Shown here: piece by piece, positions 1-64,000 of the stretch | Layout of the letters: the number at the start of each line of letters is the position of its first letter | Numbering within the stretch: the stretch's first letter is position 1 | Assembly (NCBI RefSeq): GCF_012932565.1 | Contig: NZ_JABBYJ010000003.1 | Span: 124,001 to 188,000, forward strand | Length of the DNA: 64,000 bases | From: Sneathiella limimaris | GTDB lineage: Bacteria > Pseudomonadota > Alphaproteobacteria > Sneathiellales > Sneathiellaceae | Direction: 5' to 3' | The notes under the pieces: model-generated | The model's database searches: none | What the model was told of the DNA's origin: nothing | The model's input: the letters and a program-made list of their open reading frames with translations, nothing else | Program-made: the position numbers and the translations under genes

Positions 1-1940
1 GAGAACTGCTGCCCGACCTCTTCCAGAGTGTGATCCGTATTCATACCAATGCCAAATCGCATCCGCAGAACGCGTTCCTCACGTGGGGTCAAGGACGCCA
101 AAACCCGCGTGGTAGTTTCGCGAAGGTTGGATTGAATTGCCGCATCCAATGGCTGGACCGCATTTTCGTCCTGAATGAAATCGCCGAGATGACTGTCTTC
201 TTCGTCACCAATTGGCGTTTCCAAACTAATAGGCTCTTTGGCAATCTTCATCACTTTCCGCACTTTTTCGAGCGGCATGCCAAGTTTGATCGCCAACTCC
301 TCAGGTGTTGGCTCACGACCAATCTCATGCAGCATCTGACGGGATGTACGTACAAGTTTATTGATAGTCTCAATCATATGAACTGGAATACGGATTGTCC
401 GCGCCTGATCCGCGATTGAACGCGTAATCGCTTGACGGATCCACCAGGTTGCATAGGTTGAGAACTTGTAACCACGGCGATATTCAAATTTATCAACCGC
501 TTTCATCAAGCCAATGTTACCTTCCTGAATCAGATCCAGGAACTGCAAGCCACGATTGGTATATTTTTTCGCAATGGAAATCACCAATCTCAGGTTCGCT
601 TCCACCATTTCCTTCTTCGCACGGCTTGCCTCACGCTCACCTGTCTGAACAGCTGAAACAATCCTACGGAACTCGGTCATCGGCATACCAAACTCTGAGG
701 AAATCTTGATAATTTCACTCCGAGTGTCATTGATAGAGTCGATTTCCCGCTCAATAAACTCTTTCCAGCCCTTGGCCTTCAACTTACCAACTTTTTCGAT
801 CCAACCTGGATCCAATTCGGAGCCAAAATAGTTTTCAAGGAAACTGGCACGGGAAACTTTATTCCTCTCTGCCAGACGAAGCAGTTTACCTTCCAGGCTC
901 ATCAGACGACGGTTAATACCGTAAAGTTGATCGACCAGCGCCTCAATACGGTTATTCGTCAAATGGACATCATCCATCAACTTAACCAGTTCGGCTTTCA
1001 GTTTCTCGTATTTCTTTTCCTGAGCCTTCGGAATAGTATCATTTTCCAGCGCAGCATTCAGGCGAGCTTCCTGAAGTTTGTGCAACTTTTTATATGTCTT
1101 TGCGATTTCATCAAACCGCTCAAAGACTTGAGGCTTGAGTGTCTCTTCCAGGGCCGCCAAAGACATGGTGTTTTCTTCGGCATCATCATCATCGTCGTCG
1201 TCATCGCGCTCGATTGGATTGCCGTCTTCATCCACTTCCTGCTCGCTGGAATCGTCGTCATCGTCATCATCATCGTCATCATCGGCACTGAGATCATTAG
1301 CCGGAAGATCATCTTCGCTATCGGCGTCATAACCCTCCTGAATGGCCTTCTCGGCCGCAGCTCCTGCGCCATAAGTTGCATCCAGATCGATCACGTCACG
1401 TAGTAAGAGCTGCTCTTGCAACATCAGCTCACGCCAATTGAGAATGGCACGGATCGTCAATGGGCTTTCGCAGATCGCACCAATCATTTTGCCGCGGCCA
1501 GCCTCAATCCGTTTTGCAATCGCAATCTCACCTTCGCGGGACAACAGTTCGACTGTACCCATTTCCCGCAAATACATGCGAACTGGATCATCGGTCCGAT
1601 CACCAGATGTGGATGCTTTTTCTGTTGTTTTCTCAACGCCTTTTTCTTCGGCGCCATCATCATCGTCGTCATCAGAAGCAGCATCTTCACCTGCTTCATC
1701 ATTCTCGACAACATTGATACCCATTTCAGACAGAAGAGACATTGTATCTTCAATCTGTTCGGAAGACATCTGATCTTGAGGCAGAACGTCATTCAGCTCA
1801 TCAAAAGTGACAAAGCCTTTTTCCTTTGCCTTGGCGAGCATTTTTTTAACTGCAGCTTGAGAAGCATCAATCAAAGGGCTGTCAGGCGCATCTTCTCTTT
1901 GATCTTGTACCTCTGCAGCTTCTGCATTCTTCGTTGCCAT
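1..1940 (-). CDS. rpoD: RNA polymerase primary sigma factor RpoD (sigma-70), C-terminus cut by window edge
   Basis: Housekeeping sigma factor that directs core RNA polymerase to -35/-10 promoters. Translated from ATG at 1940; 646 residues are visible and the end of region 4.2 (about 40 residues) lies beyond the left edge. Region 2 is near residues 465-515, with [19 protein letters not shown] for core binding and [15 protein letters not shown] for -10 recognition. Region 4 begins around [16 protein letters not shown] near residue 620. The sigma-70 non-conserved insertion and the N-terminal region contain three runs of aspartate, giving a very acidic N-terminal half. It is the third gene of the yqeY-dnaG-rpoD set, 65 bp after dnaG, with no terminator between them, so co-transcription is likely. 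Confidence 0.97.
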
Positions 1941-2005
1941 ATAGCTTCAACTCCTGAATACCGGCAGCGCTTATCAGTAAGAAATCTGCCAGAATAACAA
2001 TCTTA

Positions 2006-3895
2006 TCAAAATTCGGTATTTCTACCCGAAGCAATCCCAAAGCCATCCAGTTCCGTCTCGGTGCCCTCTGCACTTTGCAGGGCCTGCTTAGCCAATTTCA
2101 GACGTTCTAGGTTCGCCGGTGTTACTTCCACCCCTAAATTCTCTTCTGCTGCTTTCAGTTCTGCTATCAACTCTTCCCGCTTATGGCGCGCCATTAGATG
2201 CATCCAACCTTTAATCGCATCTTCTGTCGCAGCCTCCATGGAAACAAACCAATCAAGAGATTGATCTGCAGACTTTTCCAGCATCGCTACCTCTTCAGAT
2301 AGACCACCTGTCACTAGTTGGTGCTTCAACAGCGGATAGTCAAGTTCTGATTCGGAAGAAGCAATTTCTATGATTGCCCGCCTTAGCCTGTCAAGATTTG
2401 AGCTAGAAAGCTTTAACCCAGCGAAATGCTCAAAGTAATTATCCAGTATTTCCGGGTGATTGAGGATCGTCAGCACCAGTAGCCTCTCCCCTCTCCCCCA
2501 ACTTTCCGGACGCTTTAGAGAATGGCTAAATCCAGTTTTTTTATCGAATCGGGAATTTTGATTCGCGAATCTATCGAATCTGGTATGGGCGGACTTCACT
2601 AGAGCGCTTCCAGCTTGATTACGCCCCTGTTCGCGGTTCCATTCCCATAACCGGTTTTTAAAATACCGCTGATAATAGCTCTTTACTGTGGGATCATGGA
2701 TTAAAGATGTCAGTTCTGATAAAGCAGTCTCAAAAGCGGCTTTTTGCTCAGGCGTTGAAACATGACGATTCTCAATTTCCTTCTGCCAAAGCAACTCTGA
2801 CAAGGGCAGAGCCTGATCCAAAACACCCTTCATGGCCGCAGGGCCATCACTTTTAATCAGGTCATCAGGATCCACTCCTTCAGGCATCAGAGCGAACCGC
2901 AAAGAATACCCAGGCTTTAAGAGTGGCAAAGCCCGCTCCGCTGCTCGAAGCGCCGCCCTCCAACCAGCAGTATCGCCATCAAGACACATGATCGGCTCCG
3001 GTGCCATTTTCCACAAGATCTGCAACTGATCTTCAGTGACAGCAGTTCCAAGAGGCGCAACAGAATGGGTAAAACCGGCCTCAGAAAGCGCGATCACATC
3101 CATGTAGCCTTCTGCGACAATCACAGCGCCTGCATCATATGCCGCCTTTCGGGCTGCTGGCATATTATAAAGAACATGACCCTTATGGAACAAAACCGTG
3201 TCAGGAGAGTTTAGGTACTTCGCTGGCGCATCGCCAAGCGCCCGGCCGCCAAAAGCGATAACTCGTCCCTGCCGATCCACGATTGGAAACATCAGCCGCT
3301 CGCGGAACCGATCATAAGTCGGGCGGCCATCATCAGGCTTGATAATCAAACCTGCTTGAAGCATCAAATCTTCTGAAACCCCTCGCGCCTGCAAAGCTTC
3401 CTTCAAAGCTGTCCGTGAATTAGGGGCAAACCCTAACCGAAACTCAGCCGTTGCAGCTGGTGAAACTTGTCGCCGTTCCAAATAATCACGAGCATGTTTC
3501 GCAGACTGACCAGATAATTGAGCAGCAAACCAGCTCGCTGCCATTTCAATAACATCATGGAGCGTCGCTGCCTGTTTCTGCCGTTGCCGCTCTTTGGGCG
3601 TTTCAACCGGCATAGGCATACCAGCCATATCCGCTAAGCGTTCGATTGCCTCGCGAAACTCCACACCCTCTGTTTGTTTGATAAACTCAACCTGATCGCC
3701 ATGGGCACCACACCCAAAACAATGATAAAAACCCTTTTCTTCGTTAACTGTGAAGGAAGGGGTTTTCTCATTATGAAAGGGGCACAGGCCAGTATATTCC
3801 CGCCCCTTGCGGACAAGCTTAGTCCTTCTGCCAATAAGCTCTGACAGACTGACCCTATTCCTGATTTCATCCAAAAACTGTGGCGGAAAAGCCAT
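2006..3895 (-). CDS. dnaG: DNA primase DnaG
   Basis: Synthesises RNA primers for replication together with the DnaB helicase. 629 aa, a usual length. The N-terminal CHC2 zinc finger is complete (C38, H41, C59, C62). The catalytic TOPRIM core follows, with EGYMD at 262-266 and the metal-binding DGD at 306-308. The C-terminal third (about 450-629) is the less conserved DnaB-interacting region. The start MAFPPQFLDEIRNR matches the family start. It lies between yqeY (48 bp upstream) and rpoD (65 bp downstream), an alphaproteobacterial version of the macromolecular synthesis operon without rpsU. Confidence 0.98.
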   Translation of the reverse strand: MAFPPQFLDEIRNRVSLSELIGRRTKLVRKGREYTGLCPFHNEKTPSFTVNEEKGFYHCFGCGAHGDQVEFIKQTEGVEFREAIERLADMAGMPMPVETPKERQRQKQAATLHDVIEMAASWFAAQLSGQSAKHARDYLERRQVSPAATAEFRLGFAPNSRTALKEALQARGVSEDLMLQAGLIIKPDDGRPTYDRFRERLMFPIVDRQGRVIAFGGRALGDAPAKYLNSPDTVLFHKGHVLYNMPAARKAAYDAGAVIVAEGYMDVIALSEAGFTHSVAPLGTAVTEDQLQILWKMAPEPIMCLDGDTAGWRAALRAAERALPLLKPGYSLRFALMPEGVDPDDLIKSDGPAAMKGVLDQALPLSELLWQKEIENRHVSTPEQKAAFETALSELTSLIHDPTVKSYYQRYFKNRLWEWNREQGRNQAGSALVKSAHTRFDRFANQNSRFDKKTGFSHSLKRPESWGRGERLLVLTILNHPEILDNYFEHFAGLKLSSSNLDRLRRAIIEIASSESELDYPLLKHQLVTGGLSEEVAMLEKSADQSLDWFVSMEAATEDAIKGWMHLMARHKREELIAELKAAEENLGVEVTPANLERLKLAKQALQSAEGTETELDGFGIASGRNTEF

Positions 3896-3943
3896 TAGCT
3901 AACCTTTACGCTTGCCCAACCTCTTTGCGCAAAGAAAGCAATG

Positions 3944-4408
3944 TTAAGCACCCAGCTCTGCTTTCACAAGTGCACTTGCTTTTGCAAAGTCCATCTTGCC
4001 CGCATATCTGCTCTTCAAGGCCCCCATGGTTTTCCCCATGTCCTTGAGGCCTTCTGCGCCAATTTCAGAGATTGTTTCCTGGATCGCTGCTTTCATTTCG
4101 CCTTCATCAAACTGTTTGGGCAAAAAGTCAGTGATCACGTCAATCTCTTCCTGTTCGGAAGTGGCAAGATCAATACGGCCGCCCTCTTCATATGCGGCAA
4201 TAGAATCTTTACGCTGACGAACCATCGTCGTCAGCATTTGCAGAATTTCGTCATCACCGATTCCCTCGCCATCGCCCTTCTCTCGGGCTGCAATATCACG
4301 ATCATGAAGCGTTGCCAGGATCAAACGTAAAGTAGAGATCTTCCGCTTGTCCTTTGATTTCATTGCTTCTTTTAGGGAATCTTTCAATTGGGTACGTAAC
4401 ATATTCAC
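3944..4408 (-). CDS. yqeY: GatB/YqeY domain protein
   Basis: Stand-alone YqeY protein, related to the tRNA-interacting tail domain of the GatB subunit of the tRNA-dependent amidotransferase; its own role is not well defined. 154 aa, full length. Visible family strings include STLRLILATLHDRDIAAR near the N-terminus, MVRQRKDSIAAYEEGGR in the middle and a C-terminal GLKDMGKTMGALKSRYAGKMD. First gene of the yqeY-dnaG-rpoD run and divergent from carA across a 208-bp gap. The placement before dnaG is common in Alphaproteobacteria. Confidence 0.93.
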   Translation of the reverse strand: MNMLRTQLKDSLKEAMKSKDKRKISTLRLILATLHDRDIAAREKGDGEGIGDDEILQMLTTMVRQRKDSIAAYEEGGRIDLATSEQEEIDVITDFLPKQFDEGEMKAAIQETISEIGAEGLKDMGKTMGALKSRYAGKMDFAKASALVKAELGA

Positions 4409-4519
4409 TTACATTGTCGCCAAGGAAAGCGGCCATAGTAACTCAACAGTCCAAAATTAGCAAACCAAATTTTTTGTCTAAGTTATTGATTTTAAAGGAT
4501 TATTTTTATAAGTAAGAAC

Positions 4520-4548
4520 TTGACGTCGCACCAACTTTACCCTATCTT
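4520..4548 (+). promoter_or_regulatory. Predicted sigma-70 promoter of carAB
   Basis: TTGACG at 4520-4525 and TATCTT at 4543-4548 are separated by exactly 17 bp. The -35 matches consensus at five of six bases and the -10 at four of six. Transcription would start near 4555, giving a leader of about 60 nt before carA. No pyrimidine attenuator is obvious. It is the clearest promoter in the window by eye. Confidence 0.6.
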
Positions 4549-4616
4549 CCCGCGTCAACATTCATATCGGCAGAAGGATTGAGGCCCAGCAATTACTGCA
4601 GGGGGTCCCTAAAGGC

Positions 4617-5792
4617 ATGTCTAAATCAATCAGCGCACAAGATTTATATGAAGATCGGACACCAACTGCTGTCCTGGTCTTGAGTGATGGCACCGTGTTT
4701 CACGGATTTGGCATCGGAAAAGAAGGCGAAACCATCGGCGAGGTCTGCTTCAACACCTCAATGACTGGATATCAGGAAAGCCTAACGGATCCATCCTTTG
4801 CTGGCCAGATGATAACCTTTACTTTCCCTCATATCGGGAATGTTGGCTTCAACAATGAAGATATTGAAACCAAGGGAATTGCGGCAAACGGTTTAATTAT
4901 CCGGGCTGACATTACTGACCCCGCGAACTGGCGGGCGGTTGACAATCTTAATGGCTGGTTGGTTGAACGAGATTTGGTGGGTATCTCAGGCGTCGATACT
5001 CGAAGACTTACCCATGTGATCCGCGAAATGGGGGCACCCAACGGCATTATCGCTCATAAATCAGATGGTCAGTTTGATCTTGAGGATTTGAAGAAGAAAG
5101 CCGCCGAGTGGCCGGGTCTGGAAGGCATGGATCTCGCCAAAGAAGTCACGACAAAAGAGACATATAAATGGTCTGAGACAAGCTGGCAGATCGAAAGTGG
5201 TTACGGAGAGGTCACTGACAAGAAGCGCCATATTGTTGCGGTTGACTATGGTGTGAAGCAAAACATTCTGAGATGCCTCGCTTCTCTTGGCTGTGAAATT
5301 ACTGTTGTCCCAGCGACAGCGAGCTTTGATGACATTGCTGCGCTGAAACCTGATGGCATCTTCTTGGCGAACGGTCCGGGTGATCCTGCAGCAACCGGTG
5401 AATACGCTGTACCCGTCATTCAGCAATGTATTGAGAGCGGAATTCCTACATTTGGTATTTGCCTGGGTCACCAGATGCTGGCACTTGCCGTTGGCGCAGA
5501 GACTATGAAAATGCACCAAGGTCACCGCGGCGCGAACCAACCTGTCAAGGATCTACAAACTGGAAAAGTAGAGATAACCTCTCAGAACCATGGCTTTGTT
5601 GTAAAGCGTGAAAGCCTTCCTGAAGGTGTTACCGAAACCCACAAATCCTTGTTTGATGGTGTGGTAGAAGGAATTAGCCTAGATGGCAAACCTGTCTTTT
5701 CAGTTCAGTACCATCCCGAGGCCAGCCCTGGCCCGCAAGATAGTTTTTATCTGTTTCAACGCTTCGTAGATATGGTGGACGCAAATGCCTAA
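4617..5792 (+). CDS. carA: Carbamoyl-phosphate synthase, small (glutaminase) subunit
   Basis: Hydrolyses glutamine and passes ammonia to CarB for carbamoyl phosphate, which feeds pyrimidine and arginine synthesis. 391 aa. The N-terminal CarA-specific domain covers about 1-190, followed by a class I glutamine amidotransferase domain. The catalytic triad is visible: C282 in FGICLGHQM, and H366 with E368 in [10 protein letters not shown]. The stop overlaps the start of carB by 8 bp, so the subunits are translationally coupled. A strong promoter lies at 4520-4548. Confidence 0.98.
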
Positions 5793-8700
5793 ACGTGAAG
5801 ATATCAAGTCCATTATGATCATTGGTGCCGGACCCATCATTATCGGTCAGGCCTGTGAGTTCGACTATTCAGGTACACAAGCCTGTAAAGCGCTGAAAGA
5901 AGAAGGTTACCGCGTAATCCTTGTGAACTCTAATCCAGCGACGATTATGACAGATCCGGAACAGGCTGATGCAACATATGTTGAGCCAATCACTCCGGAA
6001 GTTGTTGAGAAGATCCTTGAAAAAGAACGCCCGGATGCGCTGCTTCCCACTATGGGTGGACAGACTGCGCTAAATACAGCGCTAGCACTTGATGACATGG
6101 GAACGCTGGATCGCCTGGGCGTCAAACTCATTGGTGCAAACCGCGAAGCAATTGAGAAAGCTGAAGATCGGGATAAATTCCGGGCAGCCATGCAAAAAAT
6201 TGGGCTCGATATGCCTGTTAGCCGTATTGCTCATTCCATGGATGAAGCATGGACGGCTCTGGAAGACGTGCACCTTCCATGCATTATTCGCCCTTCATTC
6301 ACCCTTGGTGGAACTGGGGGTGGTATCGCCTACAACAAGGAAGAGTTTGAGACGATTGTCTCCTCTGGCCTGGATGCCTCTCCAACCACAGAAGTTCTCA
6401 TTGAAGAGAGCATTGTCGGTTGGAAAGAGTATGAAATGGAGGTTGTCCGTGACAAGGCGGACAACTGCATCATCATCTGCTCCATCGAGAATGTGGATCC
6501 TATGGGTGTCCATACAGGGGATTCGATTACGGTCGCTCCTGCACTAACACTCACGGATAAAGAATATCAGATCATGCGGAACGCATCACTTGCCGTGTTG
6601 CGTGAAATCGGTGTGGAAACGGGCGGATCGAACGTTCAGTTTGCCGTAAATCCAGAAAATGGTCGCTTGATCATTATTGAAATGAACCCGCGTGTATCCC
6701 GCTCCAGTGCGTTGGCATCTAAAGCGACAGGTTTCCCAATTGCCAAGATTGCTGCGAAACTTGCCGTTGGCTACACCTTGGATGAATTAGATAATGATAT
6801 TACCGGTGTAACCCCGGCATCTTTTGAACCCACTATTGATTATGTGGTTACTAAGATCCCACGCTTCACGTTCGAGAAATTTCCAGGTGCTCAGGCAACG
6901 CTGGGAACTGCAATGAAATCTGTGGGGGAAGCAATGGCCGTGGGCCGGACATTCGCAGAGTCTCTACAGAAGGCTTTACGCTCTTTGGAAACTGGCCTCA
7001 CAGGCTTGAATGAACAAGAGATGAGCGATGATAAGCAGGAAATTATGAGCCTGCTGGCGCAAAGCACGCCGAACCGTCTATTGAACATCGCTGAAGCCTT
7101 CCGAAAAGGTTTATCCCTTGAAGACATTCAGCGTGCCAGCAAGTTTGAACCTTGGTTTCTCTCACAAATTGAAAACTTGGTTGCGATTGAATCGATCGTT
7201 CGGGAAAACGGTCTTCCCAGAACCAAGGGTGGTTTGCTTCACTTGAAAAAAATGGGTTTCAGTGATGAACGGATCGCGGAACTGACAGGTGAAAAAGCCT
7301 CAACAGTTGCCGGGCTTAGAGAAACGCTTGGGATTCGCCCTGTGTATAAGAGGATCGACACCTGCGCGGGTGAATTTACATCCCAAACACCTTACCTTTA
7401 CTCTACTTATGAAGGAAATGAGTGGGACGAGGCTGTATGTGAAGCAGATCCAAGTGATCGGAAAAAAGTTGCCATTCTCGGTGGTGGCCCCAACCGGATC
7501 GGACAGGGTATCGAGTTTGATTATTGCTGTGTTCATGCTGCCTACGCCCTGGAAGAAGCTGGCTATGAAACGATTATGGTCAACTGTAACCCAGAAACAG
7601 TATCAACTGACTATGACACCTCTGACAGGCTTTATTTTGAACCGCTTACTGTCGAAGATACGATTGCAATTTTGCGAAAAGAACAATCTCGTGGAACCTT
7701 GCATGGTGTAATCGTTCAGTTTGGTGGACAAACCCCTCTAAAGCTTGCGGCTGGACTTGAAGCTGCAGGGATCCCGATCCTTGGTACTTCTCCAGATGCA
7801 ATTGATCTTGCTGAAGATCGGGAACGGTTCCAACAACTGCTACACAAACTGAACCTGATCCAACCTGACAATGGCATTGCCCGATCTGTTGAACAGGCGT
7901 TCGATATCGCAGAGAGAATTGGCTACCCTGTGGTCGTGCGCCCGTCTTATGTTCTGGGTGGCCGTGCGATGGAAATTGTTAGAAGTAGCGACCAGCTGGA
8001 CCGGTATATGAATGAAGCTGTCCAAGTTTCTGGAGACACCCCGGTTCTGGTCGATGGATATCTTCAAAATGCCATTGAAGTGGATGTTGACTGTCTGTGC
8101 GACGGACAAGATGTATTCGTTGCCGGCATTATGGAGCATATTGAGGAAGCGGGAATTCACTCCGGCGATAGTGCTTGTGCTCTGCCGCCTCATACTCTCG
8201 ACTCCGATATTGTTGAAGAAATCCGTCGTCAAGCGAAAGCCCTTGCCCTCGAACTTAATGTTGTCGGCCTGATGAATGTTCAGTTCGCGGTCAAGGACGA
8301 AACAGTTTACATTCTTGAAGTCAACCCCAGAGCGAGTCGGACTGTCCCATTCGTTGCGAAAAGCATTAACTACCCAATTGCAAAAATCGCAGCTCGGATC
8401 ATGGCTGGAGAAAAACTCGCGTCCTTTAATCTGGAAGATCGGGTTCATGACCATATCACTGTTAAAGAAGCCGTTTTCCCCTTCAACCGTTTTCCTGGCG
8501 TTGATGTTGTCTTAGGCCCTGAAATGCGATCTACCGGCGAGGTGATGGGTATCGATAAAGACTTTGCATCTGCTTTCTTGAAATCTCAACTGGCGGCAGG
8601 GGTGAAACTGCCAACTGAAGGAAAAGTCTTTATTTCCGTGAAGGATCTAGACAAGCCGCTAGTTCTGGATGTAGCAGAAAAATTACTTTCCCTTGGCTTC

Positions 8701-9009
8701 GAACTGATTTCAACTTCAGGGACCGCAAGTTACCTTCAAGACAAAGGCCTGAAGGTTGAGCGGATTAATAAAGTAATGGAAGGCCGCCCGAATATCGTCG
8801 ACCTTATGAAAAACGGTGATATTGATCTGGTTATCAATACAACTGAAGGGGTTCAGGCATTGAAAGACAGTTATGACATCCGTCATACTGCTCTCGTCAT
8901 GAAGACCCCATACTCTACAACAATCGCGGGTGCACGTGCGACGGCACAAGCAATTGAGAAAATTAAGACAGGAACCCTTGAAGTTAACCCGCTTCAATCC
9001 TATTCTTAA
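5785..9009 (+). CDS. carB: Carbamoyl-phosphate synthase, large subunit
   Basis: Makes carbamoyl phosphate from bicarbonate, ATP and CarA-derived ammonia. 1074 aa, the family's standard size. Two homologous ATP-grasp halves are visible: the first carries [13 protein letters not shown] near residue 170, the second [16 protein letters not shown] near 715. A C-terminal MGS-like allosteric domain (about 940-1074) contains the [13 protein letters not shown] string. It overlaps carA by 8 bp and is followed by a hairpin at 9039-9061. Confidence 0.99.
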
Positions 9010-9038
9010 AAACTTGAGCGAAAGAAAACGAGAATTAA

Positions 9039-9061
9039 GATGCCCGGCTTTGCCGGGCATC
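9039..9061 (+). terminator. Hairpin after carB
   Basis: A 10-bp perfect stem (GATGCCCGGC with GCCGGGCATC) and a TTT loop, 30 bp after the carB stop. No good T-tract follows, so it may act as a weak terminator or 3'-end stabiliser rather than a full intrinsic terminator before greA. Confidence 0.5.
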
Positions 9062-9101
9062 ATTGGTTATTAACTGCGCAAAAGTGCATTGAGAGAAATT
9101 G

Positions 9102-9575
9102 ATGGAAAGACTACCAATTACAGCGGCAGGCCATGCAAAGCTGGAAGCCGAACTAAAGGAACTGAAAAACAACGCCCGCCCAAAAGTTATTGAAGCGATT
9201 GCAACGGCACGTGAGCACGGTGACCTCTCAGAAAATGCTGAGTACCATGCGGCGAAAGAACAGCAGTCTCTCATCGAAGGCCGCATTGCAGAGCTCGAAG
9301 ATAAATTGGGCAGAAGTGAAGTCATCGACGTTGCTTCCATCACAGGCAGCCAAATCAAGTTTGGCGCAACAGTTCTGGTGGTTGATGAAGATACTGACGA
9401 GGAATCCACCTACCAAATCGTCGGCGAGGATGAAAGCAACATTGAAAAAGGACTACTATCCTTGAAAGCGCCGTTGGCAAGGGCACTTATGAACAAAGAA
9501 CAGGGCGACAGTGTCGAAGTGACGACACCCGGTGGCTCCAAAGCCTATGAAATTCTGGAAGTGAAATACGTCTGA
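9102..9575 (+). CDS. greA: Transcription elongation factor GreA
   Basis: Rescues backtracked RNA polymerase by stimulating transcript cleavage. 157 aa from ATG at 9102; an upstream in-frame TTG at 9099 is less likely. The N-terminal antiparallel coiled coil (about 1-75) carries the tip acidic residues in HGDLSENAEYHAAKEQQ. The C-terminal FKBP-like domain (about 80-157) ends with VEVTTPGGSKAYEILEVKY. It follows carAB and has its own intrinsic terminator at 9601-9628. Confidence 0.97.
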   Translation: MERLPITAAGHAKLEAELKELKNNARPKVIEAIATAREHGDLSENAEYHAAKEQQSLIEGRIAELEDKLGRSEVIDVASITGSQIKFGATVLVVDEDTDEESTYQIVGEDESNIEKGLLSLKAPLARALMNKEQGDSVEVTTPGGSKAYEILEVKYV

Positions 9576-9600
9576 TCTTTCAAAACGTTTTCTTTCAAAA

Positions 9601-9630
9601 AAAACGGCGCTGTTTCCAGCGCCGTTTTTC
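9601..9630 (+). terminator. Intrinsic terminator of greA
   Basis: A perfect 12-bp stem (AAAACGGCGCTG with CAGCGCCGTTTT) and a TTTC loop, followed by more T residues. The A-tract on the other side would also allow it to stop minus-strand transcripts of the convergent VPLPA-CTERM gene. Confidence 0.9.
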
Positions 9631-9665
9631 TGTCTTTAGTCGGAATGACTAGATCTGGGGCTCAC

Positions 9666-10358
9666 TTACACCTTGTTACGACGGCGACCAATAAAGCCCA
9701 TCAAGCCCAAAGCAGCGCCAAAGGCTAGAATTGCAGGCGGCAATGGAACCGCAGAAACAGAAACACTCTTGATATCAAACCCATCCGGTGTAGTTGAGAG
9801 ATCTTTCAAAATAACATAGAGATAGTTTCCACCAAGACCTGTTAAGTCATAGGTATAACCACCGCTTCCTTCATTGGCTTCGCCGTTGTTAATGACATCA
9901 ATTGCGGCCAATCCGAGACCGTTAAACCAATCATCCAAATCATAAACAGTTTCGTTATTTGGCCCAAAAGTACCATCTTCATACGCGGAAAAATCAACAG
10001 CAGGACCGCTGTAAACATACAATTCAGCACTTTCCGTATAGTGACTGCAGTTTCCTTCCGCCGTTACGGAATTACAATTGTACGTTTCTTCAATTGCCAT
10101 AACTGCACTGTTAAAGCTTTCGAGTGGATCAAAGGCAAATACGGCAATACCGCCCTGGCCCATGCTCCAGAAATTATCATCAGTTTCACCAAGTGCATTA
10201 GACGGGTTGTCACGACCCGATTGGTTATCGTTACCATCTGTACGAACACCGGGATCGGCATATACAGATGTTGCCCAATAAGTAGCTGCATGTGATGGAT
10301 TTGCAAAAAGCAGTGTTGCGCCTACAAGTGCAACAGCAATTGAAGTGATTTTTTTCAT
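9666..10358 (-). CDS. Secreted protein with VPLPA-CTERM sorting signal
   Basis: Exported protein of unknown function, 230 aa from ATG at 10358 (an in-frame TTG five codons earlier is possible). The N-terminus is a Sec signal peptide, MKKITSIAVALVGATLLF, with cleavage likely after NPSHA. The middle is polar, acidic and Asn/Gly/Tyr-rich and resembles a PEP-CTERM-type beta domain. The C-terminus is a tripartite sorting tag: VPLPPA, a hydrophobic helix (ILAFGAALGLMGF), then basic GRRRNKV. Tags of this kind are known to be processed by exosortase-type enzymes and mark extracellular or matrix-associated proteins. No exosortase or EPS gene is nearby. Confidence 0.85.
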   Translation of the reverse strand: MKKITSIAVALVGATLLFANPSHAATYWATSVYADPGVRTDGNDNQSGRDNPSNALGETDDNFWSMGQGGIAVFAFDPLESFNSAVMAIEETYNCNSVTAEGNCSHYTESAELYVYSGPAVDFSAYEDGTFGPNNETVYDLDDWFNGLGLAAIDVINNGEANEGSGGYTYDLTGLGGNYLYVILKDLSTTPDGFDIKSVSVSAVPLPPAILAFGAALGLMGFIGRRRNKV

Positions 10359-10411
10359 AGAACTCAAGACCAAAAGAGCAATACCCCCGCTCCTTGGCTT
10401 CCCTACGTGAT

Positions 10412-10441
10412 TAAATAGTAAACAACTCGTTAAGTGTTCAA
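10412..10441 (-). promoter_or_regulatory. Possible promoter of the VPLPA-CTERM gene
   Basis: On the minus strand TTGAAC (10436-10441) and TATTTA (10412-10417) are 18 bp apart and would give a leader of about 45 nt. The rest of the 309-bp gap 10359-10667 is AT-rich, with the prpE terminator at its right end; I see nothing else in it. Confidence 0.3.
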
Positions 10442-10621
10442 TTCCATAATTCTCTCATATTTGTCAAGAAAACTGCTTCTAATTTCTACAAAATTTTACA
10501 CGTTAACCATTTAAATATATGAAATCACTGATTTTGAATTTAGGAACATTTTCGTTACAAACTTCCAAATTATGGTTAATTTGAGTGGTCCAACTTCCTC
10601 TTTTAAGTAAAATAGAATCAA

Positions 10622-10646
10622 AAAAACCCTCTTTAAGAGGGTTTTT
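10622..10646 (-). terminator. Intrinsic terminator of prpE
   Basis: A nearly perfect 25-bp palindrome (AAAAACCCTCTT, one base, AAGAGGGTTTTT) lies 21 bp after the prpE stop. It has A and T tracts on both sides, so it could work in either direction. Confidence 0.85.
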
Positions 10647-10667
10647 CTAAAAGATTCTATTCAAAAA

Positions 10668-12575
10668 CTAAGATTGTTTCTTAGGATATCCAACACTAGC
10701 AAGGACTTCTCTAATTTCATCCAAGATTACAGGATCATCGATAGTTGCCGGATCTTTATAGGTTTCTCCATCAGCAATTTTTCGCATGATCGCTCTAAGG
10801 ATTTTACCTGATCGCGTTTTAGGTAAGCGTTTTACTGGCAAGGCATGTTTAAAAGCTGCTACAGGCCCAATTTTTTCGCGAACGAGGGCTACTAACTCTT
10901 TCTCTATATCAGCACTATCCCGGTCCACCCCTGCATTCATCACAACAAAACCAAAAGGAATTTGCCCTTTTAACTCGTCTGCGACACCAATAACTGCACA
11001 TTCGGCAACGTCAGGGTGCCCTGCAAGGACCTCCTCCATACCACCGGTGGAAAGACGGTGGCCTGCGACATTAATAATGTCATCCGTCCGCGCCATAATG
11101 AAGAGATACCCATCTTCATCAATAAAACCAGCATCACCCGTTTTATAATAACCCGGGATATCAGCCATGTAGGATTTCTTGAACCCTTCATCATTATTCC
11201 ACAAAGTTGGAAGGGCACCAGGGGGCAAGGGTAACTTAACAGCAATCTCACCGATCTTGCCTCTTTCCATCTCTGTCCGTCCATCCGCTTCATCGATGAT
11301 ATGAATATCATATCCTGGCACCGGCATAGTTGGACTTCCCAGTTTAACGGGCTTAATGCCATATCCGGCACAGTTAGCCCCCATTGGCCATCCGGTCTCG
11401 GTTTGCCACCAATGATCTAGAACCGGGACTTTAAGTAGATCCTGAGCCCATGTAATCGTATCAGGATCTGCTCGCTCACCCGCCAGAAATAGAATACGAA
11501 ACCTGCTTAGATCATAATCGTGGATCAGCTGTCCTTTAGGGTCCTGCTGTTTGATCGCCCTAAATGCGGTGGGAGCTGTAAAAAGCACAGATACGTTATG
11601 GTCTTGAATTACCCGCCAGTAAGTTCCTGCATCCGGCGTTCCGACAGGCTTCCCTTCAAATAGGATCGTTGTCGCTCCGTACATGAGAGGAGCATAGACA
11701 ATATATGAATGGCCGACGACCCAGCCAACATCCGACGCAGCCCAAAATACCTCTCCAGGTGAAACATCATAAACATTTTTCATGGACCAATTCAGTGCAA
11801 CCGCATGTCCACCGTTATCCCTGACAACTCCTTTGGGAACTCCTGTAGTACCTGAAGTATACAAAACATAGAGTGGATCTGTTGCTTTGACAGGCACGCA
11901 TTCAGCCGGCTCATCACAGGACGCCAAAACGTTCCAGTCAACATCGCGGGCTTGAGATAAGTCCGCCGGGCATTCCGGACGTTGCAGAATAATGCTGTGT
12001 GATGGTTTGTGGTCTGAAAGCTCTATTGCCTTATCCAATAACGGTTTGTATTCGACGGTCCGACCCGGCTCCAAACCGCAAGACCCTGCGATCATTGCAA
12101 CAGGTTTCGCATCGTCAATCCGGGTCGCCAACTCTTTCGCAGCAAAACCACCAAACACAACAGAATGAATCGCGCCAATCCGAGCACATGCCAACATAGC
12201 GATAGCAGCTTCAGGGACCATTGGCATATAAATAATAACACGATCACCTTTGGTCACACCCAACTTAGCCAGCCCACCAGCGAAACGAGCCACCAAGTCT
12301 GTTAATTCCTTGTAGGTATAAGATTTAACCTGGCCCGTCATTGGGCTGTCATATATCAGGGCGGCCTGCTCCCCTCGTCCATTTTCAACATGCCGATCTA
12401 GACAGTTGTAGCATGTGTTCAGTTCGCCCCCTTCAAACCATTTAAAGAAGGGTGGATTTTCAGCGTTAAGCACACGGTCCCACTTTTTGTACCAGGAGAT
12501 CCCTTCCGCAGCATCGGCCCAAAATCCCTCCGGATCACGAAGCGAATACGCATAATCCTCTTCAAAAGTTGGCAT
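10668..12575 (-). CDS. prpE: Propionyl-CoA synthetase (propionate--CoA ligase)
   Basis: Activates propionate (and less well acetate) to the CoA ester through an acyl-AMP. 635 aa. The acyl-AMP-forming domains are complete: the P-loop-like YTSGTTGVPKG at 239-249, a WWQTETGWPM motif, and the acetylatable catalytic lysine K591 in LPKTRSGKILR. The opening (DPEGFWADAAEGISWYKKWD), CYNCLDRHVENGRG and the VVRDNGGHAVALNWSMKNVY segment fit PrpE rather than AcsA. It is a single-gene unit with its own terminator; no methylcitrate genes are adjacent. Confidence 0.9.
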   Translation of the reverse strand: MPTFEEDYAYSLRDPEGFWADAAEGISWYKKWDRVLNAENPPFFKWFEGGELNTCYNCLDRHVENGRGEQAALIYDSPMTGQVKSYTYKELTDLVARFAGGLAKLGVTKGDRVIIYMPMVPEAAIAMLACARIGAIHSVVFGGFAAKELATRIDDAKPVAMIAGSCGLEPGRTVEYKPLLDKAIELSDHKPSHSIILQRPECPADLSQARDVDWNVLASCDEPAECVPVKATDPLYVLYTSGTTGVPKGVVRDNGGHAVALNWSMKNVYDVSPGEVFWAASDVGWVVGHSYIVYAPLMYGATTILFEGKPVGTPDAGTYWRVIQDHNVSVLFTAPTAFRAIKQQDPKGQLIHDYDLSRFRILFLAGERADPDTITWAQDLLKVPVLDHWWQTETGWPMGANCAGYGIKPVKLGSPTMPVPGYDIHIIDEADGRTEMERGKIGEIAVKLPLPPGALPTLWNNDEGFKKSYMADIPGYYKTGDAGFIDEDGYLFIMARTDDIINVAGHRLSTGGMEEVLAGHPDVAECAVIGVADELKGQIPFGFVVMNAGVDRDSADIEKELVALVREKIGPVAAFKHALPVKRLPKTRSGKILRAIMRKIADGETYKDPATIDDPVILDEIREVLASVGYPKKQS

Positions 12576-12673
12576 ATTTCCGTTCCCTCCAACTGTTCCC
12601 TGTCATATGAAGCTTGAATTTATTTTTTACTCATAATGCTCTGAGAAGTCCGGTTTATCAACGTTTACTCACA

Positions 12674-12706
12674 AAAAAAGCCGTGGCATATAGTCACGGC
12701 TTTTTT
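12674..12706 (-). terminator. Intrinsic terminator downstream of trcR
   Basis: A perfect 12-bp stem (AAAAAAGCCGTG with CACGGCTTTTTT) with a 9-nt loop, 20 bp after the trcR stop. Tracts on both arms make it potentially bidirectional. Confidence 0.88.
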
Positions 12707-12725
12707 GAACTCTTTAAATGGATTG

Positions 12726-13490
12726 TTAGTCGTTAGACTTAAACAAATTCTCAAAGTCTTTAACAGCGTCAGCCTTGGCATCAGTTTCATCTGTCTCTTC
12801 TTCAGACGACTTGCCGAAAACGGCCTCAGCCTCAGCACGATGATCGTAGGCTTCTTCCTTCTGCATCTCTTGCTTTTTCAGCTCATAGGGTGTCAACGGA
12901 ACAGATGCCGCATCAGCAGCGACGGAAGCTTTCACCTCTTCCATAAGCTTATCGGTATCTTCTTCGTTCCGAAGGTGGGAGAAGGCCTTAACGGTTTCAT
13001 CCAACTCCATCTGGGTACAAATTCCCAAACTAACTGGATCCCGTGGCTTAATGTTCTGGCTGTTCCAGTGGGTTTTGTCTCTAACCGCCATAATAGTTGC
13101 TTTTGTCGTACCGAGAAGCTTACCGACTTTGCTGTCTGGTAACTCTGGATGGAACTTAATCAACCATGCAATCGCATCTGGTCGATCGCCTCGACGAGAC
13201 ACTGGCGTGTAGCGCCCTCCACGACGACGCGGTTGCGGGACGTCAGCGACAGGATTGCTCAAGACCAAACGAGCATTTTCATCCTTTTGACAACGGTCAA
13301 TCTCTTCCTGAGTAAGCTCGCCATTTGCAATTGGATCACGGCCAACAATACCGACGGAAACTTCACCATCGGCAATGCCTTGAACTTGCGCAGGGTGCAT
13401 ACCACAAAACTCACCAATCTGCTTAAAAGTCAGACCTGTATTATCGATCAACCAGACGGCTGTTGCGGTTGGCATCAATGGTGATGACAT
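12726..13490 (-). CDS. trcR: Cell cycle transcriptional regulator TrcR (DUF1013 family)
   Basis: Member of the alphaproteobacterial DUF1013/TrcR family, annotated as a cell-cycle transcriptional regulator. 254 aa. It has two helix-turn-helix-like halves: MPTATAVWLIDNTGLTFKQI with FCGMHPAQVQGIADG near the N-terminus, and PDAIAWLIKFHPELPDSKVG with LGTTKATIMAVRDKTHWN in the middle. The last 70 residues are acidic and coiled-coil-like. The start at 13490 has a good GGAGAAG ribosome-binding site. Single-gene unit with a strong terminator. Confidence 0.88.
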   Translation of the reverse strand: MSSPLMPTATAVWLIDNTGLTFKQIGEFCGMHPAQVQGIADGEVSVGIVGRDPIANGELTQEEIDRCQKDENARLVLSNPVADVPQPRRRGGRYTPVSRRGDRPDAIAWLIKFHPELPDSKVGKLLGTTKATIMAVRDKTHWNSQNIKPRDPVSLGICTQMELDETVKAFSHLRNEEDTDKLMEEVKASVAADAASVPLTPYELKKQEMQKEEAYDHRAEAEAVFGKSSEEETDETDAKADAVKDFENLFKSND

Positions 13491-13635
13491 TTCTTCTCCT
13501 CACATGATGGCCGCTTTTCGGCCATCTCACATATCTTTGCTGTATATATGGATGAAAAATCTGCTTAAGTCTAGGGCTTGGAATACAGATAGACGTTTGT
13601 TTTTACCAGTCCAAACCTGCTTGCGCGACTAAACC

Positions 13636-14637
13636 TTAGCCGACCTCTAGCATGATTTTGCCAATATGCCCAGAGTCATCAATCCTCTTATGTGCAGCTG
13701 CAGCCTCTTCAAGTGGAAAAACACTATCAATAACAGGAGAAACTGTTCCAGCATTCAAGAGAGGCCAGACTTTCGTCTCCAAACTATTTGCAATATCCGC
13801 CTTCGCCTGAACAGACTGTGGACGCAAAGTCGAGCCTGTTATCGTAAGGCGCTTCAGCATAACAGGTGCAAAATTAACCTCTGCTTTGGGTCCTCCTAGA
13901 AACGCGATATATACCAAGCGACCTTCTACAGCTAATGCCGAAATGTTTCGTTGAATATAATCACCACCAACCATATCCAGAATCAGATTTACGCCTTTAC
14001 CGTCAGTGAGCTCCTGGACAACCTCAACATAATCTTCTGTTTTGTAGTTGATGCCGCGTTCAGCACCCAATTTTTCAATCTCACGACATTTATCATCAGT
14101 CGATGCTGTCGCGAAAACGCGAGCCCCAAAAGATTTGGCAAGCTGAATGGCAGTCGTTCCAATACCGCTGGCGCCACCGTGGACAAGAAACGTCTCACCG
14201 CCTGTCAAACGACCACGGTCAAAAACATTCGTCCAAACAGTAAAATAGGTTTCAGGAACAGCTGCTGCCTTGATCATATCGTAGCCGTCAGGTATCGACA
14301 GGCATTGAGCCCAGGGCGCCACGCAATATTCAGCATAGCCCCCACCTGCTACCAACGCACAAACACTATCACCGACTTTGAACTTAGAAACACCGCTGCC
14401 CACCTGCACCACAGTACCCGCCACTTCCAGTCCGGGAAGATCTGATGCGCCAGGCGGCGGAGCATAACCGCCCATCCGCTGCAATACATCTGGCCGATTA
14501 ACTCCGGCCGCAGCAACTTTGATCAAAACTTCATCATGACTTGGCTGTGGAACCGGGCGTGTCGTTGGCACTAGATTCTCAGGTCCACCAAATTCTTTGA
14601 TTTCAATCGCTGTCATATTAGCGGGCACAGAAACCAT
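13636..14637 (-). CDS. NAD(P)H quinone oxidoreductase, PIG3 family
   Basis: Medium-chain reductase of the zinc-independent quinone oxidoreductase (PIG3/TIGR02824-type) family; the substrate is unknown. 333 aa from ATG at 14637, six bases after GGGAG; a GTG just before it is the alternative. An N-terminal GroES-like domain (about 1-130) precedes a Rossmann domain whose nucleotide loop is HGGASGIGTTAIQLAKSFGA near 160. No structural zinc cysteines are visible. The pairing with the divergent DUF1192 gene is common in Alphaproteobacteria. The ATGGGAGA around its ribosome-binding site is complementary to a loop in the RNA candidate at 23465-23609. Confidence 0.92.
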   Translation of the reverse strand: MVSVPANMTAIEIKEFGGPENLVPTTRPVPQPSHDEVLIKVAAAGVNRPDVLQRMGGYAPPPGASDLPGLEVAGTVVQVGSGVSKFKVGDSVCALVAGGGYAEYCVAPWAQCLSIPDGYDMIKAAAVPETYFTVWTNVFDRGRLTGGETFLVHGGASGIGTTAIQLAKSFGARVFATASTDDKCREIEKLGAERGINYKTEDYVEVVQELTDGKGVNLILDMVGGDYIQRNISALAVEGRLVYIAFLGGPKAEVNFAPVMLKRLTITGSTLRPQSVQAKADIANSLETKVWPLLNAGTVSPVIDSVFPLEEAAAAHKRIDDSGHIGKIMLEVG

Positions 14638-14749
14638 CACTATCTCCCATTTTTCGTTGTCTTTAGGCTATGCTCTTGTATGGGTGGCATCTCAGTATTA
14701 GTGTTCGTGCGATGCCAATAAGAGCTACAGAATATGGAGGTTTGCCAAA

Positions 14750-14932
14750 ATGACAAGTGACGAGAATGATATTCCAATGCCAACTTCTCACTCTGTGAAT
14801 TTTGAAACGATGTCCGTTGAAGAACTTAAAGATTACATAAAGCAACTGGAACAAGAGATAAAAACTGCCGAGAGCTTTATTGAAAAGAAAAAGGCTGCGC
14901 ATGTAAGTGCTGATAGTTTCTTTAAAAAATGA
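14750..14932 (+). CDS. DUF1192 family small protein
   Basis: 60-aa acidic protein of unknown function. The central MSVEELKDYIKQLEQEIK string followed by a K/A-rich helix is typical of the DUF1192 family and should form a coiled coil. ATG at 14750 follows a good TGGAGG ribosome-binding site. Divergent from the PIG3 oxidoreductase gene with about 110 bp between them. Confidence 0.85.
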   Translation: MTSDENDIPMPTSHSVNFETMSVEELKDYIKQLEQEIKTAESFIEKKKAAHVSADSFFKK

Positions 14933-15060
14933 GTTGTAAAAGCGCCTAAGAAATCCGCTTACAAACACCTCGGTTATTGGCCGGGTACATTTTTCTGCAA
15001 AAAAATTGTAATTTTGTGTATTCGTTAATTGTAATTTAAGAAAATAAGCTTAAATTAAGT

Positions 15061-15157
15061 ATTAGCAACCCCGTCATGGGTTGTCGATTGGATCTCATCC
15101 AATCTGTTTGACGCCTCCCTGTTGACTTGAGCCGCCCAAAAGGCGGCTCTTTTTTTG
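15061..15157 (+). ncRNA. Candidate small RNA, unit D, with anti-SD box
   Basis: Lies in the 504-bp gene-free stretch 14933-15436, after a very AT-rich segment (about 15000-15060) that could hold its promoter. Three hairpins: 15066-15083 (CAACCC/GGGTTG), 15086-15104 (GATTGGA/TCCAATC), and an intrinsic terminator at 15129-15157 (GAGCCGCC/GGCGGCTC, loop CAAAA, then eight T). Between hairpins two and three is an unpaired CCTCCCTGTTG at 15114-15124, the box shared with the three units after lsrB. It can pair over 9 contiguous bases with CAACAGGGA of the metY ribosome-binding region 300 bp downstream. It may act in trans or belong to an interrupted metY leader. Inferred from sequence only. Confidence 0.6.
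15129..15157 (+). terminator. Intrinsic terminator of RNA unit D
   Basis: Perfect 8-bp GC-rich stem (GAGCCGCC/GGCGGCTC), a CAAAA loop and eight consecutive T. It would also end any read-through from the DUF1192 gene. Confidence 0.92.
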
Positions 15158-15251
15158 CCCTCTGTCAAGCCCTATTTTTTTGCATTTTTGTTACTTTTTA
15201 GAGTTCTGTAACTTGACTCACACAAAGAATCAGAGTTTATTCCTTTCAACA

Positions 15252-15327
15252 GGTCAAGTCTGACAGGTTGAGGTATCAAACCAAATGAAGGGGGCGCTAT
15301 CCGTAGCAGCCCCCTCACTTTTTGACC
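15252..15327 (+). promoter_or_regulatory. Structured segment of the metY upstream region
   Basis: GGTCAA (15252-15257) can pair with TTGACC (15322-15327) and enclose a strong inner hairpin at 15290-15314 (GGGGGC+GCTA, loop TCCG, TAGC, bulged A, GCCCCC) that is followed by CACTTTTT. The inner hairpin plus T-run resembles an intrinsic terminator, so the whole could be an attenuator in a metY leader. It does not match the SAM-I or SAM-II riboswitch cores that I know. A weak 61-codon ORF also covers this region on the minus strand. Confidence 0.35.
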
Positions 15328-15373
15328 ATCTTCATAAAAATCTATTTCCAACATCAAACAGAAATCGGCTGGA

Positions 15374-15428
15374 CCTCTGTTGACTGCCAGTATAGCCTCC
15401 CCGACAAATAATCAATCCAACAGGGAAG
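15374..15428 (+). promoter_or_regulatory. metY leader: possible SD-sequestering pair
   Basis: CCTCTGTTG at 15374-15382 can pair (8 pairs including one G-U) with CAACAGGG at 15418-15425, which overlaps the CAACAGGGAAG ribosome-binding region ahead of ATG 15437. The left strand, CCTCTGTTGACT, is a near copy of the CCTCCCTGTTGACT box in RNA unit D. The same bases include TTGACT (15380-15385), which could instead be a -35 element, although no convincing -10 follows. Confidence 0.4.
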
Positions 15429-15436
15429 TGTGTTAA

Positions 15437-16750
15437 ATGGCAGATCCAAATTTCCTTAAATTCGATACCCTTAGTCTACATGCTGGCCATAAGCCGGATC
15501 CAACCACTGGTGCGCGTGCAGTCCCTATTTACCAAACAACATCATATGTCTTTAAAGACTCTGATCATGCAGCATCCCTCTTCAATCTGGAAACAACTGG
15601 TCACATTTATGCTCGTCTTTCCAATCCCACCACAGCAGTATTAGAAGAACGACTGGCTAGCCTTGAGGGAGGAATTGGTGCCATTTGCACAGCTTCCGGG
15701 CATGCAGCACTTCATCTCGCAATTGTAACTCTCATGAGCGCAGGATCCCATATTGTCTGCTCGCAATCAGTTTATGGGGGAACTTATAATCTCTTGAAGC
15801 ACACAATGCCTCGTTTTGGAATTGAAACGACTTTTGTAAACCCTCGGGATCTGGATGCTTTCAAGTCTGCTATTCAGGACAATACCAGGCTCGTGATCTC
15901 AGAAACTTTAGGCAATCCAGGCCTTGAAGTTACAAATATCCGGGCAGTGTCCGATATTGCACATGAAGCTGGCATCCCGCTTTTGATCGATAATACCTTT
16001 GCCACGCCATACCTCTGCCGTCCGTTAGACCATGGCGCAGATCTGGTCATGCATTCTGCAACCAAATTTCTCGGCGGTCATGGTATTGCCATGGCTGGCG
16101 CCCTCATTGATGGAGGACGCTTTGACTGGGCTAAAAGCGGTAAGTTTCCAACTCTCACCGAACCATACGAAGGTTACCATGGCATCAAATATGAGGAAGA
16201 GTTTGGGCCACTTGCCTTCCTAATGCGGGCTCGTACCGAAGGTATTAGGGATTTTGGCGCCTGTATCAGCCCAACCAACTCTTTTCATATCTTGCAGGGC
16301 ATTGAAACTTTATCCATTAGAATGGAGAAGCACGTTCAAAACGCCAGGAAGGTTATCGAGTTTCTATCCGGAAATGATGCTGTCGAGCATGTTTCCTATC
16401 CTGAGCTTGAAAATCATCCTGATCATGAACTCGCAAAGGAGATAATGCCAAAAGGATGCGGCTCCATTTTCAGCTTCACCGTCAAAGGGGGACGCGAAGC
16501 TGGCAAAGCCTTCATCGAACAACTGCAGATCTTTTCACATCTTGCAAATGTGGGGGACGCGAAAAGCCTTGTTATCCATCCTGCCTCGACAACCCATCAA
16601 CAGATGGATAAAGCAGCGTTGGAAAATGCAGGTATTTCAGAAGGTATGATCAGACTGTCTGTTGGGCTTGAGGATGCGGACGATCTTATCAAAGATCTTA
16701 AACTCGGCCTTCGGGCGGCTGCAAAAATTGCAGAAAAAGCTTCAGCTTAA
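15437..16750 (+). CDS. metY: O-acetylhomoserine sulfhydrylase (aminocarboxypropyltransferase)
   Basis: PLP enzyme that makes homocysteine from O-acetylhomoserine and sulfide (direct sulfhydrylation in methionine synthesis). 437 aa, typical of MetY and longer than MetB/MetZ. The Cys/Met-metabolism fold is complete, with YARLSNPTTAVLEERLASLEGG near residue 70 and the PLP-binding lysine K210 in MHSATKFLGGHG. The C-terminus has VGDAKSLVIHPASTTHQQM. It is followed 14 bp later by an alpha/beta hydrolase gene. The unusual leader suggests RNA-level control. Confidence 0.95.
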   Translation: MADPNFLKFDTLSLHAGHKPDPTTGARAVPIYQTTSYVFKDSDHAASLFNLETTGHIYARLSNPTTAVLEERLASLEGGIGAICTASGHAALHLAIVTLMSAGSHIVCSQSVYGGTYNLLKHTMPRFGIETTFVNPRDLDAFKSAIQDNTRLVISETLGNPGLEVTNIRAVSDIAHEAGIPLLIDNTFATPYLCRPLDHGADLVMHSATKFLGGHGIAMAGALIDGGRFDWAKSGKFPTLTEPYEGYHGIKYEEEFGPLAFLMRARTEGIRDFGACISPTNSFHILQGIETLSIRMEKHVQNARKVIEFLSGNDAVEHVSYPELENHPDHELAKEIMPKGCGSIFSFTVKGGREAGKAFIEQLQIFSHLANVGDAKSLVIHPASTTHQQMDKAALENAGISEGMIRLSVGLEDADDLIKDLKLGLRAAAKIAEKASA

Positions 16751-16764
16751 GGAGGGGCCCTAAC

Positions 16765-17553
16765 ATGTACGCTACTGTAAATAATGCTTCTCTTTTCGCG
16801 GCAACAGGTGGCAAAGAGTTTGATCCAAACCAGCCATCCATTATTTTCCTCCATGGGGCTGCTATGGACCATACAGCCTGGGCCCTACAAAGCCGTTACA
16901 TGGCTCATCACGGGTTTAATGTCTTTGCATTAGATTTACCAGGACATGGCAAAAGCGAAGGCGACATTCCGGGCTCGATTGATGAGATGGCCGATAGTGT
17001 CATTGCCTTTATGGATAGTGCTGGCCTTAAATCAGCCACCCTTGTCGGGCACAGCATGGGTTCATTGACAGGTCTTTCAGCTGCAGGACGTTACCCTGAT
17101 CGGATCGATAAACTGGTCATGATCGGAACAGCTTTCCCGATGATGGTTGGGGAAGATTTTTTGAACAGGGCTAAAGCCAATGATCCCTCTGCCTATCTAA
17201 TGATGATTGACTGGTCACATGCCCGCCCTTCGCATGTCGGGCAGGCAGAAGTTCCAGGCTTGTGGATGATCGGCAATGCCTTGCGAACTGTTGAAAGAGC
17301 TGGTGATGGGACCCTTTACAAAGGACTATCTCTCTGCTCCACCTACGAAGGTGGTTTTGAGGCTGCGGAAAACTTGAAATGTCCGGTCCTCTTTATTCTC
17401 GGCGACAAAGACATGATGACCATGCCGCGTGCAGCCCAAAAACTGATCGCCAGTATTTCCGGATCAAAAACTGTATTACTGAAAGATTGTGGTCATATGC
17501 AGATGATTGAAAAGGCTGAAGACGTTCGCAAAGCCTTGATTGACTTCATGTAA
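16765..17553 (+). CDS. Alpha/beta hydrolase
   Basis: Serine hydrolase of the alpha/beta fold with unknown substrate. 262 aa. An oxyanion-loop-type HGAAMDHTAW is near residue 30. The nucleophile S97 sits in VGHSMGSLTG, an acidic residue candidate in LGDKDMMTMP near 213, and the catalytic histidine in DCGHMQMIE near 242. The ribosome-binding site is a strong GGAGGGG. With 14 bp to metY it is likely co-transcribed with it; a role in sulfur or ester metabolism is possible but not shown. Confidence 0.9.
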   Translation: MYATVNNASLFAATGGKEFDPNQPSIIFLHGAAMDHTAWALQSRYMAHHGFNVFALDLPGHGKSEGDIPGSIDEMADSVIAFMDSAGLKSATLVGHSMGSLTGLSAAGRYPDRIDKLVMIGTAFPMMVGEDFLNRAKANDPSAYLMMIDWSHARPSHVGQAEVPGLWMIGNALRTVERAGDGTLYKGLSLCSTYEGGFEAAENLKCPVLFILGDKDMMTMPRAAQKLIASISGSKTVLLKDCGHMQMIEKAEDVRKALIDFM

Positions 17554-17571
17554 GACAGCCTCAGCCGCGCG

Positions 17572-17841
17572 TCACGTTCCGATGCGCGGCGGACCACCTT
17601 TACCAGCTTGGCTTGGACCAAAAGCTTTATCCAAAATCCGAGTGCTGTCAGTTGCAATATCAATCGCTTCAGTCAGTAAAGCCAGTACTCTCATATTATT
17701 GGACAACACAGCCTGTGCCTCAGGACGGGCGTCATCTGTAATTCGAGTACATCTATGGATGACGTCAGAACGAACCATTCCCAAAACGTCTTCCAACTTA
17801 TGACCAGTTGGATTTTCTTCAGTCACCAAAAAGTGGGTCAT
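17572..17841 (-). CDS. Conserved small protein of unknown function
   Basis: 89 aa from ATG at 17841, six bases after GGAG in TTGGGAGAAGCTG; an in-frame start at 17862 is less likely. No domain recognised with confidence. The sequence looks like a real soluble protein: a charged N-terminus (THFLVTEENPTGHKLED), a central helix and a Gly/Pro tail ending in GKGGPPRIGT. It sits between the convergent hydrolase end (18 bp away) and dmdB-like gene start region. Its TTGGGAG site is complementary to the CTCCCAA loop of the nearby RNA candidate at 23465-23609. Confidence 0.65.
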   Translation of the reverse strand: MTHFLVTEENPTGHKLEDVLGMVRSDVIHRCTRITDDARPEAQAVLSNNMRVLALLTEAIDIATDSTRILDKAFGPSQAGKGGPPRIGT

Positions 17842-17931
17842 CAGCTTCTCCCAAGAAAGCACTAAACGTTTCCTCGGCTAAGCTTTCACCCATTTTAGTT
17901 AAGAAACCTATAATTAAGCAGTTCTAATCAA

Positions 17932-19551
17932 CTAAAGGTTTTTCGCTCGCTCCCGAAGCACAAACTTCTGCACCTTACCTGTTGATGTTTTAGGCAACTC
18001 ATCAAAAACAACTGTTTTAGGACATTTGTAATGGGCCATATTGTCTCGGCAAAAAGCAATAAGTTCCGCCTCTGTTGCATCTTTACCTGATCGCAGAGTC
18101 ACAAAGGCACAGGGTGTTTCCCCCCACTTGTCGTCCGGGCGAGCCACAACGGCCGCATCTAAAACGGCGGGATGCTTGTAAAGCACCCCCTCCACCTCAA
18201 TGGTTGAAATGTTTTCACCGCCGGAAATTATAATATCCTTCGACCGATCACGAAGTTCAAGATACCCGTCCTCATGCAAGACCCCTAGGTCACCTGTATG
18301 GAACCAACCATCTTTCAAAGATTTCTCCGTGGTGGACGGGTTTTTCAAATACCCTTTCATGATCATGTTTCCACGCATCATGACTTCGCCCATTGTATTC
18401 CCGTCCCTTGGAACAGGCTCCATGGTTTCAGGATCCATCACATCGAGACCACCAAGTGCATGATATCGAACACCTTGGCGGGCTTTCAACGCAGCCCGGT
18501 CTTCAACGGATTTCTCATCCCAGGCTTCATTCCAGTCACACACAACAGCAGGGCCATAACATTCGGTAAGCCCGTAAACATGAGTAACATCAAAGCCTAA
18601 ACGATCCATTTCAGCCAAAACAGTAGCGGGGGGCGGTGCTGCAGCAACCATGACTTTAATACCGGGATTAGCTTTCTTCTTATCGTCTTCACTAGCATCA
18701 ATCAGCATGGACAGAACGATAGGAGCGCCACACAAATGGTCTACCTTACTTTTACCCATAGCCTCATAAATCGGGCTTGCCTCTACCTTCCTAAGGCAAA
18801 CATGCGTTCCGCCAACAGCTGTTATGGTCCAAGGGAAACACCATCCGTTGCAATGGAACATAGGCAAAGTCCATAGGTAAACAGGATGCTTTCCCATCCC
18901 CCAAGACAGTGTATTCCCCGTCGCTGCGAGATATGCGCCGCGATGATGATATACAACGCCCTTCGGATCGCCTGTCGTTCCTGAGGTATAATTCAGTGCG
19001 ATTGCCTGCCATTCATCATCTGGCCCGGTCCAATCGAACTCGGGATCTCCTGTCGCCAGAAATTCCTCATAAGTCGTTTCTCCGATCAGCTCGCCTGTCG
19101 TAGCCAATGGATCATCAATGTCGATAACAATAGGATCACATTTTGCAATATGAAGCGCTTCACGCACCAGACCTGAAAACTCCCGATCGACCATGATTAA
19201 TTTGCTTTCGCCATGGTCAAGAATAAACGCGATCGTTGATGCATCCAGCCGAGTATTTAAAGCGTTTAAAACTGCACCGCACATCGGGACACCAAAATGG
19301 CTCTCCAGAATAGCCGGAATATTTGGGGCAAGAATGGAAACTGTATCCCCCTTCCCAATTCCCCGCTGGCTGAGAGCGCTCGCCAATTGCCGACAGCGAT
19401 CATAGAACTCTTGATAAGAGTAGCTCCAGTCACCATGGATCATCGCTGTATGATTAGGATAAACCGACGCCGAACGCTCGAGAAATGTAATAGGTGAAAG
19501 TGGCTCATAGTTTGCCGCATTCGCCGACAAACCAGCTTCATAGATGCTCAT
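17932..19551 (-). CDS. Acyl-CoA synthetase (AMP-forming), DmdB/medium-chain type
   Basis: Forms acyl-CoA from a free acid, ATP and CoA. 539 aa. Visible motifs: YTSGTTGDPKG near residue 192, PMFHCNGWCFPW near 231, YGLTECYGP near 325, and the C-terminal catalytic lysine in PKTSTGKVQKFVLR near 527. Length and the PMFHCNGWC string resemble the group that includes 3-methylmercaptopropionyl-CoA ligase (DmdB) and plant-type acyl-activating enzymes, so DMSP catabolism is one possibility. The true substrate cannot be read from the sequence. Confidence 0.88.
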   Translation of the reverse strand: MSIYEAGLSANAANYEPLSPITFLERSASVYPNHTAMIHGDWSYSYQEFYDRCRQLASALSQRGIGKGDTVSILAPNIPAILESHFGVPMCGAVLNALNTRLDASTIAFILDHGESKLIMVDREFSGLVREALHIAKCDPIVIDIDDPLATTGELIGETTYEEFLATGDPEFDWTGPDDEWQAIALNYTSGTTGDPKGVVYHHRGAYLAATGNTLSWGMGKHPVYLWTLPMFHCNGWCFPWTITAVGGTHVCLRKVEASPIYEAMGKSKVDHLCGAPIVLSMLIDASEDDKKKANPGIKVMVAAAPPPATVLAEMDRLGFDVTHVYGLTECYGPAVVCDWNEAWDEKSVEDRAALKARQGVRYHALGGLDVMDPETMEPVPRDGNTMGEVMMRGNMIMKGYLKNPSTTEKSLKDGWFHTGDLGVLHEDGYLELRDRSKDIIISGGENISTIEVEGVLYKHPAVLDAAVVARPDDKWGETPCAFVTLRSGKDATEAELIAFCRDNMAHYKCPKTVVFDELPKTSTGKVQKFVLRERAKNL

Positions 19552-19607
19552 GCTTCCTCCAGAACGCGATTGCTTAGATTTTTAATTGGACGCAATCCCC
19601 AAAAGTC

Positions 19608-20090
19608 TTATTCCTGACCCAAATCTACAGGGACACCCGGTAAAAACTTTGAGACCCGAATCCCCAAAGAAGTCTTCACATGTTCCACATTCGGAGCCGC
19701 AGTCAATTCATGTGTCAGGAAATGCTGGTATGAATCCCAGTCTTTCGCCACCACCTTCAAAATAAAGTCATTTTCACCAGCCAACATGTAACATTCACGA
19801 ACCATGTCCCAATGCTGAACTTTTTCTTCGAAGGCACTCAAATCAGCTTCTGCTTGGCTGTGCAATCCAACCAGTGCAAAGACAGTTACGCCAAACCCCA
19901 GATTTTCAGAATTTAATTGCGCATGATAGCCCTCAATGTAACCTGAAAGCTCGAGGGCCCGAACACGCCGTAAGCATGGAGGCGCTGAAATTCCAGCGTT
20001 TTTTGCAAGCTCCACATTCGTAATTCGGCCATTTTCTTGCAGATCATGCAGGATCCGCCGATCAATATCGTCGAGTTTTACTCGTTGCAT
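19608..20090 (-). CDS. Lrp/AsnC family transcriptional regulator
   Basis: 160 aa from ATG at 20090, six bases after GGAGG; longer in-frame extensions are not credible. N-terminal winged helix (LDDIDRRILHDLQENGRITN, then ELAKNAGISAPPCLRRVRAL) and C-terminal RAM ligand domain (about 65-155). Typical Lrp members bind amino acids. An Lrp gene close to trxB and lsrB recalls the Sinorhizobium arrangement, although here an ELM1-type gene lies between and the orientation is divergent. Confidence 0.93.
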   Translation of the reverse strand: MQRVKLDDIDRRILHDLQENGRITNVELAKNAGISAPPCLRRVRALELSGYIEGYHAQLNSENLGFGVTVFALVGLHSQAEADLSAFEEKVQHWDMVRECYMLAGENDFILKVVAKDWDSYQHFLTHELTAAPNVEHVKTSLGIRVSKFLPGVPVDLGQE

Positions 20091-20246
20091 ACATTGCCTC
20101 CAACTAACTGTATTGCGCAATAATATTACAAAGAGAGTAATTCTCCAAGCCTTGTTATACCCTTTTACGTAATTAAATTTCTTGACCTGAAAGAATTGAA
20201 AGGAATAGTTCAAACAGGAAAAACCTAAGCCAAGCACCGAGATTAA

Positions 20247-21224
20247 ATGGGATCTAATCGCAAAATACCAACCTGTTGGATTGTCACTGATGGAAGCGCT
20301 GGAATGGAAAACCAGTGCATCGGTTTGGCGGAAGCCATGAGCCTTGATCCGGAAATCAAACGGATAAAGACAAAAAAGCCTTGGCGCTGGCTACCACCAC
20401 AGCTTTGGATTTCTCCGCTCCAGCAACTAAAAACTGATGGTGATCAGCTGGCCCCCCCTTGGCCGGATACTCTTATTTCATGCGGTCGTCAGGCCATTCC
20501 CATGAGTATTGCGATCAAAAAAGCCAGTAAGGGCAAAACTTTCACTGTCCATATACAAACACCAAATACATCACCTTCTCATTTCGATCTGGTTATCGTT
20601 CCCAAACATGACCGACTAAGAGGACCCAATGTGATTGTAAGTGAGGGTTCCCTAACGCGCATAACTCCTGAAAAACTCAAAACAGAGAGCAATCAATTTC
20701 CAGATATAATCCCGGCTGTCCCTCACCCGATTGTTGCCGTATTGGTGGGTGGCAGTAACAGGTGCTACTCGATGACAGCACCTGTCGTAAAAAAACTATG
20801 CGATGATCTGAAAAAGCTTCACCAACATACAGGATGCTTTTTTTTAGTTACCGCTTCCAGGCGGACTGGCGATGAAAATACGGTGACTTTAAAGGAAACC
20901 CTCTCAAAACTTCCCCACTATTTTTGGGATGGGTCCGGAGACAATCCTTACTTTGCATTTCTGGAAAAGGCTGACGCCATAATCGTAACAGCCGATTCTG
21001 TTAACATGGTCTGCGAGGCTGTCAGCGCAGGCAAACCAACACTTGTTTTCGATCTAGAAGGTGGTAATCGAAAATTCAATTATTTTCACGACAGAATGAA
21101 GAAGCAAAATTATACGCGGGCATTTGAAGGTTCACTCCCAAGCTGGGACCAGCCAGTTCTTCGGGAATCTCAAAGAGTTGCGGAAATCGTCCGACAAAAA
21201 TATCAAGATCGCCCTAGTCCTTAA
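20247..21224 (+). CDS. ELM1/GtrOC1 family protein (DUF1022)
   Basis: 325 aa. Strings such as WIVTDGSAGMENQCIGLAEA at the N-terminus and ADAIIVTADSVNMVCEAVSAGKPTLVFDLEG near residue 245 identify the ELM1-like family, which includes bacterial putative glycosyltransferases (GtrOC1) and plant mitochondrial fission ELM1. The second string resembles the sugar-nucleotide site of GT-B enzymes, so a role in envelope glycan synthesis is plausible. Lies between an Lrp gene (divergent) and trxB. Confidence 0.85.
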   Translation: MGSNRKIPTCWIVTDGSAGMENQCIGLAEAMSLDPEIKRIKTKKPWRWLPPQLWISPLQQLKTDGDQLAPPWPDTLISCGRQAIPMSIAIKKASKGKTFTVHIQTPNTSPSHFDLVIVPKHDRLRGPNVIVSEGSLTRITPEKLKTESNQFPDIIPAVPHPIVAVLVGGSNRCYSMTAPVVKKLCDDLKKLHQHTGCFFLVTASRRTGDENTVTLKETLSKLPHYFWDGSGDNPYFAFLEKADAIIVTADSVNMVCEAVSAGKPTLVFDLEGGNRKFNYFHDRMKKQNYTRAFEGSLPSWDQPVLRESQRVAEIVRQKYQDRPSP

Positions 21225-21349
21225 CACAACATTTGGGAAATCTTATCTCTACTTTGTCTATATATGCCTCTTGCAAGGTTTTGAGGGTCATAATACATAA
21301 AGCAGTTCTGAAGGGTGATCGAAGCTAAAATTTGGCCAAGGAGTTCTTG

Positions 21350-22294
21350 ATGGCAGATACACACAAAACCAACGTATTGATTATTGGCTCCGGCCCAGCT
21401 GGCTGCACCGCTGCTATCTATGCTGCTCGCGCAGCCCTCAAACCAATAATGGTCCATGGACTTCAACCGGGGGGCCAACTTACGATCACGACGGATGTGG
21501 AAAATTACCCCGGCTTCGCAGATCCAATTCAAGGCCCTTGGCTGATGGAGCAAATGGAAGCTCAGGCTAAAAATGTTGGTACTGAAATCCACTATGACAT
21601 CATTGTCGATCTAGACACTTCCACGCGGCCTTTTGTGGCTACAGCAGATAGTGGAGCCAAATACGTTGCCGATAGCGTAATTATTTCTACGGGCGCCTCT
21701 GCAAAGTGGCTCGGGTTGCCATCTGAAGAAAAGTTTATGGGCTTCGGCGTTTCCGCTTGCGCGACTTGCGATGGCTTTTTCTACCGCGACAAAGAAGTGC
21801 TTGTTGTGGGCGGCGGTAATACGGCTGTTGAAGAAGCCTTGTATCTAACTAACCACGCTTCAAAGGTTACCGTTATCCACCGGCGTGACGAGTTCCGTGC
21901 GGAAAAAATCCTGATCGATCGCTTGATGAAGAATGACAAAATCGAGGTGCTTTGGGATACGGTCCTCGATGAAATTCTAGGGGATGAACAGCCTTTGGGC
22001 GTTACTTCAGTCCGTCTGAAAAATGTGAAGACAAATGAAACGTCTGAATTAGATGTCCATGGTGTTTTCGTAGCAATTGGTCACAGCCCTAATACAGATA
22101 TTTTTAAGGGCAAGATCGACATGGATAAAGAGGGATATATCCTCACCGCAGCTGATTCCACAGCAACCAACATTCCCGGAATATTTGCCTGCGGTGACGT
22201 ACAGGACAAAATCTATCGGCAAGCTGTTACCGCTGCTGGAACCGGTTGTATGGCTGCCCTCGAAGCCGAGCGCTTCATCGCTGAACATGAATGA
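21350..22294 (+). CDS. trxB: Thioredoxin-disulfide reductase
   Basis: FAD enzyme that reduces thioredoxin with NADPH. 314 aa from ATG at 21350, which follows AAGGAG; the in-frame TTG at 21332 is less likely. N-terminal FAD loop GSGPAGCTAAIYAARA, the redox-active C137-A-T-C140 in ACATCDGFFY, the NADPH loop VGGGNTAVEEALYL near 160, and the C-terminal FAD motif GIFACGDVQDKIYRQAVTAA. Directly upstream of lsrB, as in Sinorhizobium and Brucella. Confidence 0.98.
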   Translation: MADTHKTNVLIIGSGPAGCTAAIYAARAALKPIMVHGLQPGGQLTITTDVENYPGFADPIQGPWLMEQMEAQAKNVGTEIHYDIIVDLDTSTRPFVATADSGAKYVADSVIISTGASAKWLGLPSEEKFMGFGVSACATCDGFFYRDKEVLVVGGGNTAVEEALYLTNHASKVTVIHRRDEFRAEKILIDRLMKNDKIEVLWDTVLDEILGDEQPLGVTSVRLKNVKTNETSELDVHGVFVAIGHSPNTDIFKGKIDMDKEGYILTAADSTATNIPGIFACGDVQDKIYRQAVTAAGTGCMAALEAERFIAEHE

Positions 22295-22368
22295 AGTAAC
22301 ACTTTTGCCACGCTAACCCCGATTTTGTAGATCAAATTCCATTTTGGTTGTCAGAATTCGGAATCTGG

Positions 22369-22403
22369 ACCTTACATTATTCAATTGGTGATTAATGTAA
22401 GGT
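22369..22403 (+). promoter_or_regulatory. 11-bp inverted repeat upstream of lsrB
   Basis: ACCTTACATTA (22369-22379) and TAATGTAAGGT (22393-22403) are perfect inverted repeats with a 13-bp spacer, ending 22 bp before the lsrB ATG. The size and position fit a LysR-type operator for autoregulation. As RNA it could also fold into a hairpin after trxB, but no T-tract follows. Confidence 0.6.
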
Positions 22404-22425
22404 TTGGACAAAACACGGAACAGCC

Positions 22426-23316
22426 ATGGATTGGGATAAGCTCAGGATATTTCATGCGGTTGCGGAGGCAGGCAGCTTCACTCACGCAGGTGAAACCTTG
22501 CACTTAAGCCAATCAGCTGTAAGCCGACAAATTAGTGCCCTGGAAGAAAGCCTTCAACTGCCACTCTTCCACCGCCACGCAAGAGGCTTGCTTCTCACTG
22601 AGCAAGGAGAACTCCTTTACCAGACAGCCCATGAGGTTTTTGCAAAGCTAGCGATGACCGAGGCGATGCTTGCAGACACCAAAAGCAAGCCAACTGGGGA
22701 GATTAAAGTCTCCGCGACTGTCGGAGTGGGTTCTAACTGGCTAACTCCGAGGATCAGGGAATTTATCGATCTCTACCCAGACATTACGGTCAACCTTATT
22801 CTGGCAGATCGGGAACTTGATCTTGCCATGAGAGAGGCTGATGTCGCTATTCGGTTAAGAGAGCCAGTGCAGCCTGACTTGATCATGCGGAAACTGATGA
22901 CTGTGAAGCACCATCTCTATGCTTCTACAGAATACATTCAAAAAAACGGGACACCGAAATCGCTTGAAGATCTGGTTGATCGAAAAATCCTAGTTTATGG
23001 CGAAGAAGCCCCCTCCAGTATTGCGAGTGTTAATTGGATACTCGACATGTTGAAAGAGGTTGATGAAAATATTCAGCCCATATTCAAGGTGAATAACGTT
23101 TATGGCCTCCTATTGGCTATTCAAAGCGGCCTGGGTATCGGCAGCCTGCCTGATTACATCACACAGGGCCATAAAGGAATTGTCCGCGTTTTGCCGGAAC
23201 TGGAAGGCCCTGAATTTGATGCTTACTATGTATATCCTGAGGAACTTCGAAACTCTAAAAGGGTCACGATTTTTCGGGACTTCCTAATCCGCAAAGTTTC
23301 AGAGTCTGTTTTTTAG
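22426..23316 (+). CDS. lsrB: LysR-type regulator LsrB/VtlR
   Basis: 296 aa. The N-terminal winged helix is MDWDKLRIFHAVAEAGSFTH followed by LHLSQSAVSRQISALEESL, nearly the wording I know from Sinorhizobium LsrB and Brucella VtlR; the C-terminal half (about 90-296) is the effector-binding domain. The trxB-lsrB order agrees. LsrB is linked to oxidative stress and symbiosis; VtlR activates the AbcR2 sRNA and small DUF1127 proteins. Here the gene is preceded by an 11-bp inverted repeat and followed directly by a cluster of RNA candidates, which suggests that they may be its targets. Confidence 0.88.
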   Translation: MDWDKLRIFHAVAEAGSFTHAGETLHLSQSAVSRQISALEESLQLPLFHRHARGLLLTEQGELLYQTAHEVFAKLAMTEAMLADTKSKPTGEIKVSATVGVGSNWLTPRIREFIDLYPDITVNLILADRELDLAMREADVAIRLREPVQPDLIMRKLMTVKHHLYASTEYIQKNGTPKSLEDLVDRKILVYGEEAPSSIASVNWILDMLKEVDENIQPIFKVNNVYGLLLAIQSGLGIGSLPDYITQGHKGIVRVLPELEGPEFDAYYVYPEELRNSKRVTIFRDFLIRKVSESVF

Positions 23317-23464
23317 GCACTTGGCCCAAAAACAACAAAAACCTCATATTGTCCCATAATTGCTTAGCCATGCACCTGGCGCATATCCGCTTTGACAATA
23401 TTCGACTACTCTTTCACCGAGCGATCTCTTAAAAGACGGGCATTGATTGTTGCAACGCAACACT

Positions 23465-23609
23465 CTCTGTTTCACGACAGTCTCCCATATGTTTCGTGAA
23501 CATTGCTGCTTGTATTCCTCCCAGTATCAAGCAGCCGTCATGACACACTCATGACATCCCCTGTTAGCTAAGGCCAATCCTTCCTCCCAAGGATTGGCCT
23601 TCTTTTTTT
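23465..23609 (+). ncRNA. Candidate small RNA, unit A, with multiple CTCCCA loops
   Basis: First of three consecutive units in the 786-bp gene-free region after lsrB. Hairpins: 23471-23500 (TTCACGA/TCGTGAA) with CTCCCA at 23482-23487 in the loop; 23505-23535 (GCTGCTTG/CAAGCAGC) with CTCCCA at 23518-23523 in the loop; 23537-23555 (GTCATGA/TCATGAC); and a terminator at 23570-23609 (AAGGCCAATCC/GGATTGGCCTT) whose own loop holds CTCCCA at 23584-23589, followed by seven T. A TCCCCTGTT box at 23557-23565 precedes the terminator. The repeated loops can pair with ribosome-binding sites. The exact 5' end is unknown. Upstream, ATATTGTC (23346-23353) and GACAATAT (23394-23401) form an inverted repeat that might be a control site. 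Confidence 0.68.
23570..23609 (+). terminator. Intrinsic terminator of RNA unit A
   Basis: Perfect 11-bp stem, 10-nt loop TTCCTCCCAA, then CTTTTTTT. The loop sequence is an anti-SD motif, so the terminator hairpin may also contact targets. Confidence 0.93.
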
Positions 23610-23735
23610 CAACCATACTGAACTAGGCTTTCAAACTGGAGTGACATTAACCTTGTGAGAAGCCATGCAGTAACTGCATGGGTGCACTGCAAAAAAAAGA
23701 GTGGCAATAAAAAGTGCATTTGCCTATATTCCATT

Positions 23736-23893
23736 CATCAACGTTGCAATGCAGCATTGATCAGAATATCGACCCCCTTTATCGATATTCTCAGCTACTC
23801 GCCTTCCTCCCAGTTGCGAGTAGCGTATCATCCTCGGATGATATACCTCCCTGTTAGACTTACCAGCCTCTGCGAAGAGGCTGGTCTTTTTTT
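23736..23893 (+). ncRNA. Candidate small RNA, unit B
   Basis: A TATATT box (23725-23730) with a weak GTGGCA at 23701-23706 could be its promoter. Hairpins: 23763-23791 (AGAATATCGA/TCGATATTCT, C-rich loop), 23795-23823 (CTACTCGC/GCGAGTAG) with CTCCCA at 23807-23812 in the loop, 23826-23843 (TATCATCC/GGATGATA), then the unpaired CCTCCCTGTT box at 23846-23855, and a terminator at 23863-23893 (CCAGCCTCT/AGAGGCTGG, loop GCGA, then T-rich tail). The order of elements is the same as in unit A: CTCCCA hairpin, short hairpin, C-rich CTGTT box, terminator. Confidence 0.7.
23863..23893 (+). terminator. Intrinsic terminator of RNA unit B
   Basis: Perfect 9-bp stem with a GCGA tetraloop followed by TCTTTTTTT. 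Confidence 0.93.
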
Positions 23894-23967
23894 GTCATGA
23901 GTCTACTGCATAGCTGCCATGTCAATTCACTAATGGGAATTCTTCGAAGCAAAACCATATACTGAGC

Positions 23968-24104
23968 ATGAGGGCTGAGTACCATTCCCCCCGAATATTA
24001 CTCCCTCATTTTAGTCGGTCTTATATCTCCCTGTTGGATCGGCAGCGCTTTTTAAAAAGCGCCAACCCTGTAAAATTGTCAGCCTCTAGGGGCTGACTTT
24101 TTTT
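23968..24104 (+). ncRNA. Candidate small RNA, unit C
   Basis: TATACT at 23958-23963 is a good -10 box just upstream. The 5' part is a long interrupted hairpin, 23968-24009 (ATGAGGG/CCCTCAT, then AGTA/TACT, then ATTC/GAAT) with a CCCCC loop. Then come the unpaired CTCCCTGTT box at 24027-24035, a perfect palindrome at 24045-24062 (GCGCTTTTT/AAAAAGCGC), and the terminator at 24078-24104 (GTCAGCC/GGCTGAC, then seven T). The RNA end overlaps the msrP stop codon on the other strand by two bases. Confidence 0.65.
24078..24104 (+). terminator. Intrinsic terminator of RNA unit C
   Basis: 7-bp stem (GTCAGCC/GGCTGAC) with T-tract on the plus strand. On the minus strand the same hairpin follows the msrP stop immediately and could end that transcript too, though its downstream T-run is poor. 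Confidence 0.88.
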
Positions 24105-25074
24105 ACATAAAGAGCCGCTCTCGCTTGCTCATTCCTTCATATAAATGCGCTACGGCATCACCATAACCGTTGAAAATTTGGGTCGGAATACGCTTGTTCG
24201 TGGCAATATCTCGTTCAGTTGCTTGCGACCACCGGGGATGGGGCACTTCTGGATTAACATTTGCCCAAAATCCATATTCACTTGCGATTAGCTCTTCCCA
24301 GAAACTCTTAGGCCGTGTCTCACTGAAGTGAAATCTTACAATGGATTTGATTTGCTTAAATCCATACTTCCAAGGCACAGCCAGTCTCAGCGGAGCGCCA
24401 TTCTGTTTGGGCAATGGTTTTCCATACAATCCAGTCACCATAAAAGCCAAATCATTTGTTGCCTCGGCCATTGTCAGCCCTTCGGTATAGGGCCAAGGAT
24501 ACCAGAACTGGCGCTGACCTGTTGCCATGCTCTTATCTTCAAAAGTCTGCATGACTAAATATTTTGCCTTAGATGTTGGCTTGGCGAACTTGACAAATTC
24601 TTTTAGAGCAAAGCCGCTCCAGGGAACCACCATCGACCATGCCTCCACACATCGATGCCGGTAAATTCGCTCCTCGAGAGACATTTTTGCCAACAGATCA
24701 TCTATGTCGATTTCCATCTCTTTTTCAACAGCCCCATCAATTTTCACAGACCAAGGGCGGATTTTTAGAGCCTGGGCAGCAGTATGAATTTCTTTGTGAG
24801 ATCCAAACTCATAAAAATTATTATAGGTCGTTGCGATTTTTTCTGGAGTTAGTTCCCGGCCACCCACATAAGCATGATTCCTGGCAACAGGGTAGAGATG
24901 GGCACTTGGATCTTCTGCAGCAAACACTGGGCGCCCGAAGGGGGAAAAGGCTGCGCCTGCGGCCAAACCTCCAATCCCCATCGATTTCAAAATTGCACGC
25001 CGATTAAGATATTTGCTTTCATCCAGCACATGATTTTCAGATAGCTCCCAGGCCTTCTTCAGTTTGATCAACAT
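24103..25074 (-). CDS. msrP: Protein-methionine-sulfoxide reductase catalytic subunit MsrP (YedY)
   Basis: Periplasmic molybdopterin enzyme that repairs oxidised methionines in envelope proteins. 323 aa. A Tat signal peptide is visible: twin arginines R25-R26 in LNRRAILKSMGIGG with a hydrophobic stretch after. The molybdenum-ligating cysteine is C142 in YRHRCVEAWSMVVPW. The rest matches MsrP throughout, including WYPWPYTEGL and PEVPHPRWSQATER. The haem membrane partner MsrQ, usually the next gene, is absent here; the gene ends against the RNA cluster. Confidence 0.95.
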   Translation of the reverse strand: MLIKLKKAWELSENHVLDESKYLNRRAILKSMGIGGLAAGAAFSPFGRPVFAAEDPSAHLYPVARNHAYVGGRELTPEKIATTYNNFYEFGSHKEIHTAAQALKIRPWSVKIDGAVEKEMEIDIDDLLAKMSLEERIYRHRCVEAWSMVVPWSGFALKEFVKFAKPTSKAKYLVMQTFEDKSMATGQRQFWYPWPYTEGLTMAEATNDLAFMVTGLYGKPLPKQNGAPLRLAVPWKYGFKQIKSIVRFHFSETRPKSFWEELIASEYGFWANVNPEVPHPRWSQATERDIATNKRIPTQIFNGYGDAVAHLYEGMSKRERLFM

Positions 25075-25167
25075 TTAGCGCACCTAATTTCAATTCCTGT
25101 CTATCCTAACAGGATTGTGCGACCATGGATCAAACTCAAATCAACAGTCTGTGAACCCGGCTAGCTT

Positions 25168-27195
25168 TCAGTGAAGCTCAGTATCTTTTTGGGTAACAAC
25201 CTTTTCCGCAAGCGCTCCTGTCAGTTCCTGCAAATGATCAAATCTTGCACTGTAGGTCCCAACTCCTTGCGTGGCTGAACGTATATCGACAATCAAATCC
25301 CTCAATTCCTGCTCCGGGATATAGGCTGTCAAAACATCCCAACCAAACCATCCCTCACGACTATCAAAACCCAAAATTTGCCCGCGACGAGAACTGACTA
25401 TGCCATTAATTTTTGCCATGTAATCAGAAGGCATGGCAATCTCAACACGGCAAATTGGCTCCAAGAGAACGGGAGAGCATTTAGGCATTCCTTCACTCAT
25501 GGCAATCCGAGCAGCAGATTTAAAGGCATTTTCCGAACTGTCGACAGCATGATGCTGACCATCCAACAACGTGACCGAGATATCAACAACCGGGAAGCCA
25601 AGCGGCCCCTCACCCAGATACTCCTTCACACCCGTTTCCACTGCCGGTATGTACTGCTTGGGAACGGAACCACCTACAACCGTTTCGTGAAACTCAAACC
25701 CCTTACCCCTCTCAAGAGGCTTAATCTCGATTTTCACATCGCCAAACTGCCCATGACCGCCGCTTTGTTTTTTAAATCTGGCGTGATGCACAATTGGTTT
25801 TCGAATTGCTTCTCGATATGCAATTTTGGGAGGCTTGGCTGTCACATTGAGACCGAATTTATTTTTCAGCCGGTCCAGCGCCACTTTCAAGTGAATCTCT
25901 CCCTGCCCCCTTAGCAACAACTCCTGAGTTTCTTGCCTGTGCTCCGAAAGAAGTGAGGGGTCTTCCTCTGACATTTTGGTTAAAGCAGCTGTAAGCTTAA
26001 CATCCTCCTCATGTTTTTCCGCAGAAAGAGAGAAGTCATACACAGGCTCCAATGGAGCCACGTGAGCGGCCTGCCATTTTTCCGTATCTGTAAAAATTTC
26101 ACCCGTTTGAATATCATCAAGCCTTGCTAAAACAACAACATCTCCCTCTGATGCTGACGTAATTTTCTCTAGCTCCGAGCCCATCATTTTGTACATGCCA
26201 GAAAGTCGCCCTAAGAAGAATTTGTCACCATCTTTGAGATCTCCTGACCAGATCCGAACCAGAGACAACCTCCCCCCTTGTGGAGATATGTATGTTTTTA
26301 GAACCTGGGCCGCAGGTTTATTGGCTGCGATGTTAAGTTGATGATTTTTTGCGGAAACTGCGTTGGATGGGACCTCATGTCGGAGCGCTTTTAAAAGACG
26401 GCGCACTCCATGATCCGAAGCAGCGGACCCTAGAAAAACAGGAACCACATAGCCCTGCTGCAAGTCTGCCTGCAGTAATTCGTAAATCTCTTCCTGCTCT
26501 GGCTCAATATCCTCCAGTAGTTCTTCCATCAGATGGTCATCATAATCGGCCAGTGTTTCCAGCATAGTAAACCGCGAAGTCCCTTCCATCTCGGCAACAT
26601 CTGGGGGCATGTCAATAATTCGGGACGCCTGACCATCTTTGTAGACATATGCCCGTTCAGAAGCCAAATCCACATAGCCTGTAATCGTGCCATCATTCAC
26701 AATTGGCACCTGCCGCAGAACCAAATCACGACCTGATACTTCTTCCAGCGCCTGAAACAAGTCATGAACGCTCCCTTTCGCGCGATCTATTTTGTTCACG
26801 AAAATAAAGGTGGGAATATTCATTTCTTCTAGCATCTTCAAAATAGGCAGCATCGTCATGTTTCTGGCGGGGTCCGGTTCACAAACCAAAATTGCAGCAT
26901 CCACACCCGCGAGTACATTTCGGCTTTCCTGAAGAAACTCGATAGAGCCAGGGCAATCTAAAATTGAAAATTCATCCCCCATAAAAGAAAAATGAGCGGA
27001 GTTGACCTCAACGCTCATTTTTCGATCTCTAGCTTCGCGACTGCTATCGCCAATACTTGTACCTTCTTCGACCTTGCCTTTTCGGCTTATCTCACCACAA
27101 ATATGGAGCATTGCCTCCATTAGTGATGTTTTCCCACTGGAGTATGGCCCGACGAGCGCGACACTCCGAGGACCAGACGGCTTTTTCATCGTCAT
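25168..27195 (-). CDS. Elongation factor G-like translational GTPase
   Basis: Paralogue of EF-G, about 675 aa (starts at 27195 or 27189 follow the GGGAGGAGG site; the first in-frame ATG at 27210 lies before it). G1 loop GPYSSGKTSLM, G3 DCPGSIEF, G4 FVNKIDRAKG. Domains II-V follow, with EDPSLLSEHRQETQELLLRG and GQGEIHLKVALDRLKNKFG in domain III. Differences from canonical EF-G include SSGKT instead of AGKTT and the shortened switch I. It is not near str-operon genes, so it is the accessory EF-G-like form found in many Alphaproteobacteria; role unknown. Confidence 0.88.
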   Translation of the reverse strand: MTMKKPSGPRSVALVGPYSSGKTSLMEAMLHICGEISRKGKVEEGTSIGDSSREARDRKMSVEVNSAHFSFMGDEFSILDCPGSIEFLQESRNVLAGVDAAILVCEPDPARNMTMLPILKMLEEMNIPTFIFVNKIDRAKGSVHDLFQALEEVSGRDLVLRQVPIVNDGTITGYVDLASERAYVYKDGQASRIIDMPPDVAEMEGTSRFTMLETLADYDDHLMEELLEDIEPEQEEIYELLQADLQQGYVVPVFLGSAASDHGVRRLLKALRHEVPSNAVSAKNHQLNIAANKPAAQVLKTYISPQGGRLSLVRIWSGDLKDGDKFFLGRLSGMYKMMGSELEKITSASEGDVVVLARLDDIQTGEIFTDTEKWQAAHVAPLEPVYDFSLSAEKHEEDVKLTAALTKMSEEDPSLLSEHRQETQELLLRGQGEIHLKVALDRLKNKFGLNVTAKPPKIAYREAIRKPIVHHARFKKQSGGHGQFGDVKIEIKPLERGKGFEFHETVVGGSVPKQYIPAVETGVKEYLGEGPLGFPVVDISVTLLDGQHHAVDSSENAFKSAARIAMSEGMPKCSPVLLEPICRVEIAMPSDYMAKINGIVSSRRGQILGFDSREGWFGWDVLTAYIPEQELRDLIVDIRSATQGVGTYSARFDHLQELTGALAEKVVTQKDTELH

Positions 27196-27348
27196 ATCCT
27201 CCTCCCTCATAAATGTAAGAATAACCTAATGTTCTGTAGGTTTCTTGTTCCATGCAAGAGATTTTTAAACTGGGATTCCAAACCGTTGAGTTTTTATAGA
27301 TTTTGGGAACACTTAAACTCTTTCAGGTAAAACACTGTTTCCAGAAAC

Positions 27349-27376
27349 AAAAAAAGCGGCCGAATCGACGACCGCT
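27349..27376 (-). terminator. Probable intrinsic terminator of aatA
   Basis: AAGCGG and CCGCTT arms with A/T tracts (AAAAAAAGCGG ... CCGCTTCTTTTT), about 25 bp after the aatA stop. The stem is short with a large loop, so strength is moderate. Confidence 0.65.
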
Positions 27377-27402
27377 TCTTTTTCGGATTTTGGCAGAAGA
27401 CT

Positions 27403-28716
<1,314 letters not shown>

Positions 28717-28755
28717 TTAGAAAAAGCCTGATTGGCAACACTCTTGATGAAATGG

Positions 28756-29670
28756 TCAACTTTCTGGGACGAACATGAAGCGACCGGGGTCATTTTCGAC
28801 CTCTTCAAACAACCAATTTCGAAAGGCAACAATCTGCGGCCGTCCAACTGCCTCAAGTGGGCAAACTATGTAGTAGCAACTATCCCCTTTAAGTTCGATA
28901 TCAAAAGGTTTCACAAGTCGTCCTGCTTTTAAATCCTCAGCCGCCAGCGTGCTTCGCCCCAACGCAACACCTTGTCCGGCCATCGCCGCAGACAAAACCA
29001 TGGATGAGTCGTTATAACTAACCCCTCTTTTCGGATCGACACCAGAAACACCTGCTGCACTCAACCAGGTTTCCCAATCAACACGCAAGTCATCATGAAG
29101 TAGAGTATGGTGAGCAAGATCCGCAGGCGTCTTCAAAGGGTGAGGCCCACTAACAAGCTCTGGGCTACAAACCGGAAACAAGCTGTCTTCCTGCAACAGA
29201 AGTTCTGAGTGCAGGCCAGGATAATTCCCGGACCCATATCGCAGAACCAAATCAACACTTTGCCTGTTAAAATCAGTGAGAATATCAGTTGCCTCTACCT
29301 TCACACTTATTTCGGGATGCTTCGCTTGAAAGCGACTTAAGCGAGGTAACAGCCAGCGCGCAGCAAATGACGGCAAGGTACTCACAGTCAATGAACCACT
29401 GTTACCCTGCGCCATCAGCTTTTCAGTCGCAATTTTTAAAGCTTCTAACCCTTCGCGCACACCCACGAGATAAGATTGCCCTTCATCCGTAAGCATTACG
29501 GCCCTGTTCAAGCGCCGAAAGAGGGGGATTCCCAACCACTCTTCAAGACTTTTAATCTGATGGCTGACCGCAGCTGGTGTGACAAAAAGCTCTTCAGCGG
29601 CCTTGGAAAAACTCAGATGTCTCGCTGCAGCTTCAAAAACTCTTAAATTATTTAATGGTGGAAGTTTCAT
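28756..29670 (-). CDS. LysR-type regulator, GcvA-like
   Basis: 304 aa. N-terminal winged helix PPLNNLRVFEAAARHLSFSK with AAEELFVTPAAVSHQIKSLE, wording characteristic of the GcvA branch of LysR regulators. The effector domain covers about 90-300. Divergent from a DUF1127 gene; the shared 145-bp gap holds CTAAT-N7-ATTAG, and CTAAT is the core of known GcvA binding sites. No gcv genes are near, so the regulated pathway is uncertain. Confidence 0.92.
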   Translation of the reverse strand: MKLPPLNNLRVFEAAARHLSFSKAAEELFVTPAAVSHQIKSLEEWLGIPLFRRLNRAVMLTDEGQSYLVGVREGLEALKIATEKLMAQGNSGSLTVSTLPSFAARWLLPRLSRFQAKHPEISVKVEATDILTDFNRQSVDLVLRYGSGNYPGLHSELLLQEDSLFPVCSPELVSGPHPLKTPADLAHHTLLHDDLRVDWETWLSAAGVSGVDPKRGVSYNDSSMVLSAAMAGQGVALGRSTLAAEDLKAGRLVKPFDIELKGDSCYYIVCPLEAVGRPQIVAFRNWLFEEVENDPGRFMFVPES

Positions 29671-29696
29671 GACAGATTAATTTCAGTTTAGTTTTC

Positions 29697-29713
29697 CTAA
29701 TCCATCTTATTAG
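29697..29713. promoter_or_regulatory. Candidate GcvA-type operator
   Basis: CTAAT (29697-29701) and ATTAG (29709-29713) form an inverted repeat with a 7-bp spacer, 27 bp upstream of the LysR start and about 100 bp upstream of the DUF1127 gene. The position suits control of both divergent genes. Confidence 0.45.
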
Positions 29714-29815
29714 AATCAATCGTTTGTCTTCAAGCATAAATTTTGCGAAAACAGCATCATCGAAACGGATAAGAGATTTATGATCTTGAGCTCCCAGACA
29801 CGAAAGGAGTTAAAC

Positions 29816-30043
29816 ATGTCTACTAAAATGATCAATGCAAAGCAAACAGGGCACTTTTCAGTTAAGCCTCAGGCACCAAAGCCAAGTTTCTTTGAAGCGT
29901 TGGCAAGTACAGTGTTGACATGGCAAGAACGCTCCGAAATGCGCCGCAATTTGTCTGAATTGGATTCACGCAGCCTTGAAGATATGGGTCTGACATCTGC
30001 AATGGTTCAAGACGAATGCCGGAAGCCTTTCTGGCAAGCCTAA
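29816..30043 (+). CDS. DUF1127 domain small protein
   Basis: 75 aa from ATG at 29816, six bases after AAAGGAG. The C-terminal half is the DUF1127 (YjiS-like) motif, with WQERSEMRRNLSELDSRSLEDM. Such small basic proteins are common in Alphaproteobacteria; some bind RNA or affect phosphate, carbon or stress responses, and several are in the Brucella VtlR regulon. Divergent from a GcvA-like LysR gene and followed by a terminator hairpin. Confidence 0.85.
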   Translation: MSTKMINAKQTGHFSVKPQAPKPSFFEALASTVLTWQERSEMRRNLSELDSRSLEDMGLTSAMVQDECRKPFWQA

Positions 30044-30110
30044 AAGTTCCCAAGCCATCTGGAGCAAAAAACCTTCCTGTCCATTGGTTCTTCAGATGGC
30101 ACCCCCGCAT

Positions 30111-30138
30111 GAGGCGTCACTTAACTGGCGCCTCTTTT
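30111..30138 (+). terminator. Probable terminator of the DUF1127 gene
   Basis: GAGGCG (30111-30116) and CGCCTC (30129-30134) with a 12-nt loop, followed by TTTTCGTTT. Confidence 0.65.
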
Positions 30139-30202
30139 CGTTTAAATTTTATTAATGTCGATTTCGGTTGGCAACCTGCTCATTTAACCCTATAAAAGGG
30201 CT

Positions 30203-32359
30203 ATGGCCCAAGAGAACAAAAGCGCAACATCAAACGAGTTCATTCCACACCGACCGGAACGCCCAGAAAAGTCGGAAGGCGGCATTGCATTTCAAGTCGT
30301 TTCGGAATTTGAACCCGCCGGGGATCAACCCCAGGCTATAAAGGAGTTGTGCGAAGGAATAACACAGGGCGAAAAAGATCAGGTCCTCTTGGGTGTAACC
30401 GGGTCTGGCAAGACCTATACGATGGCGAAAGTTATTGAGCAAGTTCAACGCCCCACTCTTATTCTGGCACACAATAAAACACTAGCAGCGCAGCTCTATG
30501 GAGAGATGAAAGCTTTCTTTCCGAATAACTCCGTTGAGTATTTTGTCTCGTATTACGATTATTATCAGCCAGAAGCATACGTCCCTCGCACTGACACCTA
30601 CATTGAAAAAGATGCGTCTATCAATGAACAAATCGATAGGCTGCGTCACTCAGCCACCCGTGCCTTACTTGAGAGAGATGACGTTATCATAGTGGCTTCT
30701 GTGTCATGCATCTATGGTATCGGCTCGGTCGAAACATATAGTGAAATGACGATGACCCTAAAAAAAGGTCAAATGCTGGATCGTCAGAAATTGTTAAAGG
30801 ATCTGGTTGAAATCCAGTATCGGCGAAATGACGCCAGTTTCACACGAGGCACTTTCCGGGCACGCGGCGACACAATCGAAATCTTTCCTGCTCACCTTGA
30901 AGACCAGGCATGGCGGCTCTCCCTGTTTGGAGATGAGCTAGAAGAAATTATCGAATTCGATCCACTGACTGGTGAAAAAACGGGGAAACTAAATGAAATC
31001 CGCGTTTATGCAAACAGCCATTATGTAACCCCTAAGCCCACACTGCGTCAGGCCCAATCCAAGATAAAAGCCGAGCTGAAGGAACGCCTTGCCGAGTTTG
31101 AAACTCGAAATAAGCTTCTGGAAGCACAACGCCTTGAGCAAAGAACAACATTCGATCTGGAAATGATGGAAGCAACAGGAACCTGCGCCGGTATTGAAAA
31201 TTATTCCCGGTACCTGTCTGGCCGAAATCCCGGCGATCCACCACCGACCTTGTTCGAATATCTCCCAGATAATGCGCTGCTTGTCGTGGATGAAAGCCAT
31301 GTCACCGTCAGCCAGCTTGGAGCCATGTACAAAGGGGATGCAAGCCGGAAATCTACTTTGGCAGATTATGGTTTCCGTCTGCCATCTTGCCGGGACAACC
31401 GCCCTCTTAAATTTGAGGAGTGGGACTTAATGCGTCCTCAGACCATGTTTGTCTCAGCCACTCCTGGAAACTGGGAATTGGAGAGAACGGGCGGCACCTT
31501 CTCTGAACAAGTTATCAGACCTACAGGCCTCATTGATCCGGAATGTATAATTCGACCCGTTGAAAGCCAAGTCGATGATTTGATGGGTGAATGCAAAGAG
31601 GCTGCCGCCAAAGGGCAACGTGTACTGGTCACGACCCTCACCAAGAAAATGGCCGAGGACCTTACAGAATATTTTCATGAAAATGGGATTAAGGTTCGGT
31701 ATCTCCATTCAGATATCGACACGTTAGAAAGAATAGAAATCATTCGGGATCTTAGACTCGGAACTTTTGATGTTCTGGTTGGGATCAACCTCCTTCGCGA
31801 AGGGCTGGATATTCCTGAATGTGCATTGGTTGCCATCTTGGATGCAGACAAGGAAGGTTTCCTGCGTTCGGAAACCTCTCTCATCCAGACCATTGGCCGA
31901 GCCGCCAGAAATGTGGATGGCCGCGTGATCCTCTATGCCGATAAAATGACAGGCAGCATGGAACGGGCGTTAAATGAAACTCAGCGCCGCCGTGAGAAGC
32001 AACAGGCGTACAACCTGGAGCACAACATTACACCAGCATCTGTCCGTAAAAACATCGATGACATTATGGAGAGTGTTTACGAGCAGGATCACCATGATGT
32101 GGATATTGGCTTGTCTGATGCAAACAACCTGATCGGCAACAATATCACTGCCCATATTGAGGCACTTGAGAAGAAAATGCGAGATGCAGCCGCCGATTTG
32201 GAATTTGAAGAGGCTGCAAGATTACGAGACGAAATCAAACAACTCCAAGATCGGGAGCTTGGAATTGGCGATTCTGGCAAAGGGCAACCCCTTGGCCGTT
32301 CAACCGCTGGCCGGATTAGCAGCGGAAAAACACTTGGCGGCAAACGGGGACGAAAGTAG
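30203..32359 (+). CDS. uvrB: Excinuclease ABC subunit B
   Basis: Damage-verifying DNA helicase of nucleotide excision repair; works with UvrA and UvrC. 718 aa. Walker [14 protein letters not shown] near residue 65, the beta-hairpin region [20 protein letters not shown] near 115, DEAD-like [11 protein letters not shown] near 360, helicase motif VI ([12 protein letters not shown]) near 566, and a C-terminal UVR domain ([20 protein letters not shown]). A basic tail ends in GKRGRK. No LexA-type GAAC/GTTC direct repeat is visible upstream. Confidence 0.98.
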
Positions 32360-32388
32360 TTATTTCCTCTGGTGTCTCGATTTGACCA

Positions 32389-33150
32389 CTAAAAGACTAT
32401 AAATCCATAATCTTTAAAAATCTTTTTGGCACCGTCCCCTTTCAGGAACTGATAAAATTCTGACACACTTCCAGAAAGACTTTGGCCGATTTCGGCTGCG
32501 ACATACCTAATAGGTGTATGCAGGGTCTGATCAATACTAAACAGCTTCTTTACGTCTGAAATTCCGACGACGTCAGTTTCATAAACTATTCCGGCCACAG
32601 CTTCCCCCCGAACAACCAGGGCCAATGCACTTTTCACATTCGGCTGACGAAGAAGTCTACCCCTCAACACCTGCCAGACACCGGCGCTGATCATTGCTTC
32701 TTTTGCATAACTACCCGCAGGAACATGATCTGGATCACCCACCGCAATCCTGCCTCCCTCAAGCCAATTGGCTAGATCACTGAGTTGTTTCGGATGACTG
32801 TCTTTTTCCTCGTCTACAGGAGCAATAACAACAAGCGAATTTGAAAACAGAACGGTGGTTCTATTCGCAGCAACACTGCCCTGATCAATCAAATAGTCAA
32901 CCCACTTCCGGTTTGCTGAAATATAAAGCCCTACCTCAGCGCCAGCGGCAATCTGCTTGGCCAAGGTTGAACTCCCTGCAAAAGAAAAACGAACTTTTTG
33001 ACCGGTTTCCCTTTCGTAAAGCAAACCTACCTCGGTCAAGGGGGCTGATAAACTCGCGGCGGCAAAAATAAGGGGGCCTTCCCGCTCATTCGAAAAGGCG
33101 GTTACCGCAAAACTGAATATCAAACAGATTAATGGTAAAACAACTCGCAT
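32389..33150 (-). CDS. modA: Molybdate ABC transporter substrate-binding protein
   Basis: Periplasmic molybdate (or tungstate) binding protein. 253 aa with a signal peptide (VVLPLICLIFSFAVTAF). Family strings: PLIFAAASLSAPLTEV with the substrate-binding serine, FSFAGSSTLAKQIAAGAEVGLYISAN, and GEAVAGIVYETDV near 185. No modB or modC is adjacent, so the permease must be encoded elsewhere. Convergent with uvrB, with a 29-bp gap. Confidence 0.92.
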   Translation of the reverse strand: MRVVLPLICLIFSFAVTAFSNEREGPLIFAAASLSAPLTEVGLLYERETGQKVRFSFAGSSTLAKQIAAGAEVGLYISANRKWVDYLIDQGSVAANRTTVLFSNSLVVIAPVDEEKDSHPKQLSDLANWLEGGRIAVGDPDHVPAGSYAKEAMISAGVWQVLRGRLLRQPNVKSALALVVRGEAVAGIVYETDVVGISDVKKLFSIDQTLHTPIRYVAAEIGQSLSGSVSEFYQFLKGDGAKKIFKDYGFIVF

Positions 33151-33245
33151 CCCTAAGGCTCCTGCCAGCGCGCCGGCACCACCCAGATTTTAGGTATTGC
33201 CTTAGATCCAACACATCTTAATCATAAGATAACGAGGTATGCTAG

Positions 33246-34196
33246 ATGAGACAAAGGGTAGGTTCGATGAAATTTCAGCGCAAGTATTCACTTCTCAATC
33301 TAACAATTTGCCTCATTTCCTTCCTTGTTCTCATTTCTCCTGTTCGGTCAGAGGCTCAACCCGAATGCCAAAACATGCCATTTGGCAAAGGAAAATTATG
33401 GGAGATTCAAAAGGATAATGGCCCCAAGAGCTACGTGTTTGGGACCATGCATTCGAAAGATCCGCGAATTCTTCACCTCCCTGGGGTTGTGATGCAAGCC
33501 CTCAACAAATCAGATACCTTCATACTTGAGACGCAACTTACTCGTGAAAATGTACAAAAAAGCCGCCAGTTAATGTTATCGCCATTTGGTCAAAACCTAA
33601 GGGAGCTGGTTGGTCCAGAGCGACACGATGCCCTCAAGCCCATTATGCGAGACTATGGCATGACCATAAAATCGATTGAACAATTCAAAATCTGGGCAAT
33701 TGCCTCAATTCTGTCGCAACCTCCAAGCAGCAAGTCAGTTTCCAAAGGACAACTCACACTTTTAGATCGGGAACTGGAACGTTTCGCCCAATCTCAAGGA
33801 AAAGCCATCCATCCACTTGAAACCGCCGAAGAACAGTTAGGACTGTTTGATAACCTGACAGAACAAGCTCAATTGGAACTCCTGGACGCAGCAATCAAAG
33901 CATATCCCGATTTAGATTCAGAACTTGAAACCCTCACCCAGCATTATCTTCGGGGTGAGATCAACTGGTTCTTTTGCAACATGGAGGAAGACTTGCAAAG
34001 CGCCAGTCCCGAACTTGTCGAGTTTCTTGAAGAGCGTCTTATCTTGAAAAGAAATGAAACCATGACGAAGCGGATGATTGATAAACTCGAAACATCTTCT
34101 AGCTTTGTGGCCGTAGGTGCGCTACACCTACCCGGAGAGCGCGGAATTCTTAACCTACTGAAAATTAAAGGCTATTCTCTACGTCGCCGTTTTTAG
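33246..34196 (+). CDS. TraB/GumN family protein, exported
   Basis: 316 aa (or 309 aa from the ATG at 33267, which begins the signal peptide more cleanly). N-terminal signal peptide with hydrophobic TICLISFLVLISPV. The TraB/GumN fold is shown by KSYVFGTMHSKDPRI near the start, the FILETQL segment and the C-terminal VAVGALHLPGERGILNLLK with its conserved Gly-x-x-His. The family is related to Tiki-type metalloproteases, and the conserved His/Glu residues suggest peptidase activity; substrate unknown. Confidence 0.85.
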   Translation: MRQRVGSMKFQRKYSLLNLTICLISFLVLISPVRSEAQPECQNMPFGKGKLWEIQKDNGPKSYVFGTMHSKDPRILHLPGVVMQALNKSDTFILETQLTRENVQKSRQLMLSPFGQNLRELVGPERHDALKPIMRDYGMTIKSIEQFKIWAIASILSQPPSSKSVSKGQLTLLDRELERFAQSQGKAIHPLETAEEQLGLFDNLTEQAQLELLDAAIKAYPDLDSELETLTQHYLRGEINWFFCNMEEDLQSASPELVEFLEERLILKRNETMTKRMIDKLETSSSFVAVGALHLPGERGILNLLKIKGYSLRRRF

Positions 34197-34364
34197 ATCC
34201 AAATTAGCCACTGAAACTTACTGTCGCATAAACGCCACAAATAGTGCGAAAGGTGGAATTACCCCTTTTACTGACTTCTTAGCATGTCTATATACTCTGG
34301 TGCCCTCGCAGCGGTGATACAGTGTCTCAGGAGTTTAAATGAAGGATCTAGGTAAGCTTACATC

Positions 34365-35339
34365 ATGATGTATCTTCAGGTTGCTGCAGGTCTGGTCGTT
34401 TTGCTGGTTTGCGGCGAATTACTGGTCAGAGGATCCGTTGCTCTGGCAGAGCAGTTTAATATTTCCAAACTGATTATCGGCTTTACCATTGTCGCATTCG
34501 GCACTTCCGCTCCGGAGCTTGTTGTCTGTGTGCAAGCCGCTCTTGATGGCGCCTCAGGCATTGCTGTAGGGAATGTCGTGGGCAGTAATATTGCCAATAT
34601 TCTTCTTGTGCTAGGTGCACCTGCAATCATCTATCCCCTAACCTGTGACAATCAATCTGCAATCCGGGACACCCTTATTGTAATCGGTGGCTCTCTTCTT
34701 TTCACAGTTCTGGCTTGGACCGGCGCCATCGCATTCTGGCAGGGTTTTATACTGACAAGTGTCCTGGTTGCGGTCATGTATATGGCGTATCGGCGGGCGA
34801 AAAAAGAAGGAGATCTTGCAGCTGATGAGGCGTTGGAAGAATATGAGGAAAACATGCCCAAAACCCCTTGGGTCAGTTTCCTTTTCATTCTGGGTGGCCT
34901 TGCAGGCCTTGTTCTGGGCTCCCGTCTCCTTGTGCTTGGCGCAGTTAATATTGCGACTACGGCTGGCGTTTCAGAAGAAATCATCGGCTTGACACTTGTT
35001 GCCCTTGGGACTTCTTTACCGGAACTTGCCACGTCCCTGATTGCTGCCTTCAGACGCCATGGCGATGTTGCGATCGGAAATGTGCTTGGATCGAATCTAT
35101 TTAATATCACTGGGATTATTGGGGTTACAGCCATGATCAAGCCGATGACGGCACCTCAGCAGATCCTCTCTTTTGACCTCTTTGTAATGCTACTCGCATC
35201 AGCTCTTTTAATTGGCCTCTTTTTCTTGAAAAAGCCAATTGGCCGCATTGCAGGGATAGGCCTTTTGTTTGGCTATGTAGCATATGTTCTTTCTCAATTT
35301 TATGGTATGTCTGGTGTTTATTCAGTGGCAAGCATCTAG
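34365..35339 (+). CDS. Sodium/calcium exchanger family protein (CaCA, YrbG-like)
   Basis: Integral inner-membrane cation antiporter. 324 aa with about ten hydrophobic segments in two inverted halves. Each half carries the alpha-repeat signature: TIVAFGTSAPELVV with GNVVGSNIANILLVLG in the first, and TLVALGTSLPELATSLIAA with GNVLGSNLFNITGIIG in the second. The halves are joined by an acidic loop (EGDLAADEALEEYEEN). Likely exports Ca2+ in exchange for Na+ or H+. Confidence 0.93.
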   Translation: MMYLQVAAGLVVLLVCGELLVRGSVALAEQFNISKLIIGFTIVAFGTSAPELVVCVQAALDGASGIAVGNVVGSNIANILLVLGAPAIIYPLTCDNQSAIRDTLIVIGGSLLFTVLAWTGAIAFWQGFILTSVLVAVMYMAYRRAKKEGDLAADEALEEYEENMPKTPWVSFLFILGGLAGLVLGSRLLVLGAVNIATTAGVSEEIIGLTLVALGTSLPELATSLIAAFRRHGDVAIGNVLGSNLFNITGIIGVTAMIKPMTAPQQILSFDLFVMLLASALLIGLFFLKKPIGRIAGIGLLFGYVAYVLSQFYGMSGVYSVASI

Positions 35340-35393
35340 AGCTTCGCCTCATCGAACCAGAAATAACAACAGAGACTGAGATCCATATTTCAA

Positions 35394-36146
35394 ATGGAAA
35401 AACATGCTTTCATTTCCGGCGCAGCAAAGCGGATCGGAAAAGCTATTGCACTTAACTTGGCTCGCAATGGCTGGAATATATCAATACATCACAACAAATC
35501 TGCTGATGATGCTCTTAGCCTGAAATCCGAGTTGGAAGAAATAGGTGTCAGAGCGGCGCTTGCACCCGCTGATTTATCCAATTCGGACGAAATTAAAGTC
35601 TGCTTTGAAAATGCTGCTCGAAAGCTGGGCCCTATAAATACGCTGATTAATAATGCATCCGTGTTCGATAAAGATGATCTTCCCAGTCTCACTGACACGT
35701 CTTTCACAAACCATATGCAAACAAATTTATTAGCGCCGGTTCTCCTTACACAAGCGTTTGCCTCCCAGGACAATTTGGATCAGTTAGAAGACCCGACTGT
35801 TATCAACATCATTGATCAGCGAGTTTTCAACCTGAGACCTGGCTTTATGTCTTATACGCTTAGTAAATCAGCCCTATGGACTTTTACCCAAACGGCAGCA
35901 ATGGAACTCGCGCCGGCAATACGCGTAAATGCGATCGGCCCGGGTCCCACTTTGCCAAGCAAACGCCAGACACCTGAACAATTCAAGCGGCAAATCGAGC
36001 AAGTACCCCTGAAACGAGGGGCCAGCCCAGAAGAAATTTCCGAAGGCGTTCAGTTTCTGCTAAAAAGCAGATCAATTACCGGTGAGTTCCTTGCCATGGA
36101 TGGCGGACAACACTTACCGTACACGATTATGACCGAGGAAGAGTAA
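35394..36146 (+). CDS. Short-chain dehydrogenase, FolM/pteridine reductase-like
   Basis: NAD(P)-dependent reductase, 250 aa. Cofactor loop SGAAKRIGKAIALNLARNG near the start, NNASVFD near 88, the active-site Tyr-xxx-Lys in YTLSKSALWTF near 158, and NAIGPGPTLPS near 183. The GAAKRIG loop and YTLSK are typical of the pteridine-reductase/FolM branch. folB starts one base after its stop, which supports a pterin or folate role such as dihydromonapterin or dihydrofolate reduction. Confidence 0.85.
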   Translation: MEKHAFISGAAKRIGKAIALNLARNGWNISIHHNKSADDALSLKSELEEIGVRAALAPADLSNSDEIKVCFENAARKLGPINTLINNASVFDKDDLPSLTDTSFTNHMQTNLLAPVLLTQAFASQDNLDQLEDPTVINIIDQRVFNLRPGFMSYTLSKSALWTFTQTAAMELAPAIRVNAIGPGPTLPSKRQTPEQFKRQIEQVPLKRGASPEEISEGVQFLLKSRSITGEFLAMDGGQHLPYTIMTEEE

Positions 36147-36147
36147 C

Positions 36148-36561
36148 ATGAGCCTGATGGACCCCAAGGAAGTAACACATCTTCCCATAGCAGTATCGGC
36201 ACCCTCAACTCACCGCGTATTTATACATGACCTACTAGTCACTATGCTGATCGGGGTTTATGAGCATGAAAAACTTGCCGAGCAACCTGTCCGACTAAAT
36301 ATTGTGCTTGAAGTTGAAAATCATGACGGGCCGATCAATGACGACTATCGTAATGTCATCTGCTACGAAACAATCGCAAAAGCGGTTGAGAAGCTCGTAA
36401 AAGAAGAACATATCAACCTTGTTGAAACACTGGCCGAAAAGATCACTGATATCTGCTTCAAGAATCGGCGAATAGTGAGTGTGACTGTAAAAGTAGAGAA
36501 ATTGCAGGCTTTGCAGAATGCTGGAAGCGTTGGTGTCGAAATCACAAGAACACGTGATTAG
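36148..36561 (+). CDS. folB: Dihydroneopterin aldolase
   Basis: Folate pathway enzyme that cleaves dihydroneopterin to 6-hydroxymethyl-dihydropterin. 137 aa. Family strings: RVFIHDLLVTMLIGVYEHEK, VICYETIAKAVEKLV, the catalytic glutamate in NLVETLAEKI, and the lysine of VTVKVEKLQAL. It follows the FolM-like gene with a one-base gap, and the two are almost certainly co-translated. Confidence 0.92.
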   Translation: MSLMDPKEVTHLPIAVSAPSTHRVFIHDLLVTMLIGVYEHEKLAEQPVRLNIVLEVENHDGPINDDYRNVICYETIAKAVEKLVKEEHINLVETLAEKITDICFKNRRIVSVTVKVEKLQALQNAGSVGVEITRTRD

Positions 36562-36960
36562 CAACTCAAAAATCCAGTTTTTTCTTAATACTTAGCTATA
36601 GTTGTGCACAGCAACCAGAAGTGCCCATGAAACAGTGCAAAACAGTTTGAAAAAAGTAACAAATCTTGGTTTGCGATCCTTGACTTTTAAATAACTGAAT
36701 AAAATCAATAACTTACATTATTGACTAAAAATTAGGCAGCAAGGAGCAACGTCAAGGTTTATAGGGGGTTTAGATCAATCCCACAGACTTACGCACAAAG
36801 TTATCCACAGGTTCGGTGGATAGTGTCAAAAAACTGTAAACTCAGAATTTTAAAAAATAACATAAACGCTAATGTGTCTTGTTATTAAGTAGCTTAGACC
36901 AACTTGTTAAAAGTAACCTTTCATCTTGACCCTTAAAACGAAGCGTTGAATCAATAGGAA
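36562..36960. other. AT-rich 399-bp gap with a DnaA box, upstream of uvrC
   Basis: No gene. TTATCCACA at 36802-36810 is a perfect DnaA box, and TTACGCACA at 36791-36799 is a near match; TGTGCACA also occurs near 36604. The surroundings are strongly AT-rich (36640-36730 and 36840-36900). The stretch could hold DnaA-linked control of uvrC or a minor DnaA-titration site. It lacks the cluster of boxes and the hemE or parAB neighbours expected at an alphaproteobacterial origin. Confidence 0.4.
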
Positions 36961-38853
36961 ATGACAGAATCAGCACTCGAAAACCAAGAATCCTCTTTTG
37001 CCAGAGGTTCAAACGTCATTAAGCGGTTTTTGAAAACACTTCCGTCCACACCCGGCGTATATCGGATGCTCGATAAGAATGAGCAGGTACTATATGTAGG
37101 GAAGGCCAAAAACCTAAAAAACAGGGTCAGCAGCTACACAAAAATAACAGGACAATCATCCCGCATCCTGAGAATGGTTTCCTTAACTTATGCGATGGAG
37201 TTTGTCTCCACGCACACTGAAGTGGAAGCCCTACTTCTTGAAGCAAACCTAATCAAGAAGCTGAAACCCCGCTACAACATCATCCTGAGAGATGATAAAT
37301 CCTTCCCCTACATTTTGATAACAGGCGATCATGATTGGCCGCAAATTACAAAACATCGTGGCGCTCGCAATCGAAAAGGGGAATATTTTGGTCCCTTTGC
37401 TTCAGCCGGCGCCGTCAACGATACTCTAGCAACTTTCCAACGGCTTTTCCCATTGCGCTCCTGCAGCGACTCAGATTTCAACACGCGTACACGTCCTTGT
37501 CTGCAATACCAAATCAAAAGATGTTCCGCGCCTTGCGTTGGCCGAATTTCCGAAGAGGACTACAAAGTGATTGTTGATGAGGCGCGCTCCTTTCTTTCCG
37601 GAAAAAGCCACGCCATCCAGCAACAGCTGGCAGATCGGATGCAAACCGCTAGTGACAATCTGGACTTTGAACTAGCTGCAGTCTTACGCGATCGCCTCAA
37701 AGCGATGGCCCATATCCAGGCCAAGCAGACCATAAATCTTCCCAATATTGATGAAGCAGATGTAATTGCGGCTCACCAGGAAGGTGGGCAAACATGCGTT
37801 CAGGTCTTCTTTATTCGATCCGGCCAAAACTTAGGAAACCGAGCTCACTACCCAAGCCATACAAAAGAGGAAGGCCCAGAAGAAGTCCTGGGTGCATTTA
37901 TTGGGCAGTTTTACGACACGCATCCAGCGCCCAAGAATATCTGGGTTAGCCACACACCGTCCGAGGTGACTCTACTAAGCGAAGCTCTCTCCGTCAGAGC
38001 GGAGAAAAAGATTGAAATTTCCACTCCCAAACGAGGCCCAAAGAGGGAAATGCTTGATCATGCTCTCTTGAATGCACGGGGAGCGTTGGAGCGTAAACTC
38101 GCAGAAAATGCATCTCAGAAACGGCTGCTTGAGGCGGTAGGAAAGCTTTTTGAAATGGAAAAAGCACCGCAAAGAATTGAAGTTTATGACAACAGCCATA
38201 TCCAGGGTTCTCATCAGGTAGGCGCCCTTATTGTCGCTGGACCAGAAGGGTTTGAGAAAAAAAGTTATCGTAAATTCAACATTAAAGACAAGGACCTAGC
38301 ACCAGGCGATGACTACGGCATGATGCGGGAAGTCCTGTCGCGGCGGTTTTCAAGACTCCAAAAAGAAGACCCTGATAGGATTGGCGAAGGCTCCGGCTCA
38401 CGTGAGCAATGGCCTGATCTTGTCCTAATTGATGGCGGTCTTGGTCAATTGTCAGCAGCACTTGAGGTATTCAATAATCTCGACATCCAAGATGTTAAGC
38501 TTGCTGGTATCGCCAAAGGCCCGGATCGACACGCCGGGCGGGAAAGATTTTTCTTACCTGGTAAATCACCCTTTTCTTTACCTCAAAATGATCCAACCCT
38601 TTATTTTCTTCAGCGTCTTCGCGATGAAGTCCACAACTATGCCATTACAACCCACAGAGCAAAACGATCCAAAGCAATTGGGAAGTCTCCTCTCGATGAA
38701 ATTCCTGGCATAGGTGGCAAACGGAAAAAAGCGCTGCTTAATCATTTTGGTTCTGCAAAAGGTGTCCTTGACGCCGCTTTAGCAGATCTTGAGTCCGTTG
38801 AAGGGATCTCCAAAAAACTTGCAAAGCAGATCCACGATTATCTCCATGAATAA
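36961..38853 (+). CDS. uvrC: Excinuclease ABC subunit C
   Basis: Makes both incisions in nucleotide excision repair. 630 aa. N-terminal GIY-YIG nuclease (TPGVYRMLDKNEQVLYVGKA) near residue 30, a UVR domain near 215-250 (ASDNLDFELAAVLRDRLKAM), the RNase H-like C-terminal nuclease with EVYDNSHIQGSHQVGA near 408 and DLVLIDGGLGQL near 487, and a helix-hairpin-helix pair at the end (IPGIGGKRKKALLNHFGS). Uses ATG at 36961 with a weak ribosome-binding site. Confidence 0.98.
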   Translation: MTESALENQESSFARGSNVIKRFLKTLPSTPGVYRMLDKNEQVLYVGKAKNLKNRVSSYTKITGQSSRILRMVSLTYAMEFVSTHTEVEALLLEANLIKKLKPRYNIILRDDKSFPYILITGDHDWPQITKHRGARNRKGEYFGPFASAGAVNDTLATFQRLFPLRSCSDSDFNTRTRPCLQYQIKRCSAPCVGRISEEDYKVIVDEARSFLSGKSHAIQQQLADRMQTASDNLDFELAAVLRDRLKAMAHIQAKQTINLPNIDEADVIAAHQEGGQTCVQVFFIRSGQNLGNRAHYPSHTKEEGPEEVLGAFIGQFYDTHPAPKNIWVSHTPSEVTLLSEALSVRAEKKIEISTPKRGPKREMLDHALLNARGALERKLAENASQKRLLEAVGKLFEMEKAPQRIEVYDNSHIQGSHQVGALIVAGPEGFEKKSYRKFNIKDKDLAPGDDYGMMREVLSRRFSRLQKEDPDRIGEGSGSREQWPDLVLIDGGLGQLSAALEVFNNLDIQDVKLAGIAKGPDRHAGRERFFLPGKSPFSLPQNDPTLYFLQRLRDEVHNYAITTHRAKRSKAIGKSPLDEIPGIGGKRKKALLNHFGSAKGVLDAALADLESVEGISKKLAKQIHDYLHE

Positions 38854-38936
38854 TCTTTTAAAAATCACTCCTTTCCCTCTTTAAAACCTGCTCCTATACT
38901 GCCCGCTAGATCAATACTCCAGTTGGGTTCTTGGGC

Positions 38937-39503
38937 ATGTTATTTCGGTTGCCAAATTTATTGACGCTATCACGCATTGCTGTCATTCCACTCTTGCTTG
39001 CATCCTTTTATCTGCCGGGCGATGCGTCCAGTTGGGTTCCGCTGGGGCTATTTATAGCAGCTGGGATTACGGATTTCTTCGATGGTTATTTGGCACGCCG
39101 CAATAAACAAACCTCAAACCTTGGACGATTTTTAGATCCTGTAGCCGATAAACTTCTTGTCGCTGCGGCACTCTTATTTTTGGTTGGTGTAGATCGAATT
39201 ACTGACTGGCAATTGATCCCCGCCGTGATCATCCTATGCCGAGAAATTATGGTATCCGGGCTTCGAGAATATTTAGCTGAGCTGAGGGTTGGAATGCCTG
39301 TTAGCCGGTTGGCAAAATGGAAAACCACGTTTCAGATTCTAGCGCTTTGTTTCCTATTAGGTGGCCCGGCTGTTCAGAAGAGTTTTGATGCATTGCTAGT
39401 TGGGAATATCCTACTTTGGCTTGCAGGGCTTTTAACCGTATGGACTGGTTATGACTACTTGCGGCTCGGCCTACAGCACATGATGGATCAGGATGGTCGC
39501 TAA
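38937..39503 (+). CDS. pgsA: CDP-diacylglycerol--glycerol-3-phosphate 3-phosphatidyltransferase
   Basis: Integral membrane enzyme that makes phosphatidylglycerol phosphate, the committed step to anionic phospholipids. 188 aa from ATG at 38937; the TTG two codons earlier is an alternative. The CDP-alcohol phosphotransferase signature is present as DFFDGYLARRNKQTSNLGRF followed by LDPVADKL. About five membrane segments. Its end overlaps the mobB-moeA fusion by 11 bp; uvrC-pgsA-moa order is common in Alphaproteobacteria. Confidence 0.95.
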   Translation: MLFRLPNLLTLSRIAVIPLLLASFYLPGDASSWVPLGLFIAAGITDFFDGYLARRNKQTSNLGRFLDPVADKLLVAAALLFLVGVDRITDWQLIPAVIILCREIMVSGLREYLAELRVGMPVSRLAKWKTTFQILALCFLLGGPAVQKSFDALLVGNILLWLAGLLTVWTGYDYLRLGLQHMMDQDGR

Positions 39504-41271
39504 GCGTCAGATATTTGGTATTTCTGGTTGGAGCGGGAATGGAAAAACACATCTCATTACTCGTCTTATTCCGGAGCTGAATGAAAGAGGCATCAGTGTC
39601 TCCACAATCAAGCACGCGCATCATAAATTTGACATCGACAAGCCGGGAAAAGATAGCTTTGAGCATCGCTTAGCGGGCGCAAAAGAAGTTGTAATTTCCT
39701 CAACCCACCGCTGGGCACTCATGCATGAAAACAAAGAAGCCAGCGAAGCGACATTGAAAGAACTTCTCACTTCAATGAGCGAAACTGATCTCATTTTGAT
39801 AGAGGGCTTCAAAAGCGAAAACTTTCCAAGAATTGAAGTCTTCCGTGGTGTTGGAACCCAAGATCCCTTGTTTTTAGAGAATAAGAATGTTGTAGCCGTT
39901 GCAACCACATTAAGGGAGCTTGACACCGACCTGCCAATTCTTGACTTGGATAACGTAAAGTCGATCGCGGATTTTATTGTTGATTTCCTGGCAGACAAAA
40001 AGAGCGAAACACGGCCTTCCAGAGAAATCAATGATTGCTATGCCGCACCAGATCAGATGGTCAGTGTAGAGGAAGCTCAAACCCTTATTCTGAATACAAC
40101 GAATTGTATCAGTGAAAACACAACCTCAACACTACATGAAAGTCTCGGTAAAATAATATCTGAAGACATCGCGTCCCCCATTAACCTGCCTCCCGCTGAT
40201 AACTCCGCGGTAGATGGTTATGCATTTAATTATGCGGACTATGAAAACTCTTCGGACCTCATCCTGAAATGTGTTGGTCGCACTGCTGCAGGAGACGCTC
40301 CCCATTCAAATTTACAACCTGGCGAATGCATCAAAATATTCACCGGTGCTCAAATGCCAAGAGGCGCGGACACAGTTGCGATGTTAGAAGACGTAACTGT
40401 AGATGGAAATACCGTGACCCTCCCTTCCGGACTAAGAGAAGGTGTCAATCGTCGTATAGCCGGGGAAGACATTAAACTTGGTGAGCTTGCGATCCCGAAA
40501 GGCACATTATTGAGCCCACCACATATTGGTCGTTTGGCCAGCTTAGGGATTTTCAAAGTCCCAGTTTTCTCTCCTCTAAATGTAGCTCTTTTTTCCACAG
40601 GCAATGAGCTCCAGGAACCTGGAAGCATACTTGAAACAGGTCACATATATGACAGTAATCGCTATATGCTTGAGGCAATCCTAAGATCATATGGCATTAA
40701 AATTACAGATTACGGCATTCTTCCAGATGATCCGGATCTGCTCCAATCAAAACTCAAAGAAGCCTCAATTGAAAATGATCTATTGATCACATCTGGGGGC
40801 GTTTCAATGGGTGAGGAAGACCATGTAAAGAGCGCAGTTCGCAATCTAGGAAACCTTCATTTTTGGAAAATTGCTATCAAGCCGGGGCGCCCACTTGCAA
40901 TTGGTCACATTGGAGCCGCTATTTTTGTTGGGCTTCCGGGCAATCCAGTTGCAGCTATGGTTTGTTGCCTTCAATTTATTCGGCCAATAATTGCCAAACT
41001 CAGGGGGGAGAGCTATCGCCCGCCAACGCCAATCATTGCTAAAGCCGCCTTTTCCATGACGAAAAAACCTGGACGCATGGAATGGTTGAGAGGACAATAT
41101 TCTATGGATGCACAAGGCACACCCAGAGTTGCAAAATTTTACAGTCAAGGATCTGGACTGATTACTTCCTTGACCTGGGCCAATGGATTGATTGAACTTG
41201 ACGCAGATTGCACACATGTCTCAGAAGATGATAATGTAAAATTCATACCCCTGTCAGAGTTGTATAGATGA
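39493..41271 (+). CDS. MobB-MoeA fusion protein (molybdenum cofactor biosynthesis)
   Basis: 592-aa bifunctional protein. Residues 1 to about 170 are MobB, the GTP-binding partner for guanine dinucleotide cofactor formation, with Walker A GWSGNGKTHLITRLI and VSTIKHAHHKFDID. Residues about 190-592 are MoeA, the molybdenum insertase, with PADNSAVDGYAF near 235, GGVSMGEEDHV near 435 and FVGLPGNPVAAMVCC near 478. It overlaps pgsA by 11 bp and moaD by 4 bp, in a tight pgsA-mobB/moeA-moaD-moaE run. MobB is normally separate or fused to MobA, so this pairing is worth noting. Confidence 0.93.
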   Translation: MVAKRQIFGISGWSGNGKTHLITRLIPELNERGISVSTIKHAHHKFDIDKPGKDSFEHRLAGAKEVVISSTHRWALMHENKEASEATLKELLTSMSETDLILIEGFKSENFPRIEVFRGVGTQDPLFLENKNVVAVATTLRELDTDLPILDLDNVKSIADFIVDFLADKKSETRPSREINDCYAAPDQMVSVEEAQTLILNTTNCISENTTSTLHESLGKIISEDIASPINLPPADNSAVDGYAFNYADYENSSDLILKCVGRTAAGDAPHSNLQPGECIKIFTGAQMPRGADTVAMLEDVTVDGNTVTLPSGLREGVNRRIAGEDIKLGELAIPKGTLLSPPHIGRLASLGIFKVPVFSPLNVALFSTGNELQEPGSILETGHIYDSNRYMLEAILRSYGIKITDYGILPDDPDLLQSKLKEASIENDLLITSGGVSMGEEDHVKSAVRNLGNLHFWKIAIKPGRPLAIGHIGAAIFVGLPGNPVAAMVCCLQFIRPIIAKLRGESYRPPTPIIAKAAFSMTKKPGRMEWLRGQYSMDAQGTPRVAKFYSQGSGLITSLTWANGLIELDADCTHVSEDDNVKFIPLSELYR

Positions 41272-41519
41272 AGATACTTTATTTTGCTTGGCTTAGAACG
41301 CAGATCGGCTCACCAGAAGAAGACGTGACCCCTCCTCCTGAAGTGAACACTCTCTATGGGCTCATCGATTGGCTAAAAGCAAAAGGAGAGCCTTACCAGT
41401 CAGCTCTCTCAGATCTCTCCGTCGTTCGAATTGCTGTCAATCAGGAATATGTAACGGAAGATATACCCCTAAATGGAACAGAAGAAGTTGCGTTCTTCCC
41501 ACCTGTAACAGGAGGCTGA
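41268..41519 (+). CDS. moaD: Molybdopterin synthase sulfur carrier subunit MoaD
   Basis: 83-aa ubiquitin-like protein that carries the thiocarboxylate sulfur for molybdopterin synthesis. It ends in the required Gly-Gly (AFFPPVTGG). Overlaps the upstream fusion by 4 bp (ATGA) and is followed by moaE two bases later. Confidence 0.95.
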   Translation: MKILYFAWLRTQIGSPEEDVTPPPEVNTLYGLIDWLKAKGEPYQSALSDLSVVRIAVNQEYVTEDIPLNGTEEVAFFPPVTGG

Positions 41520-41521
41520 TA

Positions 41522-41971
41522 GTGATCCGGGTTCAGTCTGAAATCTTTGATACAGGCGAAGAAATCAAAAAACTCACCGCGGGCGCAACGAATATTGGTG
41601 CGGTCGTAACCTTTACTGGTCTTGTTCGTGATTTTAATGATGGTTCGGGGATCACAAGTTTAACCCTGGAACATTATCCAGGAATGACAGAAAAGGAACT
41701 GGCTCAGATTGAGGAAGAAGCTCGCAAACGATGGGAGTTAGACGATTGTCTCATCATCCATCGGTACGGCCGAATGGAAGTCACTGAGCCCATCGTACTT
41801 GTTATTACCGCATCAGCTCATCGAAAAGACGCATTTGAAGCTGCAGAATTCTTGATGGACTGGCTTAAAACCAAGGCTCCCTTCTGGAAACTTGAAGAAA
41901 AGACAGATGGAAATTCAGGCTGGGTAGAAGAAAGGCATTCAGACCTAGATGCCGCAAAAAGGTGGGAGTGA
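41522..41971 (+). CDS. moaE: Molybdopterin synthase catalytic subunit MoaE
   Basis: 149 aa from GTG at 41522, six bases after AGGAGG; longer upstream frames overlap moaD and are not real. Family strings: GAVVTFTGLVRDFNDG, LEHYPGMTEKELAQIEEEA, IIHRYGRMEVTEPIVLV and the catalytic-lysine segment MDWLKTKAPFWKLEEK. Its stop at 41971 directly abuts the stop of the convergent Sel1 gene. Confidence 0.96.
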   Translation: MIRVQSEIFDTGEEIKKLTAGATNIGAVVTFTGLVRDFNDGSGITSLTLEHYPGMTEKELAQIEEEARKRWELDDCLIIHRYGRMEVTEPIVLVITASAHRKDAFEAAEFLMDWLKTKAPFWKLEEKTDGNSGWVEERHSDLDAAKRWE

Positions 41972-43507
41972 TTACTGCCGCGCCTGACGCTTCAAGATCC
42001 AATCTGCCGCACGACGATTTGCCTCTACAATCTGCACTTCAGACATATTTGCCATAAGTCGCTCGTTCATGTCTTTCGCTCCGGCTTTTCCACGAGCTGC
42101 TGATATAAGCGACCATTTCAAGGCTTCAATATCATTTCGGCTCGCCGCTATTTCTGCCTTGGCTGAAGCTGTATCAAGAGGAGTGCTTTCAGATCTTTCC
42201 AAGATCTGGGCAACAACTCCTTGATCCAATCCATTAGAAATAACCGGCATCGAAGCCTTAGGGGCTTCTTGCTTTGGTTCGGGCTTTGGTTTTGGAAGAA
42301 CGGCAACGGTTGCAGGTTTTTGCTCTTCAACCTTTGGAGTTACGATCTTTTCTTTTTGAGTTTCTGTAACTGGAGCAGCCTTTGGTTTTGCTTCCACCTT
42401 TGGTGCCTCCACAACAGGATTGGAGGCAATAACTTCCTCTTTTTTCGCTTCAGAAGCTGCCGCTTTCACTGGTTGAGCAGGTTCAGAAGTCGTTTTTGAT
42501 GCCGTAGCCTGCTGCCTTCGGGTCTCAACAGTCTGTTTCGCTGCAGTTTTAGGGGCATCCGCTTGAACTTCAGCTGACTTGGGCGCCTGGCTTACCGATT
42601 GAACAGGTTTTGGCGGACTTGTTTTTTCAACAGAGGTTCTTGCAACCGGCTGATTAGTTACAGCAGTTTTCGGCACTTGCTGTTGCAATGAAGTAGTCGA
42701 TTGTGAAGAAGTCAACGGCGCAGCTTCCGAGGTCACCGAACTGGACTGCATGCTTGTTGATCCAGTTTGTGTCGTCGCTTTTTGTTTGGCTTTGAGTTCT
42801 GCAAGCCTTTGAAGAGCTGCATTTCTCTCGTCTTGTTTTTTCTTCTCCGCGCGAAGGCGAGCCATCCGCTCTTCTTCTTCTCGCTGCTTCTGGGCTAAAT
42901 ATGCCTTGCGCTTAGCCTCTTCAGCCTGTTGCCGTGCAGCTTCAATAGCAGCCTGCCGACTTTGTTCTTCAAGCTTCTTTGCAAGCTTTGCGTCAGCGTC
43001 CCGTTTTGCTATGAGTTCGCGTTGACGCCTTGCTCTTTCCGCAGCTTGTCGGTTCTCAGCTTCAATTTTTGCCTTTTCACGAGCTGCTCTGGCCTCAATG
43101 ATTTTCTTATAATCTTCGTCAGACAAGCCCACAGTCTGACGGTACCATTGGCCAAGAACTGTTACCGCATACTTGTTCCCATCTTCGATCTGACCTGATG
43201 TCAGAATTTCCTGCAATCTGGAAACCGCCTGCTCTGCTTCAGGCATCTTCTGAGCGGCAGCTAAACGATACCACCCATAAGCAACAGCCAAATCCTTTGG
43301 TTGGTCCTGACCGCCGCGTTCATAAATAACACCGAGATTATACTGTGCGTTCACGTTTCCAGCGATCGCCAACTCTTCCCAAAGCGTAGCCGCTTGTTTG
43401 AAGTCGCCACTGTTATACGCTTTTAGTCCATCCTCATATGTTGCAAACGCCAAACTCGTCGGCAGAACAAGCATTCCTGCCAGTATAGCTGTACGTAACA
43501 ATCTCAT
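41972..43507 (-). CDS. Exported Sel1-repeat protein with K/A/P-rich coiled coil
   Basis: 511 aa. Signal peptide RLLRTAILAGMLVLPTSLAF. Residues about 22-110 hold Sel1/TPR-type repeats (GDFKQAATLWEELAIAGNVN, AQYNLGVIYERG, YGWYRLAAAQKMPEAEQAV). Residues about 145-245 are a long charged coiled coil of R/K/E/A/Q. Residues about 245-430 are a low-complexity P/K/A/T/S/V linker like that of TolA- or FtsK-type spacers. A short conserved C-terminal domain follows (about 430-511, with SNGLDQGVVAQILERSES). Likely a periplasm-spanning scaffold; function unknown. Alternative: an SPOR-less relative of cell-division Sel1 proteins. Confidence 0.8.
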   Translation of the reverse strand: MRLLRTAILAGMLVLPTSLAFATYEDGLKAYNSGDFKQAATLWEELAIAGNVNAQYNLGVIYERGGQDQPKDLAVAYGWYRLAAAQKMPEAEQAVSRLQEILTSGQIEDGNKYAVTVLGQWYRQTVGLSDEDYKKIIEARAAREKAKIEAENRQAAERARRQRELIAKRDADAKLAKKLEEQSRQAAIEAARQQAEEAKRKAYLAQKQREEEERMARLRAEKKKQDERNAALQRLAELKAKQKATTQTGSTSMQSSSVTSEAAPLTSSQSTTSLQQQVPKTAVTNQPVARTSVEKTSPPKPVQSVSQAPKSAEVQADAPKTAAKQTVETRRQQATASKTTSEPAQPVKAAASEAKKEEVIASNPVVEAPKVEAKPKAAPVTETQKEKIVTPKVEEQKPATVAVLPKPKPEPKQEAPKASMPVISNGLDQGVVAQILERSESTPLDTASAKAEIAASRNDIEALKWSLISAARGKAGAKDMNERLMANMSEVQIVEANRRAADWILKRQARQ

Positions 43508-43811
43508 TGTGAGTAAGACCTAACCTATATTTTTTCGTTCAACACTGACGTAATGAATACCCTTTATACCACCTATTTTCAAAAGAAAAAGAGAGCTTCA
43601 GGCACAACCCATCTGGATCAGTATATATGCTAATTCTCTCTTAATTCATCACATTGAGAAGTCAAAAGGTCCCTCGCCCCAAACAAACCTAAAAAGAACA
43701 CCTATCATCTTTGATAATTATTCAGTTATAGTTGTGAAACGTAACGCATGAGGAATGCTATAAGACCTAATTTGATGCTTTATACGAATGTATTGAGAAG
43801 TTTGAGTAAAA
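43508..43811. other. 304-bp gap upstream of petP
   Basis: Promoter region shared by the divergent Sel1 and petP genes. GCTATAAG near 43757 could be a -10 element for petP but no convincing -35 is at the right distance. I see no terminator, repeat or RNA structure here. Confidence 0.3.
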
Positions 43812-44306
43812 ATGGCTGATGTAAAAACAGGAACTAATCCTCTTTTCCTTAGGGAAGAGGAACTCAGACAATGTATTGAACTGCTCTTTTTTGCATACAG
43901 GGACTTTACAGACGGCCCTGATCAAATCCTAAAGAAGTACAATTTTGGACGTGCACATCATAGAGTAATCCATTTTGTTGGTCGCAACCCAGGGATTACA
44001 GTCTCAGAGCTTCTGGACATTCTTCAAATTACAAAGCAAAGCCTCAGCCGTGTGTTGAACGCTTTAGTTGAACGTGGTTTTGTCGCTCAAAAAGCAGGGG
44101 TTACAGACCGCCGCCAAAGGCTCCTTTCTTTAACTGATAAAGGGGTCAAACTGGAAAAAGAAATCAGCACCGTTCAACAACAACAGGTTGCTAGAGCATT
44201 CCGAGAGGCGGGGGGTGAAGCGGTCGCTGGCTACCGGAAAGTCTTGGAGGGCTTGATCAAGGAGTCTGATCGCGAACAAACCATGAAGCGGATACTCAAA
44301 AAATAG
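43812..44306 (+). CDS. petP: MarR family regulator PetP
   Basis: 164-aa winged-helix regulator. DNA-binding core FVGRNPGITVSELLDILQIT then KQSLSRVLNALVERGFVAQK, with the wing DRRQRLLSLTDKG. The order MarR then OmpR-type regulator corresponds to petP-petR of Rhodobacter, where the pair is needed for cytochrome bc1 (petABC) expression. The match in size (164 aa) and its direct coupling to the response regulator gene (28-bp gap) support the name. Confidence 0.85.
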   Translation: MADVKTGTNPLFLREEELRQCIELLFFAYRDFTDGPDQILKKYNFGRAHHRVIHFVGRNPGITVSELLDILQITKQSLSRVLNALVERGFVAQKAGVTDRRQRLLSLTDKGVKLEKEISTVQQQQVARAFREAGGEAVAGYRKVLEGLIKESDREQTMKRILKK

Positions 44307-44334
44307 CATTGCTGACACTATATGACAGTTCATT

Positions 44335-45018
44335 ATGAAAGATAACGCACCTCATATTCTTGTTGTCGATGATGATACGCGTTTGGCGTCCTTGCTCCGG
44401 AAGTATCTCTCTGACAACGGATATCGAGTTACAGTTGCCGAAACAGCTGAAGTTGCCGCCCAGAAAATGGCTGGAATTTCTTTTGACTTAATGGTCTTGG
44501 ATCGAATGATGCCAGGGCAAGATGGTCTGTCATTTGCACATACTATTCGAAGCACAACAGGCCCTAATCAGAATATTGCTATCCTTATGCTGACCGCTAT
44601 GGCTGAAACCGAGGACCGCATAGATGGCCTTGAGGCCGGTGTAGATGACTATCTGACAAAGCCATTTGAACCTCGTGAACTCCTTCTGAGGGTTTCGTCG
44701 ATATTGAAGCGATCCTTACAAGAACCTGTGTCGGAAGTAAACTTCGGTGCCTTCAGCTTCGATATTTCGCGTGGTGAGCTGAGTAAGGATAATCAGGTTA
44801 TTAACTTAACCTCTACCGAGCAGGTCCTTTTAAAAAGCCTCGCTACGTCGCCAGGAGTTCCGATTTCCCGTGATGATCTTTCCTTAAACAGCGGAACGCA
44901 AGGTCGCGCAGTTGATGTCCAAATTACAAGACTGCGACGAAAAATCGAGGATGATCCAAAAATACCCAGATACCTTCAAACCGTTCGCGGTGAAGGTTAC
45001 GTCCTTTGGGCAGATTAA
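44335..45018 (+). CDS. petR: Response regulator PetR (OmpR family)
   Basis: 227 aa. Receiver domain (about 8-125) with acidic pocket VDDD, phospho-acceptor D56 in LMVLDRMMPGQDGL, and the switch lysine in DYLTKPFEPREL. The C-terminal winged helix (about 135-225) ends with RLRRKIEDDPKIPRYLQTVRG. In Rhodobacter PetR is required for petABC expression. Here it is followed 15 bp later by a histidine kinase that is its likely partner. Confidence 0.88.
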   Translation: MKDNAPHILVVDDDTRLASLLRKYLSDNGYRVTVAETAEVAAQKMAGISFDLMVLDRMMPGQDGLSFAHTIRSTTGPNQNIAILMLTAMAETEDRIDGLEAGVDDYLTKPFEPRELLLRVSSILKRSLQEPVSEVNFGAFSFDISRGELSKDNQVINLTSTEQVLLKSLATSPGVPISRDDLSLNSGTQGRAVDVQITRLRRKIEDDPKIPRYLQTVRGEGYVLWAD

Positions 45019-45033
45019 ACCGGGTCGCGGCTG

Positions 45034-46374
45034 ATGAAAATAAATGCACCATATGTTGGGATCCTGAAAAAAATAATGCCAAGAACTCTTTTTGGCAGAT
45101 CCTTGCTAATCGTGGTGCTTCCAACAATTTTGCTACAAGTTCTCGCAACCTATATTTTTTATGAACGACATTGGAATAATGTGGCAAGACGCCTCGCTCA
45201 AGGAGTTTCCGGGGAAATTGCAAGCGTCATTTCATTGACTGACAGATTTCCAGGAGTTGAAGCCCGCGAGAGTATCCTGAGCATTGCACGGGATCAAATG
45301 AGATTAACAGTTTCGTTTGAAGAAGGCACAGAAGTCCGAATTCCCGAAGACCACTCAGATGATTTTGGGTTTTTGGAGAAGCATATGGCTCGGGAACTGC
45401 AGAACAGCCTACCCGGTCGCGCCTTTACCATCAAAACTAATGATCGTCTGGAAACAGTTAATATTCGCGTACAGTTACCTGATCATGTTCTTAGCGTTGT
45501 CGTTAGGGACAAGCGCCTCTTTTCAAGTACGACATATATCTTTGTGATGTGGATGGTGGGAATTTCCATCACGTTGCTTGCTATTGCTGTTATCTTCCTT
45601 CGCAATCAGATGCGACCAATTCGACAACTAGCAGAAGCCGCTGAAAAATTTGGTAAAGGCCAAGAAGTTGAAGATTTCAAGCCCTCTGGCGCACAAGAAA
45701 TCCGCCTTGCCTCCATCGCTTTTCATGAAATGAAAAACCGGATCCACCGGCAAATTACGCAAAGGACTGAAATGTTGGCTGGGGTCAGCCATGATCTGCG
45801 CACCCCACTCACCCGAATGAAACTTCAGCTGGAGATGCTCGACGATAAAGAGGCTAGGGATAATCTACTCGGTGATGTTCAGGATATGAGCAATATGGTG
45901 GAGGGCTACTTGGCTTTTGCAAAAGGGCAGGAAGCGGAAAGTGAGCGCCCGGTAAATCTCGCGGAACTTGTTGGTGAAGTCTGCGAGAATGCCCGGCGGC
46001 AGGGTGCTTTGATTTCTCTTGAAGGACCGCGATCTATTTCTAAAAAGTTACGACCTAATAGCATTAAACGATGCCTGATGAACCTGATTGAAAATGCGCG
46101 ACGTTATGCGGGCGAAATTCAGGTCACCTTAAGCGCAAAAGAAGAATATATCCTCATCACAATCGATGATAATGGTCCAGGTATTCCCGAAGAAAAAAGG
46201 CAGGATGTCTTTAAACCCTTTTTCCGGATGGATACTTCCAGAAATTCAGAGACAGGTGGAAGCGGATTGGGTATGACCATCGCCAGGGATATTATTCACA
46301 GCCATGGCGGGCAGATTGCCCTCGGGGAAAGTCCACTTGGTGGACTGCGAATTCAACTTATCCTTCCGTGGTAG
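45034..46374 (+). CDS. Membrane sensor histidine kinase, EnvZ-like
   Basis: 446 aa. Two membrane segments (about 20-42 and 167-188) enclose a periplasmic sensor loop of about 125 residues. A HAMP linker (RNQMRPIRQLAEAAEKFG) follows. The HisKA motif is MLAGVSHDLRTPLTRMKLQL with H253; the ATPase has N-box LMNLIENARRYA, G1 DDNGPGIPEEKR and G2 GGSGLGMTIARDI. Cognate kinase for PetR by gene order. The end overlaps the convergent gene at 46358 by 17 bp. Confidence 0.93.
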   Translation: MKINAPYVGILKKIMPRTLFGRSLLIVVLPTILLQVLATYIFYERHWNNVARRLAQGVSGEIASVISLTDRFPGVEARESILSIARDQMRLTVSFEEGTEVRIPEDHSDDFGFLEKHMARELQNSLPGRAFTIKTNDRLETVNIRVQLPDHVLSVVVRDKRLFSSTTYIFVMWMVGISITLLAIAVIFLRNQMRPIRQLAEAAEKFGKGQEVEDFKPSGAQEIRLASIAFHEMKNRIHRQITQRTEMLAGVSHDLRTPLTRMKLQLEMLDDKEARDNLLGDVQDMSNMVEGYLAFAKGQEAESERPVNLAELVGEVCENARRQGALISLEGPRSISKKLRPNSIKRCLMNLIENARRYAGEIQVTLSAKEEYILITIDDNGPGIPEEKRQDVFKPFFRMDTSRNSETGGSGLGMTIARDIIHSHGGQIALGESPLGGLRIQLILPW

Positions 46375-46714
46375 AGTGAGCTTCTATCGCATTAATACAC
46401 TCAGAGAACATTTTCTGTAGACCGTTGTCACAGGCCGGTGCTTTGGCGGAGGTCGTGTTTGCTAATGCTAAAACAGCAGGAACCGCTGCCATGGCAGTGG
46501 GTGGATTGACAACCGCTTTCGCAATCAGTTGAACCTGTTCAATCTCTTTTTGATAGGCATCCACAAGAGAGGCTGTCTGTTCATCTTTTTTTCGTAACGA
46601 TTGGAGAAGTTGATCTGCTTTTTGATGTGCAGAAGTCAATTCCTCCTGATGCTGCCTAAACAGAGCCTTCAGATCAGGGGCTTGTGGCATTGTAAAATGT
46701 GTCTCTGTCTCCAA
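46358..46714 (-). CDS. Small coiled-coil protein of unknown function
   Basis: 118 aa from TTG at 46714, nine bases after AAAGGAG; the ATG at 46690 has no ribosome-binding site. Residues about 12-65 are a heptad-like charged helix (LKALFRQHQEELTSAHQKAD and LQSLRKKDEQTASLVDAYQK); the middle is Ala/Val-rich. No family recognised. Last of the ybjN-proC-proC-phasin-csaA run, 14 bp after csaA, and overlapping the kinase gene 3' end. Confidence 0.6.
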   Translation of the reverse strand: METETHFTMPQAPDLKALFRQHQEELTSAHQKADQLLQSLRKKDEQTASLVDAYQKEIEQVQLIAKAVVNPPTAMAAVPAVLALANTTSAKAPACDNGLQKMFSECINAIEAHSTTEG

Positions 46715-46728
46715 CCGCCCTCTCTCCT

Positions 46729-47079
46729 TTAGTGCAGTCGACCGCCGATAGGAACTTCATGATCCGGGCTAATTAGAGAAATCGCCCCATTGGCATCACT
46801 AAACCCCAAAACAAGGACTTCAGACATAACAGGTCCGATCTGGCGCGGTGGAAAGTTCACAACGGCAGCAATCCGTTTTCCCACTAGTTCTTCGCGGGTA
46901 TATAGCACCGTAATCTGCGCTGAGCTTTTCTTAATCCCTATGTCGTCGCCAAAGTCGATTTTAAGCTTGTATGCTGGTTTCCTAGCCTCCGGAAATTCCT
47001 CGGCTTCAACAATTTTTCCCACCCGTATATCTACTTTCAAGAAATCCTGAAACGCTATCTCGCTCTCTAAATCAGACAT
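46729..47079 (-). CDS. csaA: CsaA-type tRNA-binding domain protein
   Basis: 116 aa from ATG at 47079, after AGAGGG. It is a single EMAP-II-like OB fold that matches CsaA along its length: FLKVDIRVGKIVEAEEFPEA, IDFGDDIGIKKSSAQITVLY and AVVNFPPRQIGPVMSEVLVLG. CsaA proteins bind tRNA and show chaperone-like activity linked to export in Bacillus. The frame stays open to 47139 upstream but the N-terminal extension has no similarity. Confidence 0.9.
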   Translation of the reverse strand: MSDLESEIAFQDFLKVDIRVGKIVEAEEFPEARKPAYKLKIDFGDDIGIKKSSAQITVLYTREELVGKRIAAVVNFPPRQIGPVMSEVLVLGFSDANGAISLISPDHEVPIGGRLH

Positions 47080-47131
47080 TAAACCCTCTTTAAGTATTAA
47101 AATAAGGGTTATTCTAGAGACACGCTCAGGA

Positions 47132-47548
47132 TTAACCACCCGAAAATTTAGTTGCCGCTAGGTCAATTTTTGCCATCGATTGTTCAACCGCCTTGATAAC
47201 ATTTTCAGAGGACTTCCTCGATATAGAGAGTACTGTTTGCGATATAGTCTCCATACTCTTGGACAGATCTTCTGTTTTTGAAAGTCTTTCCTGCATGGCA
47301 CTCAGGTCCACAGGGTTTTTTGAAGATCCGATATCTCTTTTTAAGTTTTTCTCAAATTCCGCTAATGCTTGATTCAAAAAAGAAGACTGCGACTTTGTTA
47401 TTTCAGCAAAACCAGCTGCTACTTCAGAAGTAACGGTCTGCATCGCCTTAAAACTGTGTTGCTGACTTCCATGCAAAGCCGTCAAATCGGGGATTAATAG
47501 CTTTCCAGCCAAATGGGTTTCTGTTCCATTCGCATCATTGATTGACAT
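47132..47548 (-). CDS. Phasin-like protein
   Basis: 138 aa from ATG at 47548, five bases after GGGAG. Largely helical, with FKAMQTVTSEVAAGFAEITK and the amphipathic pattern of phasins, the polyhydroxyalkanoate granule-coat proteins, though no signature is decisive. It lies 45 bp after proC copy 1 and 53 bp before csaA. It could be an unrelated coiled-coil protein. Confidence 0.6.
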   Translation of the reverse strand: MSINDANGTETHLAGKLLIPDLTALHGSQQHSFKAMQTVTSEVAAGFAEITKSQSSFLNQALAEFEKNLKRDIGSSKNPVDLSAMQERLSKTEDLSKSMETISQTVLSISRKSSENVIKAVEQSMAKIDLAATKFSGG

Positions 47549-47592
47549 ACGCACTCCCTAAAAGAGTGCATATGCCACTTTTATTTCTACCT

Positions 47593-48411
47593 TTAAGAGT
47601 TTTTGGATAATTCGATAGATCTTGTAGTTGCGGCTCGAACTGTTCGCTCCATTAACGGCTTTAAACCGTCTTCCGCCATTAGCACCTCTAGTCCCGCCGC
47701 TGTCGTTCCGTTTGGACTTGTGACATTCTCCCTGAGCGTACCTACACACAGATCAGATTGCGAAGCGAGTTCTCCGGCACCAAGAACGGTCTGTTTTGCA
47801 AGTTTAAGTGCCAGATCTTCAGGCAAACCGTTCGCCACACCAGCCTTTTTCATGGCCTCAATTAGATAAAAAACATATGCAGGCCCTGAGCCGGATAGCC
47901 CTGTGACTGCATCCATCTGCTCTTCTTTTTCGATCCATGCTGTTTCACCGCAAGCAGCCATCAACTGATCACATATTTCTCTCTGCTCATCGGATACATT
48001 TTGGTTTGCGACCGATACAAGCATACCACGCCCAATGGCAGCAGGCGTGTTTGGCATTGTCCTCACAACTGCAGAGGATTGGTCCAATGAGGATTCCAGT
48101 TCCGCAAGCTTGATCCCGGCTGCGACAGAAATAATCAAAGAGCCTTTTTTTGCATACTTTTTATACTCTGGAGAGATTGCTGCGATCTGGTTTGGCTTGA
48201 CAGCGAAGACAATAGCGTCGGGTTTAAACCCGCGGCGGATATCAACTGACGACGCATAGCAATGGACTCCTTCATCCTGAAATCCACCCAACCGATCCAG
48301 TGATTTATTCACAACAGCAATAGAACCAGGGGCAAACCCTTTGTTGAGCCACCCCCGAAGCATCGCCTGCCCCATATTGCCACAACCAACTAATAGTGTT
48401 TTAAACTTCAT
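47593..48411 (-). CDS. proC: Pyrroline-5-carboxylate reductase, copy 1
   Basis: Last step of proline synthesis (P5C + NAD(P)H to proline). 272 aa. Rossmann loop LLVGCGNMGQAMLRGWL at the start, AVKPNQ near 73, and the active-site signature near 160-200 (TGLSGSGPAYVFYLIEAMKK and VTSPNGTTAAGLEVL). A close paralogue lies immediately upstream with 59 bp between them. Copy 1 has a cysteine near the catalytic helix (SDLCVGTLRENV) where copy 2 has DAVEQLRV. Confidence 0.93.
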   Translation of the reverse strand: MKFKTLLVGCGNMGQAMLRGWLNKGFAPGSIAVVNKSLDRLGGFQDEGVHCYASSVDIRRGFKPDAIVFAVKPNQIAAISPEYKKYAKKGSLIISVAAGIKLAELESSLDQSSAVVRTMPNTPAAIGRGMLVSVANQNVSDEQREICDQLMAACGETAWIEKEEQMDAVTGLSGSGPAYVFYLIEAMKKAGVANGLPEDLALKLAKQTVLGAGELASQSDLCVGTLRENVTSPNGTTAAGLEVLMAEDGLKPLMERTVRAATTRSIELSKNS

Positions 48412-48470
48412 ACCACATACTCCTTAAGCACTAAAAAGGAGTATATTTTTATAAATTTTACACTTTAAAG

Positions 48471-49283
48471 TTACTTTCCGAGCTCTTTCGATCTATTAGC
48501 AGCAGCTCTAACGGTCTTGTCCATCAAGGGTTTTAAACCGTCATCCGCCATCAGCACCTCAAGGCCGGCCGCAGTTGTACCATTTGGACTTGTCACATTG
48601 ACCCGCAATTGCTCAACCGCATCTGTCGAAACGAGAGCAAGTTCTCCAGCACCAGCAACGGTCGTTTTCGCCAATTGCAATGCCAGCTCATCGGATAGAC
48701 CTGCAGCAACACCTGCCGCTTTCATACACTCGATCATATAAAAAACATAAGCGGGGCCCGAACCTGAGAGGCCTGTTACTGCATCCATCAGGCCTTCATC
48801 TTCAATCCAAGCGGTGTCACCAATTGCCTGCATCAATACATCGCACAGCTTACGCTGATGATCGGAAACATTTTCATTTGCATAGGAAACCATCATTCCC
48901 CGACGGATCGCCGCAGGTGTATTGGGCATTGTTCGGATAATGGCTGCTTTTTCACCAAAACTTTCTTCGAACAATTTAATCTGTGTACCAGCAGCAATAG
49001 AGATCACGAGAGCCCCTTGATCCGCATATCCCCGATAACTCTCCAATACATCTGCAATAACCTGAGGCTTCACTGCTAAGATGAGAACGTCCGGACAATA
49101 GCCTTCCTCAATCAATAGAGGTGAGGAGAAAGTCCGGCTTCCGAGGTTCGCAGCTTTTTCTCGATTATCTGATGAAGGATCAACAACGACAATATCATTA
49201 GGTTTGACCCCCTGTTCAATCCAGCCACCCAACATGGCACGGCCCATATTACCGCACCCAACCAACAATACTGACATGCTCAT
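48471..49283 (-). CDS. proC: Pyrroline-5-carboxylate reductase, copy 2
   Basis: 270 aa from ATG at 49283, five bases after the ybjN stop, so likely translated by coupling; a GTG at 49298 inside ybjN is possible. Rossmann loop LLVGCGNMGRAMLGGWI, LAVKPQVIAD, TGLSGSGPAYVFYMIECMKA and NVTSPNGTTAAGLEVLMADD. The neighbouring ybjN gene is the usual context of alphaproteobacterial proC, so this is probably the ancestral copy and the next gene the duplicate. Confidence 0.93.
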   Translation of the reverse strand: MSMSVLLVGCGNMGRAMLGGWIEQGVKPNDIVVVDPSSDNREKAANLGSRTFSSPLLIEEGYCPDVLILAVKPQVIADVLESYRGYADQGALVISIAAGTQIKLFEESFGEKAAIIRTMPNTPAAIRRGMMVSYANENVSDHQRKLCDVLMQAIGDTAWIEDEGLMDAVTGLSGSGPAYVFYMIECMKAAGVAAGLSDELALQLAKTTVAGAGELALVSTDAVEQLRVNVTSPNGTTAAGLEVLMADDGLKPLMDKTVRAAANRSKELGK

Positions 49284-49287
49284 TTGA

Positions 49288-49794
49288 TTAAGCTTCACCC
49301 ATAGTTTCTAACATGGCTGCATCTAGCGCATCTTCAGGTGACTTTCCACCCCAAATGCAGAATTGAATTGCTGGGTAAAAGCGATCCAGTTCTTTCATGC
49401 CCATTTCAAGGAGGGTTTGCGCCTGCTCTTCTTCCAGATCGCCACTCTTGTTGAGAAGTAACGCATGACGGAACATGAGCAACCCTTCATCACGCCAAGC
49501 ATCAAAATGGCCAACAAACAGACGCTCATTAATCATAGCCATCAATTCATAAATAACGGCCATATTCTTGTCAGGTATCTTTATATCATAAGCGCAGGAA
49601 AAATGGATTGCGCGGAGATCTGGCCTCCATGAAAACCAAAGGTGATATTGGCACCAACTGCCTTCCACCCCAACAGTCAGCTCATTATTGCCCTGACGGT
49701 CATAATCCCAGTCATTTTGGTCAATAATAGTTTCAACAATATCCAGTGGATTGCATACATCTGTTTCTTCAGATGACAGAAGAAGTGTCGTCAT
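49288..49794 (-). CDS. YbjN domain protein
   Basis: 168 aa from ATG at 49794, seven bases after GGAG; the frame extends to 49854 but without support. It matches the YbjN family (type III secretion chaperone-like fold): NPLDIVETIIDQNDWDYDRQ, WCQYHLWFSWRPDLRAIHFS, and MINERLFVGHFDAWRDEGLL. The family is a putative sensory or regulatory fold. It leads the six-gene run that contains both proC genes. Confidence 0.88.
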   Translation of the reverse strand: MTTLLLSSEETDVCNPLDIVETIIDQNDWDYDRQGNNELTVGVEGSWCQYHLWFSWRPDLRAIHFSCAYDIKIPDKNMAVIYELMAMINERLFVGHFDAWRDEGLLMFRHALLLNKSGDLEEEQAQTLLEMGMKELDRFYPAIQFCIWGGKSPEDALDAAMLETMGEA

Positions 49795-50028
49795 GGCGGG
49801 TCTCCATCTTTCAGAAGTTTCCGCGCCTTGGGTCAAATGCGCCCGCATTTCCACCTATAAACACAGAAATTCCGGTTCGGGCCATATATGGTAGCTTCAA
49901 TATTCAGCAACCATATATATAGCGTAACCAACGCTTCTATGTCGCGCAAGTCAAAAGGTGGTTAAAATTCATTTTTCTTGTGGATAACCTGCCTGAAACT
50001 GAAACAGATCGGAGAAATCTGCAAAAAT

Positions 50029-50325
50029 TCAGCTTTTCTTTTTCGAGGTCGAGGAGGCAGACCTTTTTGCCGGTGCCTTTTTGGCCAACTGAGCTTTCAA
50101 CTCCTTAATCACCTCTTCCTGTTGCTCCACCTTATCACTGAGGGAAACAACCATTGCTTTGACAGCATCAAACTCATCGCGAGGGACGAGGTCCATCTTA
50201 GAAAGCATCCGCTCCATCTGCTGATGCATCAAGTTGTCCATCTCCGCTTTCATGCCTTGAGCTGTACCAAGAGCACCAGAGGCGAGTTTGGCAAAGTCGT
50301 CGAAAATTTTTGAGTCAGATTGCAT
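50029..50325 (-). CDS. ubiK: Ubiquinone biosynthesis accessory factor UbiK
   Basis: 98 aa from ATG at 50325 (a GTG just before it is the alternative). It matches UbiK/YqiC (BMFP): FDDFAKLASGALGTAQGMKA, then LDLVPRDEFDAVK-like segment (KMDLVPRDEFDAVKAMV), and a trimeric coiled coil KVEQQEEVIKELKAQL. The tail is Lys/Ser/Ala-rich. It assists the Ubi complex in aerobic ubiquinone synthesis. Divergent from lgt. Confidence 0.9.
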   Translation of the reverse strand: MQSDSKIFDDFAKLASGALGTAQGMKAEMDNLMHQQMERMLSKMDLVPRDEFDAVKAMVVSLSDKVEQQEEVIKELKAQLAKKAPAKRSASSTSKKKS

Positions 50326-50469
50326 CACATAAGTCCTTCATTCTACAACAACAATATGAGTTGCTGCGACAAAAAATGCAAGTCGTTAGAACTCTGGACT
50401 TCAGATAAATCCCGATCACAACAGCAGTTCTTATTGCGGTTTTGGAAGCACACGATATAGTCTAGCGCC

Positions 50470-51276
50470 ATGACTTGGATATCTTCACTATCTGCACTTT
50501 CATACCCCGAAATTGATCCGATACTTTTCAGTATTGGTCCGTTCGCAATACGCTGGTATGCGCTAGCTTACATTGCCGGCCTTGTAATTGGTTGGCGATT
50601 GATGATCCATTTCGCAAAATCTCCAAAAAGTTCAATTTCCCCTGCACATATCGACGACTTTCTGATGTGGGCGACATTGGGCGTTATTCTGGGAGGTCGA
50701 TTAGGCTATGTAATTTTTTACAAACCTGAATTCTATATCGCAAACCCAGTTGAAATTCTCAAAGTATGGCAAGGTGGAATGTCTTTCCACGGAGGATTTT
50801 TGGGCGTTGTTATTTCGGCATTTCTTTTCTGCCGTAAACACAAGCTTCCGACCCTGGAACTTGCAGATATGCTGGCAACGGTCGCGCCTATCGGCCTTTT
50901 TTTCGGTCGTGTCGCGAATTTTATTAATGGTGAGCTTTTTGGCCGGGTCAGTGATGCGCCATGGGCGATGGTCTTTCCAAACGGAGGCCCACTCCCTCGT
51001 CACCCCAGCCAGCTATATGAAGCGATTTTGGAGGGACTTCTTCTTTTCCTGATCATAATGATAGTGCGAAGAACTCCATTTGGATCCAAGCCCGGAGTTC
51101 TCTCTGGTCTCTTTTTGATTGGTTATGCACTTGCCAGATCTTTCGTAGAGCTTTTCCGCCAACCTGATGCTCATTTAGGTTTCCTAATCGGAGGCTCAAC
51201 CATGGGGCAGCTGCTATCCGTTCCCATGATCCTCATTGGTCTGTTGCTTATTTGGCATTCAGCCCGCAAATCATGA
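50470..51276 (+). CDS. lgt: Prolipoprotein diacylglyceryl transferase
   Basis: Adds diacylglycerol to the lipobox cysteine, the first step of lipoprotein maturation. 268 aa, seven membrane segments. Visible: the HGG motif as GGMSFHGGFLGVVISAFLF near residue 100, the signature GRVANFINGELFGR near 143, and HPSQLYEA near 178. It overlaps the following methyltransferase gene by 4 bp (ATGA) and begins the lgt-midA-pgeF-lipoprotein run. Confidence 0.97.
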   Translation: MTWISSLSALSYPEIDPILFSIGPFAIRWYALAYIAGLVIGWRLMIHFAKSPKSSISPAHIDDFLMWATLGVILGGRLGYVIFYKPEFYIANPVEILKVWQGGMSFHGGFLGVVISAFLFCRKHKLPTLELADMLATVAPIGLFFGRVANFINGELFGRVSDAPWAMVFPNGGPLPRHPSQLYEAILEGLLLFLIIMIVRRTPFGSKPGVLSGLFLIGYALARSFVELFRQPDAHLGFLIGGSTMGQLLSVPMILIGLLLIWHSARKS

Positions 51277-52355
51277 CAACTCCGCTAGATCAAATTATTT
51301 GGGCCCAGATCCAGGAAAAAGGTCCAATGCCGCTGGATGAGTTTATGAATTTGGCGCTCATGCATCCGGAACATGGCTATTATCAAAGAGCCAATCCACT
51401 TGGTGCAAAAGGAGATTTCATCACAGCACCAGATATTAGCCAGATGTTTGGAGAATTGATTGGACTATGGTGTGTGGATTGCTGGGTAAAGCTGGGAGCG
51501 CCAAATAAATTTATTTTAGCTGAAGTGGGACCCGGTCAAGGGACTCTCATGCAGGATGCGCTTAGAAGCGCCAGTCTGGTTCCAGAGTTCTTGGAAGCAG
51601 CAGATATTCATTTGGTTGAGGGAAGCCGGAAACTTCAAACAGTCCAGCAAGCGACTCTCCGCGATTATACTGTCACTTGGCACCAGTCCATACAGGACCT
51701 TCCAAGCGATCTTCCGTTGATCCTGATTGGAAACGAATTTCTTGACGCCCTTCCAATTCGCCAGTTTGAAGCCACTGAAGACTGTTGGTTGGAGCGAAAA
51801 GTCGCCCTTTTAGACACCGCTCTTACTTTAGTGACAGAACCTGTTGCAGATGTGCGCACCAATACTGAGCTGCCTTCTATCTCGGGGATTGAAAAGGGAG
51901 TTATCTTTGAGTTGCCCGCAGCAGCAATGGACGTTGTTAAAGATCTTGCTCTGCGATTATCTAATCAAAACGGTGTGGCTCTATTTATTGATTATGGCCC
52001 AATGGAAAGTGGATTTGGCGACAGCTTCCAGGCCGTAAAAAATCACAAGTTTGTAGATCCATTAGCCAACCCAGGATCTCATGATCTAACGGCGCATGTG
52101 GATTTTGCCAAGCTAGCTTCGGTCGCGAAAAAGCAGGGCTGCTCCCCTACCCCAATTGCCACACAAGGTCGTTTTCTCGAGCGTCTTGGCATTGAAGCCA
52201 GAGCCTTGTCACTTTCTCGAAATGCTGATGAAGCCACGAAAAAACGAATTACTGAGGATTTAAAACGTCTTGTCAGCAACTCAGGAATGGGTACGCTGTT
52301 CAAAGCATTCAGTTTTCATCATGGAATGAATGAAGGGCCTGCCGGATTTAGCTAA
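51273..52355 (+). CDS. SAM-dependent methyltransferase, MidA/NDUFAF7 family
   Basis: 360 aa from ATG at 51273, inside the ATGA overlap with lgt. MidA-type strings: MPLDEFMNLALMHPEHGYYQ, DFITAPDISQMFGELIGLW, EVGPGQGTLMQDALR, and GNEFLDALPIRQF. The eukaryotic relative NDUFAF7 dimethylates an arginine of complex I subunit NDUFS2; whether the bacterial one does so is not known. Ends one base into pgeF. Confidence 0.92.
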   Translation: MTTPLDQIIWAQIQEKGPMPLDEFMNLALMHPEHGYYQRANPLGAKGDFITAPDISQMFGELIGLWCVDCWVKLGAPNKFILAEVGPGQGTLMQDALRSASLVPEFLEAADIHLVEGSRKLQTVQQATLRDYTVTWHQSIQDLPSDLPLILIGNEFLDALPIRQFEATEDCWLERKVALLDTALTLVTEPVADVRTNTELPSISGIEKGVIFELPAAAMDVVKDLALRLSNQNGVALFIDYGPMESGFGDSFQAVKNHKFVDPLANPGSHDLTAHVDFAKLASVAKKQGCSPTPIATQGRFLERLGIEARALSLSRNADEATKKRITEDLKRLVSNSGMGTLFKAFSFHHGMNEGPAGFS

Positions 52356-53119
52356 TGTATGTGAAAGCCAAAAATCTGACTAATGCTGGTGTACAACATG
52401 CCTTTTTCACCCGCGAAAACGGGGTTTCAGAGGGTATATATGCAGGCCTTAATTGTGGACCGGGGTCAAACGATGATGCTGTGGCCGTTGCAGAGAATAG
52501 AAAGCGTGCCATGGCAGAACTGAATGTGCCTGCAGCCAATCTCTACACCCTCTATCAAATTCATAGTGCTGATGTAATTGCCATCGACGAAAACAGTGAT
52601 CCGAACACGCGCCCAAAGGGGGATGCGATGGTGACCAACCAAAGGAACGTCGCACTTGGAATACTCACTGCCGACTGTGTGCCCATTCTGTTCTACGATG
52701 CAAAAAACAGCGTTATTGGCGCGGCACATTCAGGATGGAAAGGCACACTTTCAGGTATTTTTGAAAATGTAATTGATGAAATGGTTTCGCTTGGCGCTGA
52801 GGTTAAAGAAATACACGCAGCTATTGGTCCTTCTATCCAACAACCATCTTATGAAGTTGGCCCGGAATTTCCTGAACCGTTTCTGAAAAAGAACTCTGAA
52901 AACCGGAAATATTTTATACCCTCTTCAAAAAGTGGTCATTTCTTATTCGATTTGACCGGGCTGGTTCTTGATGATCTAAACTCGCTTCCTTTGAAATCAG
53001 TAGAACGACTCACTTTGGACACATATAAAGAAGAAGATCTTTTTTACAGTTATCGGCGAACTTGCCATCGAAAGGAACCTGACTATGGGCGCCAACTTTC
53101 TGCCATTACCCTCGTTTAG
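52355..53119 (+). CDS. pgeF: Peptidoglycan editing factor PgeF (YfiH/DUF152)
   Basis: 254 aa. It removes misincorporated L-Ser-containing muropeptide precursors in E. coli; the fold also includes LACC1-like purine enzymes. Metal-binding and signature residues are visible: LYTLYQIHSADVIAID near 70, GILTADCVPILFYD near 112, GAAHSGWKGTLSGI near 132, and the end string FYSYRRTCHRKEPDYGRQLS. One-base overlap with the methyltransferase (TAATG). Confidence 0.94.
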   Translation: MYVKAKNLTNAGVQHAFFTRENGVSEGIYAGLNCGPGSNDDAVAVAENRKRAMAELNVPAANLYTLYQIHSADVIAIDENSDPNTRPKGDAMVTNQRNVALGILTADCVPILFYDAKNSVIGAAHSGWKGTLSGIFENVIDEMVSLGAEVKEIHAAIGPSIQQPSYEVGPEFPEPFLKKNSENRKYFIPSSKSGHFLFDLTGLVLDDLNSLPLKSVERLTLDTYKEEDLFYSYRRTCHRKEPDYGRQLSAITLV

Positions 53120-53165
53120 GAAAAGTCGTTAGCGATCCAACACGAAGCTTCAGATATATTATCCC

Positions 53166-53231
53166 ATGCCTCACCTCATCATTTTCATCTTCCTCTGTAT
53201 TCTTGGGCTTTTAGCGACCTGTGCTCTCTAA
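53166..53231 (+). CDS. Possible 21-codon leader ORF overlapping the lipoprotein start
   Basis: ATG at 53166 opens a 21-aa hydrophobic peptide ending in LLATCAL, with stop TAA at 53229-53231, eleven bases into the next CDS. There is no clear ribosome-binding site. Its likely use would be translational coupling to the GTG start at 53221, which also lacks one. It may be chance. Confidence 0.25.
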   Translation: MPHLIIFIFLCILGLLATCAL

Positions 53232-54075
53232 ATTTATAAAAAGAACAGTATTTCTATGCCTCTGCGCTGCGTTAATGGCCTGCCAGCCGTTGGAACGCCC
53301 CTTTCAACCTCGGCAGAAAACAAGCGTGGCAAACGCGCCGGGTCCTCGTGCTTCATTATATGTCCCTTCCATCAAAAACGGTCCGGAGGATCTCCGAGAA
53401 GATCTAGCTAAGCAGCTTCAAAAACTAGGTATTGCTGCCTTTACAGGTGAACCAATCACAAACAGGTATAGCGTTAAAGGTGAAGTGTTCCTTGAGCAGG
53501 GCAAAAGCTATGTGACCTGGAAAATCTTCAATCCTTTAGATCAGGAAATTGGGCTAGCAACAACTCAGGAAATAGGCAGTGTGGCCACAGGGCCCTGTCT
53601 TTTTGACAATGATCTAGAGCCTATTGCGCTAAAGAGTGCGAGTGAAATCGACGTCTTGCTTGGAGGCTCGGGTGTCAATTTTGATGCATTGAAAAAACCC
53701 ACGCTCTTCATTCCCATTGTCGAGGGCGCACCTGGTGACGGTTCAGAAAGCCTCGCCGCAGCAATGCAAGAGAACATTATTGCCTTAGGGTTAGATGTTT
53801 TGCCTGAGCCTTGGCATGCCAGTTATATCCTTAAAGGTAAGGTCTCGATGACCCCGGCCAAGAAAGGATCTCAAGTCATCAGCATTCTGTGGCAACTCGA
53901 ACGCCAAAATGGTGAATATGTCGGCAAAGTTGAACAACGCAACAGAATCAGGGCAGGCTCGTTAAATGGTCCTTGGGGCCCGGTTGCGATTGCTGCCGCA
54001 AAAGGCGGAGCAAGTGGTATCTTTAAGCTCCTGAATGAAGTGGAAGCTGCCTATTTCAGTCGCAAGTCAAAATAA
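53221..54075 (+). CDS. Lipoprotein of unknown function
   Basis: 284 aa from GTG at 53221, the only usable start because an in-frame stop lies at 53212-53214. A lipoprotein signal is visible: basic KFIKRT, hydrophobic VFLCLCAAL and lipobox L-M-A-C. The mature part has two similar sections (SLYVPSIKNGPEDLREDLAK and TLFIPIVEGAPGDGSESLAA), suggesting an internal duplication of a beta/alpha unit. No known family recognised. It shares the lgt-midA-pgeF run, 101 bp after pgeF, and prs follows. Confidence 0.75.
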   Translation: MLSKFIKRTVFLCLCAALMACQPLERPFQPRQKTSVANAPGPRASLYVPSIKNGPEDLREDLAKQLQKLGIAAFTGEPITNRYSVKGEVFLEQGKSYVTWKIFNPLDQEIGLATTQEIGSVATGPCLFDNDLEPIALKSASEIDVLLGGSGVNFDALKKPTLFIPIVEGAPGDGSESLAAAMQENIIALGLDVLPEPWHASYILKGKVSMTPAKKGSQVISILWQLERQNGEYVGKVEQRNRIRAGSLNGPWGPVAIAAAKGGASGIFKLLNEVEAAYFSRKSK

Positions 54076-54227
54076 TGCAGCTTTGATTCATCTTTTTAGC
54101 TCATAAACCGTTTACAGGATGGGATCACCTTGGTAAGTTCCGCCCCGCTTGAGCGCGCTTATCATAGTCTCGTTACAAGTTTGTGTATTAGAGTTGAACT
54201 GAGCCTAATGGCTAGAGGACTGTTCAA

Positions 54228-55163
54228 ATGAAAATCCTGTCAGGTAACAGCAACCTTCCCCTCTCGGAAGCGGTCGCTAAATATTTGGAACTGCCACTTA
54301 CAAATGCCGCGATCCGGCGCTTCTCTGACAATGAAATTTTTGTCGAAATCCATGAAAATGTTCGCGGTGAAGATGTGTTTATCATCCAGCCAACATCATA
54401 CCCTGCCAACGACCATTTAATGGAACTCCTGGTCACAACCGATGCTTTGAGACGCGCGTCAGCAAAGCGAATCACTGCTGTTGTCCCCTATTTCGGGTAC
54501 GCCCGTCAGGATCGTAAGCCCGGACCTAGAACACCAATTTCTGCCAAACTTGTTGCAAACCTGATCACAACAGCTGGTGCAGACAGGGTCCTGACAATGG
54601 ATCTGCATGCAGGTCAGATCCAGGGTTTCTTTGACATTCCAACCGATAACTTGTTTTCAGCGCCCGTTATTGTACCAGATATTGAAGAACATTACGGCCG
54701 AGGTGAAGACATTACGATTGTCTCCCCGGACGTTGGTGGGGTGGTTCGTGCCCGTGCTTTCGCTAAAAGACTTGACGCCAATCTCGCAATCGTCGATAAG
54801 CGCCGGGAACGCGCGGGCGTTTCAGAAGTTATGAATATCATTGGCGATGTTGAAGGCCAGACCTGTATTCTGGTCGATGATATCGTTGATAGTGCGGGAA
54901 CTCTCTGTAATGCCGCTGGTGCGTTGATGGAAAAGGGTGCCAAACGCGTCGTTGGATATGTGACGCATGGTGTCCTTTCTGGTGGCGCAATCAACCGGAT
55001 CAAAGATTCTGCTCTGGTCGAAATGGTCACAACAGACAGTATTCTGGCAACAGAAGCCTTCAAGGTTTCTGAAAAAATGCGCCAGATTTCAGTTGCCCCC
55101 CTGATCGGTGAGGCAATGAAACGGATTTCACAGGAAACTTCGGTTTCCAGCCTGTTTGATTAA
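54228..55163 (+). CDS. prs: Ribose-phosphate pyrophosphokinase
   Basis: Makes PRPP from ribose 5-phosphate and ATP for nucleotide, histidine and tryptophan synthesis. 311 aa, standard. Visible: [20 protein letters not shown] near residue 34, [20 protein letters not shown] near 93 (catalytic flexible loop), the divalent-cation site [14 protein letters not shown] near 128, and the PRPP loop [18 protein letters not shown] near 213. ATG at 54228 after AGAGGAC. Confidence 0.98.
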
Positions 55164-55212
55164 TCATTCAGGTATCATTGTGCGGGCACCCCTGGAGGCA
55201 CGCACTTAACTA

Positions 55213-55233
55213 GCACCGGGTTTTGCCCGGTGT
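55213..55233 (+). other. Hairpin between prs and rplY
   Basis: GCACCGGG pairs with CCCGGTGT around a TTTTG loop. No T-tract follows, so it may be a processing or leader element of rplY rather than an intrinsic terminator. It ends 25 bp before the rplY ATG. Confidence 0.4.
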
Positions 55234-55257
55234 TGCTCGTTCGTAAGGAGAATTGTA

Positions 55258-55905
55258 ATGAGCGATACTGTAACACTGCTTGCAGAAAAACGCGACCGGG
55301 TAGGAAAGGGGACCTCCCGTGCTTTGCGTCGTGAAGGCCGCACCCCTGCGGTAATTTATGGAGACAAAAAAGAGCCTGTTTCTATTTCATTGGAAATGAA
55401 AGAACTGGTCAAGTACATCAACAGAGGTGGGTTCCTCTCCACAATCTGCAATGTGCAGGTTGGAAAGGACAAATATCAAGTCCTGCCTCGTGATATTCAG
55501 CTGCACCCTGTAAAGGACAGCCCAGTTCACGTTGACTTCCTTCGCGTTTCCGCCAAATCCCAAATCGCTGTGAACGTTGCAGTGAACTTCCTGAATGAAG
55601 ACAAATGTCAGGGTCTCATTCGCGGTGGTGTTCTGAACGTAGTTCGGCATGAAGTGGAACTGATGGTCTCTGCGACAGCAATTCCAGAGGCCATTGAAGT
55701 TGATCTGTCTAAATTCGATATTGGTGACAGTATCCATATTTCTGACTTCGACCTGCCAGATGGTGCAGAGCCAACAATTACGGATCGTGACTTTACAGTT
55801 GCGACAATTGCGGCACCGACTGTTGTTACTGAAACAACAGACGAAGAAGGTGAAGACGAAGCTGCAGCTGAAGCCGCTCCGGAAACTTCTGAAGACAGCG
55901 AATAA
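55258..55905 (+). CDS. rplY: 50S ribosomal protein L25/general stress protein Ctc
   Basis: 215 aa, the long Ctc/TL5 form. The L25 domain (about 5-92) begins [20 protein letters not shown], which binds 5S rRNA; the C-terminal beta domain (about 95-185) includes the [16 protein letters not shown]-like [16 protein letters not shown]. An acidic, Ala/Glu-rich tail follows. Strong AAGGAG site. It leads rplY-pth-ychF, a conserved order. Confidence 0.96.
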
Positions 55906-55922
55906 CAGCACAGGAATAAGAA

Positions 55923-56528
55923 ATGATTTTGCTGGTTGGACTTGGCAATCCTGGTAAAGGGTATGCTCAAAACCGGCATAATTATGGATTTATGGCGGCG
56001 GATGAAATCATTCGCCGCTATTCATTTTCAGCTGAAAAAATCCGGTTTCAGGGTCTTGTCTCTGAAGGCAGGCTTGGTACGGAAAAAGTACTTATCCTCA
56101 AACCAACCACCTATATGAATGAATCCGGGCGTGCAGTTCGGGAAGCTTCTAGTTTTTACAAAATTCCGCCAGAGGACATCATTGTTCTCCATGATGAGTT
56201 GGATCTACCACTCGGAAAAATGCGGGTAAAAATTGGTGGTGGCCACGGTGGCAACAATGGTCTTCGATCCATTGAGGCTCATATGGGCAAAAACTTTAAG
56301 CGCGTGCGCCTTGGTATTGGCCATCCTGGTGATAAAAACCTAGTGGCCTCATACGTCCTAAAAGATTTTTCCAAGTCAGAGCAGACTGTCGCAAATACCA
56401 TGATTGACAGCGTTGCAAAGCATATTGAATTACTTGCAGATGGTGACGATGCAGGCTTCATGAATAAAGTTGCCCTCGACACAGCCCCTGCAAAACCGAA
56501 AAAACCGGCTAAAGCCGACGATAAATAA
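55923..56528 (+). CDS. pth: Peptidyl-tRNA hydrolase
   Basis: Recycles peptidyl-tRNA dropped from ribosomes. 201 aa. Catalytic region LVGLGNPGKGYAQNRHNYGF with the essential His near 20, KPTTYMNESGRAV near 60, VLHDELDLPLGKMRVKIGGG near 88, and GHGGNNGLRSI. The C-terminal PKKPAKADDK tail is basic then acidic. Seventeen bases after rplY. Confidence 0.97.
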   Translation: MILLVGLGNPGKGYAQNRHNYGFMAADEIIRRYSFSAEKIRFQGLVSEGRLGTEKVLILKPTTYMNESGRAVREASSFYKIPPEDIIVLHDELDLPLGKMRVKIGGGHGGNNGLRSIEAHMGKNFKRVRLGIGHPGDKNLVASYVLKDFSKSEQTVANTMIDSVAKHIELLADGDDAGFMNKVALDTAPAKPKKPAKADDK

Positions 56529-56540
56529 AGGAGTTCCTTC

Positions 56541-57638
56541 ATGGGCTTTAAATGTGGAATTGTAGGACTGCCCAACGTTGGGAAATCAACCTTGTTCAAC
56601 GCCCTGACACAAACAGCTCAGGCTGCCGCGGAAAATTATCCTTTTTGCACCATCGAGCCTAACCTGGGCCAAGTCCCTGTACCAGATGAGCGCATGCAAA
56701 AACTCTCTGAGCTTGCCAAATCAAAAGAACTAATTCCAACACAGCTGACTTTTGTGGACATTGCAGGCTTGGTGCGCGGTGCAGCCAGCGGCGAAGGTCT
56801 TGGCAACAAGTTCCTTGCCCATATCCGGGAAGTCGATGCGATCATTCAGGTTGTTCGCTGTTTTGAAGATGATGACATCACCCATGTCGATGGCAAAGTC
56901 GATCCAATTGCTGATATAGAAACCATTGAAACAGAACTAATGCTTGCCGATTTGGAAAGCCTTGAAAAACGCGCAGAGAGCATTGTCAAAAAGGTACGCG
57001 GTGGCGATAAGGAAGCGATAGTTCAATCCGATCTGATCAACAGAGCCCTGGAAGTTCTAAAAGATGGAAAACCAGCCCGAGTAGTTGAGTTGGCCGACGA
57101 TGAAATCCGGGCTTTCAAAAACCTGCAGCTGCTCACATCCAAACCTGTCCTTTACGTGTGCAATGTCGATGAGGACTGCGCTGCAACTGGAAATGACTAC
57201 TCCAAAAAAGTGGAAGAAAAAGCAGCGAATGAAAATGCAGGTGTTGTTATCATTTCTGCAGCGATTGAAGCAGAAGTTGCTCAGTTAGATGATGAAGAAC
57301 GCGCAGAATTTCTTGAAGAACTAGGCCTATCAGAAACAGGTCTTGGTCGCATCATTCGCGCGGGTTACAACCTGTTAAACCTCGTAACATACTTCACTGT
57401 TGGCCCAAAAGAATGTCGGGCCTGGACGATCCCTGCTGGAACAAAAGCCCCGCAGGCCGCCGGCGTTATTCACACAGACTTTGAAAAAGGCTTTATCCGC
57501 GCCGAAACCATCGCTTATGACGCCTATGTTGGTAATGGTGGAGAGAGCGGCGCGAAGGAAGCAGGACAAATGCGCCTTGAGGGTAAAGAATATATCGTCA
57601 AGGATGGTGACGTTCTTCACTTCCGTTTTGCCAATTAA
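56541..57638 (+). CDS. ychF: Redox-regulated ATPase YchF
   Basis: Obg-like P-loop protein (OLA1 family) that prefers ATP and binds ribosomes; involved in stress responses. 365 aa. G1 GLPNVGKSTLFNALT, G3 DIAGLVRGAASGEGLG, the family NVDEDC segment where G4 is altered, and the C-terminal TGS-like domain with YFTVGPKECRAWTI and GFIRAETIAYDAYV. Starts 12 bp after pth. Confidence 0.97.
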   Translation: MGFKCGIVGLPNVGKSTLFNALTQTAQAAAENYPFCTIEPNLGQVPVPDERMQKLSELAKSKELIPTQLTFVDIAGLVRGAASGEGLGNKFLAHIREVDAIIQVVRCFEDDDITHVDGKVDPIADIETIETELMLADLESLEKRAESIVKKVRGGDKEAIVQSDLINRALEVLKDGKPARVVELADDEIRAFKNLQLLTSKPVLYVCNVDEDCAATGNDYSKKVEEKAANENAGVVIISAAIEAEVAQLDDEERAEFLEELGLSETGLGRIIRAGYNLLNLVTYFTVGPKECRAWTIPAGTKAPQAAGVIHTDFEKGFIRAETIAYDAYVGNGGESGAKEAGQMRLEGKEYIVKDGDVLHFRFAN

Positions 57639-57674
57639 ACTTCTATCCTTAAGGTCCCAATCGGAGACTTAAGA

Positions 57675-58139
57675 ATGACAAAAAAATACTTTGAAGATTT
57701 CCGCGTTGGCGACACGGAAATCTTTGGGGAAAAAACTCTCTCTGAAGCTGAGATTATCGAATTCGCCACAGACTATGACCCGCAGCCCTTTCATATTGAT
57801 CCAGCTGCTGCGAAAGAACATTTCTTTGGTGGGATTATCGCATCTGGCTGGCATACAGGCTCTTCCCTCATGCGAATGATCGTGGATGGCCAAATTGCCA
57901 ATTCAAGTTCTATGGGCTCCCCTGGCATCGACGAGTTAAGATGGGTGAAGCCAGTTCGGCCAAACGAAACCCTCCATGTGGCAAGTGAGGTCTTGTCTAG
58001 CACACCTCACAAATACAAAAATGATCGGGGATTTGTAAAATTTCGTCACACCGTTTTGAATAGCGCGGATGAAATCAAAATGACAATGGTCTCCAGTATC
58101 CTATTTGGCAAAAACCCAAATAAGGAACCTAAACTATGA
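57675..58139 (+). CDS. MaoC family dehydratase, copy 1
   Basis: 154-aa hot-dog fold protein of the (R)-specific enoyl-CoA hydratase/MaoC type. KYFEDFRVGDTEIFGEKTLS, the catalytic-type FATDYDPQPFHIDPAAA with Asp and His, and GGIIASGWHTGSSLMRMIVD. The substrate is probably an acyl-CoA. It overlaps the next paralogue by 4 bp. Confidence 0.9.
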   Translation: MTKKYFEDFRVGDTEIFGEKTLSEAEIIEFATDYDPQPFHIDPAAAKEHFFGGIIASGWHTGSSLMRMIVDGQIANSSSMGSPGIDELRWVKPVRPNETLHVASEVLSSTPHKYKNDRGFVKFRHTVLNSADEIKMTMVSSILFGKNPNKEPKL

Positions 58140-58600
58140 GCAGCCGATATTTTGAAGACGTGCAGATTGGGGACAGTCAAGAATTTGGTTCCCGAACTTT
58201 AAGCAAAGAAGAAATTATCTCCTTTGCTGAGAAATTTGATCCGCAGCCCTTTCATATCGATGAAGAAGCAGCAAAGTCATCCCAGTTTGGGGGAATAATT
58301 GCCTCTGGCTGGCAAACGGCTTCTGTGACCATGCGGATGATGGTAGACAACATGATCGATACCAGCGCTTCTCTTGGATCCCCTGGTGTAAATAATTTGA
58401 GGTGGTACAAACCGGTTAGACCAGGAGACACTCTTCGCGTTCGCTCCGAAGTAATGAGTAAAAAAAGATCGCAGTCCCGGACAACGATGGGAACTATTTT
58501 CGGAAAGATTGAAGTCTTCAACCAAAATGATGAAATGGTCATGAGTTTTGAGAGTATTGGCCTGACGCAGTGTCGACCTCAGACCCCCTTAAAATTTTAG
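58136..58600 (+). CDS. MaoC family dehydratase, copy 2
   Basis: 154 aa, same length as its neighbour and clearly paralogous: RYFEDVQIGDSQEFGSRTLS, KFDPQPFHIDEEAAKSSQFG and GGIIASGWQTASVTMRMMVD. The ATGA overlap with copy 1 indicates co-translation. The two may form a heteromeric hot-dog dimer; each copy keeps the Asp and His pair of the active site. Confidence 0.9.
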   Translation: MSSRYFEDVQIGDSQEFGSRTLSKEEIISFAEKFDPQPFHIDEEAAKSSQFGGIIASGWQTASVTMRMMVDNMIDTSASLGSPGVNNLRWYKPVRPGDTLRVRSEVMSKKRSQSRTTMGTIFGKIEVFNQNDEMVMSFESIGLTQCRPQTPLKF

Positions 58601-58649
58601 GTTGATTTGTTTTTTTCTTTAACGCGTTAGTATTCCCCCCCATCTATGA

Positions 58650-58669
58650 TATGATCTGATCAAATCATA
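58650..58669. promoter_or_regulatory. Short inverted repeat/-10-like box before the SPFH gene
   Basis: TATGAT (58650-58655) and ATCATA (58664-58669) form an inverted repeat with an 8-bp spacer. TATGAT is also a good -10 hexamer, but the -35 region is poor. It could be an operator or a promoter of the SPFH-NfeD pair. Confidence 0.3.
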
Positions 58670-58693
58670 CTTTCATCATTTTGGGGGAAACCG

Positions 58694-59668
58694 ATGGACA
58701 TGCTTTCCGGCTTTGCCGTTCTTGTCATTTTCCTAGTAATTCTGGCTATTGTCATCGTCTTCATGGGGGTGACTGTCGTCCCCCAAGGTTACCAATACAC
58801 AATCGAACGCTTTGGTCGATATACAAAAAGTCTGACGCCCGGGTTAGGTTTTCTCATGCCCTTTATCGATCGCGTTGGCGCTAAAATCAACATGATGGAA
58901 CAGGTTCTGGATATCCCTACACAAGAAGTGATTTCCAAGGACAACGCTATGGTCGAAGTTGACGGGGTCCTGTTCTTTCAAGTCCTCGATGCAGCAAAAT
59001 CAGCATATGAAGTTCGTGATCTGCAAAGAGCGATCCAGAACCTAGCTCAAACAAACCTGAGAACTGTTCTTGGCTCTATGGATCTGGACGAGGCATTAAG
59101 TCAGCGGGATAGCATAAACACTCGCCTTCTGACGGTTATCGATCAAGCCTCCAATCCTTGGGGTATCAAAGTCACTCGAGTGGAAATTAAAGACATTACT
59201 CCGCCGGCTGATCTGGTGGAAGCGATGGCACGTCAAATGAAAGCAGAACGTGAAAAGCGTGCTGTCATTTTGGAAGCTGAAGGTGTTCGCCAATCAGAAA
59301 TTCTAAAAGCTGAAGGTGAAAAGAAATCGACAATCCTTGAAGCAGAAGGCCGGAGGGAAGCAGCGTTCCGTGACGCAGAGGCCCGTGAGCGTGCAGCTCA
59401 AGCTGAGGCAAAGGCAACACTGGATGTGTCCGAAGCTATCGCAAAAGGTGATATCCAATCCATTAATTACTTTGTGGCTCAAAAATATGTTGAAGCCATG
59501 CAGGAAATTGGCTCAGCTCGGAACTCTAAAGTCGTGCTCATGCCAATGGAGGCCACAGCCCTAATTGGTACCCTCGGCGGCATCTCAGAGATTGCAAAAC
59601 AAGTATTCAATGACGATGGCTCCGGCAAACCCCGAATTTCTACAGGTTCAGTTCCATCGAGTGACTAA
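58694..59668 (+). CDS. qmcA: SPFH/Band 7 membrane protein (QmcA/stomatin type)
   Basis: 324 aa. An N-terminal membrane helix (about 5-28, AVLVIFLVILAIVIVFMGVT) is followed by a Band 7 domain (about 30-190, VPQGYQYTIERFGRYTKSLT) and a coiled coil of repeated EAEG units (VILEAEGVRQSEILKAEGEK). Such proteins form large membrane-associated rings involved in membrane microdomains or protein quality control. NfeD partner is the next gene, two bases later. Confidence 0.93.
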   Translation: MDMLSGFAVLVIFLVILAIVIVFMGVTVVPQGYQYTIERFGRYTKSLTPGLGFLMPFIDRVGAKINMMEQVLDIPTQEVISKDNAMVEVDGVLFFQVLDAAKSAYEVRDLQRAIQNLAQTNLRTVLGSMDLDEALSQRDSINTRLLTVIDQASNPWGIKVTRVEIKDITPPADLVEAMARQMKAEREKRAVILEAEGVRQSEILKAEGEKKSTILEAEGRREAAFRDAEARERAAQAEAKATLDVSEAIAKGDIQSINYFVAQKYVEAMQEIGSARNSKVVLMPMEATALIGTLGGISEIAKQVFNDDGSGKPRISTGSVPSSD

Positions 59669-59670
59669 TT

Positions 59671-60132
59671 ATGTTTAATGAAATCGTCTCATGGATAGCA
59701 GATCTTGGACACTGGGCGTGGTGGACGGTGGCCGTTATATTTGTCATCCTCGAAATTTTTGCTCCCACCTTCTTTTTGTTATGGCTTGGGATTTCAGCAG
59801 GTATTGTCGGTCTAATTACTTTGATATTCCCCAGCATGACTTGGGAATATCAATGGACATTTTTTGCTATTTTCTCCGTGGTTAGTCTGGTTGTGGCACG
59901 GAACTTCTTTAAGAAAAATTCCGGTACAGAGGATAATTTCAAACTGAACCAACGCGGCGCACAATATGTAGGACGACAGTTCAAACTGATGGAAGCAATC
60001 GAAAATGGGCGCGGGAAAATCCATGTTGATGACAGTCAATGGACCGTGTCTGGACCTGACTTGCCAGAAGGAACTGTTGTCCGCGTTACGGGGAATGATG
60101 GAACGCTTTTGATTGTGGAAGCAATAAACTAA
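59671..60132 (+). CDS. NfeD family membrane protein
   Basis: 153 aa with three hydrophobic segments (about 15-80), including HWAWWTVAVIFVILEIFAPT and FLLWLGISAGIVGLITLIFP, then a C-terminal OB-fold-like domain (about 95-150, GRGKIHVDDSQWTVSGPDLP). This is the short NfeD form that pairs with SPFH/stomatin proteins, as the neighbouring gene confirms. Probable partner in membrane protein complexes. Confidence 0.92.
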   Translation: MFNEIVSWIADLGHWAWWTVAVIFVILEIFAPTFFLLWLGISAGIVGLITLIFPSMTWEYQWTFFAIFSVVSLVVARNFFKKNSGTEDNFKLNQRGAQYVGRQFKLMEAIENGRGKIHVDDSQWTVSGPDLPEGTVVRVTGNDGTLLIVEAIN

Positions 60133-60154
60133 CGAAAAAAGTAAAGGGGAGAAG

Positions 60155-60817
60155 ATGGGAAATTTTGTCGATCTAAAGGCTGAAGACGGGCATGATTTGA
60201 TGGCATATGTCGCAAAAGCCGAAGGAAACGCAAAAGGCGCAATTGTCATTATTCAGGAAATATTTGGTGTAAATCCGCATATTCAATCTGTGTGTGATGG
60301 CTATGCAAAAGCAGGATACACAGCCATTGCCCCGGCCCTTTTTGATCGGATCAAGCCAGGAATTGAACTCGGCTATACCGAAGAGGGTGTAAAAACAGGC
60401 CTCGAATACAAGAACACGATTGAACCAGATACGGCCTTGAAAGACGTTAAGGCTGCCGTAGATTACATTTCCAGCGTCGGCAAAGTTACTGTCATCGGTT
60501 ATTGCTGGGGCGGTCTTCTAACCTATCTTTCTGCCTGTAAATTGGATGGTATTTTCAAAGCTGTTGGGTATTACGGCGGTGGCATCGGCAACTATGTAGA
60601 CAACACGCCCCAGGTTCCAACACTGCTTCATTTTGGCGATCAGGATCATGCGATCCCGCTTGATGAAGTCGAAGCTGTAAAAAAAGCTCATCCAGAAGTT
60701 GAGGTTCATATCTACGCCGCTGGACATGGGTTCAACTGCGATGCCAGAGGAAGCTATGACAAAGCATCTGCTGACCTTGCTCTAGACAGAACCCTGAAAT
60801 TCATTGAAGGCGCTTAA
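60155..60817 (+). CDS. Dienelactone hydrolase family protein
   Basis: 220-aa alpha/beta hydrolase. The nucleophile is cysteine in VIGYCWGGLLTYL near residue 115, the DLH hallmark; GDQDHAIPLDEVEAV near 165 and AAGHGFNCDARGSY near 190 supply the Asp and His. N-terminal IVIIQEIFGVNPHIQSVCDG is typical. The substrate is unknown; adjacent genes do not point to aromatic degradation. A hairpin overlaps its stop codon. Confidence 0.92.
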   Translation: MGNFVDLKAEDGHDLMAYVAKAEGNAKGAIVIIQEIFGVNPHIQSVCDGYAKAGYTAIAPALFDRIKPGIELGYTEEGVKTGLEYKNTIEPDTALKDVKAAVDYISSVGKVTVIGYCWGGLLTYLSACKLDGIFKAVGYYGGGIGNYVDNTPQVPTLLHFGDQDHAIPLDEVEAVKKAHPEVEVHIYAAGHGFNCDARGSYDKASADLALDRTLKFIEGA

Positions 60818-60828
60818 ATAGCGCCTTC
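60806..60828. terminator. Hairpin between convergent DLH and VOC genes
   Basis: GAAGGCGC (60806-60813) pairs with GCGCCTTC (60821-60828); the DLH stop codon lies in the loop. No T-tract follows on either strand, so it is at most a weak terminator. Confidence 0.35.
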
Positions 60829-60847
60829 AAAGCTTCGCCTAAATCTC

Positions 60848-61708
60848 CTAAGCCTCGACAAATTCCAGCAAGACGCCGCAAGCATCCTTTGGCTGAATTC
60901 GGAGCGCCCTACCGCTTGATATATCTTGCACAGCCACATCTTTTTTCTTCAGATAGTCAGCCGTATCAGAAAGGCTTTCAACTGCGATAGACATTGAAAG
61001 TATATGTGGCAGCTCGGGGAGTTCATCTGAAATGAAAAGCCCTGGAAACAAAAGATCCAGATCCTGCTCTTTCACGAAAATTAGGTTTAGTCGGCCGACG
61101 CTCACTGTAATAGTTGCATCTGTAGTCGTAACATTTAGAGACCCACAAAGCTGGGTATAATGAGGTATCAAAGACGCTGGATCTTCCACCAACACGACAA
61201 CGGACTGAATATACTGGCTGCCATTGGCATGCTCGAGCCATTCCGGCTCCCGGATCATTTCTGGCGTCAAATGATGGCAGATGAACAGACCCCGTTTCGA
61301 GAGCCCCTGAGTTGGAAACCGGATCAGCTTAAACTCGGGGATAACATCCCCCTCAGGTAACTCCAGCTTTCGCTTGAGATCATGAGGGCCTGTTGGCTCT
61401 AGTCCTGCCAGTTTCATGGACCTAACAGTTTCTTCTGGATCAGAACTCGCAAAAGCTAGCCCAAGCATTCCCTCGCCACGATCTTCCAACTGGGCGTCCA
61501 GACCATTGCTCTCTTTTGAGGGGGCTACAATCCCTAAAAGCTCAATATAGTCTTCATCGAACATGATGCAGTAATTGGCAGTCCCCCAGCCAATGTGGGA
61601 CCCTCTTGGCGTTATTGTAAAGCCCAGTCTTTCATATTGGACTCTCGCCTGCTCCAGGTCTGCAACACCGACCAGCGTATGATCTAGTCCCTCAATCTTA
61701 TGGAGCAT
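60848..61708 (-). CDS. VOC family (glyoxalase-like) protein
   Basis: 286 aa from ATG at 61708, right after AAGGGGGGG; a longer frame to 61732 is unlikely. Two beta-alpha-beta-beta-beta vicinal oxygen chelate modules are visible: GLDHTLVGVADLEQARVQYE opens the first and VVVLVEDPASLIPHYTQLCG the second. The LEFVEA end supplies a possible metal-binding Glu. Substrate unknown. Last gene of the petC-mtnP-apt run, 20 bp after apt. Confidence 0.85.
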   Translation of the reverse strand: MLHKIEGLDHTLVGVADLEQARVQYERLGFTITPRGSHIGWGTANYCIMFDEDYIELLGIVAPSKESNGLDAQLEDRGEGMLGLAFASSDPEETVRSMKLAGLEPTGPHDLKRKLELPEGDVIPEFKLIRFPTQGLSKRGLFICHHLTPEMIREPEWLEHANGSQYIQSVVVLVEDPASLIPHYTQLCGSLNVTTTDATITVSVGRLNLIFVKEQDLDLLFPGLFISDELPELPHILSMSIAVESLSDTADYLKKKDVAVQDISSGRALRIQPKDACGVLLEFVEA

Positions 61709-61728
61709 ATCCCCCCCTTGCCTGAAGT

Positions 61729-62256
61729 TCACTCACCTTCAAATTCACATAAAGTCCTAACATTGACGCCCAAATCTTCGATCCGCTTACGTCCACCGAT
61801 ATCTGGGAGATCGATCACAAAGGCAGCGCCAATCACGGTTCCGCCCGCGCGACGGATCAACTTAATAGCAGCCTCAGCCGTGCCGCCTGTCGCGATCAAA
61901 TCGTCAACAAGCAGAATATTTTCACCTTCCAAGATTGCATCTTTATGAATTTCAACAGTGTCAGTGCCATATTCCAGGTCATACTCTTCCCCAATAACAT
62001 CATGGGGTAGTTTTCCCTTTTTCCGAACAGGGACAAATCCTACACTGAGCTGATGAGCAATCGCTCCACCCAATACAAACCCACGGGCCTCAATACCAGC
62101 TACTTTATCAATCCTAACACCCGCATATGGCCAAACCAGTTGATCAATCGCAGTCCTCAATCCGCCTGCGTCCTGCCAAAGCGTCGTAATGTCTCGAAAC
62201 AATATTCCTGGCTTAGGGTAATCCGGAATTGTTCTGATGTATTTTGTAATATCCAC
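61729..62256 (-). CDS. apt: Adenine phosphoribosyltransferase
   Basis: Salvages adenine with PRPP to AMP. 175 aa. [20 protein letters not shown] at the start, [20 protein letters not shown] near 55, the flexible-loop [20 protein letters not shown], and the PRPP motif [20 protein letters not shown] near 117. It lies 22 bp after mtnP, which releases adenine as product, so the pair forms a methylthioadenosine salvage unit. Confidence 0.97.
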
Positions 62257-62278
62257 GCGACTTTCCTACTTTCAATCG

Positions 62279-63148
62279 TCAAAGAACCCGACCAGCAACG
62301 GCATCTAGCTTAGAGATTACATCAGCACTCCTCGCCTCTGGCGCAGTAATCAGAGCATTGTCCAAGGCATGATCACACCCTTGCGGACAACTATCTTCCC
62401 GCTTACCAAGTTTTGGGGCAACTGCCTTAACTAGATTTCGAGCTTTTTCACTATTTCCGATTAGCACCTCAATGACCGTTGCCACGTCGACATGAGCATG
62501 ATCAGGATGCCAACAGTCATAATCGGTAACCATTGCAACAGTAGCATAGCAAATCTCAGCTTCGCGGGCTAATTTGGCTTCGGGCATATTTGTCATCCCA
62601 ATAACCTGACAGCCCCATTGCCTGTAAAGCTCAGACTCAGCCCTGGAGGAGAATTGTGGTCCTTCCATCGCGAGGTAAGTCCCGCCACGCACCACGGGAA
62701 TATCTTCATTTATGGCGGCCTGTTCTAACATATCCCCAAGACGACTGCAGACCGGTTCAGCCATACTGACATGAGCGACAAGACCATTTCCAAAGAAGCT
62801 TTTTTCACGGGCGAACGTCCGATCGATAAATTGATCAACAATCACAAACGTGCCTGGTGCCAGTTGGTCTTCGAAAGATCCACAGGCACTTACTGACAAT
62901 ATATCTGTAACGCCAACCCTCTTAAGTGCATCAATATTTGCCTTATAATTGATACCTGAAGGGGATAGCCTGTGGCCACGCCCATGACGCGGAAGAAAGG
63001 CCATCTCAACGCCCTGAAGCGCTCCGCGTAATATTTCATCAGATGGCTCGCCAAAAGGCGATTCTATGGCTTCCCACCGCTTATTCTCAAGACCATCCAG
63101 GTCATAAACGCCGCTTCCGCCAATGACACCAATAATTGGTTTATTCAT
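62279..63148 (-). CDS. mtnP: S-methyl-5'-thioadenosine phosphorylase
   Basis: Cleaves methylthioadenosine (from polyamine synthesis and SAM use) to adenine and methylthioribose 1-phosphate. 289 aa. IGVIGGSGVYDLDGLENKRW at the start, FLPRHGRGHRLSPSGINYKA near 55, YLAMEGPQFSSRAESELYRQ near 165 and MTNMPEAKLAREAEICYATV near 190. Between petC and apt; the terminator at 63230-63260 separates it from petC. Confidence 0.95.
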   Translation of the reverse strand: MNKPIIGVIGGSGVYDLDGLENKRWEAIESPFGEPSDEILRGALQGVEMAFLPRHGRGHRLSPSGINYKANIDALKRVGVTDILSVSACGSFEDQLAPGTFVIVDQFIDRTFAREKSFFGNGLVAHVSMAEPVCSRLGDMLEQAAINEDIPVVRGGTYLAMEGPQFSSRAESELYRQWGCQVIGMTNMPEAKLAREAEICYATVAMVTDYDCWHPDHAHVDVATVIEVLIGNSEKARNLVKAVAPKLGKREDSCPQGCDHALDNALITAPEARSADVISKLDAVAGRVL

Positions 63149-63229
63149 GGAAATTCTTTCTCATAACACTGAGTTTAGCATAGCAATTACAGGTGAGTGG
63201 GTCAGCACCAAAATCCAGAATAGATATTA

Positions 63230-63260
63230 AAAAAGGGCGCCTTTCAAAGGCGCCCTTTTT
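63230..63260 (-). terminator. Intrinsic terminator of petC
   Basis: Nearly perfect 31-bp palindrome (AAAAAGGGCGCCTTT, C, AAAGGCGCCCTTTTT), with a stem of about 14 bp, 20 bp after the petC stop. The A/T tracts make it symmetrical. Confidence 0.93.
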
Positions 63261-63280
63261 CAAATTCGTACTACTTAAGA

Positions 63281-64000
63281 TCAGTGAACGTCTGCCCAGA
63301 TCTTACGTTTAGCAGCAAAGAAAATACCAGTCATGATGAGCAGGAACAGGATAACCCGAAGACCCATATGTTTCCGATCTTCCAGTTTTGGCTCCGCTGC
63401 CCAGGCAAGAAATACTGTAAGATCCTTCGCCATTTGGTCAACAGTTGCCGGTGTTCCGTCAGCATATTCAACCGCATCTTCTGACAGAGGTGCAGGCATC
63501 GCGATCTGATGACCTGCGAAATATGCATTGTAGTTCATACCAGGATTCAATTCGAAATTTGCTGGTGGATCCACGTAACCGACCATCAAGGAATAAAGAT
63601 AATTCTCGAACCCTGGACGGGCTTTGACAATCAGAGAGAGGTCAGGAGGATAAGCACCACCATTTGACGCCCGTGCTGCCTTTTCATTTGGAAAAGGATC
63701 TGGGAATTTGTCAAAAGGCTTCCCTGGGCGTTCGTACATATCACCGTCGTCGTTTGGTCCGTCAACGAATGTGTACTCTGCAGATAAGGCTTTAACTTCA
63801 TCCTCAGTGAAGCCAAGGTCAGTCAAAGTCCGGAAGGCCACGAGGTTCAAACCGTGACAACCCGCACAGACTTCTCTGTAGACCTGCAACCCGCGCTGAG
63901 CAGCAGCACGATCATAGGTTCCAAAGAGCCCTGTGTGCTGCCAATCAACAGACTTCAGATCAACACTGGCACCGGCAGCATTTGCACCGGACAGTGTTAC
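63281..64000 (-). CDS. petC: Cytochrome c1 of the bc1 complex (partial)
   Basis: Haem c subunit of ubiquinol-cytochrome c reductase. About 240 residues are visible; the N-terminus lies past the right edge, so a fused cytochrome b/c1 cannot be excluded. The haem site is VYREVCAGCHGLNLVAFRTL, MPAPLSEDAVEYADG supplies the axial-Met region, and a C-terminal membrane anchor (VILFLLIMTGIFFAAKRKIW) holds it in the membrane. The upstream part reads VDWQHTGLFGTYDRAAAQRG. It ends at 63281 before a strong terminator. Confidence 0.95.
   Translation of the reverse strand, partial: VTLSGANAAGASVDLKSVDWQHTGLFGTYDRAAAQRGLQVYREVCAGCHGLNLVAFRTLTDLGFTEDEVKALSAEYTFVDGPNDDGDMYERPGKPFDKFPDPFPNEKAARASNGGAYPPDLSLIVKARPGFENYLYSLMVGYVDPPANFELNPGMNYNAYFAGHQIAMPAPLSEDAVEYADGTPATVDQMAKDLTVFLAWAAEPKLEDRKHMGLRVILFLLIMTGIFFAAKRKIWADVH

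Follow-up and report, generated by a model that had tools for sequence, protein, structure and literature searches.

In rhizobia and Brucella, AbcR has been studied in depth as an sRNA system. The ar15 family, to which its two RNAs AbcR1 and AbcR2 belong (alpha-r15, RF02345), was described from Rhizobiaceae and Brucellaceae, the two copies being expressed from independent units (PMC3712013). In Brucella, AbcR2 is controlled by VtlR (PMC7486931). The A. tumefaciens VtlR controls AbcR1 only, and for S. meliloti the reports on LsrB control of AbcR disagree (PMC7486931, PMC8844928). The LsrB/VtlR box reads GCAT-N3-TG-N3-T (PMC7486931, PMC8844928), and it is located at -61 to -49 in the S. meliloti abcR1 promoter (PMC8844928). 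The M1 motif of AbcR is CUCCCA, placed in a hairpin loop and accompanied by a second C-rich single strand and a terminator (PMC5461406). Both the VtlR-AbcR2 link and the CUCCCA-type motif had been named in the first-pass annotation of the DNA studied here, in agreement with these sources.

Other described sRNAs have to be compared as well. The alpha-r8/mmgR/SisA-D RNAs are anti-Shine-Dalgarno (anti-SD) sRNAs found across the class, usually beside an N-formylglutamate amidohydrolase gene (PMC12559287), and the alpha-r14/NfeR1 and cuckoo RNAs carry repeated anti-SD hairpin loops (PMC3927594). SorX (RF02784) and SorY (RF02651) of Rhodobacter have transporters as known targets (PMC8307010), with SorX of R. 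sphaeroides arising from the 3' UTR of an mRNA other than lsrB (PMC6238624). CcsR-type sRNAs are often adjoined by DUF1127-type genes (PMC10253847).

Three structured RNA units between lsrB and msrP

The window, a 64,000-nt stretch of the 3.66-Mb Sneathiella limimaris genome, shares the gene order trxB-lsrB with S. meliloti and R. leguminosarum. Over its first 60 residues, the LsrB encoded here is identical to S. meliloti LsrB at 46 positions, against 102 of 236 in the remainder, as would be expected if DNA recognition had been kept. There are no cysteines in this protein, and 18 of 21 Sneathiella LsrB proteins are cysteine-free; none were found in the Azospirillum oryzae and Roseibium proteins read, while those of S. 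meliloti and R. leguminosarum have three. With most Sneathiella LsrB proteins free of cysteines, thiol sensing as described for rhizobia may have been added later or be a rhizobial trait. A long inverted repeat (22370-22402; CCTTACATTA ... TAATGTAAGG), possibly an autoregulatory site, lies directly upstream of lsrB. Further downstream, 5.7 kb from the RNA units described below, a small DUF1127-like ORF (29780-30043, recognized by eye and with no NCBIfam match) is found beside another LysR gene.

Between lsrB and the convergent msrP there are 786 bp, in which the first-pass annotation had proposed three tandem RNA units, each closed by an intrinsic terminator on the same strand. The analysis bears this out (Table 1). 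Each unit folds better than all 200 of its dinucleotide shuffles (z-scores of -7.0, -8.5 and -4.6 for A, B and C), all three terminators have a T-run and were placed by the scan at 23570-23601, 23862-23885 and 24078-24097, and on the two strands together 6 terminator-like sites were detected, where shuffles averaged 0.6. Protein-coding conservation through the stems, which the annotation had named as evidence against RNA genes, was not found: protein coding was rejected since the frame of the only ORF of at least 60 aa (81 aa, 23655-23900) has stops in 21 of 23 aligned genomes. The counts of CTCCCA, three in unit A and one in unit B, were also reproduced. The C-rich box described for all three units holds for A and B, whereas in unit C the proposed copy (CTCCCTGTT, 24027-24035) is a hairpin loop according to the alignment with relatives, and the true counterpart (24063-24077) is present here in a decayed form, CAACCCTGTAAAATT.

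Table 1. Features of the lsrB-msrP region in the window (positions are those of the 64,000-nt stretch)
Feature	Position	Strand	Basis and remarks
lsrB/vtlR, LysR-type regulator gene, presumed activator	22426-23316	+	N-terminal identity, trxB-lsrB order
Unit A LsrB-type palindrome, ATGC-N7-GCAT	23370-23384	+	Sequence; GCAT half predicts 5' end at about 23442
Unit A, predicted sRNA, about 168 nt	23442-23609	+	R1 match, fold, terminator; three CUCCCA loops, CCCCUGUUAG box; 5' end inferred
Unit A terminator	23570-23609	+	T-run, terminator scan
Unit B palindrome, ATGCAGTAACTGCAT	23665-23679	+	Exact in 19/23, at most one mismatch in 23/23 Sneathiella genomes
Unit B candidate LsrB/VtlR box, GCATGGGTGCACT	23676-23688	+	-61 to -49 of predicted start
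Unit B promoter-like site, GTGGCA-N18-TATATT	23701-23730	+	1 found against 1.2 expected, weak alone
Unit B, predicted sRNA, about 157 nt	23737-23893	+	23-genome alignment, covariation, fold; five hairpins
Unit B loop, UUCCUCCCAGUU	23804-23815	+	Alignment and fold
Unit B single-stranded box, ACCUCCCUGUUAGACU	23845-23860	+	Ahead of terminator
Unit B terminator	23862-23893	+	T-run, terminator scan
Unit C palindrome, ATGA-N7-GCAT	23897-23911	+	Sequence; one mismatch
Unit C candidate LsrB box, GCATAGCTGCCAT	23908-23920	+	Sequence
Unit C, predicted sRNA, about 136 nt	23969-24104	+	R1, R2, fold; CUCCCUGUU in hairpin loop; end touches msrP stop
Unit C terminator	24078-24104	+	T-run, terminator scan
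msrP	24103-25074	-	MsrP model match; convergent with lsrB

From 40 genomes searched at the DNA level, the locus was matched in 23 of 24 Sneathiella (the window genome and 22 of the 23 others) and in none of the 16 genomes from elsewhere in the class. The region is flanked by lsrB and msrP in 21 of the 23 matching genomes; in the other two the contig begins inside the gap. For unit B, the alignment of the 23 genomes gives 37 consensus pairs, 19 of them with both sides changed and pairing kept. Pairing is possible in 98.9% of the cells, with a covariation score of 0.425 that falls to 0.153 or lower once the partners are slid. The invariant columns include the loop UUCCUCCCA and nearly the whole ACCUCCCUGUUAGACU box. 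With covarying stems on the one hand and a fixed CUCCC loop and box on the other, this conservation pattern marks unit B as an RNA with structural stems and putatively functional C-rich segments. Units A and C vary more among Sneathiella genomes. The covariance model R1, built from unit B only, matches unit A at 23443-23606 with 67.1 bits and unit C with 28.8 bits (E 2.9e-4), and a second model, R2, gives 19.9 bits on unit C (E 0.033). Across the window genome, R2 picks up units A and B and a BjrC1505 RNA and has no further match at E<=1.

A candidate LsrB site stands ahead of each unit. The GCAT of the published box forms the right half of a palindrome, ATGC-N7-GCAT, which we take to be a LysR-type site of the T-N11-A kind. 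The palindrome of unit A is exact in 20 and within one mismatch in all of the 21 Sneathiella genomes holding that part. That of unit B is the best kept across the 23 genomes (Table 1), with one (L016) having its best match 9 nt off the aligned place, and that of unit C is exact in 8 of 23 and within one mismatch in only 15. These counts can be set against 36 exact occurrences in 920 control windows, which overstate chance, as they were drawn from whole loci including promoters. The unit B box, at the abcR1-promoter position if the inferred start is right, is kept in place in 22 of 23 genomes, and parts of its promoter-like site are conserved in the Sneathiella alignment as well. With 9 occurrences against 12.2 expected, the 13-nt box shows no enrichment in the window, so its case rests on position and conservation. 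Applied to the three units, the -61 spacing predicts starts at 23442, 23737 and 23969, and the R1 matches begin at 23443, 23737 and 23968; R1 holds no promoter information, and its unit B start was fixed when the alignment was cut.

Comparison with AbcR and other sRNA families

The Sneathiella units occupy the place of the AbcR genes, in tandem directly downstream of trxB-lsrB and on the same strand. The first AbcR copies of S. meliloti, R. leguminosarum and Shinella resemble unit B in having the palindrome at -72 (in Shinella with a single mismatch) and, at -61, the box (PMC8844928), both counted from where the first ar15 match starts. The second copies of these three species have no strict palindrome at -72. 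Also common are the CUCCCA hairpin loop, the second C-rich single strand and the terminator. On the other hand, Sneathiella has three units against two AbcR copies and two extra 5' hairpins, and its second motif is CCUCCCUGUUAGAC rather than GUUCCCCUC. In AbcR, CUCCCA lies in the first hairpin, while in unit B it is in the loop of the third, and the M2 motif GUUCCC between the AbcR hairpins is absent from unit B, which has CCUCCCUGUU there.

The ar15 model does not match in 23300-24120 at E<=1, while it gives 97-127 bits on three Rhizobiaceae loci. Conversely, R1 and R2 do not find the Rhizobiaceae AbcR RNAs (best score 5.1 bits). A search of 385 genomes of the class with ar15 matched nothing, controls included, and so carries no information; of 40 chosen genomes three gave weak matches to the model, and tblastn finds no lsrB at those three loci. 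The sequence AGCTGTTCCCCTCTGGA, as in AbcR, is present in the RNA stretch after lsrB of Labrenzia, Roseibium and Tepidamorphus, the first two with weak R1/R2 scores (E 0.0008 to 0.024 depending on the search) and Tepidamorphus with none. Position, promoter and design are thus common to AbcR and the Sneathiella units. Common descent of the RNA bodies is no more than suggested, as R1 and R2 do not score Rhizobiaceae AbcR. Judged by these models, the Sneathiella units are a separate, widespread branch apart from ar15.

At curated thresholds Rfam reports nothing in the gap. The models below threshold at E<=0.01 are ar14, suhB/mmgR, SorX and anti-hemB, all with CUCCC in their consensus. Less significant matches come from Atu_C4, SorY, SorX (a second match) and a nematode snoRNA. 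Membership was rejected for ar14/cuckoo (28.7 bits on unit A, E 0.0026, with a gathering threshold of 58.8), for alpha-r8/mmgR (suhB, RF00519; 28.4 bits, threshold 41), which is in the same Rfam clan as ar15, and for SorX and SorY on unit B (24.7 against 46.6 and 21.4 against 111 bits). The first-pass annotation had offered a relation to ar15 or ar8, or else a new family, and the last is the better guess. The supposed LsrB-linked cluster of anti-SD sRNAs with AbcR-like design is supported by the common place of the genes and the equal distances of palindrome and box.

The alpha-r8 RNAs are like the Sneathiella units in their anti-SD sequences and unlike them in their usual gene neighbor. The alpha-r14/NfeR1 and cuckoo RNAs share the repeated anti-SD loops, and we know of no link between them and LsrB. 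BjrC1505 (RF02356) has a similar box ahead of its terminator, CGCCUCCCUGUU, and an R2 match of 39.2 bits; its copy in the window (15028-15156, 67.8 bits) is located between a small ORF and the gene at 15437. Unlike the lsrB-linked units, it lies elsewhere in the window and has no LsrB palindrome in the preceding 190 nt, where at least 3 mismatches are needed. In SorX and SorY the box ahead of the terminator is ACCUCCCUGUUGGAC, while the origin of R. sphaeroides SorX from another mRNA sets it apart from the lsrB-linked units. An RNA after the Paracoccus lsrB scores 49.3 bits with SorX, above the threshold, and 33.3 bits with R2, a hint that SorX/SorY are the Rhodobacterales form of the lsrB-sRNA locus. 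The SorX-family match of Paracoccus ferrooxidans is located between lsrB and purL (L164, 3539-3626).

Relatives downstream of lsrB across Alphaproteobacteria

We collected 80 named lsrB loci and set aside 4 that belong to Sneathiella, two of them recognized by name and two by identity. In 52 of the remaining 76, R1 matches downstream of lsrB on the same strand (E<=0.01), 45 of them within 350 nt; R2, applied to the 24 others, adds seven (59 of 76). The matching records include Minwuia, Pelagibius, Thalassospira, Azospirillum, Kiloniella, Magnetovibrio, Magnetospirillum, Niveispirillum, Elioraea, SAR116 and Roseibium. Neither model matches in 17 loci, three of them with less than 300 nt after lsrB. 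Rfam, run at threshold on 40 of the 80 named loci, gave nothing in any of them, 35 of those having an R1 or R2 match, and it reports no sRNA in 20 further lsrB loci. Eight lsrB loci from a plasmid collection were also inspected: three have ar15, one SorX, and four (Methylobacterium, an Azospirillum plasmid, Tistrella and Microvirga) have no R1/R2 or Rfam match.

In the 385 genomes of the class, R1 matched in 96, of which five are Sneathiella. Of the 73 rows in genomes with a listed lsrB, 60 follow that gene on the same strand, 46 at a distance of up to 1 kb (41 without the five Sneathiella genomes, which are sources of R1) and 14 within 6.5 kb, a distance class of our own cut. The other 13 rows, among them two each in genomes G232 and G321, are away from lsrB and may be other anti-SD families or moved copies. 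Twenty lsrB genomes negative in this search, chosen by us and mostly large (one, L141, is by its length the same contig as the named locus L102), were reread locally: R1 matched in 13, R2 in two more and five stayed negative. The 385-genome search therefore undercounts.

The 66 aligned matches pair in 95.7% of cells, with a covariation score of 0.600 against at most 0.122 for slid partners, in an alignment that was fitted to the structure. The strict palindrome is found upstream of 34 of the 52 R1 matches, mostly at -70 to -80, and a looser form upstream of 37 of 57 relatives (shuffle mean 1.4, largest 6). The full 13-nt box, in contrast, precedes only 7 of the 57 (shuffle mean 1.0, largest 4). 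Among relatives, the general promoter element is the palindrome rather than the full box. Two R1 matches follow lsrB in loci of Thalassospira and Magnetovibrio (L041, L044, L045, L047 and L082), so that Sneathiella and rhizobia are not the only groups in which tandem copies emerged or were retained.

Predicted regulation, targets and meaning

We consider it probable that the locus holds LsrB-activated tandem anti-SD sRNA genes repressing transporters and that it represents, in Sneathiella, an lsrB-sRNA locus widespread in the class, whose known branch would be the AbcR genes of Rhizobiaceae. The three units would be trans-acting sRNA genes with separate promoters and terminators, and LsrB, bound at ATGC-N7-GCAT about 72 to 58 nt before the start, would activate each of them. 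The RNAs would expose a C-rich anti-SD sequence, in unit B the UUCCUCCCAGUU loop and the single-stranded ACCUCCCUGUUAGACU before the terminator. Together with Hfq, whose gene is present in the genome, they may pair with GGGAG-type ribosome-binding sites (RBSs), chiefly of mRNAs for ABC and TRAP transporter binding proteins, and such pairing would block translation.

Anti-SD motifs pair with many RBSs, and this genome has many transporter binding-protein genes. GGGAG occurs in the RBS of 15 of 37 solute-binding-protein genes and of 8 of 79 other genes (p 0.00025), the latter being 40 window genes (3 with GGGAG) and 39 neighbors (5). Considering only ATG starts with a clear SD, the counts are 14/25 and 6/34 (p 0.0025). 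Binding-protein genes have more GGAG and GGAGG as well, and AGGAG does not differ. Start codons were chosen by a rule of our own, which mis-called lsrB itself. Binding-protein genes are predicted to pair more strongly than window genes with the unit B box (median -13.1 against -9.4, p 0.0005) and slightly more strongly with the loop (p 0.047); the CCCCC loop shows no preference for binding-protein genes (p 0.84), and the 16S tail is nearly different between the sets (p 0.05). When the flanks of the CCUCCC core were shuffled, pairing became weaker for binding-protein genes and did not for controls: values as low for binding-protein genes were reached in 3 of 150 shuffles for the box and 8 for the loop, against 52 each for control genes, and a gene-set difference equally large appeared in 2 and 15 of 150. 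As GGGAG is richer in the RBSs of solute-binding-protein genes, these statistics fit repression of transporters by the units and suggest it. Together with the presence of the Hfq gene, they agree with the AbcR trait of repressing transporter mRNAs in an Hfq-dependent way.

The main targets of LsrB-controlled anti-SD sRNAs could instead lie elsewhere, the units acting as a broad translation brake or on another set, for example of redox genes. We regard this as unlikely. The exact ACTGGGAGG-N3-9-ATG occurs once in the genome, at a TRAP binding-protein gene, although this count is no enrichment, since its backward control occurs twice. AACAGGGAG ahead of ATG is found 7 times, against one for the backward control; four of these precede ORFs above 150 aa, encoding SBP_bac_5, CheR, a DUF169 protein and a winged-helix regulator, so that one in four is a transporter gene. 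Generally stronger SDs of binding-protein genes would explain part of the signal, and msrP and trxB are redox neighbors. Against these points, the enrichment of GGGAG persists among genes with a clear SD and the flank shuffles favor binding-protein genes.

It is equally improbable that the units are pieces of the lsrB mRNA 3' UTR cut by RNase E, in the manner of SorX, with no promoters of their own. Unit A starts only about 126 nt past lsrB on the same strand, and SorX is a precedent for such an origin. However, a separate palindrome, at the abcR1 distance, and a separate terminator belong to every unit, so read-through from lsrB must pass one strong terminator to reach unit B and two to reach unit C, and the AbcR RNAs come from independent units. 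That the units are cuckoo-type anti-SD arrays (ar14/NfeR1, CcsR), regulated by a stress sigma factor and unrelated to LsrB, is very unlikely: ar14 is the best Rfam model for unit A and there are several tandem anti-SD hairpins, but its score is far under the gathering threshold, the promoters have LsrB-type sites, the linkage to lsrB recurs across the class and the cluster has no DUF1127 gene.

The LsrB-activated sRNA genes proposed here would work by a mechanism of a known kind. No lsrB-linked sRNAs outside Rhizobiales are reported in the literature searched, a scope that excludes most subscription papers, and the three sequence pieces searched in the main text of an Azospirillum sRNA paper are absent from it. 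Since a similar arrangement recurs in many other Alphaproteobacteria, the circuit described from rhizobia and Brucella seems to be older and wider than thought. We lean slightly towards an LsrB-sRNA circuit already present near the root of the Alphaproteobacteria, in which one ancient LysR regulator is combined with fast-changing anti-SD RNAs tuning transporters; its descendants would be the rhizobial AbcR, the SorX-like RNA of Rhodobacterales and the lsrB-downstream RNAs of Azospirillum, Thalassospira, Kiloniella, Magnetovibrio, SAR116 and Sneathiella. If so, the conserved lsrB-sRNA locus of many lineages would represent an old circuit of the class, position would offer a route to members whose sequence has diverged, and one could test how an sRNA regulon evolves while its regulator stays fixed.
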